DNA of 64,000 nucleotides from Thermococcus camini (GTDB lineage: Archaea > Methanobacteriota_B > Thermococci > Thermococcales > Thermococcaceae). Below the pieces are notes generated by a model. That model ran no database searches, was not told where the DNA came from, and saw nothing but the letters and a program-made list of their open reading frames with translations. Position 1 is the first letter of the stretch, and the number at the start of each line of letters is the position of its first letter. The translations under genes were made by a program, and so were the position numbers. The stretch covers positions 1,678,277-1,742,276 of the forward strand of contig NZ_LR881183.1 in the NCBI RefSeq assembly GCF_904067545.1. The letters are read 5' to 3'. Shown in pieces: positions 1 to 64,000 of the stretch.

Positions 1-289
1 GGTTGTTGAGATCGCGCTCCAGTTCCTCCGGTGAAAACCGCACCCAAGGAGGTCTCTGCGGAGATTCCTCCCGCTTCTTGAATGGGTTAGGAAGCGACGG
101 CGTGGTGACGTTGCCCTCGTTGCTCCTCCTGTACTCCACCAGCTTGATCGGCGCCAGGAAGACCCTCTCGAGCCCTTCTCCCTTGTCCTTTATGGGGAGG
201 AATGTAACGGCTACGTTGCTCAGGAGAAGAAAGAGCAGGAGCACTCCCGCAACTGGCCTCAGCACGAGCCTGAGTTCCCTCCGCACCAT
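1..289 (-). CDS. Membrane-anchored hypothetical protein, N-terminal part only
   Basis: The gene runs leftwards off the window, so only about 96 N-terminal residues are visible. It begins MVRRELRLVLRP, followed by a single strongly hydrophobic segment at about residues 13-30 (GVLLLFLLLSNVAVTFL). That looks like a signal anchor or signal peptide with positive residues on the cytoplasmic side. The rest of the visible part is hydrophilic, proline-rich and basic. The frame is open to the window edge. I do not recognise the family. The ATG at 289 has only a weak upstream ribosome binding site, so the start is probable rather than certain. Confidence 0.6.
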   Translation of the reverse strand, partial: MVRRELRLVLRPVAGVLLLFLLLSNVAVTFLPIKDKGEGLERVFLAPIKLVEYRRSNEGNVTTPSLPNPFKKREESPQRPPWVRFSPEELERDLNN

Positions 290-401
290 GGCCAATTTTT
301 ATCTTCCGATGCAAACTTCTTAATCGTTGTGCTGGGGGTGGTTTCTACGGGAATCTTGAGGAGAACTTTTTAAGGCTCCGTGTCGAGGTCGATTTGGTGC
401 A

Positions 402-461
402 CCGATGAAGAGTGTCATCCCTCCTGACGCCAAGATGATGACATTATCCCCACCTGAGGTG
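402..461 (+). ncRNA. Candidate C/D box guide sRNA with two guides against 23S rRNA
   Basis: The order is that of an archaeal box C/D sRNA: C-like box GATGA (404-408), 15-nt guide, D' box CTGA (424-427), 7-nt spacer, perfect C' box ATGATGA (435-441), 12-nt guide, D box CTGA (454-457), closed by a short CACC/GGTG terminal stem. The D' guide contains TGTCATCCCT (413-422), identical to window positions 27691-27700, which are antisense to the 23S rRNA. The D guide contains TTATCCCCA (444-452), identical to 27670-27678. Both guides can therefore pair with 23S rRNA sites about 12 nt apart, near the peptidyl transferase centre. By the fifth-nucleotide rule the predicted 2'-O-methyl targets are the G residues encoded at 27697 and 27675. 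The first two bases of the C box are degenerate. Confidence 0.75.
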
Positions 462-466
462 GTTCC

Positions 467-931
467 ATGCTTGGATTCCTCAAGAAAAAGAAGCGCGAAA
501 CCTACGGCCCGCTCGTCTACCTGAGCGAGCCCACGATACTTTACCACACCCACACAGAGCGGGCTATCCTGGAGATACTCGAGGAAAAGTTCGGCTCCAA
601 CAACTTTGTAATCCCCTCCGACTACGGCCTCAGAACAACCGACCACCTGATTCCAGAGGCGGAGATATTCGTGGCGATAGCCATAGTCGGCAAGTTCACC
701 TCCCTGGTCGTCAGGGAGATCGAGCTGGCCAGAAAGCACGAGAAAAAAATCTACACCCTCGACGTGGCCAGAAAGGGCGACGAGATACTCTACCTCCTTG
801 AGGAGGGAATTCCAGAGAGAATCGAGTGGCTCACTCCAGAGGAAACTCAGAGCCTCTACGCGGCCTTCCGCGGCGAGGACTTCTCGGGCTTCATGAAGTT
901 CTTCGTCGGGGATAGAAAAAGGCAGTGGTAG
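467..931 (+). CDS. Conserved hypothetical protein, 154 aa
   Basis: A soluble 154-residue protein with a very basic N-terminus (MLGFLKKKKRE) and alternating strand/helix predictions; no membrane segment. A valine/isoleucine-rich strand (AEIFVAIAIVG) about residues 65-75 followed by a helix suggests a small alpha/beta fold, possibly nucleotide- or nucleic-acid-related, but I recognise no catalytic motif. The start is set by GGTGG at 458-462, four bases before ATG. These same bases form the 3' terminal stem of the candidate C/D box sRNA, so the sRNA and the mRNA leader overlap. Function unknown. Confidence 0.75.
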   Translation: MLGFLKKKKRETYGPLVYLSEPTILYHTHTERAILEILEEKFGSNNFVIPSDYGLRTTDHLIPEAEIFVAIAIVGKFTSLVVREIELARKHEKKIYTLDVARKGDEILYLLEEGIPERIEWLTPEETQSLYAAFRGEDFSGFMKFFVGDRKRQW

Positions 932-950
932 GGGGCGAGAAAAAGAAAGA

Positions 951-2393
<1,443 letters not shown>

Positions 2394-3236
2394 TCAGACC
2401 ACCCCCTTTGACTCGAGGTAGTGTTTTTTGGCAATCTCCTGCTCGCGGACGAATCTGCCGTCACGCCTTATGACATCGTCCCAGTCCACCTTGTGGGCGT
2501 CAAACATCGGCCCGTCCCTGCATGCGAACTTTATCTCCCCGTCGTAGAGTATCCTGCAAGAGCCGCACATGCCGGTTCCGTCCACCATTATCTGCCTCAC
2601 CGTGACGATGGTCGGAATTCCGTACTCCCTGGTCAGGTCGGCGAGCTTCTTTAGCGAGCCCAGCTTTCCGCCGCCGAAAACTATGTCCACCTTGTCCTTC
2701 TCGATGAGCTCCCTCAGAACGTCGAGGTAGTGTCCCTTGATTCCACGAGAGCCGTCCTCAGTGGTGAGGTAGTATTCGTCGGCCACGGGCTTCGCCAAGA
2801 ACTTCTCGGGGTAGGAGTGGGCCCTGTCCTCGAAGGTCTGGATGGAGATGGTGTAGTTCCCGGCCTCCTTCATTGCCCTGAGCGTGGCGTAGTTCTCAGC
2901 CTGGCCGCAGACGGCGTCGGAGACGAAGACGACGTTCCCGTAGTGCTTAACCTCTATCGGCATCCCGAGCGGTCCGGCAACCGCGTAGAGGGAGTCGCCA
3001 ACGTCGAAGTTGTCCCAGAGGTCGAAGGTGGTCTTCCCGTGCCTCCTGATGAACATCCCCAGCCTTCCGGTTTCCCTGTCGGCGTAATAGACGGACATCG
3101 GAATCCTCTCGCCCTTCTTGTGTATCAGTAAAACAACAAACTGGCCCGGCTTCCATGCTCTAGCCACATGTGGCGCCTCGACCTCCATAAAGAAATCCCT
3201 AACATCCAGTTCTTCTTTCGCAGTAATTCGGTACAT
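2394..3236 (-). CDS. nfnS: Ferredoxin:NADP oxidoreductase small subunit NfnS (SudB)
   Basis: A 280-residue protein of the ferredoxin-NADP reductase superfamily: N-terminal flavin-binding barrel, then a Rossmann NAD-binding domain, then a C-terminal cysteine motif DGTGMCGSCR...FAC that in this family holds a [2Fe-2S] cluster with an aspartate ligand. It is first in a two-gene operon with nfnL and has a strong site GGGAGG ahead of its ATG. The promoter region carries a TATA box and a SurR-like operator (see 3269-3301). In Pyrococcus and Thermococcus relatives the complex links the ferredoxin pool to NADPH and is tied to sulfur metabolism. Confidence 0.93.
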   Translation of the reverse strand: MYRITAKEELDVRDFFMEVEAPHVARAWKPGQFVVLLIHKKGERIPMSVYYADRETGRLGMFIRRHGKTTFDLWDNFDVGDSLYAVAGPLGMPIEVKHYGNVVFVSDAVCGQAENYATLRAMKEAGNYTISIQTFEDRAHSYPEKFLAKPVADEYYLTTEDGSRGIKGHYLDVLRELIEKDKVDIVFGGGKLGSLKKLADLTREYGIPTIVTVRQIMVDGTGMCGSCRILYDGEIKFACRDGPMFDAHKVDWDDVIRRDGRFVREQEIAKKHYLESKGVV

Positions 3237-3268
3237 GGATGAAACCTCCCGTACATATGAACAGTTTT

Positions 3269-3301
3269 GTTCACCTTAAGTTCTGAACTTTGAGTTTATA
3301 A
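3269..3301 (-). promoter_or_regulatory. nfnSL promoter with SurR-like operator
   Basis: On the minus strand a TATA box TTATAAAC (3301-3294) precedes nfnS by about 60 bases. Immediately downstream lies GTTCAGAAC-TTAAG-GTGAAC (3288-3269), which matches the published SurR consensus GTTn3AACn5GTT with one mismatch in the last triplet. It sits between TATA box and expected transcription start, a position where SurR binding would repress. Confidence 0.65.
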
Positions 3302-3440
3302 CAGTTTTTTGAACCAAAGGTTTAGAACTCCTTTTCGCCCAAAACAAGGCCAGAGCGTCCCCCTTTAGAGCCCGATAGGGGCTTCTTCCGCTTTGGGAAG
3401 CCTTTTTAGCATGAGTGAGTAACTTCAATCGGTGATATGA

Positions 3441-4226
3441 ATGGTGGAGATACCGAAGAGCCACCCGCGCTACTGGAGCCTGTACTACAGGGAGAAGATC
3501 ATCGAGGGGATGGAGAAGGGCATGACCGCCAAGGCAGGGCTGATAGCCCACGGCCGCGGTGAGGCCTTTGACTACCTTATAGGGGAGAAGACGATAGAGC
3601 CTGCGGAGAGGGCCATGCGCGCAGCCGTTGCCAAGCTGATCCTGGCGAAGCACCCGGTTATCTCGGTCAACGGCAACGTTGCCGCGTTAGTTCCAAAGGA
3701 GACGATAGAGCTGGCAAAAGCGCTGAATGCTAAGCTTGAGATAAACCTGTTCTACCGCACGGAGGAGCGCGTTAGGGCAATAGCCAAGGAGCTGAGGAAG
3801 CACGATCCCGATGTGGAGCTCCTCGGAATAAACCCCACGAAGCGCATCCCCGGCCTGGAGCACGAGAGGGGAAAGGTTGATGAGGAAGGCATCTGGAACG
3901 CCGACGTGGTGGTCGTCCCGCTGGAGGACGGCGACAGAACGGAGGCTCTCGTGAGGATGGGCAAGTTCGTGATCACCGTCGACCTCAACCCGCTTTCCCG
4001 TTCGGCGAGAATGGCAGACATAACCATCGTTGACAATATAGTCCGGGCTTATCCGAGGATGACTGAACTGGCCAGGGAGATGAAGGACTACAGCAGGGAG
4101 GAGCTTCTTGCAATACTGGAGGAATACGATAATGGGAAAACACTGAGCGATGTGCTCACCCATATACAGGACAGGTTAACCCGGCTAGCCCAGGGAGGGG
4201 TGTGGCGCAAGGAAAGATTGGAGTGA
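3441..4226 (+). CDS. 4-phosphopantoate--beta-alanine ligase (archaeal phosphopantothenate synthetase)
   Basis: The 261-residue protein has the length and sequence pattern of the archaeal phosphopantothenate synthetase family (formerly DUF137), which condenses 4-phosphopantoate with beta-alanine using ATP in archaeal coenzyme A synthesis. Typical segments are IPKSHPRYWSLYYREKI at the N-terminus, the glycine-rich AHGRGEAFDYLIGE and the later ITVDLNPLSRSARMADITIVDN. It works in the cytoplasm after pantoate kinase. GGTGAT at 3431-3436 fixes the ATG. The gene is transcribed divergently from nfnS across a 204-base intergenic region; a TTTTTAG box at about 3402 may be its TATA element. Confidence 0.92.
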   Translation: MVEIPKSHPRYWSLYYREKIIEGMEKGMTAKAGLIAHGRGEAFDYLIGEKTIEPAERAMRAAVAKLILAKHPVISVNGNVAALVPKETIELAKALNAKLEINLFYRTEERVRAIAKELRKHDPDVELLGINPTKRIPGLEHERGKVDEEGIWNADVVVVPLEDGDRTEALVRMGKFVITVDLNPLSRSARMADITIVDNIVRAYPRMTELAREMKDYSREELLAILEEYDNGKTLSDVLTHIQDRLTRLAQGGVWRKERLE

Positions 4227-4228
4227 GC

Positions 4229-4960
4229 TCATAGCTCCTTCTCCGTTTTTTCAACGAGCCTTCTGAGCCCAGTTATTAGCTCCGCCTCACTTGACGCATG
4301 AGAGATGACCAGCGGGACTCTCTCGCGCTCGGCCAGCTTTACTGCGAGCTCGTCGAGCTTCTTGACCCCGTGAAGAACCACGACGGCCGGTTTGAGCCCC
4401 TGAACGCGAACCGCTATCATCGGGCTCCTTCCAGTCGTGACCTTGGTGAATATCAGTGCCCTCTCCGTCGTCCAGCCATAGAGCTTGAGGAACTCCTCGC
4501 TGCTCATCTCAAGGATCGCCTTTATGCTGTCAACAACGGTGTAACCGTATATGCGCCTGTCGAGGAGGTGCATGTTGGCTACGACGTCCCCCTTCACGGC
4601 CCCGACCAGATCTCTAATGGTGAGAGGCAGAGCAAATTCCCTGATGTCGAGTATTGCGCTCGTCGGAAGCTCGCTACCGATGGTCTTGCTGAAGGCCTTG
4701 ATGACGTTTCCACCGCGACGCTCGTCGATCTCCAGGAGGGCCTCAACGAACTTCCTTATGGTCGACGCACCCGGGCTCTTCCTCCTGCCCCCCTCGTAGT
4801 CGCTTATGACTGAAGAAGAGACGCCGAGGTATTCGGCGAGTTCTGTCTGGCTGATTCCGAAGATCTCGCGCCATTTGCGCATGGTTTTGCCGGGGTCGGA
4901 GGAGAGAGTTATTTCCCCCGCTATTCTCTTTGCCAGGGCTTCTTTTTCCTTTTCAAGCAT
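4229..4960 (-). CDS. XRE-family transcriptional regulator with conserved C-terminal domain
   Basis: A 243-residue DNA-binding protein. A lambda-repressor-type helix-turn-helix lies at about residues 30-62 (GISQTELAEYLGVSSSVISDYEGGRRK). The remaining two thirds is an alpha/beta domain typical of uncharacterised Thermococcales regulators, with hydrophobic strands AVVVLHGV and VPLVISHAS that could bind a small ligand. The ATG lacks a ribosome binding site, but a TATA box (TTATAACG on the minus strand, about 4990) lies roughly 25 bases before it, so the mRNA is probably leaderless. A perfect palindrome just upstream could be its own operator. Ligand and regulon are unknown. It converges with the phosphopantothenate synthetase gene, two bases apart. 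Confidence 0.8.
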   Translation of the reverse strand: MLEKEKEALAKRIAGEITLSSDPGKTMRKWREIFGISQTELAEYLGVSSSVISDYEGGRRKSPGASTIRKFVEALLEIDERRGGNVIKAFSKTIGSELPTSAILDIREFALPLTIRDLVGAVKGDVVANMHLLDRRIYGYTVVDSIKAILEMSSEEFLKLYGWTTERALIFTKVTTGRSPMIAVRVQGLKPAVVVLHGVKKLDELAVKLAERERVPLVISHASSEAELITGLRRLVEKTEKEL

Positions 4961-4996
4961 GTTGGTAAAATATTCGTCAATCGTTATAAGCTTTTC

Positions 4997-5006
4997 GGCA
5001 ATTGCC
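4997..5006. promoter_or_regulatory. Perfect palindrome in a divergent promoter region
   Basis: GGCAATTGCC is a perfect 10-bp palindrome directly upstream of the TATA/BRE of the XRE regulator gene and in the shared region with diphthine synthase. It is a candidate operator; there is no proof of binding. Confidence 0.35.
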
Positions 5007-5070
5007 TAACAAACTTTGCTTTGAAAGTCAACCTTAAAAACTCCCCGCCCTACGCTCCCCGGTGAGGCTC

Positions 5071-5865
5071 ATGGCGATATACTTCATAGGACTCGGCCTT
5101 TACGACGAGAGGGACATCACGCTCAAAGGACTTGAAACCGCCAGAAAGTGCGACTTAATCTTTGCGGAATTTTACACCTCCCTCCTGGCGGGTACTACCC
5201 TGGATAAGGTGGAAGAGCTTATCGGAAAGCCAATTCGACGACTGAGCAGGGAGGAGGTCGAACTTCACTTTGAGCGCATTGTGCTGAGCGAAGCCAAGGA
5301 GAGGGACGTGGCCTTCCTCACCGCAGGCGATCCAATGGTGGCGACGACACACTCCGACCTCAGGATACGGGCCAAGGAGCTAGGAATCGAGAGCTACGTC
5401 ATTCACGCCCCGAGCATCTACTCGGCGATAGCGATAACCGGACTGCAGATATACAAGTTTGGCAAGAGCGCAACCGTTGCCTACCCCGAGAAGAACTGGT
5501 TTCCGACGAGCCACTACGACGTGATAAAGGAGAACATGGAAAGAAACCTGCACACGATGCTCTTCCTCGACATAAAGGCCGAGCAGAACCGATATATGAC
5601 GGCAAACGAGGCGATGGAGATACTGCTCCAGGTAGAGGAAATGAAGAAGGAAAACGTCTTCACCCCGGACACGCTGGTGGTGGTTCTTGCGAGGGCGGGC
5701 TCGCTGAACCCGACGCTCAGGGCAGGATACGTCAGGGACATGATCAGGGAGGACTTTGGAAAGCAGCCCCACGTTATGGTCGTTCCGGGCAGGCTCCACG
5801 TAGTCGAGGCGGAGTACCTGGTGGCCTTCGCGGGGGCCCCTAAAGAGATACTCGACGGAATCTAG
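5071..5865 (+). CDS. dphB: Diphthine synthase
   Basis: A 264-residue SAM-dependent methyltransferase of the tetrapyrrole-methylase fold. It carries out the methylation steps of diphthamide formation on the conserved histidine of elongation factor 2. Visible family features are the N-terminal MAIYFIGLGLYDERDIT, the glycine-rich segment LTAGDPMVATTHSDL (about residues 85-100) and the SIYSAIAITGLQIYKFGKSAT stretch. The start at 5071 is preferred over an in-frame GTG at 5062 because GGTGA (5061-5065) then serves as the ribosome binding site. A TATA-like TTAAAAA lies at about 5033. The gene ends just before the promoter of tRNA-Val. Confidence 0.95.
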   Translation: MAIYFIGLGLYDERDITLKGLETARKCDLIFAEFYTSLLAGTTLDKVEELIGKPIRRLSREEVELHFERIVLSEAKERDVAFLTAGDPMVATTHSDLRIRAKELGIESYVIHAPSIYSAIAITGLQIYKFGKSATVAYPEKNWFPTSHYDVIKENMERNLHTMLFLDIKAEQNRYMTANEAMEILLQVEEMKKENVFTPDTLVVVLARAGSLNPTLRAGYVRDMIREDFGKQPHVMVVPGRLHVVEAEYLVAFAGAPKEILDGI

Positions 5866-5880
5866 CGAAAGCTTTATATT
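5866..5880 (+). promoter_or_regulatory. BRE/TATA promoter of tRNA-Val
   Basis: CGAAA (5866-5870) followed by TTTATATT (5873-5880) is a textbook archaeal BRE/TATA pair. It starts inside the last codons of dphB, and its distance to the tRNA 5' end at 5908 predicts a transcription start a few bases upstream of the tRNA. Confidence 0.8.
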
Positions 5881-5907
5881 TCTCTCCCCACCCATTATTC
5901 CGGGGAC

Positions 5908-5985
5908 GGGCCCGTGGTCTAGCCTGGTTATGACGCCGCCCTCACACGGCGGAGGTCCGGGGTTCGAACCCCCGCGGGCCCACCA
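5908..5985 (+). tRNA. tRNA-Val (anticodon CAC)
   Basis: A complete cloverleaf can be folded. The acceptor stem is GGGCCCG/CGGGCCC, the D arm contains TAGCCTGGTTA, and the anticodon stem CCGCC/GGCGG encloses the 7-base loop CTCACAC with anticodon CAC. The T arm is CGGGGTTCGAACCCCG, with A as discriminator at 5982. The CCA end is encoded in the DNA (5983-5985). No intron. Confidence 0.97.
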
Positions 5986-6827
5986 GTACAAACTTTTGCA
6001 GAGCAAAAGTTTGATCAAAAGGTCGTGATTCCTTTTGAGTGGCTAAATTTTTAGTGGGTTTTTCAGTGGTCGGATTGTACTTTGGATTCATTGTCAAAAG
6101 AGCGTTCTTTAACGGGTTCGACTTCAACTCGCGCTCCAGGGAGCGCTAAAAACTCGAACCCTTTTTAGATGCGTAGCTCAAAAGAATCTCAGTTAGAACT
6201 GCCAATTCAAGTGAAAACCTTCCTAAACAGCAATCCACGAAAGAATCACAAACTTTGATGAAACTTTGCGCAGGCAAAGTTTCAGCGCTGGCGGAAAAAT
6301 GACGTGCAATTCTAAAAACGCTTGTTGATCTGATAGCGTTTCACTCCCAACAATGTCAAATGACAAGGCTTGATATTAAACCCTCATTCACCTGCGGATT
6401 TCAGAATTCATGCTTGATTTTCCCAAAGCTGGCTTGGTTGGCAAAGCTCTGGGGGTGTGGGGGCGTTAGCCCCCCCAGCAACCTTTGCTTGCGCAAAGCT
6501 TGACCAAAAAGTTCCGACTGCCCAAGAGGGGCTTGAAGATGTTGCATGCATTGTCAAGTGGGCGGTTGTTTGGGGTTTACTTTCATGAGAGTCCATTGGA
6601 ATGGGGTTTGCTCAAAAACAGCGCCCGAAGGGCGCTAAGGAGAAGAAACCCCTATCACAAGGATGGAGTTTAAAGCAAACCCTTAAATTAGGTTAGCACC
6701 TCTAAAAGGCATGCCATTTTTGATGAAACTTTTCTCCAGAAAAGTTTCTTAACGTGGGGTGGAACCCCACCTCGGGGGTTTGAGAGTACAGAGAGATAAG
6801 GGGGCGGAGCCCCCTTGTCTTTCGTTG
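5986..6827. repeat. Non-coding hairpin-rich region between two tRNA genes
   Basis: About 840 bases without a credible gene. Nine short-loop perfect inverted repeats are present: 5989-6013 (11 bp, loop AGA), 6131-6146 (GCGCTC arms), 6260-6285 (11 bp, loop GCAG), 6459-6474 (GGGGGC/GCCCCC), 6483-6498 (CTTTGC/GCAAAG), 6620-6636 (AGCGCCC/GGGCGCT, loop GAA), 6725-6748 (11 bp, loop CC), 6754-6770 (GTGGGGT/ACCCCAC, loop GGA) and 6798-6816 (AAGGGGGC/GCCCCCTT, loop GGA). They fall into an A+T class with arms like GAAACTTTKC and a G+C class. The only reading frames are short and lack family features, and one merely reads through the tRNA. Function unknown; possibilities include terminators, decayed mobile DNA or structured RNA. 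Confidence 0.7.
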
Positions 6828-6905
6828 TGGCGGGCCGGGCGGGATTTGAACCCGCGACCTTCGGCTCCGGAGGCCGACGCTCTATCCATGCTAAGCCACC
6901 GGCCC
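6828..6905 (-). tRNA. tRNA-Arg (anticodon CCG)
   Basis: On the minus strand the acceptor stem GGGCCGG/CCGGCCC, the D arm with TAGCATGGATAGAGC, the anticodon stem TCGGC/GCCGA with loop CTCCGGA (anticodon CCG, reading CGG) and the T arm GCGGGTTCAAATCCCGC fold without gaps. The discriminator is G at 6831 and CCA is encoded at 6830-6828. A TTTTTAAATC box about 25-30 bases upstream (about 6930-6940) is a likely TATA element. No intron. Confidence 0.96.
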
Positions 6906-7043
6906 ACGCCCATAGTTATTCAAGGAGAGGATTTAAAAATCTAATTCTTCCCGAAACGGGGCACTGTACACAGTGGTACCCAATTGCACAAAAACTTTTT
7001 AGCCCCGACACCCTATCATACATCAGGGAAGGATGGTGGTAAC

Positions 7044-7409
7044 ATGGAGCCGCACGAGTTCAAGCTTACCGAGGAGGGGATGAAGGCCGTTCTCCCGCCG
7101 CTCGAGGCGGAGATAATGGAGCACATGTGGAAGGTCAAGGTGGCAACGGCCGGCCAGGTCTACGAGTACATGAAGGAGAAGCACCCAGACATAAGGCGTT
7201 CTACCATAAGCATACTCATGAACCGCCTCTGCGAGAGAGGGCTGCTCAAGAGGAGCGTCGAGAAGGGACGGGGTGGGATGAGATACGTCTACGCCATAAC
7301 CGCCACCAGGGAGGAGTTTGAAGAAAAGGTCGTCCAGAGCATACTAGATGCCCTTATGACGAACTTCAAGGAGGCGACCTATGCCTACTTGTCCAAGATC
7401 AAGAAGTGA
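7044..7409 (+). CDS. BlaI/MecI/CopY-family transcriptional regulator
   Basis: A 121-residue winged-helix protein. The segment LEAEIMEHMWKVKVATAGQVYEYMKE, then RRSTISILMNRLCERGLLKR and the wing GRGGMRYVYAIT match the DNA-binding domain of BlaI/MecI repressors. The C-terminal helices (about residues 85-121) are the usual dimerisation region. The ATG at 7044 follows GGATGGTGGT and is chosen over an upstream GTG that would add 20 residues lying in the promoter; CTTTTTAGC near 6994 is a plausible TATA box. The next gene, a membrane-bound M48 protease, starts in the stop codon, so the two are co-transcribed. In bacteria BlaI-type repressors pair with a membrane metalloprotease sensor (BlaR1); a similar logic here is an inference. 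Confidence 0.88.
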   Translation: MEPHEFKLTEEGMKAVLPPLEAEIMEHMWKVKVATAGQVYEYMKEKHPDIRRSTISILMNRLCERGLLKRSVEKGRGGMRYVYAITATREEFEEKVVQSILDALMTNFKEATYAYLSKIKK

Positions 7410-8197
7410 TGACGATGCTGTTCATCATAATGGCCCTCGAGGTCCTGCTGGCAGTGATAGCACTGGCTGAGCTAGGCCTTGAGATATCGCTGGTGGCCTT
7501 CGGGACCGTGCTGGCGCTCTATGTGTGGGCCTCAACCCACGACATCAAGGGCGAGTACGTCCCACTCCAGCGGAACGAGATGCCCTGGCTCTACGACGGC
7601 ATCGCAGAGATGGCCAGGAAGGCGGGCCTGCCGATGCCAAGGGTATACATACTGGACGAGTACATCCCCACCGCGTACTCATTCAAGAACACGATAGTGC
7701 TCTCCCTCGGCCTGTTCGAAGTCCTCGACCAGGAGGAGATACTGGCGGTGGCGGCGCACGAGCTGGGACACATAAAGAACGGCGACACCCGGACATTCCC
7801 GGTTCTTGCCTACGGGAGGTATCTCATGGTAATGTTCACAGGAATCCTGATGCTCCTGACCAGAAGCCTAGTTATCAGCGCCGCATCACTGACGCTCCTG
7901 GGACTCTATGAGGTTACCCGCGCGAACTTCCACAAGGAGAGGGAGTTCCAGGCTGACGAGACCGCCCTGAGGCTCCTCGACACACCAATGAACCTCAAGC
8001 GCGCCCTGGAGGAGCTGAAGTACTACGAGGACCTCCGCATCGGCATCAAATCAAACGTGCTCCCGAGCATCGAGCCGTCAATCGAGAGGAAGCAGAAGGT
8101 TCAAATAATCGAGACCCACCCGAGCTACGATGAAAGGATATTCCGGATAATCATTGAGATGAACGGAAACAACATGTTCAATAAGCGCATGCAGTGA
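7409..8197 (+). CDS. M48-family membrane zinc metalloprotease (HtpX-like)
   Basis: A 262-residue protease. Two hydrophobic segments at the N-terminus (about residues 3-35) and another pair (about 128-160) anchor it in the membrane. The zinc motif HELGH lies at about residue 118, and the third-ligand region EREFQADETALRLL follows the second membrane pair, as in HtpX and Ste24 relatives. These enzymes cleave misfolded or regulatory membrane proteins at the cytoplasmic face. The gene overlaps the BlaI-type regulator (TGATG) and is followed after six bases by a deaminase gene. An alternative ATG six bases downstream is possible. Whether it cleaves the repressor encoded next to it is unknown. Confidence 0.9.
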   Translation: MTMLFIIMALEVLLAVIALAELGLEISLVAFGTVLALYVWASTHDIKGEYVPLQRNEMPWLYDGIAEMARKAGLPMPRVYILDEYIPTAYSFKNTIVLSLGLFEVLDQEEILAVAAHELGHIKNGDTRTFPVLAYGRYLMVMFTGILMLLTRSLVISAASLTLLGLYEVTRANFHKEREFQADETALRLLDTPMNLKRALEELKYYEDLRIGIKSNVLPSIEPSIERKQKVQIIETHPSYDERIFRIIIEMNGNNMFNKRMQ

Positions 8198-8203
8198 TGA
8201 GCC

Positions 8204-8740
8204 ATGCCGGTTGAAATCTTCCTGGACAGGGAGAAGGCGGACAGGATAAAGCGAATCCGACCGACCAAGGACGAGTACTTCATGCTCATAGCGAAGCTCG
8301 TATCGCTCCGGGCGACGTGCCCGAGGCTCCGCGTTGGGGCAGTAGCAGTCAAGGACGGCTACATCCTGGCCACTGGTTACAATGGGGCCCCGCGCGGAAT
8401 GGATCACTGCATCGACGCCGGCTGCCTGATAGTCGATGGACACTGCCACAGGGCCGTTCACGCGGAGCAGAACGTCATAGCGATGGCGGCCAGGAAGGGC
8501 ATAAGCCTTGAGGGGGCAACGCTCTACGTCACCCACTTCCCCTGCGACATCTGCTTCAAGCTGGTCATAAACGCCGGAATAAAGGAGATAGTCTACGAGG
8601 AGATGTACCCCAACGAAGCGACCGAGATTCTGCTGAAGGAGGCCCAGAGGAAGGGGATAGTGAAAATACGACAGTTCAAACTGCCAAAGGAGCGCGTTAA
8701 AGCGTTCCTGGAAGAACTCTTTGGGGAGTTCAAGGGTTAG
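8204..8740 (+). CDS. Deoxycytidylate deaminase-family protein
   Basis: A 178-residue zinc-dependent deaminase of the dCMP/ComEB type. The metal site is formed by the HAEQN motif (about residue 86) and PCDIC (about residue 109), with the substrate-side segment [14 protein letters not shown] (about residues 46-60). dCMP deaminases make dUMP for thymidylate synthesis. The N-terminal 30 residues are longer than the core domain and basic. It is third in the apparent BlaI-M48-deaminase operon, six bases after the protease, although no functional link is known. The gene ends four bases into the convergent DUF2304 gene. Confidence 0.9.
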
Positions 8741-9108
8741 CTCTTCTTTTCAATCTCCTCAAGCATTTCCCTTATTTCCTCAAGCTCTATCGCTATCTTT
8801 CTCGTCAGTTCAGTTATCTCCCTCTCAGTCCTGTCCACGGCAAGGTAGACCTTGAATATCATCAGGTACGCCAGCCCTATGGCAACGACGAAGAGCGAAT
8901 CAAGACCCCTTCCGAGACCCAGGAGCTGCTTTATCGTCATGGCTATCTCAATGGGGAATATTGAGACCACCAGGAGGCCGACCAGAATGACTACCCAGAA
9001 CAGGAGGTCACCCCACTCAAGTTCCCTCTTTCCATATTTGCCAAGCACGTAGAGCATCAGGGCCAGTACAACTGCTATGGCTATGTACTGAACCGCATAC
9101 ACATCCAT
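8737..9108 (-). CDS. DUF2304 membrane protein
   Basis: A 123-residue integral membrane protein with three hydrophobic segments (about residues 5-20, 34-52 and 68-92) and a charged C-terminal coiled-coil-like helix rich in glutamate. This is the DUF2304 pattern. Such genes usually lie beside GT2 dolichyl-phosphate-sugar-synthase-like glycosyltransferases, as here: its ATG overlaps the stop of the HAD-GT2 gene (TGATG). It may anchor or assist that enzyme at the membrane; this is inferred from neighbourhood only. Confidence 0.8.
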
Positions 9109-10430
9109 CACCTCAGCTTATCGAACAGCAGGTTGAGCGCGATTTTAACGCCCTCAAATATGTTGGTGCCCTTTTTCATCGAGTACTCCGTGTAGACCGC
9201 CTTTATTGGAACCTCGACTATTCTGCACCCACCTTTGGCAGCCTCAATGATGATTTCGCTCGAAACCGCGTAACGGTCGCAGGTTATCCTTATTCTGGCC
9301 GCGCAGTTGCGGCTGAAACACCGAAGTCCGCTCTGGCTGTCGCTGACGTACTCCCCGGCAAAGACCGCTGTTATCGCGTCGAGGACGAAGTTGCCAAAGC
9401 GCTTGACAAACGGCATCTGACTGGTGTCGCCCCTGAGGCGGGAGCCGACCGCGAAGTCCGCTCTACCCTCGGCGACGGGCTTCATTACGCGGAGGGCATC
9501 ACTCACGAGATGCTGGCCGTCGGCATCGAAGGTGAGGATCAGCCGGGCGTTTTTCCTGAGCGCGTAGGCGATGCCCGTGCCGAGGGCACCGCCGAGCCCC
9601 CTGTTGACCAGGTGCGTGAGAACGTGAACGCCCTTTGAGCGGGCTATCTCCTCGGTTCTGTCGCGGGAGCCGTCGTTGACAACGATTATCTCGTCGTGCC
9701 TGAAGTAGCGCAGCAGATCCTCCAAAACGGTGCCCACCATGCGCTCCTCGTTGTAGGCAGGAACGACTATATACGTGTCCAGAAGGGCCTCAATCAGATT
9801 TCTGAACTCCTCCATCGTTGGAACCTCGAAGTCAGACTCCACATCGACGGAGAAGCTCATCCTTCCAGACTCGTGAGAGGTTATCATGACCGAGAGCGCC
9901 CCAAGCTCCTTCGCCGGCAGGATATCGTAACCGTGGTCGCCGACCACGAGGGTTCTGGTCGGCTCAACGCCGAGGGCTTCTATTATCCGTTTCAGCTGGC
10001 CCGGGTTCGGCTTAAGCTCCGCCGGAGGAACATCGTCCCGCGTGAACACCACGCTGAAATATCCCGCTATGCCGTGCATCTCAAGGGCCCTGAGGGCCGC
10101 CTTCCTGGAGCTGCGGGTCATCACAGCCATCTGGATGCCCTTCTCCCTGAGAAACTCCAGGGTTTCCCTGACGCCCTCAAAAAGAAAACTCTCCGATATG
10201 CGCTCGGTTTCAAGCTCCACCATATGAGAATAGAGTTCTCCGAAATCCCTGCCCGTTTCCCCCGCTATCCTCTGAAGATTCTCGTACATAGGAGTGAGGT
10301 CCCCGAGGGTCTCCCCGGGTATTCCTTCCGCCAGGAGCCTGGATTTCAGCTCCTCCTTGAGTTGAGTGAAGGGTTTTGGAGCACCAACGAGCGTTCCATC
10401 GAGGTCGAAGACTACGAGCCTCACGTCCAT
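9108..10430 (-). CDS. Fusion protein: HAD phosphatase domain plus GT2 glycosyltransferase
   Basis: A 440-residue two-domain protein. Residues 1 to about 215 form a HAD hydrolase: motif I DLDGTLVG near the start, motif II TRSSRKAAL, and the late acidic motif VVGDHGYDI. From about residue 220 a family 2 glycosyltransferase begins with YIVVPAYNEE, then IIVVNDGSRDRT, the donor-binding DADGQH and RGDTSQMPFVKRFGN. This half resembles dolichyl-phosphate mannose/glucose synthases, which load sugars on the lipid carrier for glycosylation. The ATG at 10430 follows GGTGG and is preferred over the GTG nine bases upstream. Linking the domains could couple sugar phosphate removal to transfer, but the substrate is unknown. 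Confidence 0.85.
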   Translation of the reverse strand: MDVRLVVFDLDGTLVGAPKPFTQLKEELKSRLLAEGIPGETLGDLTPMYENLQRIAGETGRDFGELYSHMVELETERISESFLFEGVRETLEFLREKGIQMAVMTRSSRKAALRALEMHGIAGYFSVVFTRDDVPPAELKPNPGQLKRIIEALGVEPTRTLVVGDHGYDILPAKELGALSVMITSHESGRMSFSVDVESDFEVPTMEEFRNLIEALLDTYIVVPAYNEERMVGTVLEDLLRYFRHDEIIVVNDGSRDRTEEIARSKGVHVLTHLVNRGLGGALGTGIAYALRKNARLILTFDADGQHLVSDALRVMKPVAEGRADFAVGSRLRGDTSQMPFVKRFGNFVLDAITAVFAGEYVSDSQSGLRCFSRNCAARIRITCDRYAVSSEIIIEAAKGGCRIVEVPIKAVYTEYSMKKGTNIFEGVKIALNLLFDKLR

Positions 10431-10486
10431 GCCGTCCACCGAAGGGTTTATTTTTGGGCGTTCCTACAAGCAAAGGGTGCCTGAAT

Positions 10487-11395
10487 ATGATAGAGGCTGC
10501 TCCGCTTATAGGTTTAACCCTAACCCTCATCCTCACCCCGTACCTCGCAGGGAGATTGAAGCGAGCGGGCATCACCGGAAGGGACATACACAAGCTCGAC
10601 CGGCCCGAAGTTGCCGAGATGGGCGGACTGGCGCTCCTCGTTGCCATCCCCCTGGCGCTGGCACCGTCCCTCAATCCCGAAACCGCCCGGGCCCTCCTTG
10701 TATTCCTGCTCTTCGGAGTCGTTGGAATCGTGGACGACCTGACGGCACTCAGACAGTCCCACAAGGTGGCCCTCTCCCTCCTGGTCGCGGTTCCGACTGT
10801 GTTCTTCGGGGTATCTTCGCGGATAGACATCCTCGGCCACACCATCGATCTCGGAATCCTCTACCCCGTCTTCGCGGTGCTTTTCGTTACGGGCTCGGCA
10901 AACCTGGTGAACCTGCTGGCCGGCTTCAACGGCCTTGAGATTGGAACCTCCGCCGTGGCCCTGGGCTTTCTGGCCGTGGTAACCGACGGACCCGCCAGGG
11001 GTCTGGCGCTGGCGGGATTCGGCGCCGCCCTGGGGTTCCTGTGGTGGAACCGCTACCCCGCGAGGGTCTTCCCCGGTGATACCGGAACGCTGAGCATGGG
11101 CGCGCTGATTGGGCTCGTCGGAATACTCGGAAAGGCTGAACTTTACGCGGCGATACTCCTCGTCCCGCACTTTCTGGACTTCGTGATAAAGGCTGTTGGG
11201 GTTAGGTTTGGGGTCAGGAAACACGGAAGAACGGAAGTCCTGCCCGACGGGACGCTGAAAGCACCGCCGTACCCCAGCTTTCTGGGAACGATAATGAGAA
11301 AGGTCAAGGTGAACGAGCCGAGGCTCGTCGCGATAGTCTGGGGGATAGAGTTCATCCTTGGGCTTCTGGTTCTTGCTCTTCATCTATCACTTTGA
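10487..11395 (+). CDS. GT4-family UDP-GlcNAc:dolichyl-phosphate phosphotransferase-like protein (WecA/AglH type)
   Basis: A 302-residue polytopic membrane protein of the MraY/WecA/ALG7 family, which transfers GlcNAc-1-phosphate to a polyprenol phosphate, the first step of lipid-linked glycan assembly. Seen motifs are IVDDLTALRQ (the DD pair), LVNLLAGFNGLEIG (catalytic NxxxxxDG-like loop) and RVFPGDTGTLSMG. About nine to ten hydrophobic segments are visible. The ATG at 10487 is the first sensible start after AGGGTGC; the longer frame upstream is antisense to the divergent HAD-GT2 gene. Its 3' end overlaps the end of cas6 by 44 bases on opposite strands. With its neighbours it suggests a surface-glycan cluster. 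Confidence 0.88.
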   Translation: MIEAAPLIGLTLTLILTPYLAGRLKRAGITGRDIHKLDRPEVAEMGGLALLVAIPLALAPSLNPETARALLVFLLFGVVGIVDDLTALRQSHKVALSLLVAVPTVFFGVSSRIDILGHTIDLGILYPVFAVLFVTGSANLVNLLAGFNGLEIGTSAVALGFLAVVTDGPARGLALAGFGAALGFLWWNRYPARVFPGDTGTLSMGALIGLVGILGKAELYAAILLVPHFLDFVIKAVGVRFGVRKHGRTEVLPDGTLKAPPYPSFLGTIMRKVKVNEPRLVAIVWGIEFILGLLVLALHLSL

Positions 11396-12101
11396 CCATT
11401 CCGAAGCCGTACCTCGTTTTTTCCCCAAAACCGTTCTCATAGCCGAAGCGGGCGATCTCGGAGGAGCCGGTGTAGCGGAATATCATGAGCGAGCCGCGGT
11501 AGTAGGTATCCTTAACGAGTATCCTGACGGGTTTGAACTTGACAACGTCTATTGAAAAGTCCCTCTCCTCGGGCATCTCACCCATTATGGCGGAATAGCG
11601 CATGAGCATTACCTTGCGGAGCTTGTCAAAGAAGCTCTCCTCGTTGGGGTAGAGATCCCATATCTTCATCCTGTTGCCGCTCAGCTTAACCGTCCTGACC
11701 ATTATTGGACTCAGCGTCGAGAACAGGGCGCTTTCCTTTATCCTGGGCTCCTTGAGAACCTTTATGTCATCGGCGATGAATGTGGCGTCCCCTATCTGCA
11801 GGATTGGACTGTCGATGAAGCCCTCAACAACAGCCTTTATCAGCTCGTTCGAGGAGGACGAGATGTAGAGCGAGACGTCGTCCGAGAGAACCCTAATCCC
11901 CCGGTCTGGGATGAGCTCGCGCTTCCGCACCATTATGCGGGAGAACGTGAAGTAGTCAACATGGCTCACTTCAGCTTCCCTGGCTATTTCAGGGGAAACT
12001 ATGGCCATTTTGGCCACTAACTGAGTGTAAACGTCATAATTGTAGTTAAACGGCAGAATCGTGCCCTCCTCTGCGGGCCTGAACTTTATCTCCACCCTCA
12101 T
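11352..12101 (-). CDS. cas6: CRISPR-associated endoribonuclease Cas6 (solitary)
   Basis: A 249-residue RAMP protein of the Pyrococcus Cas6 type. The N-terminal ferredoxin fold is followed by conserved LKEPRI...FSTLSPIMVRTVKL in the centre and the C-terminal glycine-rich loop GYENGFGEKTRYGFGMVKV, both close to Pfu Cas6. Cas6 cuts CRISPR precursor RNA at the repeat. The general-acid histidine of Pfu Cas6 (position 46) is not clearly aligned; a histidine near residue 48 (SHVDYFTFS) is the best candidate. GGGGTGGG precedes the ATG. No other cas gene or repeat array is visible in the window, so it must serve arrays elsewhere or be an isolated copy. Confidence 0.93.
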   Translation of the reverse strand: MRVEIKFRPAEEGTILPFNYNYDVYTQLVAKMAIVSPEIAREAEVSHVDYFTFSRIMVRKRELIPDRGIRVLSDDVSLYISSSSNELIKAVVEGFIDSPILQIGDATFIADDIKVLKEPRIKESALFSTLSPIMVRTVKLSGNRMKIWDLYPNEESFFDKLRKVMLMRYSAIMGEMPEERDFSIDVVKFKPVRILVKDTYYRGSLMIFRYTGSSEIARFGYENGFGEKTRYGFGMVKVIDEEQEPEAQG

Positions 12102-12229
12102 TACAACCCACCCCTTGGTATAACCTTTCTATACTCTGCGTTTAAAGTTAATAAGAATTTCGCAAATTAAACCAACGGAGGATTACTTCAAAGAGATGTT
12201 TGGAGAATCCGCACGTTTTGTACCAACAA

Positions 12230-12238
12230 TTATATAAA
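12230..12238 (+). promoter_or_regulatory. TATA box of the PAN gene
   Basis: TTATATAAA lies in an AT-rich segment 80 bases before the PAN start, predicting an untranslated leader of about 55-60 bases that ends with GAGAGGTGA before the ATG. The 217-base region between cas6 and PAN holds nothing else I can identify apart from a TTTAAA box for cas6 at about 12140. Confidence 0.7.
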
Positions 12239-12318
12239 TCGCCCCTCCAACTCTCCCGGGAAGGATAGAGTTAAAAAGACCCTTCTACAGAAACCTTAAT
12301 TGTGAGAGGTGAAAGGTT

Positions 12319-13515
12319 ATGAGCGTTGAAAACGTCGATATCAAACCATCGGACGAGTACGATGATTACGTCATATATCTGAAGAGACGCATAAGGCAGC
12401 TCGAGCTCCAGGTGAGAACCCTGGAAGCCGACAAGGAGAGGCTGGAGAGAGAGCTCTCCCGTCTCAGAATGGAGATGTCCCGGCTAAGGCAGCCCCCGGC
12501 ATTCGCGGGCACGCTTCTCGAACTGCTCGACGAGGACAGAGCGATAGTCCAGAACTTCAACGGCCCGCGCTTTGTCGTCAGGATAGCGCCATGGATCGAG
12601 CGCGAGAACCTCAAGCCCGGTTCGAGGGTTGCCCTCGACCAGAGGACGATGGCCGTCGTGGAGCTTCTTCCCAGCGAGAAAGACCCAAGCGTCCTCGGGT
12701 TTGAGGTCATCGAGAGACCCACCGTCAGTTACAAGGACATAGGCGGCCTGGAGAAACAGCTTCAGGAACTCAGGGAGGCAATAGAGCTTCCACTAAGGCA
12801 CCCGGAGCTCTTCGAGAAGGTCGGAATCGAGCCGCCTAAGGGGGTTCTCCTCTACGGTCCGCCCGGCTGCGGAAAGACGCTAATGGCCAAGGCCCTGGCT
12901 CACGAGGCCAACGCAACCTTCATCCGCGTCGTTGGCAGCGAACTCGTGAGGAAGTTCATAGGCGAAGGGGCAAGGCTGGTTCACGAGCTGTTTGAACTCG
13001 CCAAAGAAAAGGCCCCGACCATAATCTTCATAGACGAGATAGACGCGATAGGAGCGAAGAGGATGGACGAAACCACAGGCGGCGAGAGGGAGGTCAACAG
13101 AACCCTTATGCAGCTCCTGGCGGAGATGGACGGCTTCGACCCAAGGGGCAACGTGAAAGTCATAGCGGCAACCAACAGGCCGGACATCCTCGATCCAGCT
13201 CTGTTGAGACCCGGCAGGTTCGACAGACTGATAGAAGTTCCGCTTCCGGACTTCAAGGGCAGGCTGGAGATACTCAAGGTGCACACGAGGAAGATGAACC
13301 TCAAGGACGTCGACCTGCGCGTAATCGCGGAGATGACCGATGGGGCCAGCGGTGCGGACCTGAAGGCCATAGCGACCGAGGCCGGAATGTTCGCCATAAG
13401 GGCGAGGCGCGAGTACGTCACCCAGGAGGACTTCATGAAGGCCATCGAGAAGGTCTTCGGCGCGGAGCAGAGGCTCGCCCAGCAGATAGCCATGCACGAG
13501 GTCATGTACGGCTGA
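12319..13515 (+). CDS. pan: Proteasome-activating nucleotidase PAN
   Basis: A 398-residue AAA+ ATPase that unfolds proteins and feeds them into the archaeal 20S proteasome as a hexameric ring. An N-terminal coiled coil (about residues 16-58) is followed by an OB domain and the AAA domain: Walker A GPPGCGKT (about 179), Walker [13 protein letters not shown], arginine-finger region RPGRFDR, and the helical lid. The C-terminus ends in Met-Tyr-Gly, fitting the HbYX tail that docks into the proteasome alpha ring. A proteasome beta subunit is encoded at 58477 in this window. Length and sequence are standard for Thermococcales. Confidence 0.97.
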
Positions 13516-13574
13516 AGGCAACTTTCATCGCAACTTTTTTATCCTTTGTTGTGGTATTTCCGCAGGTGGGAGGG

Positions 13575-14135
13575 TTGAGTAAGGGACATGTCTACGTTCT
13601 GGGTGTAGCCATCATCGTAGTGATCCTTACCATCGCGAGCCAAGTACCCATGACACTCGAACCCCATCTCTCCAAGGTATCGTACACCGATTCAGAGAAT
13701 CCCGCCAGCTGGGTGGGACGGGACGAGAGCCTGAGGGCAAACTTCAGCGGGCATTTTTACGTCGTAATCACGCGAAGCTTCGACAAGATACGCCTCTGGA
13801 TAACCCCTAGGGAAGGTGCGAGGACGCTCTACATACGGGTGGTGGTAAAAAGGGAGTTTCTAAACGCCCTGTACCTTGAGGTCGAGCCTCCCTGGTACGG
13901 AAAAGTTGAGATCAGCAGGGAAAAGGACCCGGAAGGAATGACCTACCTCATTCAGGTCAAAGACCTCGGTGAAGCGGGAGAAGGAACATACGAGCTGACG
14001 TTTTTGGATCGGGCACCCGAAGAGAGGCTTCTAATGTGGGTTACAGTAGAAGTCCAGGACGGCCTCTTCAAATACAAGGGGACGCTCTCAACGGTGGTGC
14101 TTGAACCGTTTATGCCCCCAAACTGTACTGGTTGA
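13575..14135 (+). CDS. Secreted or membrane-anchored hypothetical protein
   Basis: About 186 residues. An N-terminal hydrophobic segment (HVYVLGVAIIVVILTIA) acts as signal peptide or anchor; the remainder is an extracytoplasmic beta-rich domain with aromatic and acidic residues and no recognisable catalytic site. The start is uncertain: TTG at 13575 follows GGTGGGAGG, while a GTG at 13551 has no ribosome binding site and would add eight residues. A TATA-like CTTTTTTATCC lies at about 13535. The gene follows PAN by about 60 bases and converges with an MFS transporter. Function unknown. Confidence 0.65.
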   Translation: MSKGHVYVLGVAIIVVILTIASQVPMTLEPHLSKVSYTDSENPASWVGRDESLRANFSGHFYVVITRSFDKIRLWITPREGARTLYIRVVVKREFLNALYLEVEPPWYGKVEISREKDPEGMTYLIQVKDLGEAGEGTYELTFLDRAPEERLLMWVTVEVQDGLFKYKGTLSTVVLEPFMPPNCTG

Positions 14136-14148
14136 TTATGTAAAGAAC

Positions 14149-15243
14149 TCACTCCTCCAGTTTTACCAGCACCCCCGCCAGCAGGTACATAGCCGGTATC
14201 GACAGGAAAGCCTTTTCGTAGCCGAAGTGATCTATCAGGAGACCGACGGCATAGGGCCCGACGGTTGCACCAAAGAACCCGACCATGTTAACGAAGCCCA
14301 TGACGGAACCGAGGTTCTCCCCGGTGGCCTTTTCTGACGTGTAGGCCGTGACTATGGCTCCCACAGAGTAGAAGGTAATGCCCAGAGGGATTATCACCCA
14401 TGGGGAAGCCGTGAGGGCGAGAATCAACGTGAGGAGGGCGTTGAGGCCGAAGACCACCGCCACGCTGCGCCTCCCGATCCTGTCGTACAGTCCGCCCCCC
14501 ACGAGAGAGCCAGTGATTCCGATAACCGAGAGAAGGGAGAACAGCAGGGACGCGGTCTTAAGGGAGACCCCCGAGTTCACCAGGAAGGACACAAGGAACG
14601 TGAGGAGACCGAAGAAGGCGGCGAGGACTATGAAGTTCGCCGCGCTGAGGAGGAAAACGTTCCGAGGTATGGAGAACCTGACGCGGGATGGCTTTGAAAC
14701 CTCGCCCCTAACCGCAAAGGTCAGCGCTATTCCGATTGCCAGACTCAGCATCGAGAGTGCCAGAAAGGCGTAGCGCCATTCGAGGTTCACCGCTATGGGG
14801 ACGACTATCAGCGGCGCTATCCCGCTGCCGACGGGCGGGCCGACCATGAAGACGCCCAGCGCGGAGCCCTTTCTCTCCCGATAGACCTCGCTTATCAGCG
14901 CTGTTGCGGGAGCATAGTAGAGGCCGGAAAAGAGGCCGTAGAGTGCCCGAACCGCGAGCAGTTCCCAGTACTCGCGGGCAAAGACTATGAGAGCGGATGA
15001 GAGCGAGTAGCCGATTATGCTGAGAACAAGGAGCCTTTTCCGCCCAAAGCGGTCACCTATGTATCCGGCTGGAACCTGTATGAGTGCGTAGGGTAAAAGC
15101 AGGGTCGTCATTAGAAGGCCGGCCTCGGCGTTGTTTATTCCCAGCTCGGCCTTTATCATCGGAATAAGGGGCGGGATTGCCATCCTGTGGGCGTAGTTGA
15201 AGACCCAGCCAAGCGAGACCAGCAGGAGGAGCCTCTTCCGCAT
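14149..15243 (-). CDS. MFS transporter
   Basis: A 364-residue major facilitator with about twelve hydrophobic segments. The signature between helices 2 and 3 (GYIGDRFGRKRLLVL, about residues 61-75) is clear, and the equivalent loop of the second half reads GGLYDRIGRRSVAV. Such proteins move small solutes or drugs by proton- or sodium-coupled transport; the substrate cannot be told from sequence. The ATG at 15243 lies about 25 bases after the TTTTAAAC box (about 15265), suggesting a leaderless mRNA. It is divergent from rio2. Confidence 0.88.
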   Translation of the reverse strand: MRKRLLLLVSLGWVFNYAHRMAIPPLIPMIKAELGINNAEAGLLMTTLLLPYALIQVPAGYIGDRFGRKRLLVLSIIGYSLSSALIVFAREYWELLAVRALYGLFSGLYYAPATALISEVYRERKGSALGVFMVGPPVGSGIAPLIVVPIAVNLEWRYAFLALSMLSLAIGIALTFAVRGEVSKPSRVRFSIPRNVFLLSAANFIVLAAFFGLLTFLVSFLVNSGVSLKTASLLFSLLSVIGITGSLVGGGLYDRIGRRSVAVVFGLNALLTLILALTASPWVIIPLGITFYSVGAIVTAYTSEKATGENLGSVMGFVNMVGFFGATVGPYAVGLLIDHFGYEKAFLSIPAMYLLAGVLVKLEE

Positions 15244-15277
15244 GGTTTCGATAAAGGACTAAGCGTTTAAAAGCATA

Positions 15278-15295
15278 TTGGACAGGAGCGTCCAA
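15278..15295. promoter_or_regulatory. Inverted repeat between the MFS and rio2 promoters
   Basis: TTGGAC-N6-GTCCAA is a perfect 6-bp inverted repeat lying between the minus-strand TATA box (about 15262-15273) and the rio2 TATA box TTTATAAA (15301-15308). Its position would allow a dimeric regulator to act on both promoters. It does not match the TrmBL1 motif known from Thermococcales. Confidence 0.4.
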
Positions 15296-15340
15296 CTACC
15301 TTTATAAATGCCAGCCGGAAACTGACTTCAGGGAAGGGAG

Positions 15341-16270
15341 ATGGTGAGCAAGCTACTGGCACTCGAGGCCTATCCCAACCTGCGGGACCTCGACTTCAGG
15401 ATACTCAGAGGGGTAGAGCTGAACATGCGGCACCACCGATGGGTGCCCCTGGAGGACATCGCGCGCTTCACGAGAACGGACATCGAGACTGCCTCGTTCA
15501 GGCTCGGGAAGCTCGACGACTGGGGGCTCGTGGCCAGGAGGAGCGACATCGGCTACATAGGCTACCAGCTCACGATACACGGCTACGACGTCCTCGCCAT
15601 AAGGGCGCTCGCGAAAAAGGGCGTTATCGAGGCGATAAACCCCGCCCACGTTGGCGTGGGAAAGGACGCTGACGTTTACATAGGAATGACCCCCTCGGGT
15701 GAAAAGGTCGCCGTCAAGTTCAACCGCATCGGTGGAAGAACCGCATCGCGGAGGGCTGGCTACCACGGCCACGTCTTCCAGGATAAGCACCACACGAGCT
15801 GGCTCTACGTCTCAAGGCTGATAGCCAAAAAGGAGTACGAGGCGCTAACTCTTCTGAGCCCGATAGCCCGGGTGCCGAGGCCGGTAGCATGGAACAGGCA
15901 CGTGGTCGTTATGGAGTTCATAGAAGGAACCGAGCTGGCGGAGCTTCGTGACACGGATCTAGCGAGGGAAGAGGCGAAAGAGATACTCGACCGCGTTCTG
16001 GAGGAGTACCTCAAGATAGTCCGCTTCGGCATCGTTCACTCGGACATGAGCGAGTTCAACGTGGTTCTAACCCACGACGAGGGCGAGATACTCATAATCG
16101 ACTGGGCCCAGCACATAACGACCGCCCGCCCTGAGAGCTATGAACTTCTGAAGAGGGATCTGCGGGTGGTGCTGAACGCATTCCGGAGACGGTGGCGTGT
16201 GGAGAAGAGGTTTGAGGATGTCTGGCCGGAATTTGAAAAGGCCTGGCTCGAGAGCCGGGGTGAGGGATGA
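15341..16270 (+). CDS. rio2: RIO2 atypical serine/threonine protein kinase/ATPase
   Basis: The 309-residue protein has the RIO2 layout: an N-terminal winged helix (residues 1-85) followed by the RIO kinase domain. The ATP loop is GVGKDADVYIG, the catalytic loop is HSDMSEFNVVL, and the metal-binding motif is IIDWAQ in place of DFG. RIO2 acts in late maturation of the small ribosomal subunit. The start follows GGGAAGGGAG. Its last four bases overlap the next gene, so translation of the two is coupled. Confidence 0.95.
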   Translation: MVSKLLALEAYPNLRDLDFRILRGVELNMRHHRWVPLEDIARFTRTDIETASFRLGKLDDWGLVARRSDIGYIGYQLTIHGYDVLAIRALAKKGVIEAINPAHVGVGKDADVYIGMTPSGEKVAVKFNRIGGRTASRRAGYHGHVFQDKHHTSWLYVSRLIAKKEYEALTLLSPIARVPRPVAWNRHVVVMEFIEGTELAELRDTDLAREEAKEILDRVLEEYLKIVRFGIVHSDMSEFNVVLTHDEGEILIIDWAQHITTARPESYELLKRDLRVVLNAFRRRWRVEKRFEDVWPEFEKAWLESRGEG

Positions 16271-16761
16271 TGGTGATAAAATACGAACCCCTGAACAGGC
16301 GTGAGAGGATTATGAGGCTCTTCAGAGAGGCCATAGAGGCAGAAAACGCCAGGGACCTCGAAACCGCCAAGAGGAAGCTTGACGAGATAATGGAGCTGGC
16401 GAGGGAGGAGGAGCCGGAGTTCTACTTCGAGGCCTGCTTCAGGCTCGCGGAGATTTTCCTTCAGGAGGACAACTACAGGGGAGCGGTTAAGTGCGCCCTC
16501 AGGGGAATACATCGCGCGCCAAATGAGGACCTCTATAGACTGGGGATAAAGAGGCTCGGCGACATTCTGTTCATAATGAAGGGGGAGAACCGGCTCGGCG
16601 AGATATCCAAAGACATGGACGTTACGCTGGGCCTGGTTAGAAACAACGATGAACTTTACCGCTTCGTTCAAACGCTCGTGAGGATAGCGGGGGGAGAAAA
16701 GGTCGAGGAGCGGTTCTCGCTGGAGGAGTTCAATGAGATAATCGAGCTCCTCAGAGGATAG
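16267..16761 (+). CDS. TPR-like all-helical hypothetical protein
   Basis: A 164-residue soluble, almost entirely helical and charged protein. Repeated helix pairs (for example ARDLETAKRKLDEIMELA, then EFYFEACFRLAEIFLQEDNYRGAVKCALRGI) resemble tetratricopeptide repeats, which bind other proteins. The ATG overlaps the rio2 stop (ATGA), so it may work with RIO2 in ribosome maturation; that is an inference from operon structure only. Its end overlaps the convergent radical SAM gene by eleven bases. Confidence 0.7.
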   Translation: MMVIKYEPLNRRERIMRLFREAIEAENARDLETAKRKLDEIMELAREEEPEFYFEACFRLAEIFLQEDNYRGAVKCALRGIHRAPNEDLYRLGIKRLGDILFIMKGENRLGEISKDMDVTLGLVRNNDELYRFVQTLVRIAGGEKVEERFSLEEFNEIIELLRG

Positions 16762-17698
16762 AGTCAAGAACGCGCCTCACGTAGTCCCCCCCTGGACTTT
16801 CGGGGAAGTTGTAGGGTTCCTTTTTGGGTCTTTCATTGTAGTACGGCCTGTTGCAGCCCGGACAGCCATGGGTGGCGAATATCTCCGGGGGAAGGAGTTT
16901 GGCAAGCTTTTCTTTATCAATCCCAAAACCAACCAAGGAATCGCCCGCATCGAACTCGAAATCCTCCGGCGCGGCGAGACGCTCCTTTATGAGGTAGTGG
17001 GCCACCTGGATTCTCCTGTATCTCGCGAGGCTTGGGGGCTTCGCGTTCTCAAGGCGGGTTCCCCGTATGGGGGTGAAGGCAAAGAGGGAAACCCAGGCAC
17101 CCATCGAGTACGCCCTCCAGATTGTCTCCACTGCCTCTCTATCCGTCTCCCCGAGCCCGATTATGAGGTGCACGAGGGCCTTTCCATCGCCGAAGACGTC
17201 GATAACGTCCCTCGTGAAACGCCACATCTCGTCCCAGGAGTAGAGGGAGTCCTTTATCTCCGGGTAGAGCCTCTCACTGGCCACGTCGAGGCCAACGCCG
17301 ATGTAGTCAACACCCATTGATTTGAACTCTCCAAGGGTGGCCCTATTCACGGGGGTTATCGAGACCGAGACCGGAAGACCCAGCGGCTGGAAGAGGTCAA
17401 GGAGTTCGATAACATCGGAGACCAGGCCCGGATAATCAACAGTCTGGAGGCATATCCTCGCGAACCTCCCAGAAGGAAGGGCCTCAACGACCTCTTCAAC
17501 GTCAAAGGCAGGCCAGGTTATCCTGGAGAGCTTTTTCAGATCGGCCCTGCTTTCCCTCGCCTGGGGACAGAAGGCACAGTTGTTTCTGCAGCGGCCCTCG
17601 TGGTACGTCATGAGATAAGCGGTGGTCGGTCTTGCGAGCATCCTGGCCCTTATCAGCCCCATCGCTATTGCCGTCCCGTAGGAGACCCTGACTTTCAT
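16751..17698 (-). CDS. Radical SAM protein, probable archaeal lipoyl synthase subunit LipS2
   Basis: A 315-residue radical SAM enzyme. The cluster motif CRNNCAFC (CX3CX2C) at about residues 36-43 binds the SAM [4Fe-4S] cluster; the TIM-barrel region contains VSITPVNRATLGEFKSMGVDYIGVGLDVASERLYPEIK; a second cysteine motif HGCPGCNRPYYNERP near the C-terminus may hold another cluster or zinc. It resembles biotin/lipoyl synthases. In T. kodakarensis a protein of this kind (LipS2) forms a lipoyl synthase with LipS1, and I recall it lying close to a plant-type asparaginase gene as here. The assignment is from memory and context, so no symbol is given. It overlaps the upstream MFS gene by four bases. 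Confidence 0.75.
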   Translation of the reverse strand: MKVRVSYGTAIAMGLIRARMLARPTTAYLMTYHEGRCRNNCAFCPQARESRADLKKLSRITWPAFDVEEVVEALPSGRFARICLQTVDYPGLVSDVIELLDLFQPLGLPVSVSITPVNRATLGEFKSMGVDYIGVGLDVASERLYPEIKDSLYSWDEMWRFTRDVIDVFGDGKALVHLIIGLGETDREAVETIWRAYSMGAWVSLFAFTPIRGTRLENAKPPSLARYRRIQVAHYLIKERLAAPEDFEFDAGDSLVGFGIDKEKLAKLLPPEIFATHGCPGCNRPYYNERPKKEPYNFPESPGGDYVRRVLDSIL

Positions 17699-18873
17699 TC
17701 CTTCCTACCTCCAATTATGAGGGGCGCGTGGACTATTATAAGTGATGCGCCCGCTATGAAGGGGAGCAGGGGAAAGACCCCGGCGTAGCCCTCAAGCTGT
17801 GCCACGTAGCCGAGGGTCACCTGGCCGCCAAGCATTCCGAGGTCGAAGAACATCGTGTAGACGCTCGAACCCATCGTCCTTATCCTCTGAGGGAGGTTTC
17901 CAAGGGCCATGAGCTGCATTGCGGGAACGGATAAACCGAAGCCCGCGCCGATGAGGAGCGCGCTGGCGTAGGAGTATGGCGGGAGCCTGTAGAGAATCAG
18001 AACAATGTAGCCGATGATAACAAGGAGCATGCCGGCACGTATGACCGGAATAGGACCCATCCTGTCGGCGCTCCTGCCACCAACGAGCCTCATTACGAAG
18101 CTCGCCAATCCTATGACCATCATGTAGAAGCCGAACAGGCTCTGGGGCATTCCCAGAACCTTGTAGAGGGCTGGAAGGTACGTTATGACGCCGGCGTAGG
18201 AGAAGGAGAAGAAGAACAGCGCCAGTGACGCGGCAACGAAATAGCTCCTGAGGAGCTCCGAGTAGCTGACGTCCTCGTGCCTCTCCTCCCTTCTGGGAAC
18301 GGCCTTTCTGCCATCGAGCCAGACCGGGACTACAAGGGCGAGGCCAACGAGGGAAAACAGCACGGTGAAGGAGAAGGCCCCGACGAAGCCGAGGAGGTCG
18401 GAGAGGTATCCGCCGAGGGCCGGGCCGACTATGTTGCCGAGGGAGAACATCATGCCCCTCCAGCCCAGGGTCTCGCCGACCCTACCCGGGGGCGCAAGGT
18501 CAACTGCGGTTGAAAGGCTGGAGGGAAAGAATATCCCCATGGAAAAGCCGTGTATGGCCCTGGCGAAGGCGAATATCCACAGATTTCCGAGGAGTGCCGA
18601 GGTTATGTAGAGGAGCCCGGCCAGCATTCCCAGGACGTTGCCGGCCATCATGGCCTGGAACCTGTAGCCCCTGTCGCCGATGAGACCGCCGACGGGCTTT
18701 GAGAACAGCGAAACAACCGAGGCAACCCCCGCAACCAGGCCAACCAGGAATGGGGTGGCGTTGAGGGTTATCGCGAAGGGCGATATTATGGGGTTGACTA
18801 CACTTATCCCCAGGAAGAAAAAGAAGGTCGAGAAGTTGAGGAGCCAGATGTCACGGAGCGTTCTCTCGATGGC
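17695..18873 (-). CDS. MFS transporter with no canonical start codon
   Basis: The first ATG in frame is at 18651 and would give 318 residues lacking the first two membrane helices. The frame extends upstream to the asparaginase stop at 18874 and encodes a convincing MFS N-terminus (RTLRDIWLLNFSTFFFFLG, then LVGLVAGVASVVSLFSKPVGG and LIGDRGYRF). These about 75 codons contain no ATG, GTG or TTG. Either initiation uses a rare codon (ATC at 18870-18868 is second after the stop), or one base has been gained or lost near the start: TTGAGC at the end of asparaginase is one base out of frame and would otherwise be a normal overlapping TTG start. About twelve hydrophobic segments in total; substrate unknown. 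Confidence 0.8.
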   Translation of the reverse strand, partial: AIERTLRDIWLLNFSTFFFFLGISVVNPIISPFAITLNATPFLVGLVAGVASVVSLFSKPVGGLIGDRGYRFQAMMAGNVLGMLAGLLYITSALLGNLWIFAFARAIHGFSMGIFFPSSLSTAVDLAPPGRVGETLGWRGMMFSLGNIVGPALGGYLSDLLGFVGAFSFTVLFSLVGLALVVPVWLDGRKAVPRREERHEDVSYSELLRSYFVAASLALFFFSFSYAGVITYLPALYKVLGMPQSLFGFYMMVIGLASFVMRLVGGRSADRMGPIPVIRAGMLLVIIGYIVLILYRLPPYSYASALLIGAGFGLSVPAMQLMALGNLPQRIRTMGSSVYTMFFDLGMLGGQVTLGYVAQLEGYAGVFPLLPFIAGASLIIVHAPLIIGGRKE

Positions 18874-19794
18874 TCAAACCCCCGCTGTGGGTTCGTCCAT
18901 GCCGTCTCTCATGAAGGCGTGGCTCATGTGCTTCGTATTCTTGGCGAAGCCGACGTTACCTTTCGCATCAACCATTATTATGCCCATGGTGTCGGCGCCG
19001 AAGTACTTTGTGGCGAGGCTTATAGCTGCATCGCTCGCGGCCTGGGCGTCCATTCCGAGGCGGACGAAGTCGGTGGCACTCTTGGCTAAAGCGAGCTTTA
19101 TCGCCACCTCACCGAGCCCCGTGCAGGAAGCCCCCGCGACCTCGTTGGCATAGGTTCCGCCGCCGATTATCGGCGTGTCGCCGACCCTGCCGAACATCTT
19201 GAGGAACACTCCACCGGTGGACGTTCCGGCAACGATCTCTTCACCATCGAAGGCAACCGCTCCGACCGTACTCCTGAGGACTTCAGGATACTCCCTGATG
19301 AGCTCGTTGAGCTTCTTCCAGTGTCTCGTCTCACCGGTTTCGAGCAGCTTCTTCCTCAGCTCCTCCCACTGCTTCAGCCTCTCATCGGTCACCGGGTTGT
19401 ACTCCTCGAAGCCGAGCAAGCGGGCGAACTTTACAGCCCCCTCGCCGTTGAGGAGCACGTGGTCTGTCTTCTCCATGACCTTTCTCGCCACGCTTATGGG
19501 GTTCCTAACACCCCAGATTCCGGCAACGGCGCCGGCTTCCAGAGTTCTTCCGCGCATTATTGCCGCGTCCATCTCGACCTTTCCGTCGAGGGTAAGAACG
19601 CTCCCAGTTCCTGCGTTGAAAAGCGGGTTGTCCTCAAGAACCTTGACGGCCTCCTCAACCGCATCCAAAGCAGAACCCCGCCTGAGCTCGCGCCAGCCGG
19701 CCAGAACCGCCTCCCTAACGCCCTCGATAACCTTTGGAATGCGCTCCTCCTTCCTTATCGTGCCGGCACCGCCGTGAACTATTATCGCAACCAT
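18874..19794 (-). CDS. Plant-type L-asparaginase / isoaspartyl peptidase (Ntn hydrolase)
   Basis: A 306-residue N-terminal-nucleophile hydrolase made as a precursor that cuts itself before a threonine. That threonine is T176 in RSTVGAVAFD, splitting an alpha part with HGGAGTIRKEERIP and NAGTGSVLTLDG from a beta part with GRVGDTPIIGGGTYAN and SCTGLGE. The enzyme releases ammonia from L-asparagine and can cut beta-aspartyl peptides. ATG at 19794 follows GGTGG and is preferred over a GTG at 19803. No signal peptide, so it is cytoplasmic. Its stop codon is the only thing separating it from the in-frame MFS sequence downstream. Confidence 0.94.
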   Translation of the reverse strand: MVAIIVHGGAGTIRKEERIPKVIEGVREAVLAGWRELRRGSALDAVEEAVKVLEDNPLFNAGTGSVLTLDGKVEMDAAIMRGRTLEAGAVAGIWGVRNPISVARKVMEKTDHVLLNGEGAVKFARLLGFEEYNPVTDERLKQWEELRKKLLETGETRHWKKLNELIREYPEVLRSTVGAVAFDGEEIVAGTSTGGVFLKMFGRVGDTPIIGGGTYANEVAGASCTGLGEVAIKLALAKSATDFVRLGMDAQAASDAAISLATKYFGADTMGIIMVDAKGNVGFAKNTKHMSHAFMRDGMDEPTAGV

Positions 19795-19860
19795 GAGAAC
19801 CACCGTAATAAAAAGCCCTCGAACGGTTAAAAGGATTGTGGAAACGAAAAGATAGGAACT

Positions 19861-20775
19861 TCAGCTCAGCGCCATGTTGATTATCGTCTCGCCAATGTTC
19901 TCAAGGTATTCCAGTATCCTCCTGTAGCTCTCCTTTGCTATGGACTGACGGTAGTCTATTGAGCGTATCTCCCCCTTAAGCTCGAGCATCAGCCCGTCGA
20001 TCTTCGTGAGGTCGCGCTCCTCGATTTGGGCCATCATCTGGCCGAACTTCTCCTTCAGGTACGGAACGTTCACCTCACCCGGATTCTCGGCGATGCGCGT
20101 TATGTGGTCTCCGATGCGCTCGATGTTCCGGACTATGAAGAGTATGCCGAGCAGGTCAAAGGTCCTCCTGATTATGCCGCTTTCCTCGGTGACGCCGCGC
20201 TTGGTGAGGATTCTGTTGACCGCACGGATTATGAGAAAGTAGAACCTGTCAAGCTCGTTCTCGAGGTCGTTGATGTCCCTGAGTATCTCCTCCTCCCCGG
20301 GGTTTTGAATGAGAAGCTCAAGGTCGCCGAGCATGGACATTATGAGGGAGCGAATCCTGTTGAGGAGCTCGGCCAGGTTGACCTCCTCCTCGTCGAGGAG
20401 ACTCTTGGCCACCATCCTCTGGGGTTCGTCGAGGATTATCTCAACGCCGGGAAGGCTCTGGAGAACCTTGCGCATCTTCACCTTGTATATCGGCATCTCC
20501 TCGGCCAGGTGAATCTCAAGAACGTCGTAGCCCTGGATGTAGGCGGATATGACAAGCCTGACGGCCATGTCTGGGGAATACTCGCGGGATATCGTAAGGA
20601 CCTTCCTCTCGCTTATCTCCTTCGGCTCCTTGGGGAATATGGTTATGCTGCCGTCAGGGTTTATGGAGAGCGGAACCACGTCGCCCTGGCTGAGGTTGTG
20701 CTCCCGAACCCATTTTTTTGGGAGGGAGATTATGTATGAACTCCTGCCGGTAAATTGGATTTTCCTGAACTCCAT
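19861..20775 (-). CDS. Phosphate-uptake-type regulator: AbrB domain plus PhoU domain
   Basis: About 304 residues. The N-terminus (MEFRKIQFTGRSSYIISLPKKWVREHNLSQGDVV) is a SpoVT/AbrB swapped-hairpin DNA-binding domain. The C-terminal two thirds is helical and PhoU-like, with the acidic metal-binding pattern ENELDRFYFLIIRAVNR and ERIGDHITRIAENPGE. In archaea such fusions are thought to control phosphate transport genes, but none is adjacent here. GGTGAT upstream of 20775 selects this ATG over the one 15 bases upstream. It is divergent from an MFS gene; TATAAAAG at about 20812 may be its promoter. Confidence 0.88.
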   Translation of the reverse strand: MEFRKIQFTGRSSYIISLPKKWVREHNLSQGDVVPLSINPDGSITIFPKEPKEISERKVLTISREYSPDMAVRLVISAYIQGYDVLEIHLAEEMPIYKVKMRKVLQSLPGVEIILDEPQRMVAKSLLDEEEVNLAELLNRIRSLIMSMLGDLELLIQNPGEEEILRDINDLENELDRFYFLIIRAVNRILTKRGVTEESGIIRRTFDLLGILFIVRNIERIGDHITRIAENPGEVNVPYLKEKFGQMMAQIEERDLTKIDGLMLELKGEIRSIDYRQSIAKESYRRILEYLENIGETIINMALS

Positions 20776-20843
20776 AGATATCACCGCCAATATATAGACG
20801 AACAGCGGCGTATAAAAGGCTTCGGTTCGACAGACTTATAAAC

Positions 20844-20861
20844 GCTAAGATTAACGTTAGC
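20844..20861. promoter_or_regulatory. Small inverted repeat at an MFS transcription start
   Basis: GCTAA-N8-TTAGC lies between the TATA box CTTATAAAC (about 20834-20842) and the ATG at 20864, covering the likely transcription start of what appears to be a leaderless mRNA. A repressor site is possible; the arms are only five bases. Confidence 0.25.
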
Positions 20862-20863
20862 AC

Positions 20864-22030
20864 ATGTTCCAGGGCTACGGCAGAGACGCAAAGATACTCA
20901 TAGCGGCAAACGCAGCGGGCCAGCTGTTCCTCCAGTTCTCGATATTCATCATGCCCTTCTATCTGACCGTCCTGGGATACAATATGGCCGCCATGGGGAC
21001 ATTCTTTTCAATACAGACGTTCACCGGGGGACTGTTCTTCCTGATAGCCGGTCAGGTCTCACTGAGGCTCGGGTACCGGAGAACCCTCCTCATCTCCGCT
21101 CTCCTCGGACTGGCCGGGAGGCTCCTCCAAGTGATGGCCATAAACGACTGCGTACTGGCACTCGGCTTTTTCCTGGTCGGAGCAAATATGGGCCTGAGAC
21201 AGCCGAACTTTACCGCCCTGCTCAGCGAGGAGGTCGGCGAGGAGAGGCGCCATCATGCGTTCTCGATAAGCTTCGGCCTGGGAACTATATTTAACGCCCT
21301 GGGAGTCCTCATAGCGGGTTTCGCCCCGGGCCTTTTCGTGGGGCTCGGGCTGACCGAGGGTATAGCCTACAGACTGGTCATCTCACTGGCGCTCCTCCAG
21401 TTCGTTCTCGTGATTCCTGCCTTACTCATAATCCGCGACGTTCCCGTAAAGAATCCAAGGATAAACTGGAACCGTGAGCTGGTCGTCAAGATACTCAAGT
21501 TCTCCCTTCCGAGCGCGCTGATAGGCTTTGGCGCAGGAATAACCATACCCTACATGAGCCTTTACTTCAAGCTCCAGTTCGGGCAGACGCTCGCGGCCAT
21601 AAGCGGGATATTCTTCTTCCAGCAGCTGGCCATGGGGCTCGGCTCCTTCGGCCTTCCAAGGCTGGTTCACAGGATAGGGCCGGTCAAGGTGATAACGTCC
21701 TTCCAGAGCATAGCGGCCTTTCTCTTCGCGGTGTTCCCCTCCATAGAGACCTTCCTGATAGCATCGGCCCTCTACGTCGTCCGCTCCATCCTCATGAACA
21801 TAGTGTGGCCCATAAACGACTCCTTCATGATGGGCTTCTTCTCGACAGAGGAGAAGGCCACCGCGGCAGGAATAAGGAGGGCCTTCTCGACCTTTATGAG
21901 GGGAGGAGGGAACTACGTCGGTGGCCTGCTCTTCGGCATGTCCCTGAGCTACCCGTTCTACGCGACGGCGGCGCTCTATGTAATAGCGACGGCGATATTC
22001 TACGCCTTCTTCATAAAGCACAACGAGTGA
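20864..22030 (+). CDS. MFS transporter
   Basis: A 388-residue protein with about twelve hydrophobic segments. The helix 2-3 loop reads GQVSLRLGYRRTLLI, a variant of the MFS signature, and the second-half loop reads PRLVHRIGPVKV. Sequences such as EEKATAAGIRRAFSTFMRGGGNYVGG near the end are seen in archaeal sugar- or drug-efflux-like members. The ATG is 22-25 bases after a TATA box and has no ribosome binding site, so it is probably leaderless. Substrate unknown. It converges with iorB after ten bases. Confidence 0.87.
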   Translation: MFQGYGRDAKILIAANAAGQLFLQFSIFIMPFYLTVLGYNMAAMGTFFSIQTFTGGLFFLIAGQVSLRLGYRRTLLISALLGLAGRLLQVMAINDCVLALGFFLVGANMGLRQPNFTALLSEEVGEERRHHAFSISFGLGTIFNALGVLIAGFAPGLFVGLGLTEGIAYRLVISLALLQFVLVIPALLIIRDVPVKNPRINWNRELVVKILKFSLPSALIGFGAGITIPYMSLYFKLQFGQTLAAISGIFFFQQLAMGLGSFGLPRLVHRIGPVKVITSFQSIAAFLFAVFPSIETFLIASALYVVRSILMNIVWPINDSFMMGFFSTEEKATAAGIRRAFSTFMRGGGNYVGGLLFGMSLSYPFYATAALYVIATAIFYAFFIKHNE

Positions 22031-22040
22031 GAAAGAAAAG

Positions 22041-22625
22041 TCAGGCCTTCGCGAGTTCGATTCCACGCTCAAGGGCCCTGAAGTTGACCTCCCAGAGCTT
22101 CTCCCTGAGGGTGAGCCTTATTCCCTCCAGCAGGGAATCCTTATTGAGTGGCACAAGGCCTTTCCAATAGGCGTAGCCGAGCATGAGGACACCGAGGGTT
22201 CTGGGGTTTATCCTATCTGCCTCGCGCTGGAAGTTCAGCATGTGAACCGGGCAGATTCCCCCGATGGCTTCCCTTATCTCTCCCAGCTCTGGATACTTCT
22301 CCTTCCCGACGAGGGTCGTCGCGGTGTGTATCGGATAGGCGTTTATCACGGCCGTGCTGCCCTTACCAAGGAAGCGGGCGTTCCTCAGCGCCTCAGCAGG
22401 TTCAAGGGCGAGCATGAGGTTTGCTTTACCCTCTTCGATGAGGGGTGAGTAGACCTCTTCACCAAAGCGGAGGTAGCTGAGAACGCTTCCATAACGCTGG
22501 CTCATTCCAAGGGTTTCACCTATTCTGACGTTGTAGCCCTCGTGCATGGCGGCGTTTCCAACTATTCTCGAAAGCGTCAAACCACCCTGGCCGCCGACTC
22601 CGGTGATTATGAGGTTGAACTCCAT
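22041..22625 (-). CDS. iorB: Indolepyruvate ferredoxin oxidoreductase beta subunit (IorB), without adjacent iorA
   Basis: A 194-residue protein of the gamma-type 2-oxoacid:ferredoxin oxidoreductase family. The N-terminal GVGGQGGLTLSRIVGNAA and later ALEPAEALRNARFL, GICPVHMLNFQREADRI and LGYAYWKGLVPL match IorB. With IorA it oxidises aryl pyruvates from aromatic amino acid breakdown to aryl-acetyl-CoA, reducing ferredoxin. IorA is usually the neighbouring gene, but here the flanks are an MFS transporter and lysS, so the partner is elsewhere or this is a second copy. GGTGG before ATG 22625 sets the start. Confidence 0.88.
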   Translation of the reverse strand: MEFNLIITGVGGQGGLTLSRIVGNAAMHEGYNVRIGETLGMSQRYGSVLSYLRFGEEVYSPLIEEGKANLMLALEPAEALRNARFLGKGSTAVINAYPIHTATTLVGKEKYPELGEIREAIGGICPVHMLNFQREADRINPRTLGVLMLGYAYWKGLVPLNKDSLLEGIRLTLREKLWEVNFRALERGIELAKA

Positions 22626-22692
22626 CGACACCACCGAAATGCATTGGGGGGAGCGGATAAAAACCTGTTGTCGAGAAAATTCGACAGGCTTG

Positions 22693-22745
22693 AAAAAGTC
22701 TCGAAAATACCACGGGAAAAGGACAGAAAAAGTTGAAGAACTAAA
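22693..22745 (-). terminator. Probable T-rich terminator after lysS
   Basis: On the minus strand the bases after the lysS stop read TTCTTCAACTTTTTCTG, then CCTTTTCCC and GACTTTTTC. Such T runs terminate archaeal RNA polymerase. A hairpin TGTCGA-N6-TCGACA follows at about 22662-22684, upstream of iorB. Confidence 0.45.
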
Positions 22746-24326
22746 TCAGCCCTCCAGACGGAGGCGCCTGACGACGAAGTCCCTGTCGAGGGAAGCCAGG
22801 AAGCTCGCGAGCCTTGGACCACGATCCTTGCCGATGAAGACGTTGTACAAAGCTTTGAACCACTCCTTGCTCGGAATCTCATGCTTCTTAGCGATATCGA
22901 AGAGCGCGTTGTTGAGTTCCTCAACGGTGAAGCCCTCGTGGGCCTCAAGCCATCCTGCGACCTCGACCATGGCCTCCCGGATTTCAGGCCTAAGTTCGAT
23001 CTCTGGAGGCTTTTCCAAGATGCTGAACTTCACATTTTCCGGTGCATACTTCTCAACCCAGTTTTTAGCCAAGCGTATGCGGAGCCTTATGCGCTCGACG
23101 TCATCTTCGCCGAGCTTCTCAGGGAGATGACCCTGCTCCTGGAGAACGCGGATTATACCGCTTTCGTCGAGGTGCGGCATCTGAACGAGCGTAACCAGGA
23201 ACCTGAAGGGCGCCTGCGCGGTCAGCCTCTCGGGAACCTTCGGCATCGAGAGCTCGTATGTCCTCTTAAGTTCCTCTTCCTCCTCCGGGTTCTTGGCCCG
23301 TTCAATGCCGAAGTAAATCCTCTCCACCTTGTCGAACTCGTCGTAGAGGTTGAGCAGGCCCAGGCCGAGGTCTATCTTGATCTCCTTGTTCGGTCTCGCC
23401 TTGGCGTAGATGAAGCGGATTATTCCTGGCTCGAGCACCTCGTAAAGGTCGCTGAGGAGTATAACGTTGCCCTTGCTGCCGGACATCTTGCCTTTCTGCC
23501 CCTTGATTCCGACGAACTCGTACATCAGGTCTATAGGTGACGGCCAGCCGAATATCTTCTCGACTATCTCCCTGCCGGTGTCGTACGAGCCGCCAGCGGC
23601 CAGGTGGTCCTTTCCGGCCGGCTCGAAGTCCACCTTAAAGTGCGCCCAGCGCATCGGCCAGTCAACTCTCCACCTGAGCTTAACGTTGCCGTCCCTTATG
23701 TCGGTCTCACCCTCGTTACCGCAGTGGGGGCACTTGTAAGAGACCTTCCACTCGCCGTCCCACGAAACGAACTCCGCCTCCTTCCTGCACTTGGGACAGT
23801 AAACCATAACCGGCTGCCAGTCCTCCTCAAGGGGCGGCTGCTTGGCCCTCTCACGGTATTTGTCGAGTATGGCCTTTATCTCTTCACGCTTGGCCAGGGC
23901 CAGCTTTATCTCCTCGGCGTACTCGCCGGACTTGTACAGCTCGTAGGCGTGTAGGAAGTCCACCTCAATGCCAAGTTTCTCAACCTCGCTCTCAAAGAGC
24001 TCCATGAAGTGCTCCGCGTAGCTGTTGTGGCAGCCCCACGGATCCGGAACCTCGCGAACCGGCCTCGTGAGGTGCTCCTTCCACTCGGCCGGGACGTTCT
24101 TGGGAACCTTCCTGAAGCGGTCGTAGTCGTCCCACATGTGGATGTGACGGACTTTCTTCCCCCTGTCCCTGAGGGCGTGGCCGACTATGTACGCTGTGAA
24201 GAACTCCCTGAAGTTCCCTATGTGAACGTAACCGCTCGGAGTTATTCCGCTCTCCACAACGTATTCATCCCTGTCGCCGCGTTCCCGGATAATCTTTTCA
24301 GCCATGTAATCCGCCCAATGAACCAT
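22746..24326 (-). CDS. lysS: Lysyl-tRNA synthetase, class I
   Basis: A 526-residue class I LysRS, the type used by most euryarchaea. The HIGH motif appears as HIGN in [17 protein letters not shown] (about residues 23-40) and KMSKS as KMSGSKGN (about 280). Two CxxC pairs in the centre (CPKC, CPHC) form zinc sites. The protein charges tRNA-Lys in the cytoplasm. The ATG at 24326 follows GGTGGTGAG and is chosen over the longest frame, which adds 58 residues reading through the divergent promoter region. Confidence 0.96.
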
Positions 24327-24402
24327 TCTCACCACCGCGCTTAGGTCTGCGGAGGGGCTTTTAAGCTTAAGCTTGGCATGGGGAACAACTTCAAGAGGGA
24401 AA

Positions 24403-24416
24403 ATTTTATAAATTTT
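24403..24416 (+). promoter_or_regulatory. TATA box for the 24458 gene
   Basis: AAAATTTTATAAATTTT in the 131-base divergent region with lysS provides a strong TATA element about 50 bases before the ATG at 24458. A weaker AAGCTTAAGCTT block at about 24363-24374 may belong to lysS. Confidence 0.6.
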
Positions 24417-24457
24417 GATGGTAAAACTACAGACAAAAGTAACATGGGGGCACACCA

Positions 24458-25342
24458 ATGGAGTTAGAAATGAGGAGGATGCAGGTATTTTTCCCGGCAT
24501 CGCTGGAGATTCAGGAGGAACTCCTCAAGGCTGGCTTCAAGGTGCCTTACGACAAGGAGAGCGGAAGGAAGACACCGATTCCGGTAGTGGTGAGTTCGCG
24601 GGAGGGAAGAAGAATACGGAGGAGCCGGCTCCTGAAGGCCAAAGACTTTGAAAGCGATGGAAAGTTTGCAGTGGTGCCGGATGAAAGGGCACTGCTGGAG
24701 CTGGAGCCCACGGATAATGGATTCCTGATACTGAGACCAAAGCCGGTCGAGTACCACCTCGAGGAGATGGGCTTCGTCTCTGTCCCACCAAGGGTCTGGG
24801 GAACGTGGGCGAGCTTTTCGATCCCGTTTTCGGCATACGATGAACTGGTGGATTTTCTGGGAGATTTCGGGAACGATAACAGAAACGGATTTTACACGGC
24901 CTCTCGGGGCTCCGGCGGAAGGATAGAGGTCTACGCTTACAAGGGGAGGAGCAGAAAAGACCTGGGAATTCCGGTTTTTGGCTACTCTTTAGGCCTGCAC
25001 GGACTGACCTTGGCCGACGAGTACCTCAGGGAGAAGGCCAAAGAGAACGAGGTTCCAGAGGAGAGGCTCCGCTACCTCAAACTCGGCTTGAAGAAGAGGA
25101 AGGAAACGAAGGCAGGACTTAAGGTCGGTATCGTCTGGGAGAACGGGAAGCCCGTCGAGATAACGCTCAAGCTCTCGACGACTGAACCGAGGGTTAAAAT
25201 CCAGGGGCTCTACGGCGAACTGGCCGGAAAATCCCGGGGAGAACTCACTAGAACGGACGGGTGGTATATCGTCGTCCACGCGAGCGATTTCATAGCGGCT
25301 CTGGAGACCGTAGGAAGGGCCTTCGGGGGCAACTCATATTAA
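24458..25342 (+). CDS. Conserved hypothetical protein, 294 aa
   Basis: A soluble 294-residue protein that I do not recognise. Residues 1-100 are rich in short strands and basic residues ([23 protein letters not shown]). Residues 105-215 contain aromatic stretches ([21 protein letters not shown]) and a basic helix ([16 protein letters not shown]). A third part ([22 protein letters not shown]) looks like a beta domain. There are no membrane segments, cysteines or obvious catalytic motifs. It has its own strong promoter. The basic surface could suit nucleic-acid binding, but that is only an impression. Confidence 0.7.
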
Positions 25343-25375
25343 CCCCAACCCCCTTCTTCTTTTTTGGTGGAACGA

Positions 25376-25987
25376 ATGCTCCCAAGCTGGGGAATCTACG
25401 CAGGCATCGCCGCTGCATTCATACTTGCCACCATAAGCCTCACGAAAAGGCTCGGCCCAGAGTGGGCCTGGGTGAACAGGAAGATAATCCACTTCAGCAT
25501 AGTTCCTGCCGTTCTGATGTTCTACTACGAGAGAATACCCCCAGAGGTTTTCAGCGGAGCGGCTTTCGTCTTCGGCATTTTTCAGCTCTGGCCGCACCTC
25601 AAAAAGAGGGAGTTCTCGTGGTATCAGATAGAGCACAACTACGGGGAGGTCTTCTTCGCCTTTTCCGCCTCGGTCGTGCCGATGGTCCTCCCAAGGGAGT
25701 ACGCGACGGCTCTGCTACTCGCGATGGCCATCAGCGACGGCGTGACCGGGATAATACGGCACTATTACTTCAGGAGGCACGGCTTCAACGTCAAGCTGAA
25801 GAAGCACTGGACCGGGAGCCTTGGCTACCTGATAACCGCGCTGATAATAGCGGCAGTGTTTCTTGACACTGGCGCGATAGGAAAAATAGGATGGGCGGTC
25901 ATCCTGACCCTGGCGGAATACCAAGGCTGGGTCGACGACAACTTAGCCGTTCCGCTGGTTGGGAGCGTTCTCTTTCTCCTCTACTGA
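25376..25987 (+). CDS. Dolichol/phytol kinase-like membrane protein
   Basis: A 203-residue protein with about six hydrophobic segments. The first loop holds VNRKIIHFSIVPAVLMFYY, and later AMAISDGVTGIIRHYYFRRHG and KKHWTGSLGYLITALII match the CTP-dependent dolichol/phytol kinase and CDP-diglyceride synthetase-like family (RKxxH near the N-terminus; SDG and GSLG motifs). Such enzymes phosphorylate polyprenols used as sugar or lipid carriers. GGTGG before ATG 25376 sets the start. Its end overlaps the convergent DUF366 gene by seven bases. Confidence 0.75.
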   Translation: MLPSWGIYAGIAAAFILATISLTKRLGPEWAWVNRKIIHFSIVPAVLMFYYERIPPEVFSGAAFVFGIFQLWPHLKKREFSWYQIEHNYGEVFFAFSASVVPMVLPREYATALLLAMAISDGVTGIIRHYYFRRHGFNVKLKKHWTGSLGYLITALIIAAVFLDTGAIGKIGWAVILTLAEYQGWVDDNLAVPLVGSVLFLLY

Positions 25988-26547
25988 GCCCACCTGACCT
26001 TCAGGCTGTCCTTCTTCACCTTGTTGAACTCCTCGACGAGGGCCTTTCCCGTCATCTCCATGAACCCATCAACATCGGTGATGCCGAGCTCCTTGAGGCC
26101 TATGGCATCAACGCCCTCCGGAATTCCCTTCGCCTCAACGTTTATCCCGATATGGATCTTGACGCTGACCGGTGAAACGGTGGCTATCGAGATGCTGAGC
26201 TTCTTGCCGTCCACGTAGATGTCGTCTCCCTTTCTTGTAGTTTTTACCCCATATTCAGCCAGAACCTCGCAGAGCTTGGCTATGAAGAGCTTCTGGAGCG
26301 TCGAGGCGAAGAGGGTATTGACAAGGTCAAAGACCTCGATTATGTAGTGGACCATGTCATCGCTCTTGATTTCCTTGCTTGCCCTCAAATCTTCGATGTC
26401 AATCATCTCCTCAACCTTAACGTCGCACTTTCCTCGGAAGATGACTAGAGAGTTCCCGAGCATTCCGAAGTTCCTGTAGGCCCAGTGGCTCTCTATCGCG
26501 GAACCGTCGTAGTCTATGCGTCTATCCTTCACGATGAGCAGCTCCAT
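25981..26547 (-). CDS. DUF366 family protein
   Basis: A 188-residue protein beginning MELLIVKDRRIDYDGSAIESHWAYRNFG, the typical opening of DUF366, found in archaea and thermophilic bacteria. The middle contains VKVEEMIDIEDL, and the C-terminal half has the glycine- and valine-rich ISIATVSPVSVKIHIGINVEAKGIP. No biochemical role is known. GGTGAT upstream of 26547 sets the start, seven codons inside the longest frame. It follows the MDP-1-like phosphatase gene on the same strand with a short overlap region, so they form a two-gene operon. Confidence 0.85.
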   Translation of the reverse strand: MELLIVKDRRIDYDGSAIESHWAYRNFGMLGNSLVIFRGKCDVKVEEMIDIEDLRASKEIKSDDMVHYIIEVFDLVNTLFASTLQKLFIAKLCEVLAEYGVKTTRKGDDIYVDGKKLSISIATVSPVSVKIHIGINVEAKGIPEGVDAIGLKELGITDVDGFMEMTGKALVEEFNKVKKDSLKVRWAQ

Positions 26548-26551
26548 GGTA

Positions 26552-27028
26552 TCACCCCATTCTTTCAAGAAGTTCCCTCAACTCCTCAAAACTTTTGACA
26601 TCTTTCCACATATGGATGAACCGAATAGAGGGGACGGTAGTTTTAACGTCTTCGATGTGGATATCCCTATCGTCCACGTAGATGGTCTCCTCAACGTTGT
26701 ATCCCGAAAGCTCCAGCTCCCGGAGCGTTCTCGCTATCATGTCCGCCTTGTTCGGGTGGTTTTCAATTTTCGGGAAAATGAAGTAGTGCCATAGGCCGAA
26801 GCCCTCAAGGATCAGCCTGACCCTCTCCTCAACGTTCCAGCTGGCAATGGATAGGACGAACCTCTCACTCGCCCATTCAAGGAACTCCCTGACTCCATGG
26901 AAGAGATGGAGTTCCTCACCTGTAGAATCAACCAGATAATTGCCGTGGAACTCATATGGCGGCGTAAGCCTGGACGCATCTTCGTGATCCCAGAGGGTAC
27001 CATCGAGATCGAGGACTAACAGTTTCAT
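26552..27028 (-). CDS. MDP-1-type HAD phosphatase
   Basis: A 158-residue HAD-superfamily phosphatase close to magnesium-dependent phosphatase 1. Motif I is DLDGTLWDHED at residues 7-17, motif II is SIASWNVEERV (about 60), and the late acidic motif is YVDDRDIHIEDV (about 117). There is no large cap domain, which fits action on protein tyrosine or sugar-amine phosphates; the true substrate is unknown. The gene is upstream of DUF366 and lies just downstream of the 23S rRNA gene on the same strand, with its own GTTAAAAC TATA-like box (about 27060). Confidence 0.85.
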   Translation of the reverse strand: MKLLVLDLDGTLWDHEDASRLTPPYEFHGNYLVDSTGEELHLFHGVREFLEWASERFVLSIASWNVEERVRLILEGFGLWHYFIFPKIENHPNKADMIARTLRELELSGYNVEETIYVDDRDIHIEDVKTTVPSIRFIHMWKDVKSFEELRELLERMG

Positions 27029-27136
27029 TCAACCACCAAGAAAAGCTCCGCTGGGGGGTTTTAACGGTTGCGGAAAAGCACCATAACCAGGGTTCAACAT
27101 TGCAATGCAATCGAGACAGAATCGAGATTTAGGGCC

Positions 27137-27180
27137 AGGACCGTGCACAGACCGATTGACCTATCAAATGCCCAGCCCCC
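27137..27180 (-). other. Pre-23S rRNA processing stem, 3' strand
   Basis: This stretch is the reverse complement of 30223-30266 apart from one base and a six-base internal loop: 25 pairs (one G-U), a CAAAAA/TTGATA internal loop, then 13 pairs. The two arms flank the 23S gene and would fold into the long stem cut by the splicing endonuclease during rRNA maturation. The internal loop is not a textbook bulge-helix-bulge, so the exact cleavage site is unclear. Confidence 0.8.
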
Positions 27181-27183
27181 CTT

Positions 27184-30213
<3,030 letters not shown>

Positions 30214-30222
30214 CCCTACTCA

Positions 30223-30266
30223 GGGGGCTGGGCATTTTTTGGGTCAATCGGCCTGTGCACGGTCCT
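30223..30266 (-). other. Pre-23S rRNA processing stem, 5' strand
   Basis: Partner of 27137-27180. It lies between tRNA-Ala and the 23S 5' end, so both ends of the 23S precursor are brought together. Confidence 0.8.
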
Positions 30267-30335
30267 CATCGTGATCCCTGTTCGGGATCTCGGACCCTTC
30301 CACCCCGAGCCGGGCTCGGGATGTGCATCTCTTCG

Positions 30336-30412
30336 TGGTGGACCGGCCGGGATTCGAACCCGGGGCCTTCGGCTTGCAAAGCCGACGCTCTCCCAGGCTG
30401 AGCTACCGGCCC
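30336..30412 (-). tRNA. tRNA-Ala (anticodon TGC) in the rRNA spacer
   Basis: Minus strand: acceptor stem GGGCCGG/CCGGTCC (with one G-U pair), D arm TAGCTCAGCCTGGGAGAGC, anticodon stem TCGGC/GCCGA enclosing TTTGCAA (anticodon TGC), T arm CCGGGTTCGAATCCCGG, discriminator A. CCA is encoded at 30338-30336. Its position between 16S and 23S is the normal euryarchaeal arrangement, and it would be released from the rRNA precursor. Confidence 0.97.
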
Positions 30413-30418
30413 ACGGAA

Positions 30419-30455
30419 GGCAGGCCCAACACCTCTTAAACCCCCCGGACGGATT
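30419..30455 (-). other. Pre-16S rRNA processing stem, 3' strand
   Basis: GGCAGGCCCAACACCTC and CCGGACGGAT in this interval are complementary to 32002-32037, upstream of 16S. Around the 16S gene they form a stem with an internal loop (TTAAACC against GACCAAACC), the archaeal pre-16S processing site. Confidence 0.78.
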
Positions 30456-30465
30456 TTCCGGCGAT

Positions 30466-31951
<1,486 letters not shown>

Positions 31952-32001
31952 TGAGCAAGGAGTACGGCCGGTGGGACTTCCCTCAAGGGGAAGTACCAAA
32001 T

Positions 32002-32037
32002 ATCCGTCCGGGGTTTGGTCGAGGTGTTGGGCCTGCC
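32002..32037 (-). other. Pre-16S rRNA processing stem, 5' strand
   Basis: Complementary to 30419-30455 (17 pairs plus 10 pairs separated by an internal loop). It lies about 50 bases upstream of the mature 16S 5' end. Confidence 0.78.
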
Positions 32038-32271
32038 TTACCCCCGAGGGGTCCGCCTTTCGGCGTTTCCTCGGGAGCGCACATTGCTGTGACCCGAGCT
32101 GGAGGGCGGGGTTCATCGTGGGTGCTTTGCACCCTGTCCCCCCGACGCCGCCGTCTTGGCGCTCGGGTTTTGTCGCGCCCTGTTCGGGCGCTCCATCCAA
32201 TAGGGGTGAACCCCACCGATACAAAATTTTTGCAAAACCCCTCCCAGGCCAGATTCTTAAAAAAGAAGCTG
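32038..32271 (-). promoter_or_regulatory. rRNA operon leader and promoter region
   Basis: The 320 bases between the 16S gene and the next coding region hold no gene. On the minus strand two AT-rich boxes could be the TATA element: TTTTTTAAGAATC (about 32264-32252) and AAAAATTTTGTAT (about 32234-32222). The leader contains a perfect GCGCCC/GGGCGC hairpin with a 5-base loop (about 32184-32200) and other GC-rich stems before the processing stem. I cannot decide which TATA box is used. Confidence 0.6.
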
Positions 32272-32601
32272 TCAAAAGGCGTCGATAAAATGCACAATTT
32301 TAGACATAAAAACGTCAAAAAATTTTTGCAGGGTCAAAGGAGGAAAAAGACGAGAAGCAGGGAAACCCGAGACCAACGAAACAAGGACACCCAGGTTGAG
32401 TGCATCATCATGGCTCAACCCAAGACCCCCTCCAGCTGTCCACCCAACGTAGCCGCCGAGGACTACCATCAGAAGGGAGACCACGAACGGCAGCCAGCGT
32501 CCCCCAAGCGGCATCAACCTGCCCACGAAGAGAACGAAATCAATGGATGCCAGGAGCGTCATGAGGACAAAGCCGATGGTATAAATGGCGACTCTCCTCA
32601 T
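32272..32601 (-). CDS. Small membrane protein, 109 aa
   Basis: A 109-residue protein with three hydrophobic segments (about residues 3-25, 33-55 and 68-82) and loops rich in glycine. The ATG overlaps the stop codon of the upstream small membrane protein (ATGA) and follows GGGTGCGATTG. The C-terminus lies against the rRNA promoter. No family recognised; together with the preceding gene it may form a two-component membrane complex downstream of prs. Confidence 0.6.
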   Translation of the reverse strand: MRRVAIYTIGFVLMTLLASIDFVLFVGRLMPLGGRWLPFVVSLLMVVLGGYVGWTAGGGLGLSHDDALNLGVLVSLVSGFPASRLFPPLTLQKFFDVFMSKIVHFIDAF

Positions 32602-32894
32602 CAATCGCACCCCCCACAAGCTCCAGGTACGGTCATGTAGAACACCAAAACCGAGAGGAGGCCGACTAAGAGGGCAAGCTTTCTGGATGAATCCTCGTCC
32701 AGCCCAACGGCAAGGAGAAGACGCTTTGCCAGAGGTAGAAGTACCATGAGCGAGGAAACTATGGAGAGCCCATCCGCGAAGGGAATCACCGAACCCAGGC
32801 CGCCAATGACGAGGAAGGAAACCACCATGAGAAGTCCGGCTCCAAAAAACGTCAGAAAGGTTAAGAGGGCAATGAGAGAGGATGCCCTGGTCAT
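32601..32894 (-). CDS. Small membrane protein, 97 aa
   Basis: A 97-residue protein with three hydrophobic segments (about residues 7-27, 34-57 and 72-86) and an odd cysteine-containing C-terminus (PGACGGCD). It starts 11 bases after the prs stop codon, on the same strand, and overlaps the following membrane protein gene by four bases, so prs and the two small genes form an operon. Function unknown. Confidence 0.62.
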   Translation of the reverse strand: MTRASSLIALLTFLTFFGAGLLMVVSFLVIGGLGSVIPFADGLSIVSSLMVLLPLAKRLLLAVGLDEDSSRKLALLVGLLSVLVFYMTVPGACGGCD

Positions 32895-32904
32895 CGCTAC
32901 CACA

Positions 32905-33744
32905 TCACAGCTTCAGTATCTCGGGCACCACGCTTATCTTAGAGACCGGCGTGGGTATCGTGTTCGTAACGGCGAGCTCGTCAACGGCTTTGCTCACGCG
33001 CTCTATGGCACCTTCTGCGAAAACACCGTGAGTGGCCGCGACGAAGACCTTCTCTGCCCCCATCTCCCTGAGCAGGTTTGCCGCCCGGATCATGGTCCCG
33101 CCGGTGCTTATGATGTCATCGACTATGAGAACGTTCTTCCCCTTAACGTCAACGTCGACCGGCTCCATCCTGACCTCCGTCGGGGAGACGCGGACCTTGT
33201 GGAAGTGGCTGTACTCAAGGCCCAGCTTTTCGGCAACGGCCTTCGCCCTTCCAAGGGCGCCTTTGTCGGGGGCGAGAACAACACCCTCACCGAGCTTCTC
33301 GCCAAAGTACTCGGCTACAGCCCTCGCTGGGGAAAGGTTGACCGCCTTACCCGGGAAGAACTTGAGGGTCTCGGGGTTGTGGAGGTCGAAGACGTAGAGC
33401 TCGTCGTAGTAAACGGCGAGGGTTCTCATCACAGCCCTCACACTCACCGGTTCGCCTTCCTTCGTGACCCTGTCCTGTCTCGAGTAGGCAAGGTACGGAA
33501 CAACAGCCCTGAGCTTCTGAACTCCCCCCTCACGCAGGGCATCGGCGAGGAGAATCATCTCGACCAGGTGCTCGTCCTGGGGTTTGAAGGTGGACTGAAC
33601 GAGGGTAACCTCCTCCGAAGAACCAAGGACCCTGACGTATTTCTCACCATCGGGGAACCGCTTTATCTCGGCATCAAGAATCCTGCCGCCGAGGGCCTTT
33701 ATCTCATCCTCCAGATGCCTGGCACCGCTTCCAACCACGAACAT
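32905..33744 (-). CDS. prs: Ribose-phosphate pyrophosphokinase (PRPP synthetase)
   Basis: A 279-residue PRPP synthetase, which transfers pyrophosphate from ATP to ribose 5-phosphate, feeding nucleotide, histidine and tryptophan synthesis. The family motifs are [16 protein letters not shown] near the N-terminus, [10 protein letters not shown] in the middle and the PRPP-binding loop [13 protein letters not shown] (about residues 208-220). It is slightly shorter than bacterial enzymes, as usual for archaea. GGTGGTGA upstream of ATG 33744 sets the start 13 codons inside the longest frame. Confidence 0.95.
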
Positions 33745-33798
33745 GGTCACCACCTTTTTGCCGTTGGAATGTTCAATTCCCACCTTAAAAACCCACCG

Positions 33799-34503
33799 TC
33801 ATACCAGAAGGACGGCAATAATCCCCGCCAGGAATATGCCGTCAAAGGTTCCGGCTCCGCCGATACTCACCATAGGCGCTCCGAGGTTCTTGATTCTGTT
33901 CCAGTTCATCAGGTCGGCACCTATCAGGACGCCGAGGGTCCCGCTGATGTAGGCAACGGCGTTCGGATTGCTCCCGCCGAGGAGCCAGCCAAGGAGTATG
34001 GCCATCAGGGGTGGCAGGAAGAGAGGCATGGCTATTCCAAGGCCCCTGACAGGTCTGGCAACGGCATGGCTGAAGAGAGAAGCAATGAGAACCGCCAGGA
34101 GGGTGTTGAAGAGAAGGGCCCACCGGCTGAAGTACACCATCCTGAATATCTCATAGACGGCCACGCTTATGGGAACGATGGCCCCTCCCACGTTTATGGC
34201 AATGATTATGCGCCTCTCCTCCCAGTCAAAGAACGGAACGGGGTAGGCTATTCCAAAGAACCTAACCTCTCTCACCCTCACGACTGGCTCGTAGGACGTT
34301 TCCTCCGCGATTGGTATGTTTAGGAAGCTCCCCACGAGCGCAAAGATGAAGAGAGCATAGGCGACGTCCGGGGGAATCCCTAGCTTTTCGAATGCTGCCA
34401 TAACGACACTGGAGAAGAATGCGAAGATGATGACGAAAAGAACCCCCATAACCAGGAGCACGGGGAGTGAAACGGGCGGGATTATGAGGCGACGTCTGTT
34501 CAT
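33799..34503 (-). CDS. DUF1614 membrane protein
   Basis: A 234-residue integral membrane protein with about seven hydrophobic segments. The glycine/alanine-rich C-terminal part (GGSNPNAVAYISGTLGVLIGADLMNW, GGAGTFDGIFLAGIIAVLL) and the IPIAEE segment after the second helix match DUF1614. These may be transporters or membrane enzymes, but no function is established. The start at 34503 follows GGTGGTGCAGG; the longest frame adds 87 residues crossing the promoter. A near-perfect TTTTATATA TATA box lies at 34580-34588. Confidence 0.82.
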   Translation of the reverse strand: MNRRRLIIPPVSLPVLLVMGVLFVIIFAFFSSVVMAAFEKLGIPPDVAYALFIFALVGSFLNIPIAEETSYEPVVRVREVRFFGIAYPVPFFDWEERRIIIAINVGGAIVPISVAVYEIFRMVYFSRWALLFNTLLAVLIASLFSHAVARPVRGLGIAMPLFLPPLMAILLGWLLGGSNPNAVAYISGTLGVLIGADLMNWNRIKNLGAPMVSIGGAGTFDGIFLAGIIAVLLV

Positions 34504-34699
34504 CCTGCACCACCGTGATGGACTGCCCCAATCCAGAGGCTCGAAATTTCCGCGACCACCAATGAAAGGGCTGAAACGAGGTATATAAAACCTGCGCCGG
34601 CTTTCCGGGAATCGGAGGATAAAGAAGGAACTTCGAAAAACGGACGACGGGGAAAACTTTAAGTCCACCTTACCCAAACAGGTTGAGGAGGTAGAGCCG

Positions 34700-35335
34700 A
34701 TGAAGATTATCTGGTATGGACACGCGTGCTTTTGGGTCGAGACCAACGGTGTGAGACTCCTCATCGACCCGTATCCCGAGGTGGACGATGACAGGATAGG
34801 TGAGGTTGACTACATACTGATAACCCACGAGCATGTTGACCACTACGGCAAGGTGGAGCTCCTCTCGCGACTCCGCGACGCTACCGTGATAGGACCCAAG
34901 CCGGTTTACATGACCGCCATCAGCGATGGTGTGACGAAGGTCAGGGAGATCGAGGACGGCCAGACCATCGAGCTCGAGAACGGCGTTAAGGTGACCGCAT
35001 TCTACATGGAGCACCCCTCAAGCCAGTACCCCCTGGGCTACCTGATAGAGGGGGACAAGGCCCTCTTCCACACGGGCGACACGTACTCCACACCAGTCCT
35101 CCAGAGACTCCGCGGAAGGGTGGACGTTCTCCTGGTGCCGATAAGCGGCCGCTCAACGGCCAACGAGCGCGAAGCGGCCCAGATTGTTGAGGATGTGCGC
35201 CCACGCCTCGTCATACCCATGCACTACGGCGTCTACGGGACCGGAAGCCCCGAGAAGCTCAGGGATGAGCTCCAGAAGAAGCGCATCTGGACCCTCGTCA
35301 GGCCCCTTGAACTCTACGAAGAGTTCACCCTTTAG
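34700..35335 (+). CDS. UPF0173 metal-dependent hydrolase (metallo-beta-lactamase fold)
   Basis: A 211-residue protein with the metal-binding signature [10 protein letters not shown] (HxHxDH) at about residues 43-52, the early GHACFWVET and the later histidine and aspartate positions [21 protein letters not shown] and IPMHYGVYG. These define the UPF0173 branch of the metallo-beta-lactamase superfamily. The physiological substrate is unknown. GAGGAGGT before the ATG sets the start, and CTTTAAG at about 34658 is a likely TATA box. RadB follows two bases after the stop with its own GGTGA site. Confidence 0.9.
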
Positions 35336-35346
35336 CGGTGAAGTGG

Positions 35347-36012
35347 ATGCTCTCAACGGGGGTCAAATCACTCGACGAGCTTCTGGGTGGGGGCATAGCG
35401 GAAGGCGTCCTAACCCAGATTTACGGGGGCTTCGCCACGGGGAAGACAACGCTGGCGGTTCAGATAGGCCTTCTCAGCGACGGAAAGGTTGCCTACATCG
35501 ACACGGAGGGCGGCTTCTCTCCGGAGAGGCTGAGCCAGATGGCTAAAGCCAGGGGGCTGGATCCGGAGGAAGCCCTTCAGCGCTTCATTCTATTCACCCC
35601 CTCGGATTTCAAGGAGCAGCGGCGCTCGGTTGGGAGCCTGAAGAAGATCGTTGATGGGACGTTCTCCCTCGTCGTCGTTGACTCGCTAACCGCCCATTAT
35701 CGTGTTGAGGAGAACAGGAGGGGCCTGAGCGCGGAGCTGGGCAAGCAGCTCCAGGTGCTCCTCTGGATAGCCAGAAGAAACCGCATTCCGGTGATAGTCA
35801 TCAACCAGGTTCACTTCGACAGCCGGGCGGAGAGGATGAAGCCCGTCGCCGAGCACACGCTCAACTACCGGACGAAGGACATTTTAAGGCTCGACAAGCT
35901 CAGCACGCCGGGGCTGAGGGTAGCGGTCCTGGAAAGACACAGGTTCAGACCAGAAGGAGGAATGGTCCACTTCAGGATAACGGAGAAGGGGATTGAGGAC
36001 GTCAGCGAATGA
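35347..36012 (+). CDS. radB: DNA repair and recombination protein RadB
   Basis: A 221-residue RecA-core protein and euryarchaeal RadA paralogue. It contains TGVKSLDELLGGGI at the N-terminus, Walker A GGFATGKTTL (about residues 26-35), Walker B SLVVVDSLTAHYR (about 100) and the DNA-binding-loop region with VIVINQVHFDSR. It lacks the RadA N-terminal helix-hairpin-helix domain, which is normal for RadB. It helps RadA in recombination and binds the Hjc resolvase. GGTGA at 35337-35341 sets ATG 35347. The gene is in an operon with the UPF0173 hydrolase. Confidence 0.94.
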   Translation: MLSTGVKSLDELLGGGIAEGVLTQIYGGFATGKTTLAVQIGLLSDGKVAYIDTEGGFSPERLSQMAKARGLDPEEALQRFILFTPSDFKEQRRSVGSLKKIVDGTFSLVVVDSLTAHYRVEENRRGLSAELGKQLQVLLWIARRNRIPVIVINQVHFDSRAERMKPVAEHTLNYRTKDILRLDKLSTPGLRVAVLERHRFRPEGGMVHFRITEKGIEDVSE

Positions 36013-37387
36013 TATCCTCAAGGTCAAAGGCCAAAAAGCCCTCCTTCCTGAGCCAGTCTTTATCCTCAAGCTTCCCCGCTATGACGCCGAACCTGTAGTT
36101 TCCCCTCAGAGGCAGGAGTTCTGCCTTTTTCTCGAGGGCTTTCAGAACTCTCTTTGCATCCCTCTGGCTTAGGTTCTTCCACTTTACTTCGAAGAGGGCA
36201 ACGTTTTTCCGGTCGTATGCCACCACGTCTATCTCCTCCCCCCTGTGCCACCACCTGCCAACGCGCTCCGGCTTAAAACCGAGGTCAAGCCTTTTCACGA
36301 ACTCCCTCGCTATTCTCTCGTAGGTTTCACCAACGAAGGCGGGAAACTCCGCTCTAAAGCGCTCAAAAACCCTATCTGGATTCTCCTCAAGGGCCGTGTA
36401 GTTGTGATAAATAAAGCGGAACCAGAAGCTGAAGAACTCGTCACTTATCTTATAGGCCACCTTCCTCGTCTTCAGCGGGTTCTCGGTAACTGGCACCTCC
36501 CTAACCAAGTACTCGTAGTGATTGGTCAGCTCGCTGAGGTATTTGCTCACCGTCAGCGGCTTCATGCCCGTTTTGTCGCTTATCTCCTTGGGCGTAACGT
36601 AGCCGAGGCTGACCGCTTCGAGAATCGAGAAGTAAGAGCGATAGAACCTGCCGAACTCAAGTTTAAGGACGTTCAGACCTTCTTCCCTGAGCGGGGCGAA
36701 CTCGTCGAAGAAAAGCCTCCCGAGAGTCTCAACCGAGTCTCCGCGATAGTAGCGCGGAAGATAGAGAAGATACCTCGGCATTCCCCCTAAAGCCGAATAG
36801 AACTCAACAAAGTGCCTTGGGTTCACATCAGCCATAGAGCGCACAAAACCGTAAGCCCTCCAGAAGTCGAAGGGCTTGAGCTTCATCCACTCGTCAGCCC
36901 TACCGAAGAGGGGCTCCTTTCTGTCCATGAAGATTCGCTTAATCATGCCGACGTACGAGCCTACTGCAATGAGCATCAGGTTTGAGCCGTCCTTTTTCTC
37001 ATCCCAGAGCTCCTGGAGGGGTGAAAAGAAAGAGGGCTTAACCGCCTTGAAGTTCTGGAACTCATCGAACACCACCACGAGCCTTCTCTCGCGTGAGAAG
37101 TCCAGGAGAAACCCTACCAGCTCTTCGAGGGAAGAAAATCGCGGCTTCACATAGGAGGGGAGGTAATCGGAGAGCCTCTCCACGATCTCGCGCGACCATT
37201 CCTCGAGGAGCAGCTTTTCGTCCTTTTCACCGACGAAGAAGTAGAGACCGGATTTGTCTTTTAGGAATTCCCTCACCAAGGCCGTCTTTCCCACCCTCCG
37301 CCTGCCGTAGATTACCAGAAAACTCGAACCGGGAAAAGAATAAACCTCGTTGAGCTTCCCCAGCTCGCGCTCCCTGTCGTAGAACAT
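36002..37387 (-). CDS. Archaeal AAA ATPase with DUF234-type C-terminal domain
   Basis: A 461-residue ATPase of the archaea-expanded family. The N-terminal AAA domain has YDRERELGKLNEVY, Walker A YGRRRVGKTALV (about 29) and Walker B LVVVFDEFQNF (about 117). A winged helix follows (YVTPKEISDKTGMKPLTVSKYLSEL). The C-terminal domain contains EIDVVAYDRKNVALFEVKWK, a PD-(D/E)xK-like nuclease motif. Such proteins occur in many copies per genome and some ride on mobile elements; their task is unknown. ATG 37387 follows GGTGGG. It overlaps the convergent radB by eleven bases. Confidence 0.85.
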   Translation of the reverse strand: MFYDRERELGKLNEVYSFPGSSFLVIYGRRRVGKTALVREFLKDKSGLYFFVGEKDEKLLLEEWSREIVERLSDYLPSYVKPRFSSLEELVGFLLDFSRERRLVVVFDEFQNFKAVKPSFFSPLQELWDEKKDGSNLMLIAVGSYVGMIKRIFMDRKEPLFGRADEWMKLKPFDFWRAYGFVRSMADVNPRHFVEFYSALGGMPRYLLYLPRYYRGDSVETLGRLFFDEFAPLREEGLNVLKLEFGRFYRSYFSILEAVSLGYVTPKEISDKTGMKPLTVSKYLSELTNHYEYLVREVPVTENPLKTRKVAYKISDEFFSFWFRFIYHNYTALEENPDRVFERFRAEFPAFVGETYERIAREFVKRLDLGFKPERVGRWWHRGEEIDVVAYDRKNVALFEVKWKNLSQRDAKRVLKALEKKAELLPLRGNYRFGVIAGKLEDKDWLRKEGFLAFDLEDIIR

Positions 37388-37473
37388 ATTACCCACCAAG
37401 TATATTACTGATTTGGTAATATTTAAGGGTTGCGGAAAAATCAAAACTTCGGATCTACCAGACATCTAGCGGA

Positions 37474-37626
37474 ATGCTGCAGAGCTTTGTGGTCTTGTTT
37501 ATGACCACACAGTCTTTTGCGTTATACATGGTAATCCTCGCCACAGCGGAGGACTTTAAAAAGCTCGCCACGTACGATAAGAGACTGAAAAAAGAAGCAG
37601 AAAAGCTGGGCATCAAAAACCCTGCC
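37474..37626 (+). pseudogene. Remnant of a VapC-like PIN domain protein
   Basis: The 240 bases between the AAA ATPase and fau-1 encode a stretch reading VILATAEDFKKLATYDKRLKKEAEKLGIKN (about 37530-37620), which resembles the C-terminal end of PIN-domain toxins (the D/T-A-E helix, then the TxDxRL strand and helix). The N-terminal two thirds with the catalytic acids are missing, and the frame runs on antisense into fau-1 rather than ending in its own stop. It is best read as a decayed toxin gene fragment. No VapB-like partner is visible. Confidence 0.5.
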
Positions 37627-39042
37627 TCAAATCCTCTCGTAAACCTCCTGGACTATTCTGAGGACAGAGCGGTAGAGCTTCTCGGTAATTATGCCCTCCT
37701 CGTAGTGCTCGGTCAGCTTCTCCTTGTCTATTACCTCCTTCTTGCCGTCCGGCCATTTAACGATGTCCACCTCGAGGTCGATGTAGCGGGCCCTGTCAGG
37801 ATAGATCTCCACCGGCGTGTTTATGTTGTAGTACTCGCCCTTCAGGTTGCCGTCGCGGTCGTAGTAGCGGTGCACAAACCACCACTTTCCTTCCTCTATC
37901 TCCGTGATGACGTAGTCGCCAAACTCTATCGGCAGGTCGAGACCATCGTAGAACTTTCCGGGCTTGAGGTGGCGCTTGAAGGTGACCCTGAGCGGGTTCA
38001 GGGAAACCTCCTGAACTTCACCGGGCCCTATCTTTATCCTCTGGCCGTCGGGTTTGTTGTGCTCGAGGCTGAAGAGCCAGCCCCTCTTCGGCCCCTTGTT
38101 GGCAACGACTGACTCCCAGAAGCCCTGCCTGACCTTCTCCCGCTGGCCCGGCACCTTGGCAAGTATTCCCTCGGCTATCTCCACCGCGAACCCGAGTTCA
38201 AGGTCGTGGGCCTTCAGCTGGTGGTGGCCCTCAACTGTCGGAACCACCCTGTTCCGTATCTCGTCGAGCTTCTTCTTCGCCCCGCCACCGAACTCGACCT
38301 CGTAAATACTGCGTCCCTCGATCAGAAGGGACGGAGCCGCGTAGGAGTCTGCCCTCGCGAGGGTGTCGGCCAGCTTCGAGAGCGCCACTATCTCATCGCG
38401 GAGAAGGTTCCAGTCCTTGTAGGCGGCGGCGGTTCTCCACAGTATCCCCCACTCCCCGAGGTCAACACTCAGACCCAGGATGCGGAGCCTCTCGCGCTCG
38501 CTCTGGTCCCTTATCTTCCGGGATATCTTGACGTGCCTCTGGGCACCAACGGGCTTCGGAATCAGAACCGCGTAGTCACCGGGGATCGTCAGGGTGACGC
38601 TCAGCTGGGGGAGCAGGTTGTGCTTTTTGACCTGGACGAGGAGTTCGTCGCCCTCCTTGGCACGGGGGAGGTCCTTAACAGGTATCGTACCTATGGCGCT
38701 CCCAATGTCCACGTAGACGTATCTCTCGTCCCTCTGAACGACTATTCCCTTGTAGATGCCGTACAGCTGGTAGGGAAGCTTCCGGAAGAAGACATCTATG
38801 AATTCGTCCTCAAGGGCAGCCTTAACCTCCTCAACCTTCGTCCCGACGAGGATGACTCCATGGTGGTCCTTCTTGTCATAGACGTCAACATCGAACTCGT
38901 CGTAGGTCTTTTCGAGGTTGAAGCGCTCGACGATTTTGTTGCTCGGCTGGGAAATTCCGAAGCCCCTGTCGAGGAACAGCTTGGTGAGGGCAGTGCTGTA
39001 TATGCCCCTAACCCGGACTGTAACTCCTGTGTCTGTAGACAC
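37627..39042 (-). CDS. fau-1: RNA-binding protein / probable ribonuclease FAU-1
   Basis: About 471 residues. FAU-1 from P. furiosus is an AU-rich RNA-binding protein related to RNase E/G and implicated in rRNA processing. Here an N-terminal part with an S1-like barrel ([31 protein letters not shown]) is followed by RNase E/G-like segments and a C-terminal DUF402 domain ([31 protein letters not shown]). The start is uncertain among three GTG codons (39051, 39048, 39042); GTG 39042 is preferred because GGGGTGGTGA precedes it. The 5' end overlaps the upstream hypothetical gene by about 35 bases, indicating coupled translation. Confidence 0.88.
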
Positions 39043-39736
39043 CTTCACCACCCCTCATCTTCTTTTCCACCACTCCTATGAGCGTGAGACCCTCGAGTAT
39101 CTCGCCGGCGTCAGCGACACCGCTCAGCTTCTCAACGTTTCTCGCCTCGACCCAGAGCAGTCCCCTGGAGTGCCAGTCTCTCAAAGCAGCTTCAACCTTG
39201 TGAACGTCACCGGGATGAGTATAGAGCCTGAGGAGGAACCTTTTAAGGGTACCGAGTTCGGCCTCGAGCGTCTTGACCTTTCTGAGCTCCTCCATTATAC
39301 CCGTGGGTACCTTTTTTTCCTTTTCGCCTCCAGCAAGGAGCGCCATTCCTTCGACCTCCGAGGTCAGCTCGCCGAGGGCCTTTCTAACTGCGTAATCGTA
39401 GACCCTGTGAAACTGAACGAGCCTCTCCATCGCGGTCTCCAGCTTCACACGGGAATCGTAGTCGTCCCTCGAGAGGAGGGAGAGAAGCTCCTCAAGCCGG
39501 AACTTCATCTGGTGCTCGTTGCGGTAGAGCTCCTTGGCCTGAGCATCCCCGCTCATCTCGCGGTAAAGGCCCGCGGCCACCTCAAGCTTCTCCCGGGATA
39601 CAGTGTGAAGAGCCTTAACGGTCTCCAGAAGAGCCTCCCTGTCCTTCTCGCCATAGATGGCAGGGAATTTGTTCTCAAAAGCGGAATGAAGCGATTCCAG
39701 ACGGGAAAGCCGGGACTTAATCTCCTCAACGTTCAT
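39008..39736 (-). CDS. Helical hypothetical protein upstream of fau-1
   Basis: A 242-residue, highly charged and almost entirely helical protein with coiled-coil-like stretches ([50 protein letters not shown]), ending in a small mixed domain. There are no membrane segments or catalytic motif. It overlaps fau-1 by about 35 bases in another frame, so it may act in the same RNA pathway, but I do not recognise the family. Confidence 0.7.
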
Positions 39737-39802
39737 GGGAAAACCCCCTGGCCATAACTTGCCCCCTCCCCCTACTTGTAGTTTTCGATGCAGTCCCGTT
39801 CT

Positions 39803-39850
39803 GGTTATCCGCTACTTTTGGAACTTGTGAACCAATCGTAGCGGATAACC
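39803..39850. repeat. Perfect 13-bp inverted repeat across the tnpB stop codon
   Basis: GGTTATCCGCTAC (39803-39815) and GTAGCGGATAACC (39838-39850) are exact inverted copies separated by 22 bases. The stem includes the TAA stop and the codons for KVIRY of TnpB. Position and form suit a right-end hairpin or the structured 3' part of an omega RNA, which in this family overlaps the tnpB 3' end. Confidence 0.7.
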
Positions 39851-40986
39851 TTCCACCCTCCCATCTTCATCGGCCGGCTTTCGGGGGGAACGGAAACTCC
39901 CCACATCTTCAGGGCTCTAAGCGAAATATTCCAAGAGCCGACCACATCACGATCGGCCTCAAAACCACACTTTGGACACTTCAAAACCCTGTGCCCATTC
40001 GGGCTTAACTTCTCCCCACATACCGGACACAGGGAGGAAGTGAAAGCAGGATTCACGAAAACAACCTTAACTCCCCTTAGTTTAGCCTTGTATTCAATGG
40101 TTGATTGAAGTTTGCGAAAACTCCACCTGTGAAGCCTACCATTCATCTCAGCCGAATACCTAATCGAATCCCGGATTTCCGTCAAGTCTTCCAGAGCAAT
40201 CCCACCGTATTTCCCAGCAATTTCCACGATTTTGTTAGCCAACTTGTGATAAAGGTCATTAAGCCTGTTTCTTTCTCTCTCCCCATATTTTTCAAGAAGC
40301 TCTTTCCTTTTCCTACCTGTTCTCAACTTTCTTTGAATTCTTCGTCTCTTCACGAAGTAACCAGTCCTAATTTCCCGCTCGTGAGTGATGATTTGAACAA
40401 ACCCGCCATCTGGAAGGCTCAAAGTCACGTTGTTCTCATTCAAATCCACTCCAACGAAAACCTTCGGCTCGCTAACTTCAACCTCCTTCGAGAAAACAAC
40501 GTTGAGGAAAACGCCCTTTGGCGTTCTAACAAGCCAAGCCTGTCCAACCTTCCAATCCTTAAACCTCTCGTGGTATTTTGCAGGATAAAACTCTAAAGAA
40601 ATCCTCCCTTCAGGAGTGGAGAGTTTCACGGTTCTGTTCTCTAAATCGAGTTTGAACAAGTGGTCGTCGAGCATTATGACTTCCTTCTTAAAAATAGGCT
40701 CCCCCTCAGCTTTCCCCTTCTTCCTCCGCTTCCTAAAACTCTTGAATATTGCAGTGGCCATCTGGCAAGCCGTGTAAAGGTAATGGCTTGGGAGTTCGTG
40801 GTATTCTTTGCGTAATCCCTTGTAAGTTTCCTTCTTCAGCCGGTAAAAGCCCGTAACGTTGTTCTCAAAAGCGTAAGTTATGAGAAGGTTCACAATCTCA
40901 CGATAAGTTTGGAAAAGCTCATCTAATCCTTCAGGAGTTTCCTTCAGCTTGAATTTTGCCGTGAGTTTGATTGTTTCACTCGGCAT
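39805..40986 (-). CDS. tnpB: TnpB, RNA-guided DNA endonuclease of IS200/IS605 elements
   Basis: A 393-residue TnpB, the ancestor type of Cas12. The N-terminal helical/wedge region (TIKLTAKFKLKETPEGLDELF) is followed by a split RuvC nuclease: first Asp in FVGVDLNENN (D181), Glu in IALEDLTEI (E266) and last Asp in FEADRDVVGSWN (D345 or D347). The zinc finger lies between (C320, C323, C337, C340). All catalytic residues appear intact, so the protein is probably an active nuclease rather than a TldR-like repressor. ATG 40986 follows AAAGGAG and sits inside the last codons of the RHH gene, so the two are coupled. In known elements TnpB with its omega RNA cuts empty donor sites and keeps the element from being lost. 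Confidence 0.93.
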   Translation of the reverse strand: MPSETIKLTAKFKLKETPEGLDELFQTYREIVNLLITYAFENNVTGFYRLKKETYKGLRKEYHELPSHYLYTACQMATAIFKSFRKRRKKGKAEGEPIFKKEVIMLDDHLFKLDLENRTVKLSTPEGRISLEFYPAKYHERFKDWKVGQAWLVRTPKGVFLNVVFSKEVEVSEPKVFVGVDLNENNVTLSLPDGGFVQIITHEREIRTGYFVKRRRIQRKLRTGRKRKELLEKYGERERNRLNDLYHKLANKIVEIAGKYGGIALEDLTEIRDSIRYSAEMNGRLHRWSFRKLQSTIEYKAKLRGVKVVFVNPAFTSSLCPVCGEKLSPNGHRVLKCPKCGFEADRDVVGSWNISLRALKMWGVSVPPESRPMKMGGWKVIRYDWFTSSKSSG

Positions 40987-41140
40987 TTTCCAGCTCCTTT
41001 TTTGTTTTCTTAATCCAGTCTTTAATGGCTTCCTCAATTGCAACGCTTAGGACTCCCCTCTTATCTCCATAGCGTTTTTTGGCGAGTTTTTTGAACTCTT
41101 CAAGGGTTTCCCCGCTGATGACAAAAGTCGCCTTGGGCAT
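40976..41140 (-). CDS. Small ribbon-helix-helix (CopG-like) protein coupled to tnpB, 54 aa
   Basis: A 54-residue reading frame starts MPKATFVISGETLEEF. Strand ATFVIS, helix ETLEEFKKLAKKRYG, a turn with GDKRG and helix VLSVAIEEAIKDWIKK give the ribbon-helix-helix fold, a DNA-binding dimer. GGTGG at 41151-41147 is correctly spaced before the ATG. A TATA box TTTAAATA (41182-41175) lies 35 bases upstream. Its stop overlaps the tnpB ATG by eleven bases. It could repress the promoter of the unit or bind element ends; neither is shown. Easy to miss because of its size. Confidence 0.8.
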   Translation of the reverse strand: MPKATFVISGETLEEFKKLAKKRYGDKRGVLSVAIEEAIKDWIKKTKKELENAE

Positions 41141-41174
41141 TACTAACCACCATCAAAGAAATACTAAGTTGGAG

Positions 41175-41182
41175 TATTTAAA
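41175..41182 (-). promoter_or_regulatory. TATA box of the RHH-tnpB unit
   Basis: TTTAAATA on the minus strand with GCACAAGG ahead of it. The remainder of the region up to moaA is AT-rich (repeated AACAAAAA/ACAAAAATT), with no other gene. Confidence 0.55.
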
Positions 41183-41311
41183 CCTTGTGCTAACAAAAAC
41201 CAACAAAAATTACAAAAATTATCAACTAAGAAACAGCCCGGGCATGTTAAACGAAAGCGCTTACCCAAAATCTTTTTTTAAGCTGAAAGGCTAATCCAAG
41301 CGGTGCTTCAG

Positions 41312-42238
41312 ATGGTGCTCTACGACCGCTTCGGCAGACCCGCGACCAACCTCAGGATATCCCTCACCCAGGACTGCAACTTCCGCTGCTTCTTCTGCCA
41401 CCGCGAGGGACAGCACTTCAACGCGAGCCTTGAGCTGACCCCCTCGGAGATAGAGAGGCTCGTCAGGGTGGCGTCGCACCTTGGAATAAGAAAGGTCAAA
41501 CTTACCGGAGGAGAGCCCACCGTCAGGAACGACATACTTGATGTGGTAAGGCGCATAAGGCCATACGTGGTCGATCTCTCCATGACCACAAACGGGAGCA
41601 GGCTGAAGGAGCTGGCGAAGCCGCTCGCCGAAGCGGGCCTCAACCGCGTCAACGTATCCCTTCACAGCCTGAAGCCAGACGTTTACCGCAGAATCACCGG
41701 CGTCGATATGCTCGACACGGTTCTCGAGGGCATAGAGGAGGCGGTAAAGTACCTCAGCCCGGTGAAGCTCAACATGACGGTTATGAGGGGACTGAACGAC
41801 GGAGAGATATGGGACATGGTGGAGTTCGCCGCGAAGACCGGGACGATACTCCAGCTCATCGAACTCGAGGCCCCGAGGGAGATGACGGAGACCAGGTTCT
41901 TCAGGAAGTACTTCTACCCGCTCAAGCCCGTGGAGGAGCGGCTGGGGGAAATGGCCGTGGAGACCCGCGAGAGGAGGATGCACCGGAGGAAGAAGTACTT
42001 CATCCCCACCGACCACGGAATAGCTGAGGTCGAGGTGGTCCGGGCGATGCACAACACGGTATTCTGCGCCAACTGCACGAGGCTCCGCGTCACGTCGGAC
42101 GGGAAGTTCAAGACGTGCCTGCTGAGGAAGGAGGACCTCATCGACTTCGTGACGGCCCTCAGGAACGGCGCAAGCGACGAAGAACTCGTGGAGATATTCC
42201 GCCAGGTCGTCCTCATGAGGGAGCCCTACTGGAAATAG
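41312..42238 (+). CDS. moaA: GTP 3',8-cyclase MoaA (molybdenum/tungsten cofactor synthesis)
   Basis: A 308-residue radical SAM enzyme. It opens [28 protein letters not shown], with the CX3CX2C cluster motif at about residues 22-29; the SAM-binding GGEP (LTGGEPTVR) follows. The second cluster is held by [19 protein letters not shown] (about 246-264), the hallmark of MoaA. It converts GTP to the cyclic pyranopterin precursor of molybdopterin; Thermococcales need the tungsten form for aldehyde oxidoreductases. The start at 41312 is preceded by GCGGTGC and preferred over an in-frame GTG at 41303. Confidence 0.94.
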
Positions 42239-42264
42239 TTTAATACCCAGACACCCTAGAATAA

Positions 42265-44164
<1,900 letters not shown>

Positions 44165-44211
44165 ATCCTTATTAACCTCAATCGCATTATCCTGATTTGA
44201 TGGAGGGTCGT

Positions 44212-44511
44212 ATGGAACTGGAGCAAATACTCAGGGTTCTGCACTTCCACGCCCAAGAACTCCGAAAGTTCGGGGTTAGGCATCTCTGGCTGTTCGGTTC
44301 TTACGTGAGAGGGGAAGCAGGAAAGAACAGCGATCTGGATGTTTTAGTGGAATTTGAACCTGGAAAAAAGACCTTTGATAACTACATGGAGCTTAAGTTC
44401 TTCCTTGAGGAGCTCCTCGGTGTTGAAGTTGATCTAATAACAGTAGAGGCCCTAAAGCCAAGGGTCAAAAAATACGTATGGAGTGAGGCGGTGAGCGTTG
44501 AGGGACTATAG
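44212..44511 (+). CDS. mntA: MntA-type minimal nucleotidyltransferase (antitoxin)
   Basis: A 99-residue minimal nucleotidyltransferase. The signature [15 protein letters not shown] fits GSx10DxD, and a third acid lies in VDLITVEAL. In MntA/HepT pairs this enzyme adds AMP to a tyrosine of the HEPN toxin and so silences it. GGAGG at 44202-44206 selects ATG 44212 over the upstream ATG at 44200. A TTATTAACC TATA-like box lies at about 44169. The gene overlaps the HEPN gene by 14 bases. Confidence 0.9.
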
Positions 44512-44833
44512 GCTGTACATAGAGGACATACTTGAGGCCATTTCCCGAATTGAGGAATACACCAAAGGAATTAGCTTTGAAAAGTTCAGAGCAGAGAAGA
44601 TAGCAATTGATGCGGTAGTGAGAAACCTCGAAATAATCGGTGAAGCCTGCCGGGGTATCCCGGTGGAGATACAGGAGAGACACCCTGAGATAGAGTGGCG
44701 CAAGATAATTGGCCTTAGGAACATTCTCATCCACCAGTATTTTGGAGTAGATGTGGAGCTCATCTGGGACATAGTGAAAAACAAGTTACCAGAGCTGAAA
44801 ACCAAAATGGAAGAACTCTTGGAGGAGCTTTGA
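44498..44833 (+). CDS. hepT: HepT-type HEPN ribonuclease toxin
   Basis: A 111-residue all-helical HEPN protein. The catalytic/regulatory motif RNILIHQY is an exact Rx4HxY match (about residues 76-83): Arg and His form the RNase site and the Tyr is the residue AMPylated by MntA in studied systems. Translation begins at TTG 44498 with GGTGAG a few bases upstream, inside the last codons of mntA, so antitoxin and toxin are coupled. The pair forms a type VII toxin-antitoxin module and may act in stress or virus defence. Confidence 0.9.
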
Positions 44834-44960
44834 ACCTCCTAAATTCAAGCAGAAGCATCCATAGCGGGACGCAGCTTATCGTTTCCCGTGAGGAGCCAAA
44901 TCTTATATCCCGCAGAATATAAAAACACAAAAAATTTGTATCGCAGAAAATACAAAACGC

Positions 44961-46442
44961 TCACTTCTTCAGGAAGTCGAACAGCGTCGCCTGCTTGCCC
45001 TTCTTCCCGGGCTTGTCCACCTTTCCGGACTCCTTCGGCTCTTCCACGCTCTCCATCTCTTCCTCGGCCTTCTCAAGCTCTTCCTCACTTATCTCCTCCA
45101 GGGCTTCCACAGCCTCCTCCTTCGGCCCGGTCTCCCCGGACTCCTTCTCGACCGCGGCCTCCACGTGCCCCTCCAGTTCACCGCGCTCCTTGAGCTTCTT
45201 GTGGATGTTGAGGCTCTTTGCCCAGATCGTCCTCGCCCTCTCCCTGTCGCCGGCGATGAACTCCACCTCTTTCTCCGTCAGCTCGAGGAAGACGACGAAG
45301 TGCGCCGCAACGTCCGCGCTGTTCTCAAATATTGCCCTGAGGTAGTTGAGGGTCTCCAGCGCCTCCAGCTTTGCCATGTGCATCTCGCTCATTATCTTCT
45401 TGACGACCGAATCGCGGAGGCCCCTCTCCGCCTTGCTCTCCGTGAGGAGCTTTATCGTCTTCGGGGGATAAATCCGCACGAAACCCTTCTTTTTGACACC
45501 CGCCACGGCAACCCCCGCCGTCATCATGTCCGTGGCGTACTTCCAGAGGCCGTAGTTCCCGGTCCTCTGCGCCCTGCCGAGGTATATGTCAGCCCTGCTC
45601 AAAGCTTCGTAGGCCCTCGCTATGTCCTCGGGCCTGTAGTAGACGTAAGGGACGTTCTCGTCTATCCACTGAAGAAGTTCGTGGGGGAACATGTCAACAC
45701 CGAGCGTTGCCATCCTGGCTTTCTTCGCGTTGTCCGTGGCAAAAATCTGCGCCAGTGCCTGGAAGACGCTCTTCTCGGTGTCGCGGTAGGCCAGAACCTG
45801 GGCCGCGTCCTCGACCCCGCCCGTGACGACGGTCTGCAGATCGTTCACCGCGGCACGGAGGTCGCCGCCCGCGTGCTTGGCGATATCGTAGAGCAGTTCC
45901 TTTGGAACCCTCTTACCCTCGTGGTGGAGTATCCTGGCGAGGGCTTTGATGATGTCGCGCTGGGTCAGGCGCTTGTACTCCACTATCTGCGCCCTGCTCC
46001 GTATCTCCCTGGGAACCTCCCAGTAGTGGTTGGCGCTCATTATGATGGGGTTTCTGGCTTTGTCGATGAGCTTCGCTATCTCCCTCGCCCCCGTCGGCTC
46101 GATGTTGTCGGCCTCATCCAGGAATATGAGCTTCCGCCTCTTTCCGAGGATGTCCATAGTGTAGGCGGCCTGAACGTAGCGCTCTATCTTCTCGTACGTC
46201 CTCTCGTCGCTCGCGTTAAGCTCTATGACCTCGAAACCATACTCCCTGGCCAGGGCATAGACGGTGGTCGTCTTACCGGTTCCGGGCGGCCCAGCGAGGA
46301 TGAGGGCCTTCTTCTTTGGGGGCTTCCCCTCCAGCCACGCCCCTATCCAGGCCTTAACCTGCTCTATGGCCTTGGTCTGACCGACTATCTCATCCAGCCG
46401 TCTCGGCCTGTACTTCTCGACCCAGGGCACTTCCCTCGGCAT
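44961..46442 (-). CDS. rfcL: Replication factor C large subunit
   Basis: About 493 residues. An AAA+ ATPase module opens with [17 protein letters not shown]; Walker A is [11 protein letters not shown] (about 52) and Walker [12 protein letters not shown] long acidic C-terminal region rich in Glu and Lys ends with the PCNA-interacting peptide [10 protein letters not shown]. With the small subunit it loads PCNA onto primed DNA. The ATG overlaps or closely follows the rfcS stop (starts possible at 46448 and 46442; 46442 chosen for its GTGAT spacing). It is convergent with hepT; T-rich tracts after the stop (TTTTGTATTTTC, AAATTTTTTGTG) look like a terminator. Confidence 0.95.
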
Positions 46443-46447
46443 GGCCA

Positions 46448-49048
46448 TCACTTGCCCATTATGGTGAACTGCGCCAGGAGAGCCTCGAGCTGTATCATCT
46501 CGTTGGCGCCCTCAACGAGGCGGAAGTTGTACTCCCCTATCTTGTCCGCCAGTGCAACTTTCCTGTCCTCGGGAATCGGCAGGTTGAAGACCTCCCTGTG
46601 CATCTGGATCAGCACGTCCTCGCCGCTGAGGCCCTGCTTGAGGAGAATCTCCCTGAGCTTCTCCCTCGCCTTGAGGAAGTTGCCCTCCAGTGCCAGGTTC
46701 ATCATATCACGCACATCCTCCGGCCTGGCCCTGCTCGCAACGAGGAAGACGTTCTCGTCGGTTATCGTTTTATCGAGCGCCGCGGCCGCCTGCAGGACGT
46801 TTATCGCCCTCCTGAGGTCACCCTCGGCAACGTACAGTATGGCCTGAAGGCCGTCCTCCGTCAGCTCAAGCCCCTCGTTCTCGGCTATGTACCGTATGCG
46901 CTCGGCCACGTCCTCGTCGTTGAGGGGCCTGAAGCGGAAGATGGCGCACCTCGACTGTATCGGCTCGATTATCTTTGAGGAGTAGTTACAGCTCAGGATA
47001 AACCTCACATTGTTCGAGAACATCTCCATCGTTCTCCTCAGCGCCTGCTGGGCGTCCTGGGTTAAAGCATCTGCCTCGTCGAGGAAGATTATCTTGAAGT
47101 TCGCCCCGCCTATTGGCTTGGTTCTTGCGAACTCCTTCACCTTCTCCCTAATCACGTTTATGCCCCTTTCATCGCTCGCGTTCAGCTCGAGGAAGTTGTG
47201 GCGCCAGTTTTCACCGAAAAGCTCCCTCGCAAGGGCCAAAGCCGCAGTTGTGTTGTGGAGAACCGTTGGAAGGTTCCCGCCGATGAAGTTATGGTATTTG
47301 GGAACGTGGAGGTCGTAGATTACGAAATCGCCTTTGAGTTTTTCGACATCAACTATCTCGTCCCAGAGGAGCTCGTTCTGGGCGAGGAAGATAAGGTAGG
47401 CAACGCCCCTCTTGAGCTTCTCGTCGTTGAGAACCTCCCTCAAGAGCCTCAGCTCGGCTTTCCTTATTTCTTCGAGGGTTTCTATCTTCCCCGTGTTGCT
47501 CTCAAGGACCACCCTGACGCTTGAATTCCAGGTTCCAACAAGCCGTCCAATCTCAGCGTAGCTGGAATACTTCCTGGCAAAGGTTCTCATGGCCTCTATT
47601 GTCTCCTCAAGCCCAATTCCAAGGGCTTTTGCGATCCTGAGGTAGTTCTTTAAGCTTGGCTTCCGCTTACCATTAATGTATTCAAGAATCCGATCCGCCC
47701 TTATCCCAGTCTTCTCCGCTATCTCCTTCCTTCTCCTAGCGACCTCGTCCCAGTCTATAACTATACTCCTTGACAGAGCCTTTTCGAGCCTATCGAGCTC
47801 ATCGAGGTGGTGGTAGATCTCTTTCATTAGCTCCCAAGCTATCCGTTTAGCCTTTTCCGGACTCCATCTGATTTTGTCGTCGTAAAAGTTAAGCTTGAGC
47901 CTATTTCTAACGTAGGAAATTAGCTCTCTGTCGGCATAAAGCGAGCCGAGGTTGGGGTTCGGTCTCTTCACCAAAGCTTCGGCTTTTTTCCTCTTTTCCT
48001 CCACTGAAAAACCAACCTCAGAAAGGAAGCGTGAGATGTTTTCCGTGCCGGAGATGACCACGTAATAGTAGGTGCGTCCCTTAACGATCCGGTTTTTAAC
48101 CTTGGCAACCACTCCAAGCCCTGCGAGTGCATAAGTTACCTGTTCCGCCATCTCCCTGCTCGCAGTCGAGAGAACTATACCGTTCTTCTCCACTCCGGCA
48201 TCGCAGTCGAAGTACGCCCGTAGGAAGGAGCGCAATCCCTTCCATCCCTGCTGAGGTATGTAAACTCTGTGAGCTTTTCTGCCTGCAAGGCCAAGGCTCT
48301 TAACGAGCTCCTTCGCCACCTTCGAGTTCACGTAAACATCCGGAGCGCGGTTTTTGTGAATTCTTTCTTTGATTTTTGCATCAGAGAAGAGTCTCTCGGT
48401 AAGCTCCATAAAGCGCTTTCTAAGCTTTTCGTCCGTGTTCGTAAAAGTGATGACATTGCCCTGAGCATCGGAGTGTCCGTCGCCGATGAAGTAACCGAGC
48501 CATTCTGACAGAGGATCCTCATCAAGCACAGCCGGAAGGAAGCGCGGAACGGCCAGTCTATCTCCCGGTTTAAGCTCCTCGGCCTTAACCCACTCAGTTT
48601 TTCCATTCTTTCTGTTCACAAGGAGAGGGTGGTAGGGTGTAACCTTAAGCTCCCTGCCAAGCCTCGTCATTATTCTGACGAGTTCATCTGTCCTATCCTT
48701 GTAAACGTACTCGACGGGCAACTCAGTGAGTTTACCATCTTCGTTAATGCCAAGAACCCTAAGACCTTTAACAGGGGTTGGGCCAAACCTGCCGTTGCTC
48801 ACCTTCTCGACGAGCTCTCCTATAGTTGTCAGCTCACCGTTGGCTATGACTTTGGCATCACCCGTGAGGCACTTTCCAACGCCGGGCGGCCCGGCAAATA
48901 AAAGGTGCGGCATCGAGCCGGTTTTGGCGTAGTGCTTGAGCCTCTTGACTATGTGAGCCTGACCGACTATATCATCGAGCCGCTGGGGCCTGTACTTTTC
49001 AACCCAGGGCTTTTCGAGAATCTTAACTTCCTGAATCTCTTCCGGCAT
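46448..49048 (-). CDS. rfcS: Replication factor C small subunit, interrupted by an intein
   Basis: An 866-residue precursor. The host protein (326 residues after splicing) is the small clamp-loader ATPase: [19 protein letters not shown], Walker [10 protein letters not shown] interrupted by the intein, Walker [11 protein letters not shown] and the arginine-finger motif [11 protein letters not shown] 49048 follows GGGTGAT. It is first in an operon with rfcL. Without protein splicing the ATP-binding loop would be broken, so clamp loading depends on the intein. Confidence 0.96.
47252..48871 (-). mobile_element. RFC intein with LAGLIDADG homing endonuclease
   Basis: 540 residues inserted between Lys59 and Thr600 of the precursor, in the Walker A motif. 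It starts with Cys ([20 protein letters not shown]), has block B with the TxxH motif ([11 protein letters not shown]), two LAGLIDADG blocks ([12 protein letters not shown] and [12 protein letters not shown]), and ends [15 protein letters not shown]...VLHN before Thr, the C-terminal splicing block. A helix-turn-helix-like part ([23 protein letters not shown]) lies before the C-terminal splicing domain. Both splicing ends and both endonuclease acids are present, so splicing and homing are probably active. Its base composition is AT-richer than rfcS itself. Confidence 0.95.
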
Positions 49049-49134
49049 GGTTATCACCCTACTACCGGGGCATATGGATTTCCGGGGTATTAAGCCTTTT
49101 GCCTGTCTGTGTACCGAAGGGGGCACTGCAAAAC

Positions 49135-49142
49135 TTTTATAC
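49135..49142 (+). promoter_or_regulatory. TATA box of kbl
   Basis: TTTTATAC preceded by GCAAAAC lies about 35 bases before the ATG, between the divergent rfcS and kbl genes. Confidence 0.6.
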
Positions 49143-49173
49143 CTCGATGACCAAAAAACGACCGGTGGTTCTC

Positions 49174-50361
49174 ATGGCAAAGCTGGACTGGATTAGGGAA
49201 GAGCTCAAAGAGCTCAAGGATAAGGGCTTGTATGTAACCATAAGAAAGCTCGAGAGCTCCCAGGGCCCCTGGGTCGTCGTTGACGGAAAGCGCGTTCTCA
49301 ACATGTGTTCGAACAACTACCTCGGTTTAGCGGCCCATCCCAAGATAAAGGAGGCCGCGATAAGGGCAATCCTCGACTACGGTGTCGGTGCCGGAGCCGT
49401 CAGAACCATAGCCGGAACCATGGAGCTCCACGTGGAGCTCGAGGAGAAGCTCGCCAAGTTCAAGAAGAGGGAAGCCGCTATACTCTTCCAGAGCGGTTAC
49501 AACGCCAACCTCGGCGCGTTAAGTGCTCTGCTCACCAAGAAGGACAACGGTGTCTTTATCAGCGAAGAGCTCAACCACGCGAGCATCATAGACGGAATGC
49601 GCCTCAGCGGCGCCCCGAAGGTCATCTACAAGCACCTCGACATGGAGGACCTCAAGAAGAAGCTTGAAGAGAACAAGGACAAGGAGAAGAAGATAATCGT
49701 CAGCGACGGTGTCTTCTCGATGGACGGTGACCTCGCCCCGCTGCCGGAGATGGCCGAATTAGCTGAACAGTACGATGCAATGCTCTACATAGACGACGCC
49801 CACGGTGAAGGCGTTTTGGGAGACAGCGGAAGGGGTATAGTCGACCACTTCAAGCTCCACGACCGCGTTGACTTCGAGATGGGTACGCTGAGCAAGGCCT
49901 TCGGTGTCATCGGCGGCTACGTCGCCGGACCGGAGGAGGCCATAGAGTACCTCAGGCAGCGCGGAAGACCGTTCCTCTTCTCAAGCGCACCCAACCCGCC
50001 CGATGTCGCGGCAGCTATAGCGGCCGTTGAGATACTCCAGCACAGCGATGAGCTGGTTAAGAAGCTCTGGGACAACACCCACTTCCTCCAGAACGGGTTG
50101 CGCGAGTTGGGCTACGACCTCGGCAACACCAAGCACCCGATTACGCCGGTCATGCTCTACGACGAGAAGACCGCCCAGGAGTTCTCAAAGCGCTTATACG
50201 ACGAGTACAACATCTTCGCGCAGGCGATAGTCTACCCGACCGTCCCGCTCGGAACCGCCCGTATAAGGCTCGAACCTTCAGCGGCCCACAGCAAGGAGGA
50301 CCTCCAGTACGTTCTGGATGCCTTTGAAGACCTCGGAAAGAAGACAGGCTTTTTGAAGTGA
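49174..50361 (+). CDS. kbl: Glycine C-acetyltransferase (2-amino-3-ketobutyrate CoA ligase)
   Basis: A 395-residue PLP enzyme of the alpha-oxoamine synthase family. Motifs: [21 protein letters not shown], the nucleophile-side [31 protein letters not shown] and the PLP lysine in [12 protein letters not shown] (about residue 241). With threonine dehydrogenase it splits threonine to glycine and acetyl-CoA; 8-amino-7-oxononanoate synthase is a close relative but biotin genes are absent here. ATG 49174 follows GGTGG. The gene stands alone. Confidence 0.9.
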
Positions 50362-50400
50362 ACCTGTTTTTACATCTTTTTCCAGTTTTAGTTCGAAATA
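50362..50400 (+). terminator. Probable T-rich terminator after kbl
   Basis: CCTGTTTTTACATCTTTTTCC and AGTTTTAG directly after the stop codon form the repeated T tracts typical of archaeal intrinsic termination. The rest of the 177-base gap holds the promoter of the DUF835 gene (AAAATATAATT at about 50471). Confidence 0.5.
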
Positions 50401-50538
50401 CCAACTACTGCCTCCCTTTTCTGTGTTGGATAAAAACCAAGAATTACCTGATCCATCCCACATCCACCGAAAAATATAATTCTTGGGAGAGAATACAATA
50501 AAATGTGTAATAACCAGGTTATGACGGGGGTGCCCCCG

Positions 50539-51354
50539 ATGACCCTGATTCCAGCCATACTGGTGGAGATTTCATTCGTGGGTGTATCCCTCCTGGCCCT
50601 CAAGTACAGGGGTGGGTTCACATCCCACTACCCAGAGCTTAAGAGGTTCTATGATTACACCCTTTCCGCCTTCATTACAGGGGCAGCGGCCAAGTTCACC
50701 TTCTTGTTTTTGGACCTCAGGGACAACGGTATGATCGCCCTGACCCCTGAGGAGGCATCACTGATAAACACCGGGGGCAACGCACTTATCTTAGTCGCAA
50801 CAGCTATGTTCTTAATTGGCTGGGCAAACCTTCTAAAGGCCCTCATGGAGAGGTACGAGCTGATACCCGTGGTCGAGTTCGCCGAAAATGAAAGGGGAAA
50901 CGTCCTCAAACCCGGTCTCCACCTCTGCAACCTACCGAACTGCTACCCGGTGATAGCCAAGCTCCTGCGCGGAAGGGCTGGATTGATAGTCTCAAGGCAC
51001 CCACCCGAGGTCATCAGGCAACGCCTAAAAATCGAGAAAACCCCAGTACTCTGGCTGACCACGATCAGGAGCAAGAACACGGTTTCTCCCACCAGGCTTG
51101 AGTTCCTCCTCCAGACGATGGTGGACTTCATGAGAAAGACAGAGGACCCGAAGGTCATTTTCCTGGACGGAGTCGAGTACCTGATACTAGAAAACGGCTT
51201 TGCTCCAGTGTTTAAGTTCCTGACTACCCTAAAGGACTACACCACCATCTACAACACGGTGGTTATAGTCCCCCTGTACACGGAGAGCATGGATGAAAGA
51301 GCCGTGAACCTTATGTACAGGGAGTTTGAGAGGCTGAGGATGGAACCCCCGTGA
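50539..51354 (+). CDS. DUF835 membrane protein (second copy)
   Basis: About 271 residues, with three to four hydrophobic N-terminal segments and a DUF835 domain (LEFLLQTMVDFMRKT, KVIFLDGVEYLILENGFAPVFKFLTTLKDYTTIYNTVVIVPL). It is a distant paralogue of the gene at 42265: both have the membrane part followed by the VDGxEYL signature. The start is uncertain. ATG 50539 has GGGGGTG in front; ATG 50503, about 25 bases after the TATA box, would be leaderless and add twelve residues. Function unknown; a membrane-tethered signalling role is only a guess. Confidence 0.78.
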   Translation: MTLIPAILVEISFVGVSLLALKYRGGFTSHYPELKRFYDYTLSAFITGAAAKFTFLFLDLRDNGMIALTPEEASLINTGGNALILVATAMFLIGWANLLKALMERYELIPVVEFAENERGNVLKPGLHLCNLPNCYPVIAKLLRGRAGLIVSRHPPEVIRQRLKIEKTPVLWLTTIRSKNTVSPTRLEFLLQTMVDFMRKTEDPKVIFLDGVEYLILENGFAPVFKFLTTLKDYTTIYNTVVIVPLYTESMDERAVNLMYREFERLRMEPP

Positions 51355-51374
51355 ACTGAAAGCTTAAAACTGAC

Positions 51375-51773
51375 TCAAGCACCACAGAAGGTGAACAGAC
51401 AGGAGAATTTCAGATAGATAACAACGAAAATTACCGCGGCGATGAACCCCGTGGCGAGAGCAAAGTTGAGTGCTCTGTTCTTCTCCCAGGCATCATCGCG
51501 GTCGTAGGGGAGGACAAATAGATAATCCAGAAGGGGAATAATTCCCACAAAAATCAACGGCCACCATATTAGGAGAATGCCACCGCGGAGCAAGAAGAAA
51601 CAGAAGACAGGAATCAAGGAGAGCGCAAAAATCTTAAGGAGGCATTTCCTCCCAGGCCAAAGCCCAAGGTAAACCCTACCAGCCAGAAGACGGACTACGA
51701 ACCAGGGAGCACCGACCATGCCCCAGACCAACAGGAAAACCACCGATGCAAGGGATAACACGCCCCAGCCCAT
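51375..51773 (-). CDS. Membrane protein, 132 aa, downstream of endA
   Basis: A 132-residue protein with four hydrophobic segments (about residues 5-24, 46-64, 65-85 and 105-125) separated by short basic loops (GRKCLLK; YDRDDAWEKNR). It starts directly at the endA stop (TGA|ATG), so it is in the rimI-endA operon. No family recognised. Confidence 0.65.
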   Translation of the reverse strand: MGWGVLSLASVVFLLVWGMVGAPWFVVRLLAGRVYLGLWPGRKCLLKIFALSLIPVFCFFLLRGGILLIWWPLIFVGIIPLLDYLFVLPYDRDDAWEKNRALNFALATGFIAAVIFVVIYLKFSCLFTFCGA

Positions 51774-52304
51774 TCAGAACTTCACCCATTCTATTTTATA
51801 GTACACCACGTCGTTGTCCTCGTCAACGACGGCCATCACCATGTTCTTCCTGACGCCGTGGGCCACTCTAACTCGGGCAGTAATGTCGTTCGGGGAAAAG
51901 CGCATGTTTTCAGGAACGACCCATATCAGCCACTGGGAGTGCTCGTCCATTCCGCGCCTGTAAACGCGGAAGTGGGAGCCGAACTTGAGGGCTGACTTGA
52001 CGGTGTAGCCCCTGTCTCGCAAATCCGTGTAAACGAGCAGCTTAATGTCGAACTGGTCGTCCCTCTTCCTCCCGAGTTCGACCAGCTCCCTGAAAGAGAG
52101 TTCCTTTTCACCATCAAAGACCCTTATCTTGCCCTTTTCCATGAGGTATGCTGCCTCTATGAGCGAGAGAAAGAGCTTCCCGTTAATGACTTCCCCAAAG
52201 TAGCGCTTGTTGTAGAACTGGTTTATCGCCTTTTCACGCTCGCTGAAGACTCTGTCGCCGCTCAGCTGGAAGATTACCGGCTCCTTCAATTCCTTCCACC
52301 CCAT
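51774..52304 (-). CDS. endA: tRNA-splicing endonuclease EndA
   Basis: A 176-residue archaeal tRNA intron endonuclease, short (homotetramer-type) form. The catalytic triad is visible as Tyr in HFRVYRRG, His in DEHSQWL and Lys in VRKNMVMAVVDED. It recognises bulge-helix-bulge RNA in intron-containing tRNAs and in pre-rRNA, so it may be the enzyme that acts on the rRNA stems of the operon in this window. Its start lies inside the end of rimI (19-base overlap), so the two are co-translated. Confidence 0.95.
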   Translation of the reverse strand: MGWKELKEPVIFQLSGDRVFSEREKAINQFYNKRYFGEVINGKLFLSLIEAAYLMEKGKIRVFDGEKELSFRELVELGRKRDDQFDIKLLVYTDLRDRGYTVKSALKFGSHFRVYRRGMDEHSQWLIWVVPENMRFSPNDITARVRVAHGVRKNMVMAVVDEDNDVVYYKIEWVKF

Positions 52305-52789
52305 TCTTCCGCGGGCAGGAGCATGTAATAAGCATCCTCCCCGTCGGCGTAGTAGCCTATTATTCGCTTTATCCTCCTGAAGCCGAAGCGCTCGTAGAGC
52401 TTTATGGCATTTTCGTTGCTAACCCTTACTTCCAGGCCTATGTAGCGGGCCCCCCTGTTTATGAGCCTTTCGATGACCTCGGTGAGAAGGGCGGAGCCTA
52501 TGCCGTTGCCCCGGTACGCCGGATCGACGGCTATGCTCATGATGTGGCCCTCGAGGTCCGGTCTGAGGTAACCCATAACGTAGCCGACGACCCTTCCGTT
52601 GTACTCGGCGACCAAAAAGGTGTCCGGGTTGTTCTCCAGGAAAACAAGGAAAACGCCCCTCGGGTAGTCCTCCCTGAAGGACTCGCGCTCTATCCTCATG
52701 ACGTCTGGGATATCAAAGAGCCTGGCGGGCCTTATGGCCACCATGGCCAGTGGGATCCTCCCCCCAAATTGACGGATGGAGACGCTCAT
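52286..52789 (-). CDS. rimI: N-terminal acetyltransferase RimI/Ard1-type
   Basis: A 167-residue GNAT acetyltransferase. The acetyl-CoA loop is SIAVDPAYRGNGIGSALL (Q/RxxGxG/A motif, about residues 85-102), and the C-terminal part NENAIKLYERFGFRRIKRIIGYYADGEDAYYM is typical of RimI and the archaeal Ard1/NatA enzyme. It acetylates protein N-termini. A TTAAAAG box about 25-30 bases upstream supports a leaderless ATG at 52789; ATG 52744 (MVAIRPARL) with GGGGAGG upstream is an alternative. First gene of the rimI-endA-membrane-protein operon. Confidence 0.9.
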   Translation of the reverse strand: MSVSIRQFGGRIPLAMVAIRPARLFDIPDVMRIERESFREDYPRGVFLVFLENNPDTFLVAEYNGRVVGYVMGYLRPDLEGHIMSIAVDPAYRGNGIGSALLTEVIERLINRGARYIGLEVRVSNENAIKLYERFGFRRIKRIIGYYADGEDAYYMLLPAEEWGGRN

Positions 52790-52912
52790 ATGATATTCTA
52801 CGCGCCAGAGCTTTTAAGGGTTGAGGGAGCTATCGGTGCCCCCAAAACATTCCAGCGTCCCGTTTCGAAGGGTGAGCTTTCAAGAAATAGGGAATAAACA
52901 AAAACAGGGAAC

Positions 52913-54859
52913 TCACGAAATTGATGCCGCAACCCCGGTGAGCATCTCCGCGTAGTCGAAATCGACCCCCTCCATATAGGCCGTTATCTTGTCTCCCGTT
53001 CCCCACCTGTCATCCCCTGCGAGGACGATGACAACCTGTCCGCTTCTCCAAACGCCCGTTCTTATGAACATCCCTGCCTTCCCAGTCCGAACCGCGTTCT
53101 GCTCCTCCGTGCTCAGAACCTGCCGCACGTAGGCCCCAACACCGCCGTAGGCATCCGGGCCGCCGAGTATCACCACCACCTCGGCGCCCTTGTGGGAGTC
53201 GAACTCATCAGCGGTGACCCGTTTCACAGAGAAGCCCAGCGCCTCGAGCTGAGAGGCGAGGAGTCTACCTTTTATGCTCCAGTCGATATCGTTGGCAAGT
53301 AATATGACCTCCGGCTTCTCCGGCTCGGCATAGGAGATGCTCCAGTTGATGAGTCCCTTCAGGACATTGAACTCGTCTTTACCACCGGCTTCAAGCTCAA
53401 ACGAGACGTATGTGGCCCTGTAGTCCCCATCGCTGGCCAGGATAGCCCCGCTGTAGTCGGAGGTGCGCGCCAAAAGGACAGGGTATCTCCCCCCAACGGC
53501 ATGGAGGAGCCTCATCCTTTCAAGGAACTTCCTCTCAAAGCTCAGCTCCATCACGGTCCCGTTGTGCTCAAAGGCCACCCCGCTGTCCGAGACCGAAACC
53601 CCGGTGAGAACCTCAGGAAGGAGAAGGGAAACCGCCGCCGAGAAGTTGAATTTCTGTCCGGTCAGCCCTTCCACAGCCCCCTCCGCCTGGCGGAGCCTCA
53701 ACCCGTTCTCGTTAGCGAACTTCGCAAGACTCCTCTTTGCAATACCGAGCTGGGTCTCGGACAGAAGGCACTGCCAGCCGACGACGGTGGAGACGTTCAA
53801 ACTAACCTGGCCCCCGTCAAAGGGCCCCTGCTTCATGAACACCAGGGGGTAACCGGTGTTCACGTTCATCGTCATCACAGGGACGTCGCTCATGTTGAGT
53901 GCGTCCTTGATAGCCATAGCAAGCTGGAGGTGTTCCATGCGGAGCATCGAGGCAACGCTGACGTTTCCGGGTGAGCCTATGTGCTGGGGATTCGTGGAGT
54001 CCAGCAGGGTTCCGGCGGTGACTATCAGACCGGCATGGGTTGACCGGAGGTAGTCCTCAAGGGCATTCATCTCCTCGCTGTCCAGGCCCCAGTCCGGCAC
54101 CCACAGGTTTGAGAGTACAACGACCTGCGGCTGAAACTTTTCGAGAGCCTCCGGAAGCTCATCCGGGGAGACGATGCTGATGTTGTAGTCCCTCGCGAGG
54201 AACTCCCAGTGGTGCTCCACAAGGAACTGTCCCGCACCCCTGTTGAGGGATCTGAGGACGGCCTCAAAATCCGAGAGATTGTAGTGATAGAATGCCCGGG
54301 ATGCGTTTACCTGCGCGGTGACCCAGTCAAAGGAACGCTCGAATGCCAGGGCTTCAACGGAGGGATCGACTATCAGAACCCTCGGGCCCTCTGGATTGAC
54401 GACATAATACGTGTAGACAGGGCTAAATGAGACGTGGTTCTCAACGTCGGTGACCTTTATTTTGAACTCAACCCTGCTCCCCGCGGGAAGGCCAGGTATG
54501 GTGAACCTGCGGTAGAAGACGTAGAAGTTCTGACTCTCCCCATAGAACCTCGCCCTCAGAGACGCCACCACAGGGTTCTCAGCTGTCGTTCTCAGGTAAG
54601 CCTCCTTCCACTCGCCGTCGTTTATCCGGTAGTACGCTTCAATCTTGCCCGGGCCCGTTGTGACACCGTAGTCATCGGCCACGAGGAAATAGATGGTATA
54701 CTCGGTGTACGGTGCAACCACTGAACCCTCCGGGGGATTGCCCACTATTACTATTGGAGGCTGAGGGGCAGTCACTATCACGGTCGGGGACGCGACCGGC
54801 AAGGCCAGGACAAGCAATAACAGCGTCGTAAAAAGCGCGGCGGTTTTATTCGTACCCAT
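52913..54859 (-). CDS. Large secreted protein with beta-sandwich and Rossmann-like parts
   Basis: A 648-residue exported protein. The N-terminus TNKTAALFTTLLLLVLALPVASP is a signal peptide. Residues about 35-165 look like an immunoglobulin-type beta domain (GSVVAPYTEYTIYFLVADDYGV... SRVEFKIKVTDVENHVSFSPVYTYYV). The following region has repeated Rossmann-like strands (PRVLIVDPSVEAL; PQVVVLSNLWVPDWGLDSEEMNALEDYLRSTHAGLIVTAGTLLD) reminiscent of ThuA/glutamine-amidotransferase-like folds. A cell-wall-binding-2-like C-terminal part follows (EVILLANDIDWSIKGRLLASQLEALGFSVKRVTADEF... VVVILGGPDAYGGVGAYVRQVL). Several NxS/T sites fit a surface glycoprotein. It is divergent from the BtuCD-type transporter. 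Role unknown. Confidence 0.72.
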   Translation of the reverse strand: MGTNKTAALFTTLLLLVLALPVASPTVIVTAPQPPIVIVGNPPEGSVVAPYTEYTIYFLVADDYGVTTGPGKIEAYYRINDGEWKEAYLRTTAENPVVASLRARFYGESQNFYVFYRRFTIPGLPAGSRVEFKIKVTDVENHVSFSPVYTYYVVNPEGPRVLIVDPSVEALAFERSFDWVTAQVNASRAFYHYNLSDFEAVLRSLNRGAGQFLVEHHWEFLARDYNISIVSPDELPEALEKFQPQVVVLSNLWVPDWGLDSEEMNALEDYLRSTHAGLIVTAGTLLDSTNPQHIGSPGNVSVASMLRMEHLQLAMAIKDALNMSDVPVMTMNVNTGYPLVFMKQGPFDGGQVSLNVSTVVGWQCLLSETQLGIAKRSLAKFANENGLRLRQAEGAVEGLTGQKFNFSAAVSLLLPEVLTGVSVSDSGVAFEHNGTVMELSFERKFLERMRLLHAVGGRYPVLLARTSDYSGAILASDGDYRATYVSFELEAGGKDEFNVLKGLINWSISYAEPEKPEVILLANDIDWSIKGRLLASQLEALGFSVKRVTADEFDSHKGAEVVVILGGPDAYGGVGAYVRQVLSTEEQNAVRTGKAGMFIRTGVWRSGQVVIVLAGDDRWGTGDKITAYMEGVDFDYAEMLTGVAASIS

Positions 54860-54952
54860 CACCCCTACACACTACAACCCCGAACTATTTATCTTTTCCT
54901 TTCGAGCACCGCACCCAAAAGCTTTAAACGCCTGGACAAATAATCCGACCCC

Positions 54953-55969
54953 ATGAGGAGATGGCTTCCCGCGCTAGCACTGCTCTCGGTGGTTTCCCTC
55001 TTCCTGGGCACATATGTGGGCTCCGTTAGCCTCAGCCCCTCGGACGTGACGGCCGGCATAGCCTACGGGATAAAATCGACCCTGTCGGCCTTCTTCCCAG
55101 GAATTTTCCCCGGCGAAAGACCGAAGGCCTTCATCATCGTGTGGGAGCTCCGCTTCCCCAGGGTTCTGTTGGCCTATCTGGTCGGACTCTCCTTAGCTTC
55201 CGCCGGTGTGGCGAGTCAGGCGCTCTTCCGCAACCCCCTGGCCGACCCGTACATAATCGGCGTGAGTGCCGGGGCTGGGATAGGTGCGGCGCTGGGGGCT
55301 ATCTACGCCCCCCAGCATATGGGCGGCCTGGCCCTGACCTCGGCCCTGCTCTCGGTGTTCATAGTTTACTCCGTCTCAAGGGTTGATGGAAAAGTTCCCG
55401 TCGATACGCTCCTCCTAGCGGGAATAGCCTACGGCTTCCTGGCGAGCGCGGTAACGTCGTACCTGGTGATAACCCAGGGGCCCCGCGGGCACCTCACATG
55501 GATGTGGCTCATGGGGACGTTCAACGGAAAGGGCTGGGAAGACGTCGTTGAGATGTTTATCATTGCACTCCTTGGCGTCGGCTTCCTCGTATGGAAGTGG
55601 CGCGAGCTGAACCTTATCCTCCTGGGGGAGGAGAGCATAGCCCTCGGCCTTGATCTGCACCTCTACCGGAAGCTATTCATAGGTGCGATAGCCCTCCTAA
55701 CGGCATTCGCCGTTTCAACCGCAGGAATAATTGGCTTCGTCGGCCTTGTCAGTCCGCATGTAATGCGCCTTCTCCTCGGTCCGAACCACAGGGAACTGAC
55801 CCCGGCAAGTGCCCTCTTCGGGGGCGTTCTCCTCGTCTTCGCAGACCTGCTCGCCAGAACCGTCGCAAAGCCGACGGAACTGCCCGTCGGCATAATAACC
55901 GCCCTGATGGGGGCGCCCTTCTTCCTATACCTCCTGATGAAGCACAAGAGGGGGGAGCTGTACTCATGA
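54953..55969 (+). CDS. BtuC/FecCD-type ABC transporter permease
   Basis: A 338-residue permease of the iron-siderophore/cobalamin family with about ten membrane helices. Recognisable are the N-terminal FLGTYVGSVSLSP, RFPRVLLAYLVGLSLASAGVASQALFRNPLADPYIIGVSAGAGIGAALG and the C-terminal GIIGFVGLVSPHVMRLLLGPNHRELTPASALFGG (the loop that contacts the ATPase). A CTTTAAAC box lies about 25-30 bases before ATG 54953, so the mRNA is probably leaderless. The ATPase gene overlaps its stop codon. No substrate-binding lipoprotein is adjacent. Confidence 0.93.
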   Translation: MRRWLPALALLSVVSLFLGTYVGSVSLSPSDVTAGIAYGIKSTLSAFFPGIFPGERPKAFIIVWELRFPRVLLAYLVGLSLASAGVASQALFRNPLADPYIIGVSAGAGIGAALGAIYAPQHMGGLALTSALLSVFIVYSVSRVDGKVPVDTLLLAGIAYGFLASAVTSYLVITQGPRGHLTWMWLMGTFNGKGWEDVVEMFIIALLGVGFLVWKWRELNLILLGEESIALGLDLHLYRKLFIGAIALLTAFAVSTAGIIGFVGLVSPHVMRLLLGPNHRELTPASALFGGVLLVFADLLARTVAKPTELPVGIITALMGAPFFLYLLMKHKRGELYS

Positions 55970-56691
55970 CGATGAGGCTGGAGGTTAGGATTTCCTTCGC
56001 CTACGGCGAGAGAGAGGTTCTCAGAGGGGTGGAGTTCACGGCGGAGATGGGTGAGCTTCTAACAATAATCGGGCCGAACGGTGCCGGAAAGAGCACCCTG
56101 CTGAAGGCCACGGTCGGTATTCTGAGACCGACGGGGAGCGTGAGGCTCGACGGAAGGGACCTGCTCTCAATGAGGCCGCCGGAGAGGGCAAGGCTCATAA
56201 CCTACGTCCCGCAGAGCTCCTTCCCCGAGTTCGCCTTCACCATCGAGGAGTTTGTTGAGATGGGTGCCTACGCGACAAGGGGCAACGTTGAGGCGGCTTT
56301 AAAGCGCGTCGGCCTCTGGGAGCGCAGGAAAGAGCCGGTTACGAACCTGAGCGGCGGCGAGTACCAGCTGGCCCTGATAGCGAGGGCCTTAGCACAGGGG
56401 AGCGAGGCGATACTCCTGGACGAGCCGACGAGCCACCTGGACATAAACCACGCCCTCATGGTGATGGAACTGCTGAAGGCCCTCAAGAAGGAGAAGATAA
56501 TCGTGGCCGTTCTCCACGACCTCAACCTGGCCCTCCGCTACGCGGACAGGCTGGTCCTCCTGAAGGAAGGAGAAAAGTACTGGGAGGGGAAGCCATGGGA
56601 GCTGAAGCCGGAGACTATTGAGGAGGTCTACGGAGTGAGGGCGAGGATAGCGGAGGTCGATGGCCACCGGGTCCTTCTAGCTGGGATTTGA
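55966..56691 (+). CDS. BtuD/FepC-type ABC transporter ATP-binding protein
   Basis: A 241-residue ABC ATPase: Walker A GPNGAGKST (about residue 36), Q-loop TYVPQSSFPEFAF, signature LSGGEYQLALIARAL (about 128), Walker B AILLDEPTSHLD and switch histidine VLHDLNLALRYADRL. It powers the permease encoded just upstream, with which it overlaps by four bases (ATGA). ATG 55972 is an alternative start. The family imports iron chelates, haem or cobalamin. Confidence 0.94.
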   Translation: MTMRLEVRISFAYGEREVLRGVEFTAEMGELLTIIGPNGAGKSTLLKATVGILRPTGSVRLDGRDLLSMRPPERARLITYVPQSSFPEFAFTIEEFVEMGAYATRGNVEAALKRVGLWERRKEPVTNLSGGEYQLALIARALAQGSEAILLDEPTSHLDINHALMVMELLKALKKEKIIVAVLHDLNLALRYADRLVLLKEGEKYWEGKPWELKPETIEEVYGVRARIAEVDGHRVLLAGI

Positions 56692-56840
56692 AAGCCAGTA
56701 TAAGAGACGGCCGGGAAGAGGCCAGTTATGTTCTTTACCCTTTACTCATACTCCAAACGAACGAAAGGCCCATCGGTTTTTCCGAGCCTTAAGAGTAAAC
56801 GTTATAAGTTATCATTAAGCAATAGCATGTGGGGTTCACA

Positions 56841-58262
56841 ATGGTGAGAAAGAAACCCCTGTTAGTGGCATTACTGCTGATCCTCCTGGGAGGAACCACA
56901 GTAGGGGCTTTGAACTACACGGCAGGCAACGAAGACTCCGTAACCAGAATCCTTGGTTACGACGTGTACAAAATAGAAGGCTCGGGCAACTACATCATCT
57001 ACTACCCTCTACCCAACGGAAGCGTTAAAGTGCTGAAGAAGGGAAAAGCCGGCAGCTTCTTCCCGACTTTCGTCAAAGTACCCAGGCACGAGTGGATAAA
57101 GGAACTCTCAACGGACGAGAAAGCCCTCTACGCCCCACCAACTCCCCTAATACTCTACATCACGAAGGACGGAAAGCTGGGAGTGAAAAGCATAACCTCA
57201 AGCAGAATCAAGCTCGAAAGCGAAAAGACGCTGAACCTGAAGGGGGACTATCAGGTTCAGGCAAAGGGTTCGTGTCCACGGGGCTGGATAGACTTTGGAG
57301 GAAGGTACTGCCTCAACCCCCAATGGGACCTGTACTTTGACAGCAGGGCAAAGGCAAAAACCTTCGACGAATGGGTTTCAGTGATGGGATTGAAGATTGA
57401 GAATTGGGCCACAGAAAAAGTCGATTTTGACTGGCACCTTGTGCTCAGCAAGAGCACCTACAGCTACTGGACGGTCGGGATTGATGTAGGGCCGTTTACG
57501 GTTCTCAGCGTATCCAAGGGACACCACTTCGAGGGATGGGCACTTGATGTATACTACAAAACAAATGGCCCAGTCCCTATTTATTCTAGAACATGGGAGA
57601 GGTATCTTAGCATTAGGGTAGAGTATATAGTGGCCCACGCCAAAGTCCCTGCATACGATAAACTCACGAAAAGGTATGTGGACATAGGGATAGTACAGAC
57701 ATACCCAATCAAGATCCACAGCACCGGAGATTACAACATTAAAGAGCTGGGAGAAGGATGGAGGTTCGAAAAATCCGCAGGACAGAATCCTCCAAAAATT
57801 ACGAAGACTCCCAACATCTGGAGCATCTCAAGAGAGGCAGAATGGAAGAGAAAGTGGATTGGTAATACTGGAAACTGGGAGGAGGCAGTATTCATAAAGC
57901 AGCTTCAGGCCAATTCACTTTCCTCCAAGTCAAGTCTGAGCATCCCAATAGGCTACGCCGCTGGAAATTATCTCACGGGTATAAGCCCAACCCTCGGAAA
58001 ACTGGCCAGCGCACTCAGCCTAACATTTGGATTTCACAAGTATATGAACGCTGTATCAATTGCAGTGTACGATGTGGACATCAAACCAAGAAAGAACTGC
58101 TACTCTATGTACAGTGTTCTGGGTGTAAATGTTGGAACGGAGAGGATAAAGGTAAACGTTCCAGTGGTATTCAGTATCATAACGGACGGTGGGTCGTCAT
58201 CTCCCCCTTGCAATCCAAGAACCGGTGTATGTGTAGAATCTACGAGCCCGCGGGAAAGATAA
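56841..58262 (+). CDS. AT-rich secreted hypothetical protein, 473 aa
   Basis: About 473 residues. A clear signal peptide (VRKKPLLVALLLILLGGTTVGA) precedes a long beta-rich extracytoplasmic region with many Trp, Tyr and Ser residues. Cysteine pairs (CPRGWIDFGGRYC; a late PPCNPRTGVC) could form disulfides. A moderately hydrophobic stretch near residues 365-400 (SIPIGYAAGNYLTGISPTLGKLASALSLTFGFHK) may be membrane-associated. I do not recognise the family. Codon use in the second half (ATA, AAA, TAT) is more AT-rich than in flanking genes, suggesting recent acquisition. GTGGGG before ATG and a TTATAAG TATA box (about 56799) give it its own promoter. Confidence 0.65.
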   Translation: MVRKKPLLVALLLILLGGTTVGALNYTAGNEDSVTRILGYDVYKIEGSGNYIIYYPLPNGSVKVLKKGKAGSFFPTFVKVPRHEWIKELSTDEKALYAPPTPLILYITKDGKLGVKSITSSRIKLESEKTLNLKGDYQVQAKGSCPRGWIDFGGRYCLNPQWDLYFDSRAKAKTFDEWVSVMGLKIENWATEKVDFDWHLVLSKSTYSYWTVGIDVGPFTVLSVSKGHHFEGWALDVYYKTNGPVPIYSRTWERYLSIRVEYIVAHAKVPAYDKLTKRYVDIGIVQTYPIKIHSTGDYNIKELGEGWRFEKSAGQNPPKITKTPNIWSISREAEWKRKWIGNTGNWEEAVFIKQLQANSLSSKSSLSIPIGYAAGNYLTGISPTLGKLASALSLTFGFHKYMNAVSIAVYDVDIKPRKNCYSMYSVLGVNVGTERIKVNVPVVFSIITDGGSSSPPCNPRTGVCVESTSPRER

Positions 58263-58348
58263 GGGAACTAACTCTTCTTTCTATTTTTCAAATATCCAGC
58301 AACCGCCGTGCGAACAGAGGTTTCTATCACATGAGAGTACGCAATGGG

Positions 58349-58400
58349 AAAGACAGCCCAAGGATTCGGAACACTGAACAATTAAAGACAGCCCAGGGAT
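58349..58400 (+). repeat. Two imperfect direct repeats upstream of the proteasome beta gene
   Basis: AAAGACAGCCCARGGAT occurs at 58349-58365 and 58384-58400 (one mismatch, 35-base period) in the 214-base gap between the secreted orphan and psmB. Just downstream is the psmB TATA-like box GTTTAAAAC (about 58434). Possible regulatory repeats or debris from an old insertion. Confidence 0.4.
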
Positions 58401-58476
58401 ACCACAGGGTTCTTCTCGCCAACGTCTAGCAAAGGTTTAAAACCCGGCGTGAGAAGAAGGGTCAAGGGGTGAGAGA

Positions 58477-59079
58477 ATGGAAACTAAGAAAACCGGTACC
58501 ACCACCGTGGGAATAAAGGCCAGAGATGGTGTTGTTCTGGCCGCGGATACGCAGGCTTCCCTCGACCACATGGTCGAGACCCTCAACATCAGGAAGATAG
58601 TTCCCATCACCGACAGGATAGCGATAACCACCGCGGGAAGCGTTGGCGACGTTCAGGCACTGGCGAGAATGCTTGAGGCCGAAGCCAGATACTACCAGTT
58701 CACCTGGAACAGGCCCATGAGCACCAAGGCCATGGCGAACCTGCTCAGCAACATACTCAACGAGAACAAGTGGTTCCCCTACCTCGTCCAGATAATCATC
58801 GGCGGCTACGTGGAGGAGCCGACCTTGGCGAACCTCGACCCGATGGGAGGGCTTATCTTCGACGAATACACGGCAACTGGCTCTGGGAGTCCCTTTGCCA
58901 TAGCGGTTCTTGAGGATGGCTTCAAGAAGGGCATGAGCGTCGAGGAAGCGAAAGAGCTCGCGATCAGGGCCGTCAAGACCGCCGGAAAGAGGGACGTCTA
59001 CACCGGCAGCAGGAAGGTCCAGGTCGTCGTCATAACGAAGGACGGCATGAAGGAGGAGTTCGTCGAGTTCAAAGAGTGA
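58477..59079 (+). CDS. psmB: Proteasome beta subunit
   Basis: A 200-residue Ntn hydrolase. Self-cleavage between Gly7 and Thr8 in [14 protein letters not shown] exposes the catalytic threonine. The conserved Asp ([11 protein letters not shown]), Lys (NIRKIVPI) and GSG loop ([10 protein letters not shown]) are present. Twelve or fourteen such subunits form the inner rings of the 20S proteasome fed by PAN, whose gene is at 12319. Thermococcales carry two beta subunits; which paralogue this is cannot be settled here. GGGGTGAGAG precedes the ATG. Confidence 0.96.
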
Positions 59080-59132
59080 TGGTTCAAAGGTTGCACCAAA
59101 GCCCTTTTTAATTCCCTTTTCGAGTTGATAGC

Positions 59133-60224
59133 ATGCGGAATCTCTCGGAAAAGCTGGCGGTTCTCGGGCTGATAATACTGCTCATTTCATCGCTCTACGC
59201 AGCCGAGAGACTAACCGTCAACCCGAACACGGTTCTAAGTCAGGTAAACGGGATACTCGACCAGGTTCAGGAGATAAGGAACCTCACATTCAAGGAGAGG
59301 CCGAAGATAGTGGTTCTCACGAAAAGCGAGGCCCTGGCCAAATGGAAGCCCGGAAAAGCCGACATCGAGAGGATGAAAACCGAGGAGCTTACCTACAAGA
59401 TGACCCTCCTTCTTCCCCCGGACTACCAGTACATCAAAAAGGAGAGGGAGAGGAGCGCCAACTGGATAGCCGCGACGGTTGGGGATACCATCTACATCAT
59501 CCAGGAGAACTTCATGTCAAACCTCGACGTCGCCCAGAGGACGATAGCCCACGAGTCTGTTCACGTCCTCCAGAAGCAGTGGTTCGACGCGCGCTATGGA
59601 GCCGACACCTACGATGGGACGATAGCTATCCAGTCACTAATCGAAGGTGACGCCGACCTCGTCGCGGACCTCTACTGCGAGAGGAACGGGATTCCGATAC
59701 ACAAGATACGCTCCCTGGGCGGGGATCCGCTCACAGACCTCCACATCTTCCCATACGTCTTCGGCGACAGTTTTGTGCGGTATCTGTACGATAAAGGTGG
59801 CTGGAAGCTTGTCAACGAGGCTTACAACCGATATCCCGTCTCGGCGCAGCAGGTCATGCATCCGGAGCTGTACCTCGAAAACGTTACCCCCCTCAACGTC
59901 ACCCTGAACTCACCGCCAAACTCTCGGATTCTCAAGGAAGATAGACTGGGAGAATACTACGTCTACCTACTCCTCAGGGACGTTGCGAAGCTTGACAACG
60001 AGACCGCCTGGAACGTCTCGAGTGCGTGTCGGGGTGACAGGCTCCTCCTAAGTAGGAACGCGACGGGTTACCTCCTCCAGTGGAGGGTCGTCTTCTCAAG
60101 CGAGAACGCCGCGAAGACCTTCGGGGAAACCCTCTCCAAGCTCGCGGAGGGAAACACCTACGCGAACTACACGATAAGAATCGATGGAAGCTCCGTTCTC
60201 CTGATCGCCGAAAGGAGGGAATAA
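59133..60224 (+). CDS. Exported zinc metallopeptidase-like protein (HESVH)
   Basis: A 363-residue protein with an N-terminal signal anchor (KLAVLGLIILLISSLYAA). In the middle the gluzincin motif TIAHESVHVLQKQ (HExxH, about residue 139) is followed after about 30 residues by LIEGDADLVADLYCE, whose glutamate is the expected third zinc ligand. It is thus a probable extracytoplasmic metallopeptidase of a family close to DUF4157/M1-like exported peptidases. NxT/S sites in the C-terminal part fit a glycosylated surface protein. It follows psmB by 53 bases with its own CTTTTTAATT TATA-like box, and thrC follows directly. Substrate unknown. Confidence 0.75.
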   Translation: MRNLSEKLAVLGLIILLISSLYAAERLTVNPNTVLSQVNGILDQVQEIRNLTFKERPKIVVLTKSEALAKWKPGKADIERMKTEELTYKMTLLLPPDYQYIKKERERSANWIAATVGDTIYIIQENFMSNLDVAQRTIAHESVHVLQKQWFDARYGADTYDGTIAIQSLIEGDADLVADLYCERNGIPIHKIRSLGGDPLTDLHIFPYVFGDSFVRYLYDKGGWKLVNEAYNRYPVSAQQVMHPELYLENVTPLNVTLNSPPNSRILKEDRLGEYYVYLLLRDVAKLDNETAWNVSSACRGDRLLLSRNATGYLLQWRVVFSSENAAKTFGETLSKLAEGNTYANYTIRIDGSSVLLIAERRE

Positions 60225-60225
60225 A

Positions 60226-61356
60226 ATGAAGCTCATCTGTCCCGTCTGCGGGAAAACCTACGATAAACCGGTTCAGAGGTGCGAATGCGGTGAACCGGTT
60301 GAGTTTGAAAGGTTCAAGGGCGAACCGTACATAGGAAGGAGCGTCTGGGAGCGGTTCTGGGACTTCTGGCCGGTGGAACCGGCACTGGAGTTCTCCCTCG
60401 GCGAGGGTGACACACCCCTTGTGAAGTCGAGGCTTGGCGAAGAGCTTGGAGTGAAGCTCTACCTCAAAAACGAGACGGTAAACCCGACCTGGAGCTTCAA
60501 GGACAGGGGGACGTTCCTGGCAATGAGCCACGCCCTAAAGGCCGGCTACAAAACCGTTGGAACGGTCTCAACCGGCAACATGGCGGCGAGCGTCTCCGCT
60601 TATGCCACCCGCGCCGGATTGAAGGCCAAAATCCTCGTCTCAGAGAGCGCAAGCGACGAGAAGCTCAAGGCCGTCTCCGTCTATGGTGGAGAGGTCATCA
60701 GGGTTCTCGGCGACTACGGGAGGCTCTACTTCGAGAGCCTGGCCATAGGAGAGAAGCTCGGCATTTACTTCATCAACTCCGACAACCCCTTCAGGGTCGA
60801 GGGCTATAAGGGAATAGCCTTCGAGATAGCGGAAGAGATAAGCCCCGACTACGTTCTAATCCCGACCAGCTCGGGCGGACTATTCCGGGGAGTCGTCAAG
60901 GGCTTTATCGAGCTCCACGAGAGCAGACTCATCGATAGGGTTCCAGCACTCATAGCGGTTCAGGCCGAGGGCTGTTCGCCAATATGCAGAGCCTTCAGCG
61001 AGGGAAAAGCCAGAATCGAGCGCTTTGAGAGCCCTAAAACGATAGCAAAGGCCATAGCCAACCCATACCCGCCGAGCGGGAACGCCGTGCTCAAATTTCT
61101 CCGCGAGTTCGACTGGAAATGCGTTTCAGTGGGCGACGATGAAATCCTTGAAGCCCAGAGGAAGCTCGCCGGTGAAGGCCTCTTCGTTCAGCCGGCGAGC
61201 GCAACCGGTGTAGCCGCTTTGAGAAAGCTCGAACTTCCGGAAGGAGCTAAGGTAGTCTCAATTCTTACCGGTTCCGGTTTGAAAACTCTTAATGACACGC
61301 CAGCTGGGGAAATAAGGGAGTGCCGCCTTGAGGAGCTTGAAAAATGCCTGGGGTGA
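60226..61356 (+). CDS. thrC: Threonine synthase
   Basis: A 376-residue PLP enzyme converting O-phosphohomoserine to threonine. An N-terminal zinc ribbon (CPVCGKTYDKPVQRCECG) leads into the fold-type II catalytic domain: PLP lysine in TWSFKDRGT (about residue 92), GTVSTGNMAASVSAYATRAGL, the phosphate loop PTSSGGLFRG (about 222) and ILTGSGLK near the end. The ATG is one base after the stop of the metallopeptidase gene. Confidence 0.93.
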   Translation: MKLICPVCGKTYDKPVQRCECGEPVEFERFKGEPYIGRSVWERFWDFWPVEPALEFSLGEGDTPLVKSRLGEELGVKLYLKNETVNPTWSFKDRGTFLAMSHALKAGYKTVGTVSTGNMAASVSAYATRAGLKAKILVSESASDEKLKAVSVYGGEVIRVLGDYGRLYFESLAIGEKLGIYFINSDNPFRVEGYKGIAFEIAEEISPDYVLIPTSSGGLFRGVVKGFIELHESRLIDRVPALIAVQAEGCSPICRAFSEGKARIERFESPKTIAKAIANPYPPSGNAVLKFLREFDWKCVSVGDDEILEAQRKLAGEGLFVQPASATGVAALRKLELPEGAKVVSILTGSGLKTLNDTPAGEIRECRLEELEKCLG

Positions 61357-61362
61357 AAGGGC

Positions 61363-62154
61363 ATGTTAGTCGGAGTCGGCCTCATGCCACATGGAAACCC
61401 CGTCCTGGAGCCGGAAGACGAGGAGACGAAGAGGCTCGCAGAGGTTCTCAGGGAGATAGGAGAGAAGTTCAGGGACGTTGACGCCTACATCCTCATCAGC
61501 CCCCACAACGTAAGAATGAGCGACCATCTCGGCATCGTTCTCGCCGAAAACCTCGTCTCGTGGCTCGGCTTTGAGGGGAAAGAGATACCTGGCGAGTGGA
61601 AGACTGATAGAGAGTTGGCCGAGAGAATATACCAGGCCGAGAAAGAGGCCGGAATGCCGGTCGTTGATTTGAACTTCGCCTCGCTGAGGGGGGAGTATTC
61701 GAGATGGCCGCTGAGCTGGGGTGAGCTGATTCCACTGAACTTTTTGGACAAGAAGCCCCTCGTTCTCATAACCCCAACGAGAGAGGTGAGCAGGGAAACG
61801 CTCGTGAAGTTCGGCGAAGTCCTCGGCGATGTCATCGAGAGTGCTGAGAAGAGAATCGTACTCATAGTCAGCGCCGACCACGGACATGCACACGACGAGA
61901 ACGGGCCGTACGGGTTGAGAAAGGAGAGCGAAACCTACGACAGGCTCATCATGGAGCTGATTAACGAGAACCGTCTCGAGGAGCTTCTCAGGGTTCCCGA
62001 GGAGCTCGTGAGGAATGCCTTGGTTGACAGCTACTGGCAAATGCTCATAATGCTCGGAGCCATGAGGAAGGCTGAATTCGAGCTAAAGGAGAGTGCCTAC
62101 GCGTGCCCGACCTACTTCGGCATGGCGGGGGCGCTGTGGGTGAGGAAGGGCTAA
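61363..62154 (+). CDS. Class III extradiol dioxygenase LigB-fold protein
   Basis: A 263-residue protein of the LigB/MEMO-like superfamily. It opens [16 protein letters not shown]; the metal-site-type histidines appear in [16 protein letters not shown] and [18 protein letters not shown]. It ends with [14 protein letters not shown]. Archaeal members are usually called extradiol ring-cleavage dioxygenase class III subunit B, but aromatic degradation is not expected here and the true role is open. It lies six bases after thrC, and its end overlaps the convergent alaX by four bases. Confidence 0.8.
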
Positions 62155-62612
62155 AGAACGTCAAAGCTGATCTCCAAAAGCTCTTTGCTCCTCCTGAAGC
62201 GGACTTTCCTGATCTTTATCTCCCCTATTTCTCCCGTCGTTGATGTGTGCTCCTTGTTGCATGCGTTGACGTTCCATCCCTCGATGACGACGACCTTTAG
62301 GGTTCTCACCTCCTGCGGGATAGGGAAGAGGTCGTACATGTCCTTGCCGAAGCGCTTTTCAGCCTCATCTCTCGGAAGCTCGTAGACCCGAACCGGAACG
62401 TTTTCTTTTACCTTCTCGTTGGCAAGGCGCTCTATCTCTCTAACCTCTTCGGGCGTCGGCTTCCGGTCGAACTTGACCGTTAATCTTCCGTGGTTCACAC
62501 TAACATAAACGCTCGCCGTCCACTTGGCATTTTCACCCAGAACCTTTACAACGGCACCCTTGACGACGTGAAGAGCGGTGTGGGTTCTAACCTCCAACGA
62601 TGGCATAGGCAT
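62151..62612 (-). CDS. alaX: Alanyl-tRNA editing protein AlaX (short form)
   Basis: A 153-residue stand-alone editing domain. The zinc ligands are HTALH (residues 11-15) and the C/H pair in [12 protein letters not shown] (about 117-122). The glycine-rich motif of longer AlaX forms is absent, as in AlaX-S. It removes serine or glycine wrongly attached to tRNA-Ala. The gene looks leaderless: no ribosome binding site, AT-rich TTATTAA about 25 bases upstream (about 62635). ATG 62606 is an alternative. Confidence 0.92.
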
Positions 62613-62792
62613 CGTTTTATCTTCTCGGAGGACTTATTAACGGTTGCGGACGTTAGGGAAGGCCCGGCAGGTTATTAATCTCACAGGTAAATTCAAACGG
62701 AGATTATCCAGCGGCTCTTGAATGTTTTTCAGTCCACTGATGGCCGTACCGAATAATTCCCGCCAGAAGCTTGCACCATTAAACAAAAACCG

Positions 62793-62800
62793 TTATAAAT
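62793..62800 (+). promoter_or_regulatory. TATA box of the cDPGS-like gene
   Basis: TTATAAAT preceded by AAAACCG lies 50 bases before the ATG. The rest of the 238-base gap from alaX (62613-62850) holds no gene or repeat that I can identify. Confidence 0.6.
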
Positions 62801-62850
62801 GCCAAAAACGATACACCAGTGCCTGATTAAAAACTTTTGAGGTGGTCACC

Positions 62851-64000
62851 ATGGCCGAAAAGAAGAGAAAGAGGGTTCTCATTTTGGGCGCCGCAGGTAG
62901 GGACTTCCACAACTTCAACGTGTTCTTCCGCGACAACCCCGACTACGAGGTCGTTGCCTTCACCGCCACTCAGATTCCTGACATCGAGGGAAGGGTCTAC
63001 CCGCCTGAGCTCGCCGGAGAGCTCTACCCGAACGGAATTCCGATATGGAGCGAGGATGACATGGAGAAGATCATCAAGGAGCACGACATCGACGTCGTCG
63101 TCTTCGCCTACTCCGATGTTCCGCACGAGCACGTCATGCACCTCGCCTCTCGCGCTCACTCAGCTGGCGCTGACTTCTGGCTCCTCGGCCCGAAGAGCAC
63201 CATGCTCAAGAGCACCAAGCCGGTCATAGCAGTTACCGCCGTCAGAACCGGCTGTGGAAAGAGCCAGACCAGCAGAAAGGTCGCTCAGCTCCTCCAGGAG
63301 ATGGGCTACAAGGTCGTCGCGATAAGGCACCCGATGCCCTACGGCGACCTCAGAAAGCAGGTCGTCCAGCGCTTCGCCAGCTACGAGGACCTCGACAAGC
63401 ACGAGTGCACCATCGAGGAGAGGGAAGAGTACGAGCCCTACATCGACAGGGGCATGGTCGTTTACGCTGGAGTGGACTACGAGAAGATCCTCCGCGAGGC
63501 CGAGAAGGAGGCAGACATAATCCTCTGGGACGGCGGAAACAACGACTTCCCGTTCTACGTTCCGGACCTCTGGATAGTCGTTACGGACCCGCACAGGCCC
63601 GGCCACGAACTCAAGTACCACCCCGGTGAGACCAACTTCCGCGCGGCTGACGTCATAATCATCAACAAGATTGACACCGCCAACAGGGACGACATTCAGA
63701 AGGTCCGTGAGAGCATCGAGAAGGTCAACCCGAACGCCATCGTCATCGACGGTGCCTCACCGCTCTACGTGGACAAGCCGGAGCTCATCAAGGGCAAGCG
63801 CGTTTTGGTGGTTGAGGACGGCCCGACCCTCACCCATGGCGGCATGAAGTACGGTGCCGGCTACATCGCCGCCAAGAAGTACGGCGCGGCCGAGATAGTC
63901 GACCCGAGGCCCTACGCCGTTGGCTCAATCGTCGAGACCTACAAGAAGTACAGTCACCTCGACGTCATCCTTCCCGCTATGGGCTACGGCGCCAAGCAGA
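62851..64000 (+). CDS. Cyclic 2,3-diphosphoglycerate synthetase-like protein, C-terminus cut off by window edge
   Basis: At least 383 residues, open at the right edge. The N-terminal Rossmann part (KRVLILGAAGRDFHNFNVFFRDNPDYEVVAFTATQIPDIEGRVYPPELAG) is followed by a P-loop domain with AVTAVRTGCGKSQTSRKVAQLL (about residue 130), DIILWDGGNNDFPFYVPDLWIVVTDPHRPGHE and the NKID motif of GTPase-like proteins. This is the architecture of archaeal cyclic 2,3-diphosphoglycerate synthetase, which makes a thermoprotective solute in methanogens. In Thermococcales the same annotation is used, but the solute is not generally reported, so the function is less sure. GGTGG at 62841 sets the ATG. Confidence 0.82.
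   Translation, partial: MAEKKRKRVLILGAAGRDFHNFNVFFRDNPDYEVVAFTATQIPDIEGRVYPPELAGELYPNGIPIWSEDDMEKIIKEHDIDVVVFAYSDVPHEHVMHLASRAHSAGADFWLLGPKSTMLKSTKPVIAVTAVRTGCGKSQTSRKVAQLLQEMGYKVVAIRHPMPYGDLRKQVVQRFASYEDLDKHECTIEEREEYEPYIDRGMVVYAGVDYEKILREAEKEADIILWDGGNNDFPFYVPDLWIVVTDPHRPGHELKYHPGETNFRAADVIIINKIDTANRDDIQKVRESIEKVNPNAIVIDGASPLYVDKPELIKGKRVLVVEDGPTLTHGGMKYGAGYIAAKKYGAAEIVDPRPYAVGSIVETYKKYSHLDVILPAMGYGAKQ

Follow-up and report, generated by a model that had tools for sequence, protein, structure and literature searches.

The sR55 C/D box sRNA gene of Thermococcus camini: guides to 23S rRNA, a shared ribosome-binding site and probable integration-site use in relatives

Positions 401–459 of the window (the whole 64,000-nucleotide stretch of Thermococcus camini DNA analysed) are a dual-guide C/D box sRNA that belongs to an already known family, sR55. 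A cmscan search against all Rfam families places sR55 there on the + strand over its full length (69.1 bits, E = 5.7e-18), well above the 35-bit gathering threshold of RF01307; the next families, sR47, sR3 and sR1, fall far under their own cut-offs. A sequence-only reading had called a C/D box sRNA at 402–461 from the order and spacing of its boxes and proposed a comparison with covariance models. The boxes lie where it put them and the model search agrees; the locus stands, and the boundaries need a small correction to the family limits. That reading missed two features taken up below: box D overlaps the ribosome-binding site of the downstream gene, and in relatives the gene very probably serves as an integration site. 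A literature search for the name sR55 returned no archaeal paper on it.

Boxes and conservation

401–459, + strand: sR55 C/D box sRNA (Rfam RF01307), full-length cmscan model match, with orthologues in 83 of 94 Thermococcales genomes
402–408, + strand: box C (CCGAUGA; DNA CCGATGA), read from the sequence; CGATGA in 74 of 80 orthologues
424–427, + strand: box D' (CUGA; DNA CTGA); CTGA, CCGA or CGGA in 80 of 80 orthologues
435–441, + strand: box C' (AUGAUGA; DNA ATGATGA); RUGANGA kept in 80 of 80 orthologues
454–457, + strand: box D (CUGA; DNA CTGA), CTGA in 76 and CCGA in 4 of 80 orthologues

The boxes follow one another as C, D', C' and D with guide spacing within 8–16 nt, the arrangement of an archaeal C/D sRNA. 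The terminal stem that closes the C/D k-turn is ACC/GGU (401–403 with 458–460), and RCC/GGU is found in most orthologues. The C-D'-C'-D motif has a single match in the window and none in 100 Markov windows. The 83 genomes score above the family cut-off; a further 21 genomes, from the same class but other families, have no sR55. Three of the 83 extracted loci were other sRNAs and were left out, giving 80 for analysis. Loss of the boxes in related genomes had been named beforehand as the outcome that would speak against a C/D sRNA; all four are recognisable at every one of the 80 loci, and the D' guide matches the rRNA over nine bases at each.

Guides, targets and covariation

413–422, + strand: D' guide TGTCATCCCT, complementary to 23S rRNA encoded at 27691–27700; nine of its ten bases invariant across all 80 orthologues, the remaining one (422) covarying with the rRNA
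444–452, + strand: D guide TTATCCCCA, complementary to 23S rRNA encoded at 27670–27678; 9-nt match retained by Thermococcus and by three sister genera
27691–27700, − strand: D' guide target, with the predicted 2'-O-methyl G encoded at 27697 (LSU 2519, approximately E. coli 2422)
27670–27678, − strand: D guide target, with the predicted 2'-O-methyl G encoded at 27675 (LSU 2541, E. coli G2446)

The 23S gene runs from 27187 to 30215 on the − strand and the guides equal the + strand there; both are therefore complementary to the rRNA. The coordinates of the 10-nt and 9-nt matches in the local 23S gene are as first read, with 12 nt between the two sites, and the guides upstream of D' and D pair with the rRNA over segments that include the N+5 nucleotide. 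For each guide the 23S site is the longest match in 16S and 23S rRNA, with no equally long one elsewhere. Adjacent matches of this kind had been judged unlikely by chance, and none of 40,000 random pairs of 12-mers drawn from the window matched rRNA at 10 or more and 9 or more nt within 100 nt (analytic estimate about 5e-5).

The N+5 rule, applied to the sequence, predicts the same two Gs as methylation targets as the earlier reading. In a MAFFT alignment they correspond to 2415 and 2439 of the E. coli 23S copy used, in which GGGGAUAACAG starts at 2437. In the standard numbering A2451 lies inside the GGGGAUAACAG motif, which puts the predicted sites at about C2422 and G2446 in E. coli. They lie on the strand that passes through H74 into the peptidyl-transferase ring. 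No published methylation map of G2519 or G2541 was found in the papers searched; a RiboMeth-seq dataset for P. furiosus exists as GSE153501. Separately, the minimum-energy fold pairs the D' guide sequence GUGUCAUC with the C' box region GAUGAUGACAU (window 412–443), to which it is complementary; this pairing would compete with that to rRNA. The window also contains a Pab19 H/ACA sRNA immediately before the 16S gene (32088–32191; Rfam RF02794, 93.8 bits); in T. kodakarensis the corresponding RNA is likely transcribed together with the rRNA operon (PMC4247193).

The N+2 base of the D' guide (window 422) agrees with the rRNA gene in 42 of 44 genomes (T:T in 29, A:A in 13, two exceptions). The A:A state is spread over the genera g2, g4 and g5 and one Pyrococcus-group genome, and the guide therefore follows the rRNA. 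The D' guides of G076 and G077 have one mismatch, at N+2. At these loci (L128 and L129) the 23S target reads T, as in Thermococcus (g1), while other g4 genomes have A and the guide itself has A; the pattern suggests that an exchange of 23S sequence between genera may have left the mismatch behind. The D guide has nine matching bases in g1, g2, g4 and g5, and this drops to six or seven bases for Pyrococcus (g3) and g6, for whose D guide no better target was found, the longest match being at most 8 nt with the rRNAs of the window as proxy. The function at G2541 may therefore be absent in Pyrococcus. Here two matches (10 and 9 nt) reach 9 nt or more inside a span of 100 nt; the Pyrococcus sR55 orthologues lack such a pair. 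With the D guide eroded in g3 and g6, the dual-guide claim is sound for T. camini, not for all sR55. As a case of guide–target co-evolution bordering on the peptidyl-transferase centre, the sRNA is clean and testable.

It is vanishingly improbable that C/D-like boxes came together by chance and match the rRNA by coincidence, short as the boxes are and with thousands of rRNA positions on offer. Conservation and covariation already refute this reading, and the Rfam score, the orthologues, the guide-pair trials and the Markov windows likewise exclude it.

Expression and the downstream gene

366–374, + strand: TATA-like element CTTTTTAAG, read from the sequence; start predicted near 399–400 by analogy with the T. 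kodakarensis orthologue
456–461, + strand: Shine-Dalgarno sequence GAGGUG of the downstream ORF, read from the sequence; overlaps box D and the sRNA 3' end
467–931, + strand: conserved 154-aa ORF with the sRNA as 5' leader; no Pfam or NCBIfam match above cut-off, 51–98% identical orthologues behind sR55

The transcript expected at this locus has been published for the T. kodakarensis orthologue. The sR55 copy in G023 (1476852–1476910) coincides with the published sR52/Tko-sR54 of T. kodakarensis (1476851–1476917), and the 23S coordinates agree too; partly on this agreement G023 is taken as T. kodakarensis KOD1. For this RNA, 28,701 small-RNA reads are reported, together with 467 circular reads that drop to 6 without the RNA ligase TK1545; transcription starts at 1476850 and the circle spans 1476851–1476917, 67 nt (PMC9014305). 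The start site precedes the first family base by 2 nt, and the circle runs up to the base that precedes the AUG of the following gene (within the authors' tolerance of ±5 nt). A stable small transcript is documented through this orthologue only, in published data (PMC9014305).

A homologous ORF follows sR55 at 76 of the 80 loci, its start codon usually 7–9 nt past the family 3' end; it is missing in G001, G075, G079 and G084. No sequence relative of the 154-aa ORF was found in Pfam or NCBIfam above cut-off or in the PDB. Its structural model (pLDDT 79) gives, in a fold search, a weak resemblance to the nucleoside 2'-deoxyribosyltransferase fold (best E 0.008). An inverted repeat, CCACC-UGA-GGUGG, surrounds box D (window 451–463). 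The minimum-energy fold pairs GGUGG of the Shine-Dalgarno sequence with CCACC at the end of the D guide, with a z-score of only −1.4.

Sequence, family membership, guide–target pairing, covariation, conservation and the published expression of the orthologue lead us to the following account, which we hold with very high confidence. sR55 is most likely transcribed from the TATA-type promoter at about 366–374. We infer that L7Ae, Nop5 and fibrillarin bind the C/D k-turn and the C'/D' k-loop, and that the D' and D guides would set fibrillarin on G2519 and G2541 of 23S rRNA (window 27697 and 27675) for 2'-O-methylation. Both nucleotides would fall in the H88/H74 segment, which runs on into the peptidyl-transferase centre. 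Since box D doubles as the Shine-Dalgarno region of the gene that follows, the same primary transcript probably serves as the 5' leader of the downstream mRNA. Release or assembly of the sRNA should then lower or alter translation of that gene.

Two other readings turn on this leader position. The element might act chiefly in cis, as a leader k-turn of the 154-aa ORF on which L7Ae masks the ribosome-binding site, with no guide acting in trans. There is a precedent, as L7Ae represses its own mRNA through a leader k-turn that masks the Shine-Dalgarno sequence (PMC5539422); T. kodakarensis has 11 snoRNAs inside 5'-UTRs, for which Jager et al. raised a cis-regulatory option in general (PMC4247193); and box D overlaps the Shine-Dalgarno sequence in nearly all genomes. 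However, the strict rRNA complementarity and the covariation of the guides would be purposeless in a pure cis element, the sRNA is kept in the four genomes that lack this ORF behind it, and the orthologue builds up as a circular RNA. We consider this reading very unlikely.

Both roles together have a better, if somewhat less than even, chance: sR55 would guide methylation in trans and also control the ORF, by k-turn masking or by processing that removes the Shine-Dalgarno sequence. Such 5' overlaps are rare, at 7% of archaeal C/D sRNA genes, and go with weaker expression of the gene behind them (PMC7994747), yet here the overlap is conserved. The circle of the orthologue stops right before the AUG, so its processing would yield a leaderless mRNA, and GGUGG is sequestered in the predicted fold. 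Against this, a shared promoter may alone explain the conserved adjacency, and the z-score of the fold is modest. A regulatory second role of sR55 for the downstream ORF is no more than plausible, and the overlap makes sR55 well suited to the question whether an rRNA guide can control a gene as well.

The sR55 gene as a probable integration site in relatives

401–416, + strand: equivalent of the att-site core ACCGATGANGAGTGTC; core found at island ends in about ten relatives, unoccupied here

Sequence comparison of the flanks indicates that in Thermococcales the sR55 gene has very probably served tyrosine-recombinase mobile elements repeatedly as an attachment site. The crossover would lie in the first 16–20 nt (box C and the start of the rRNA guide), and each integration would rebuild the sRNA downstream of a promoter that the element brings along. 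These 16–20 nt (ACCGATGANGAGTGTC) recur on the same strand, always upstream, in about ten Thermococcales genomes. A second copy of the core lies 19.7 kb upstream of sR55 in G021, 22 kb in G036, 12.3 kb in G043 and 44.6 kb in G076; G042 has copies 22.5 and 46.6 kb upstream and two islands in tandem. The draft genomes G054, G057, G063, G067 and G081 have core copies on separate contigs. The islands with a duplicated sR55 5' end measure 12–47 kb (L169/L170/L176 in G042, L171 in G043, L174/L175 in G021, L177/L178 in G036 and L179/L181 in G076).

The two copies differ in their surroundings. The 300 nt in front of the far copies in G042, G036, G054 and G057 show 80–89% identity, up to the core, to the uninterrupted sR55 5' flank of other genomes; past the far core the sequence switches to an element end common to G021, G042, G054, G057 and G063. 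At the near copy sR55 is complete, and the 5' flank before it is unrelated; in many genomes this flank is a conserved stretch in which TTAACCGATGAC motifs recur. PHROG integrase matches lie beside core copies in G021 (2.5e-7), G036 (1.8e-5), G042 (5.9e-6) and G043 (2.2e-13); that of G043 also matches Pfam PF00589 at 7e-6, and G042 has a C-terminal integrase fragment at the sR55 end (3.5e-36). The G021 integrase has no match in plasmid or phage collections. The relatives together display direct repeats of the target at the two ends of the island, the native flank on one side, the full gene restored on the other and an integrase beside one end. The island of G043 carries type I restriction-modification genes and one of those in G042 a primase-polymerase.

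The T. camini genome has no second same-strand core, and the site is therefore unoccupied. An extra 1.4 kb upstream of sR55 in T. camini is a gene common to G044 and G017 and not an island, and a weak att-like match in G015 was set aside because it is unrelated.

About 25 genomes (e.g. L021, L028, L051 and L066) share a conserved 5' flank element of approximately 180 nt, with TTAACCGATGAC at about −183 and −74, and in most genomes GGGATGA(C/T) near −92, which in many reads GGGATGACA, the target sequence of the D' guide. This flank is likely the attachment arm of the element, with putative integrase or excisionase binding sites. An ancestral leader was considered for it; the attL/attR comparison shows it to be the end of the element, at least in G042 and other island-bearing genomes. 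Small proteins with a SYSYSDI-like motif adjoin the sR55 end of several islands (L173:13826–14314, L169:673–1200 and L177:370–966) and are candidate recombination directionality factors.

The use of sR55 as an att site appears to be unreported and may be new, within the papers searched. The RNA genes catalogued as archaeal integration sites are tRNA genes, and the review of pTN3-type integrases discusses tRNA genes, the words snoRNA, sRNA and non-coding RNA being absent from it (PMC8371274). If true, the finding would give a methylation-guide gene the role of landing site that usually belongs to tRNA genes.

With the Rfam sR55 family, described as a Pyrococcus C/D box sRNA (RF01307), the window copy has in common the boxes, the D' guide and the UCCCCA-CUGAGG 3' end. 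Six nt of the longer Pyrococcus consensus are absent from it, and its 9-nt D guide match to 23S rRNA is stronger than the 6–7 nt of the Pyrococcus members. It resembles the double-guide archaeal sRNAs of Dennis et al. 2015 in having two near targets in one rRNA; both guides fall within 100 nt of the same rRNA in 262 of 489 archaeal sRNAs, about half (PMC4644070). A term search of the main text of that paper found no mention of Pyrococcus or T. kodakarensis. Tko-sR54/'sR52' of T. kodakarensis (Jager 2014; PMC9014305, Table 1) occupies the orthologous place before the same ORF and has the same guides; its transcript is published, whereas sR55 of the window is known here from its sequence. The islands, finally, recall the pTN3-type integrases, whose attB lies in the 5' half of tRNA genes (PMC8371274): in both cases recombination takes place within the 5' part of an RNA gene and leaves that gene whole at one end, but at sR55 the target is a C/D box sRNA gene and not a tRNA gene.

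Follow-up and report, generated by a model that had tools for sequence, protein, structure and literature searches.

Predicted SurR Operators on Both Sides of the TATA Box in an FNOR2-Type nfnSL Promoter of Thermococcus camini

The nfnSL Operon and Its Genomic Context

The window, by which we mean the whole 64,000-nucleotide stretch of the Thermococcus camini genome that was analyzed, encodes both subunits of a ferredoxin:NADP oxidoreductase on its minus strand and, divergently, an enzyme of CoA biosynthesis. These genes and the promoter elements between them are listed in Table 1. Profile and phmmer matches identify the S and L subunits, so the operon was correctly named nfnSL in a preliminary description of this DNA. 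The nfnS gene and the CoA gene share an intergenic region of 204 bp.

Table 1. Genes and predicted promoter elements of the nfnSL region. Positions count from the first base of the window.
Feature	Position	Strand	Basis or remark
nfnL, large subunit	951..2393	-	phmmer 5vj7_A, 5.3e-251
nfnS, ferredoxin:NADP oxidoreductase small subunit, FNOR2/NfnIII type	2394..3236	-	NF004862, 326.9 bits; phmmer 5jca_S (NfnI), 1.7e-65
Leader inverted repeat TGAACA-AAAC-TGTTCA	3258..3273	-	sequence; includes most of GTGAAC
GTGAAC, third triplet plus AAC of the site described earlier	3269..3274	-	expected transcription start at or adjoining
Downstream SurR core (dSBS) GTTCAGAAC	3280..3288	-	exact short core; the site described earlier
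Additional SurR core GTTATAAAC, overlapping the TATA box	3294..3302	-	sequence and motif scan
TATA box TATAAA of the nfnSL promoter	3295..3300	-	sequence
BRE-like A-tract AAAAAA, between uSBS and TATA box	3305..3310	-	sequence
Upstream SurR operator (uSBS) GTTCTAAACCTTTGGTT	3312..3328	-	exact long motif
4-phosphopantoate--beta-alanine ligase, CoA biosynthesis, divergent	3441..4226	+	NF041123, 336.1 bits

Among the matches listed, the closest Thermococcus record has an S subunit 91% identical to that of the window (one Thermococcus locus of 80 listed). In genome G023, which we take to be T. kodakarensis KOD1, SurR lies at 954 kb and the nfn loci at 1,171 and 1,479 kb; identity of the S subunit encoded in the window is 79% to one of these loci and 37% to the other. 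With SurR listed as TK1086 (PMC4247193), interpolation by gene number puts the two loci near TK1326 and TK1685, and their subunit order agrees with the published lists (PMC6401487, PMC12016516). Because S-subunit identity, gene-number interpolation, and subunit order agree, the window operon is apparently of FNOR2 type, orthologous to TK1684-1685 and not to TK1325-1326. The second nfn locus of T. camini has its best match in 5vj7_B (9.1e-156), presumably Xfn of P. furiosus, and is, by sequence, FNOR1-type.

SurR Motif Matches in the nfn Promoter

The SurR consensus is given as GTTn3AAC or GTTn3AACn5GTT (PMC8595942, PMC10025317), called here the core and the long motif. The preliminary description had proposed a SurR operator GTTn3AAC-n5-GTGAAC on the minus strand, one base off this consensus and directly after the TATA box, in a repressing position. 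Its letters and placement hold: the minus strand reads GTTCAGAAC at 3288–3280, TTAAG at 3279–3275, and GTGAAC at 3274–3269, the mismatch falls in the third triplet of the long motif, and from the first TATAA base (3300) it is 12 nt to the start of the core, with the nfnS start codon at 3236.

Shuffling the window gives about nine long-motif matches with up to one mismatch (mean 8.9, sd 3.3, 100 shuffles), so that a lone match of this kind is unremarkable; this is also what speaks for a chance match in an AT-rich promoter. The window holds 16 such matches, a number reached by one shuffle, and six of the 16 fall in 3272–3328, among them the only three exact long motifs of the window: minus 3328–3312, minus 3302–3286, and plus 3280–3296. 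Three exact matches in one promoter argue against chance. All three were missing from the preliminary description. The first is the upstream operator, whose core (3320–3328) is followed by a GTT (3312–3314) beside the BRE. The other two arise where the TATA-overlapping core and the downstream core combine into exact long motifs on both strands (3280–3296 plus, 3286–3302 minus).

The predicted uSBS and dSBS are thus placed at the BRE and TATA box, where SurR binding can activate or repress. The BRE-like A-tract occupies the BRE position given for T. kodakarensis (PMC4247193), and in an alignment of 61 promoters its last three A columns are invariant and the TATAA columns 0.98–1.00 identical. 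Across the whole genome (a single contig of 2,022,529 bases) there are 32 exact long motifs, compared to nine for the reversed pattern. The composite of a long site, 18–28 nt, and a core occurs in the nfn promoter only, searched genome-wide on both strands; the reversed control gave none.

SurR and Other Predicted Sites in the Genome

The genome encodes a predicted SurR of its own with a redox CxxC motif, here CTEC (NF047699, 397.9 bits against a cut-off of 250; phmmer to PF0095, 2qlz, 1.4e-90). Its gene adjoins a Pdo gene, and an exact long motif lies at the start of the surR side. All 94 genomes searched in the family have a SurR match at E ≤0.001, and 91 of them one above the curated cut-off. 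The three below it are incomplete genomes: G010 and G064 (77 and 75%) have weak matches only, and in G081 (79%) the gene is in two pieces on two contigs. Two of 14 control genomes have a match, none of them above the cut-off.

Several of the other exact motifs in the T. camini genome precede genes for a soluble hydrogenase, mbh/mbs-like antiporter-type membrane complexes, hyp proteins, surR/pdo, CoA-disulfide-reductase-like proteins, and the second nfn operon. Some fall within open reading frames, where chance probably accounts for them. Judged by eye, the core stands about 17–20 nt before a TATA-like element in the soluble-hydrogenase, surR, and hyp promoters, and follows it at a gene, possibly nsr, with a product scoring above the cut-off for CoA-disulfide reductase. 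At L150:2001–2017 (G000:C1:453586–453602), an exact long motif precedes a gene for a CoA-disulfide-reductase-like flavoprotein that scores under the NCBIfam cut-off; the core is some 18–19 nt ahead of a TATA-like element, making this gene a possible further SurR target on motif grounds. Another, at L161:2001–2017 (G000:C1:1260194–1260210), precedes an iron-containing alcohol dehydrogenase-like gene that passes no NCBIfam cut-off.

Conservation across Orthologous Promoters

Orthologous promoters were collected by searching 94 genomes of what we take to be the family Thermococcaceae, many of them close relatives; 86 had a match (E ≤1e-40), and the window plus 60 matches at 69–100% S-subunit identity gave 61 promoters. 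The long motif of uSBS is exact in 59 of the 61, with one mismatch each in L118 and L130, and in all 59 promoters with an exact long site the end of its core lies exactly 19 nt from TATAA. The dSBS core is exact in 46 promoters (L121 is left out of these, its core being the TATA-overlapping one), and 45 have both sites. Within these 45, dSBS begins 12 nt after TATAA in 40, 14 nt in four, and 13 nt in one. Six promoters have GTC in place of GTT in dSBS (L090, L091, L093, L094, L095, and L097), and nine more lack the exact core (L117, L118, L119, L121, L124, L125, L128, L135, and L136). Lack of conservation in relatives had been named in advance as what would speak against the site; this did not occur.

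Thinning the set at 90, 80, 70, and 65% identity leaves uSBS exact in 44/46, 31/33, 18/20, and 14/15 promoters, and dSBS in 33/46, 23/33, 13/20, and 10/15. Over all 61 promoters, mean column identity is 1.00 (rounded) for the uSBS triplets and 0.87 for their spacers, and 0.92 for the dSBS triplets together with GTGAAC, against 0.60 for their spacers. The BRE/TATA stretch between the sites averages 0.75, the leader 0.69, and the flank upstream of both sites 0.50; that the first two of these also exceed the upstream flank weighs against the operator reading. Shuffling yields the long motif at a rate of 0.0002 per promoter and the core at 0.009, and set beside these rates the conservation in 61 promoters rules out a chance match, to which we give practically no weight. 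Exact motifs, conserved orthologous promoters, and a SurR encoded in the same genome together support the proposed identity of the element as a SurR operator.

The TATA-overlapping core GTTATAAAC is present in only 12 of the 61 promoters. Its carriers belong to two separate genome groups, six in genus g1 and six in g4, a spread that may reflect repeated gain. The six GTC-bearing loci, whose S subunits are 93–96% identical, have a differently built nfn promoter, CTATATAAAAG, in which the GTC-type downstream core lies 42 bp from the upstream core.

The shared 204-bp intergenic region, and a divergent CoA gene in 45 of 60 relatives (about 1.2 kb upstream examined), raise the alternative that the operators act on the CoA gene, alone or together with nfn, and so couple CoA supply to sulfur reduction that depends on CoA. 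In the 15 relatives without an adjacent CoA gene, however, uSBS is exact in 15/15 and dSBS in 13/15 (at one of them, L099, a contig end leaves 1,089 bases). With the sites retained in these relatives, the operators appear to go with nfn, to whose TATA box uSBS also keeps a fixed distance. The CoA gene is probably not what these predicted operators serve, and we consider this alternative very improbable.

The GTG Triplet and the Leader Repeat

The base by which the downstream site departs from the SurR consensus is itself conserved. Where TATAA is in range, 50 of 60 FNOR2-type promoters carry GTG as the third triplet after dSBS, as compared to GAT after the downstream core in 39 of 61 FNOR1-type promoters. 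In T. kodakarensis the median distance from TATA box to transcription start is 23 bp (PMC4247193), and because of this distance the nfn start is expected at or adjoining the GTG. We therefore disfavor GTGAAC as a decayed SurR triplet. The start site or the inverted repeat in the leader would better explain the mismatch than a weak SurR half-site would.

The repeat pattern TGNNCAN4TGNNCA occurs in 34 of 60 FNOR2-type and 18 of 61 FNOR1-type leaders, and could be an RNA hairpin or a site for another protein. Together with a GTG conserved where the SurR consensus wants GTT, it allows a reading in which GTGAAC and the leader repeat form another regulator's site or an RNA element, leaving uSBS as the only working SurR operator. 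Against this, the GTTn3AAC triplets of dSBS are conserved above their own spacers, the palindrome occurs genome-wide at five places compared to three for the control (one mismatch allowed), and the leader fold has a z-score of only -1.9. The reading is thus an unlikely one, and the palindrome as a regulon-wide operator was rejected for want of clear genome-wide enrichment.

Direction of Control

Hidese et al. (2017) name SurR control of two ferredoxin:NADP oxidoreductases in their title, and reportedly describe two sites in each FNOR promoter, one upstream and one downstream. Predicted sites upstream and downstream of the TATA box, the FNOR2-type arrangement reported in that study, are what the T. 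camini promoter contains. Later papers call T. kodakarensis FNOR2 SurR-controlled (PMC6401487, PMC12016516, PMC12401011), which supports the proposed link between this operon and the sulfur/hydrogen switch. According to these papers, sulfur regulates the abundance of both enzymes (PMC6401487), FNOR1 (TK1325-1326) being more abundant with sulfur and FNOR2 (TK1684-1685) without it (PMC12016516), and reduced SurR binds and activates FNOR2 (PMC12401011). If reduced SurR on balance activates FNOR2, the enzyme should be more abundant without sulfur, as is reported.

Since both kinds of site are present and the upstream one is better conserved, net activation with damping is the best reading. Without sulfur, reduced SurR would occupy the upstream site, help recruit the basal factors, and raise nfn transcription, and with it the NADPH supply in hydrogen mode. 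SurR on the downstream core, between the TATA box and the start site, would damp nfn and give a graded output, to which the extra TATA-overlapping core of T. camini would add further damping. With sulfur, the CxxC of SurR would be oxidized, SurR would release the DNA, and nfn would fall toward its basal level. We think it probable that the nfnSL region is under two-operator SurR control like that reported for T. kodakarensis FNOR2, with activation from upstream and damping from downstream; the sites are read from sequence, and the sign is taken from secondary literature. The inexact dSBS in 15 of 61 promoters, six of them with GTC, counts against this model.

A pure repressor would sit on or just after the TATA box and block the preinitiation complex until sulfur relieves it. 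The downstream and TATA-overlapping cores of T. camini fit such a role, and a study of T. piezophilus, in which SurR motifs precede Nfn I, II, and III, lists Nfn among the SurR-negative genes (PMC8595942). SuDH-type enzymes are also reported to be sulfur-induced in relatives: a table in PMC6981617 gives sulfur induction of SuDH I for three relatives and of SuDH II for one, although the paralog split is not clear, and the T. onnurineus proteome has SuDH II (TON_1336-1337) up on sulfur (PMC4463584). Subunit order and position suggest that TON_1336-1337 is FNOR1-type, in which case it need not contradict activation of FNOR2. A purely repressing SurR is fairly unlikely given that the best-conserved site lies upstream of the BRE, that the TATA-overlapping core is confined to 12 of the 61 promoters, and that FNOR2 is more abundant without sulfur (PMC12016516) and activated by reduced SurR (PMC12401011).

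The "repressing position" assigned earlier to the downstream site thus survives as a proposed damping element and fails as the whole account; that reading is at best half right. The picture of one imperfect repressing site as the element is unsupported, as uSBS, which it did not include, is the most conserved site.

Site position as such is a poor guide to sign. A SurR site upstream of the BRE is reported as activating (mbh) and one overlapping the BRE/TATA as repressing (mbs) in PMC12401011. Applied across the T. camini regulon, this rule was not clean, and we rejected it: by eye, roughly 21 nt separate the core from a following TATA-like element in the mbs-like promoter, and the nearest upstream core of the mbh-like promoter is about 46 nt away, not 19. 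Distance alone therefore does not predict sign.

Significance

A SurR link of the nfn operon is very probably real, and is already on record for the close relative T. kodakarensis. The present analysis adds a further Thermococcus-type nfn operon to the SurR regulon, well supported by comparison among relatives, and NADPH supply would accordingly follow whether hydrogen or hydrogen sulfide is made. Comparison of the paralogs offers a simple rule by which the same archaeal regulator could switch on one isoenzyme operon and hold down the paralogous one, the variable being a set displacement of the site with respect to the BRE and TATA box.

Comparison with Paralogous Promoters and Known Systems

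We compared 61 FNOR1-type promoters (60 fetched plus that of T. camini) with 60 of FNOR2 type, anchoring the boxes on TATAA; L118, which has no TATAA in range, was left out. Both types have two upstream boxes 14 bp apart, a distal one 19 nt and a proximal one 5 nt before TATAA. The distal box is complete in 59 of 60 FNOR2-type promoters, where the proximal box is complete in none (one mismatch in 44, two in 16) and its sequences are A-rich. FNOR1-type promoters have a complete proximal box in 36 of 61, and in all 61 one with at most one mismatch, and a complete distal box in 12. The downstream core is exact at 12 nt after TATAA in 41 of 60 FNOR2-type promoters, with four more at 14 nt, and at 14 nt in 47 of 61 FNOR1-type promoters.

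In the first 16 FNOR1-type promoters (15 plus that of T. camini) the upstream core stood at 5 nt in all nine that had an exact one, and seven had none. With a larger set (n = 60) it was at 5 nt in 35, at 19 nt in nine, and absent in 16; a clean paralog difference of 19 versus 5 nt was then dropped, and the claim reduced to box completeness. Promoters of NfnI type (20 examined) do not fit the scaffold: 14 have no TATAA in range, four have no exact core before TATAA, and two have a core at 30 nt.

Our tentative proposal, which we hold at somewhat below even confidence, is that the FNOR1 and FNOR2 paralogs share one scaffold, two upstream SurR boxes 14 bp apart and a core after the TATA box, and that the upstream box which is complete sets the sign. 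FNOR2 promoters keep the distal box complete, and their proximal one would have given way to the BRE, allowing activation; FNOR1 promoters have a proximal box beside the BRE that is complete or differs at a single base, and a distal box that has mostly decayed, which would favor repression. If this is true, a single 14-bp shift of register sends two isoenzymes opposite ways under the same regulator. We did not find the register difference described in the available parts of the SurR/FNOR literature (PMC8595942, PMC12401011, PMC10025317, PMC12162507, PMC6981617, PMC4463584, PMC6401487, PMC12016516, PMC4247193, PMC6650551, PMC6737238, PMC7278568). The same layout with a different box completed in FNOR1 promoters is possibly new.

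Among known systems, the FNOR1 promoter type, that of T. kodakarensis FNOR1 and P. furiosus Xfn (5vj7), resembles the window promoter in its two upstream boxes 14 bp apart and its one core between TATA box and start. It differs in which box is complete (proximal 36/61 vs. 0/60, distal 12/61 vs. 59/60), in the downstream core at 14 rather than 12 nt, and in the enzyme being more abundant with sulfur, as reported in PMC12016516. The FNOR2 promoter of T. kodakarensis (TK1684-TK1685; taken to be L100) has the same divergent CoA gene and exact upstream and downstream sites 40 bp apart, but lacks the TATA-overlapping core of T. camini. Locus L115 (genome G028), presumably T. piezophilus to judge by its paralog arrangement, also has an exact upstream long site. 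The table for T. piezophilus NfnIII lists a short site alone, unlike the pair of sites predicted here, but puts this SurR motif 42 bp before the start codon, which is the place of dSBS in T. camini (PMC8595942).
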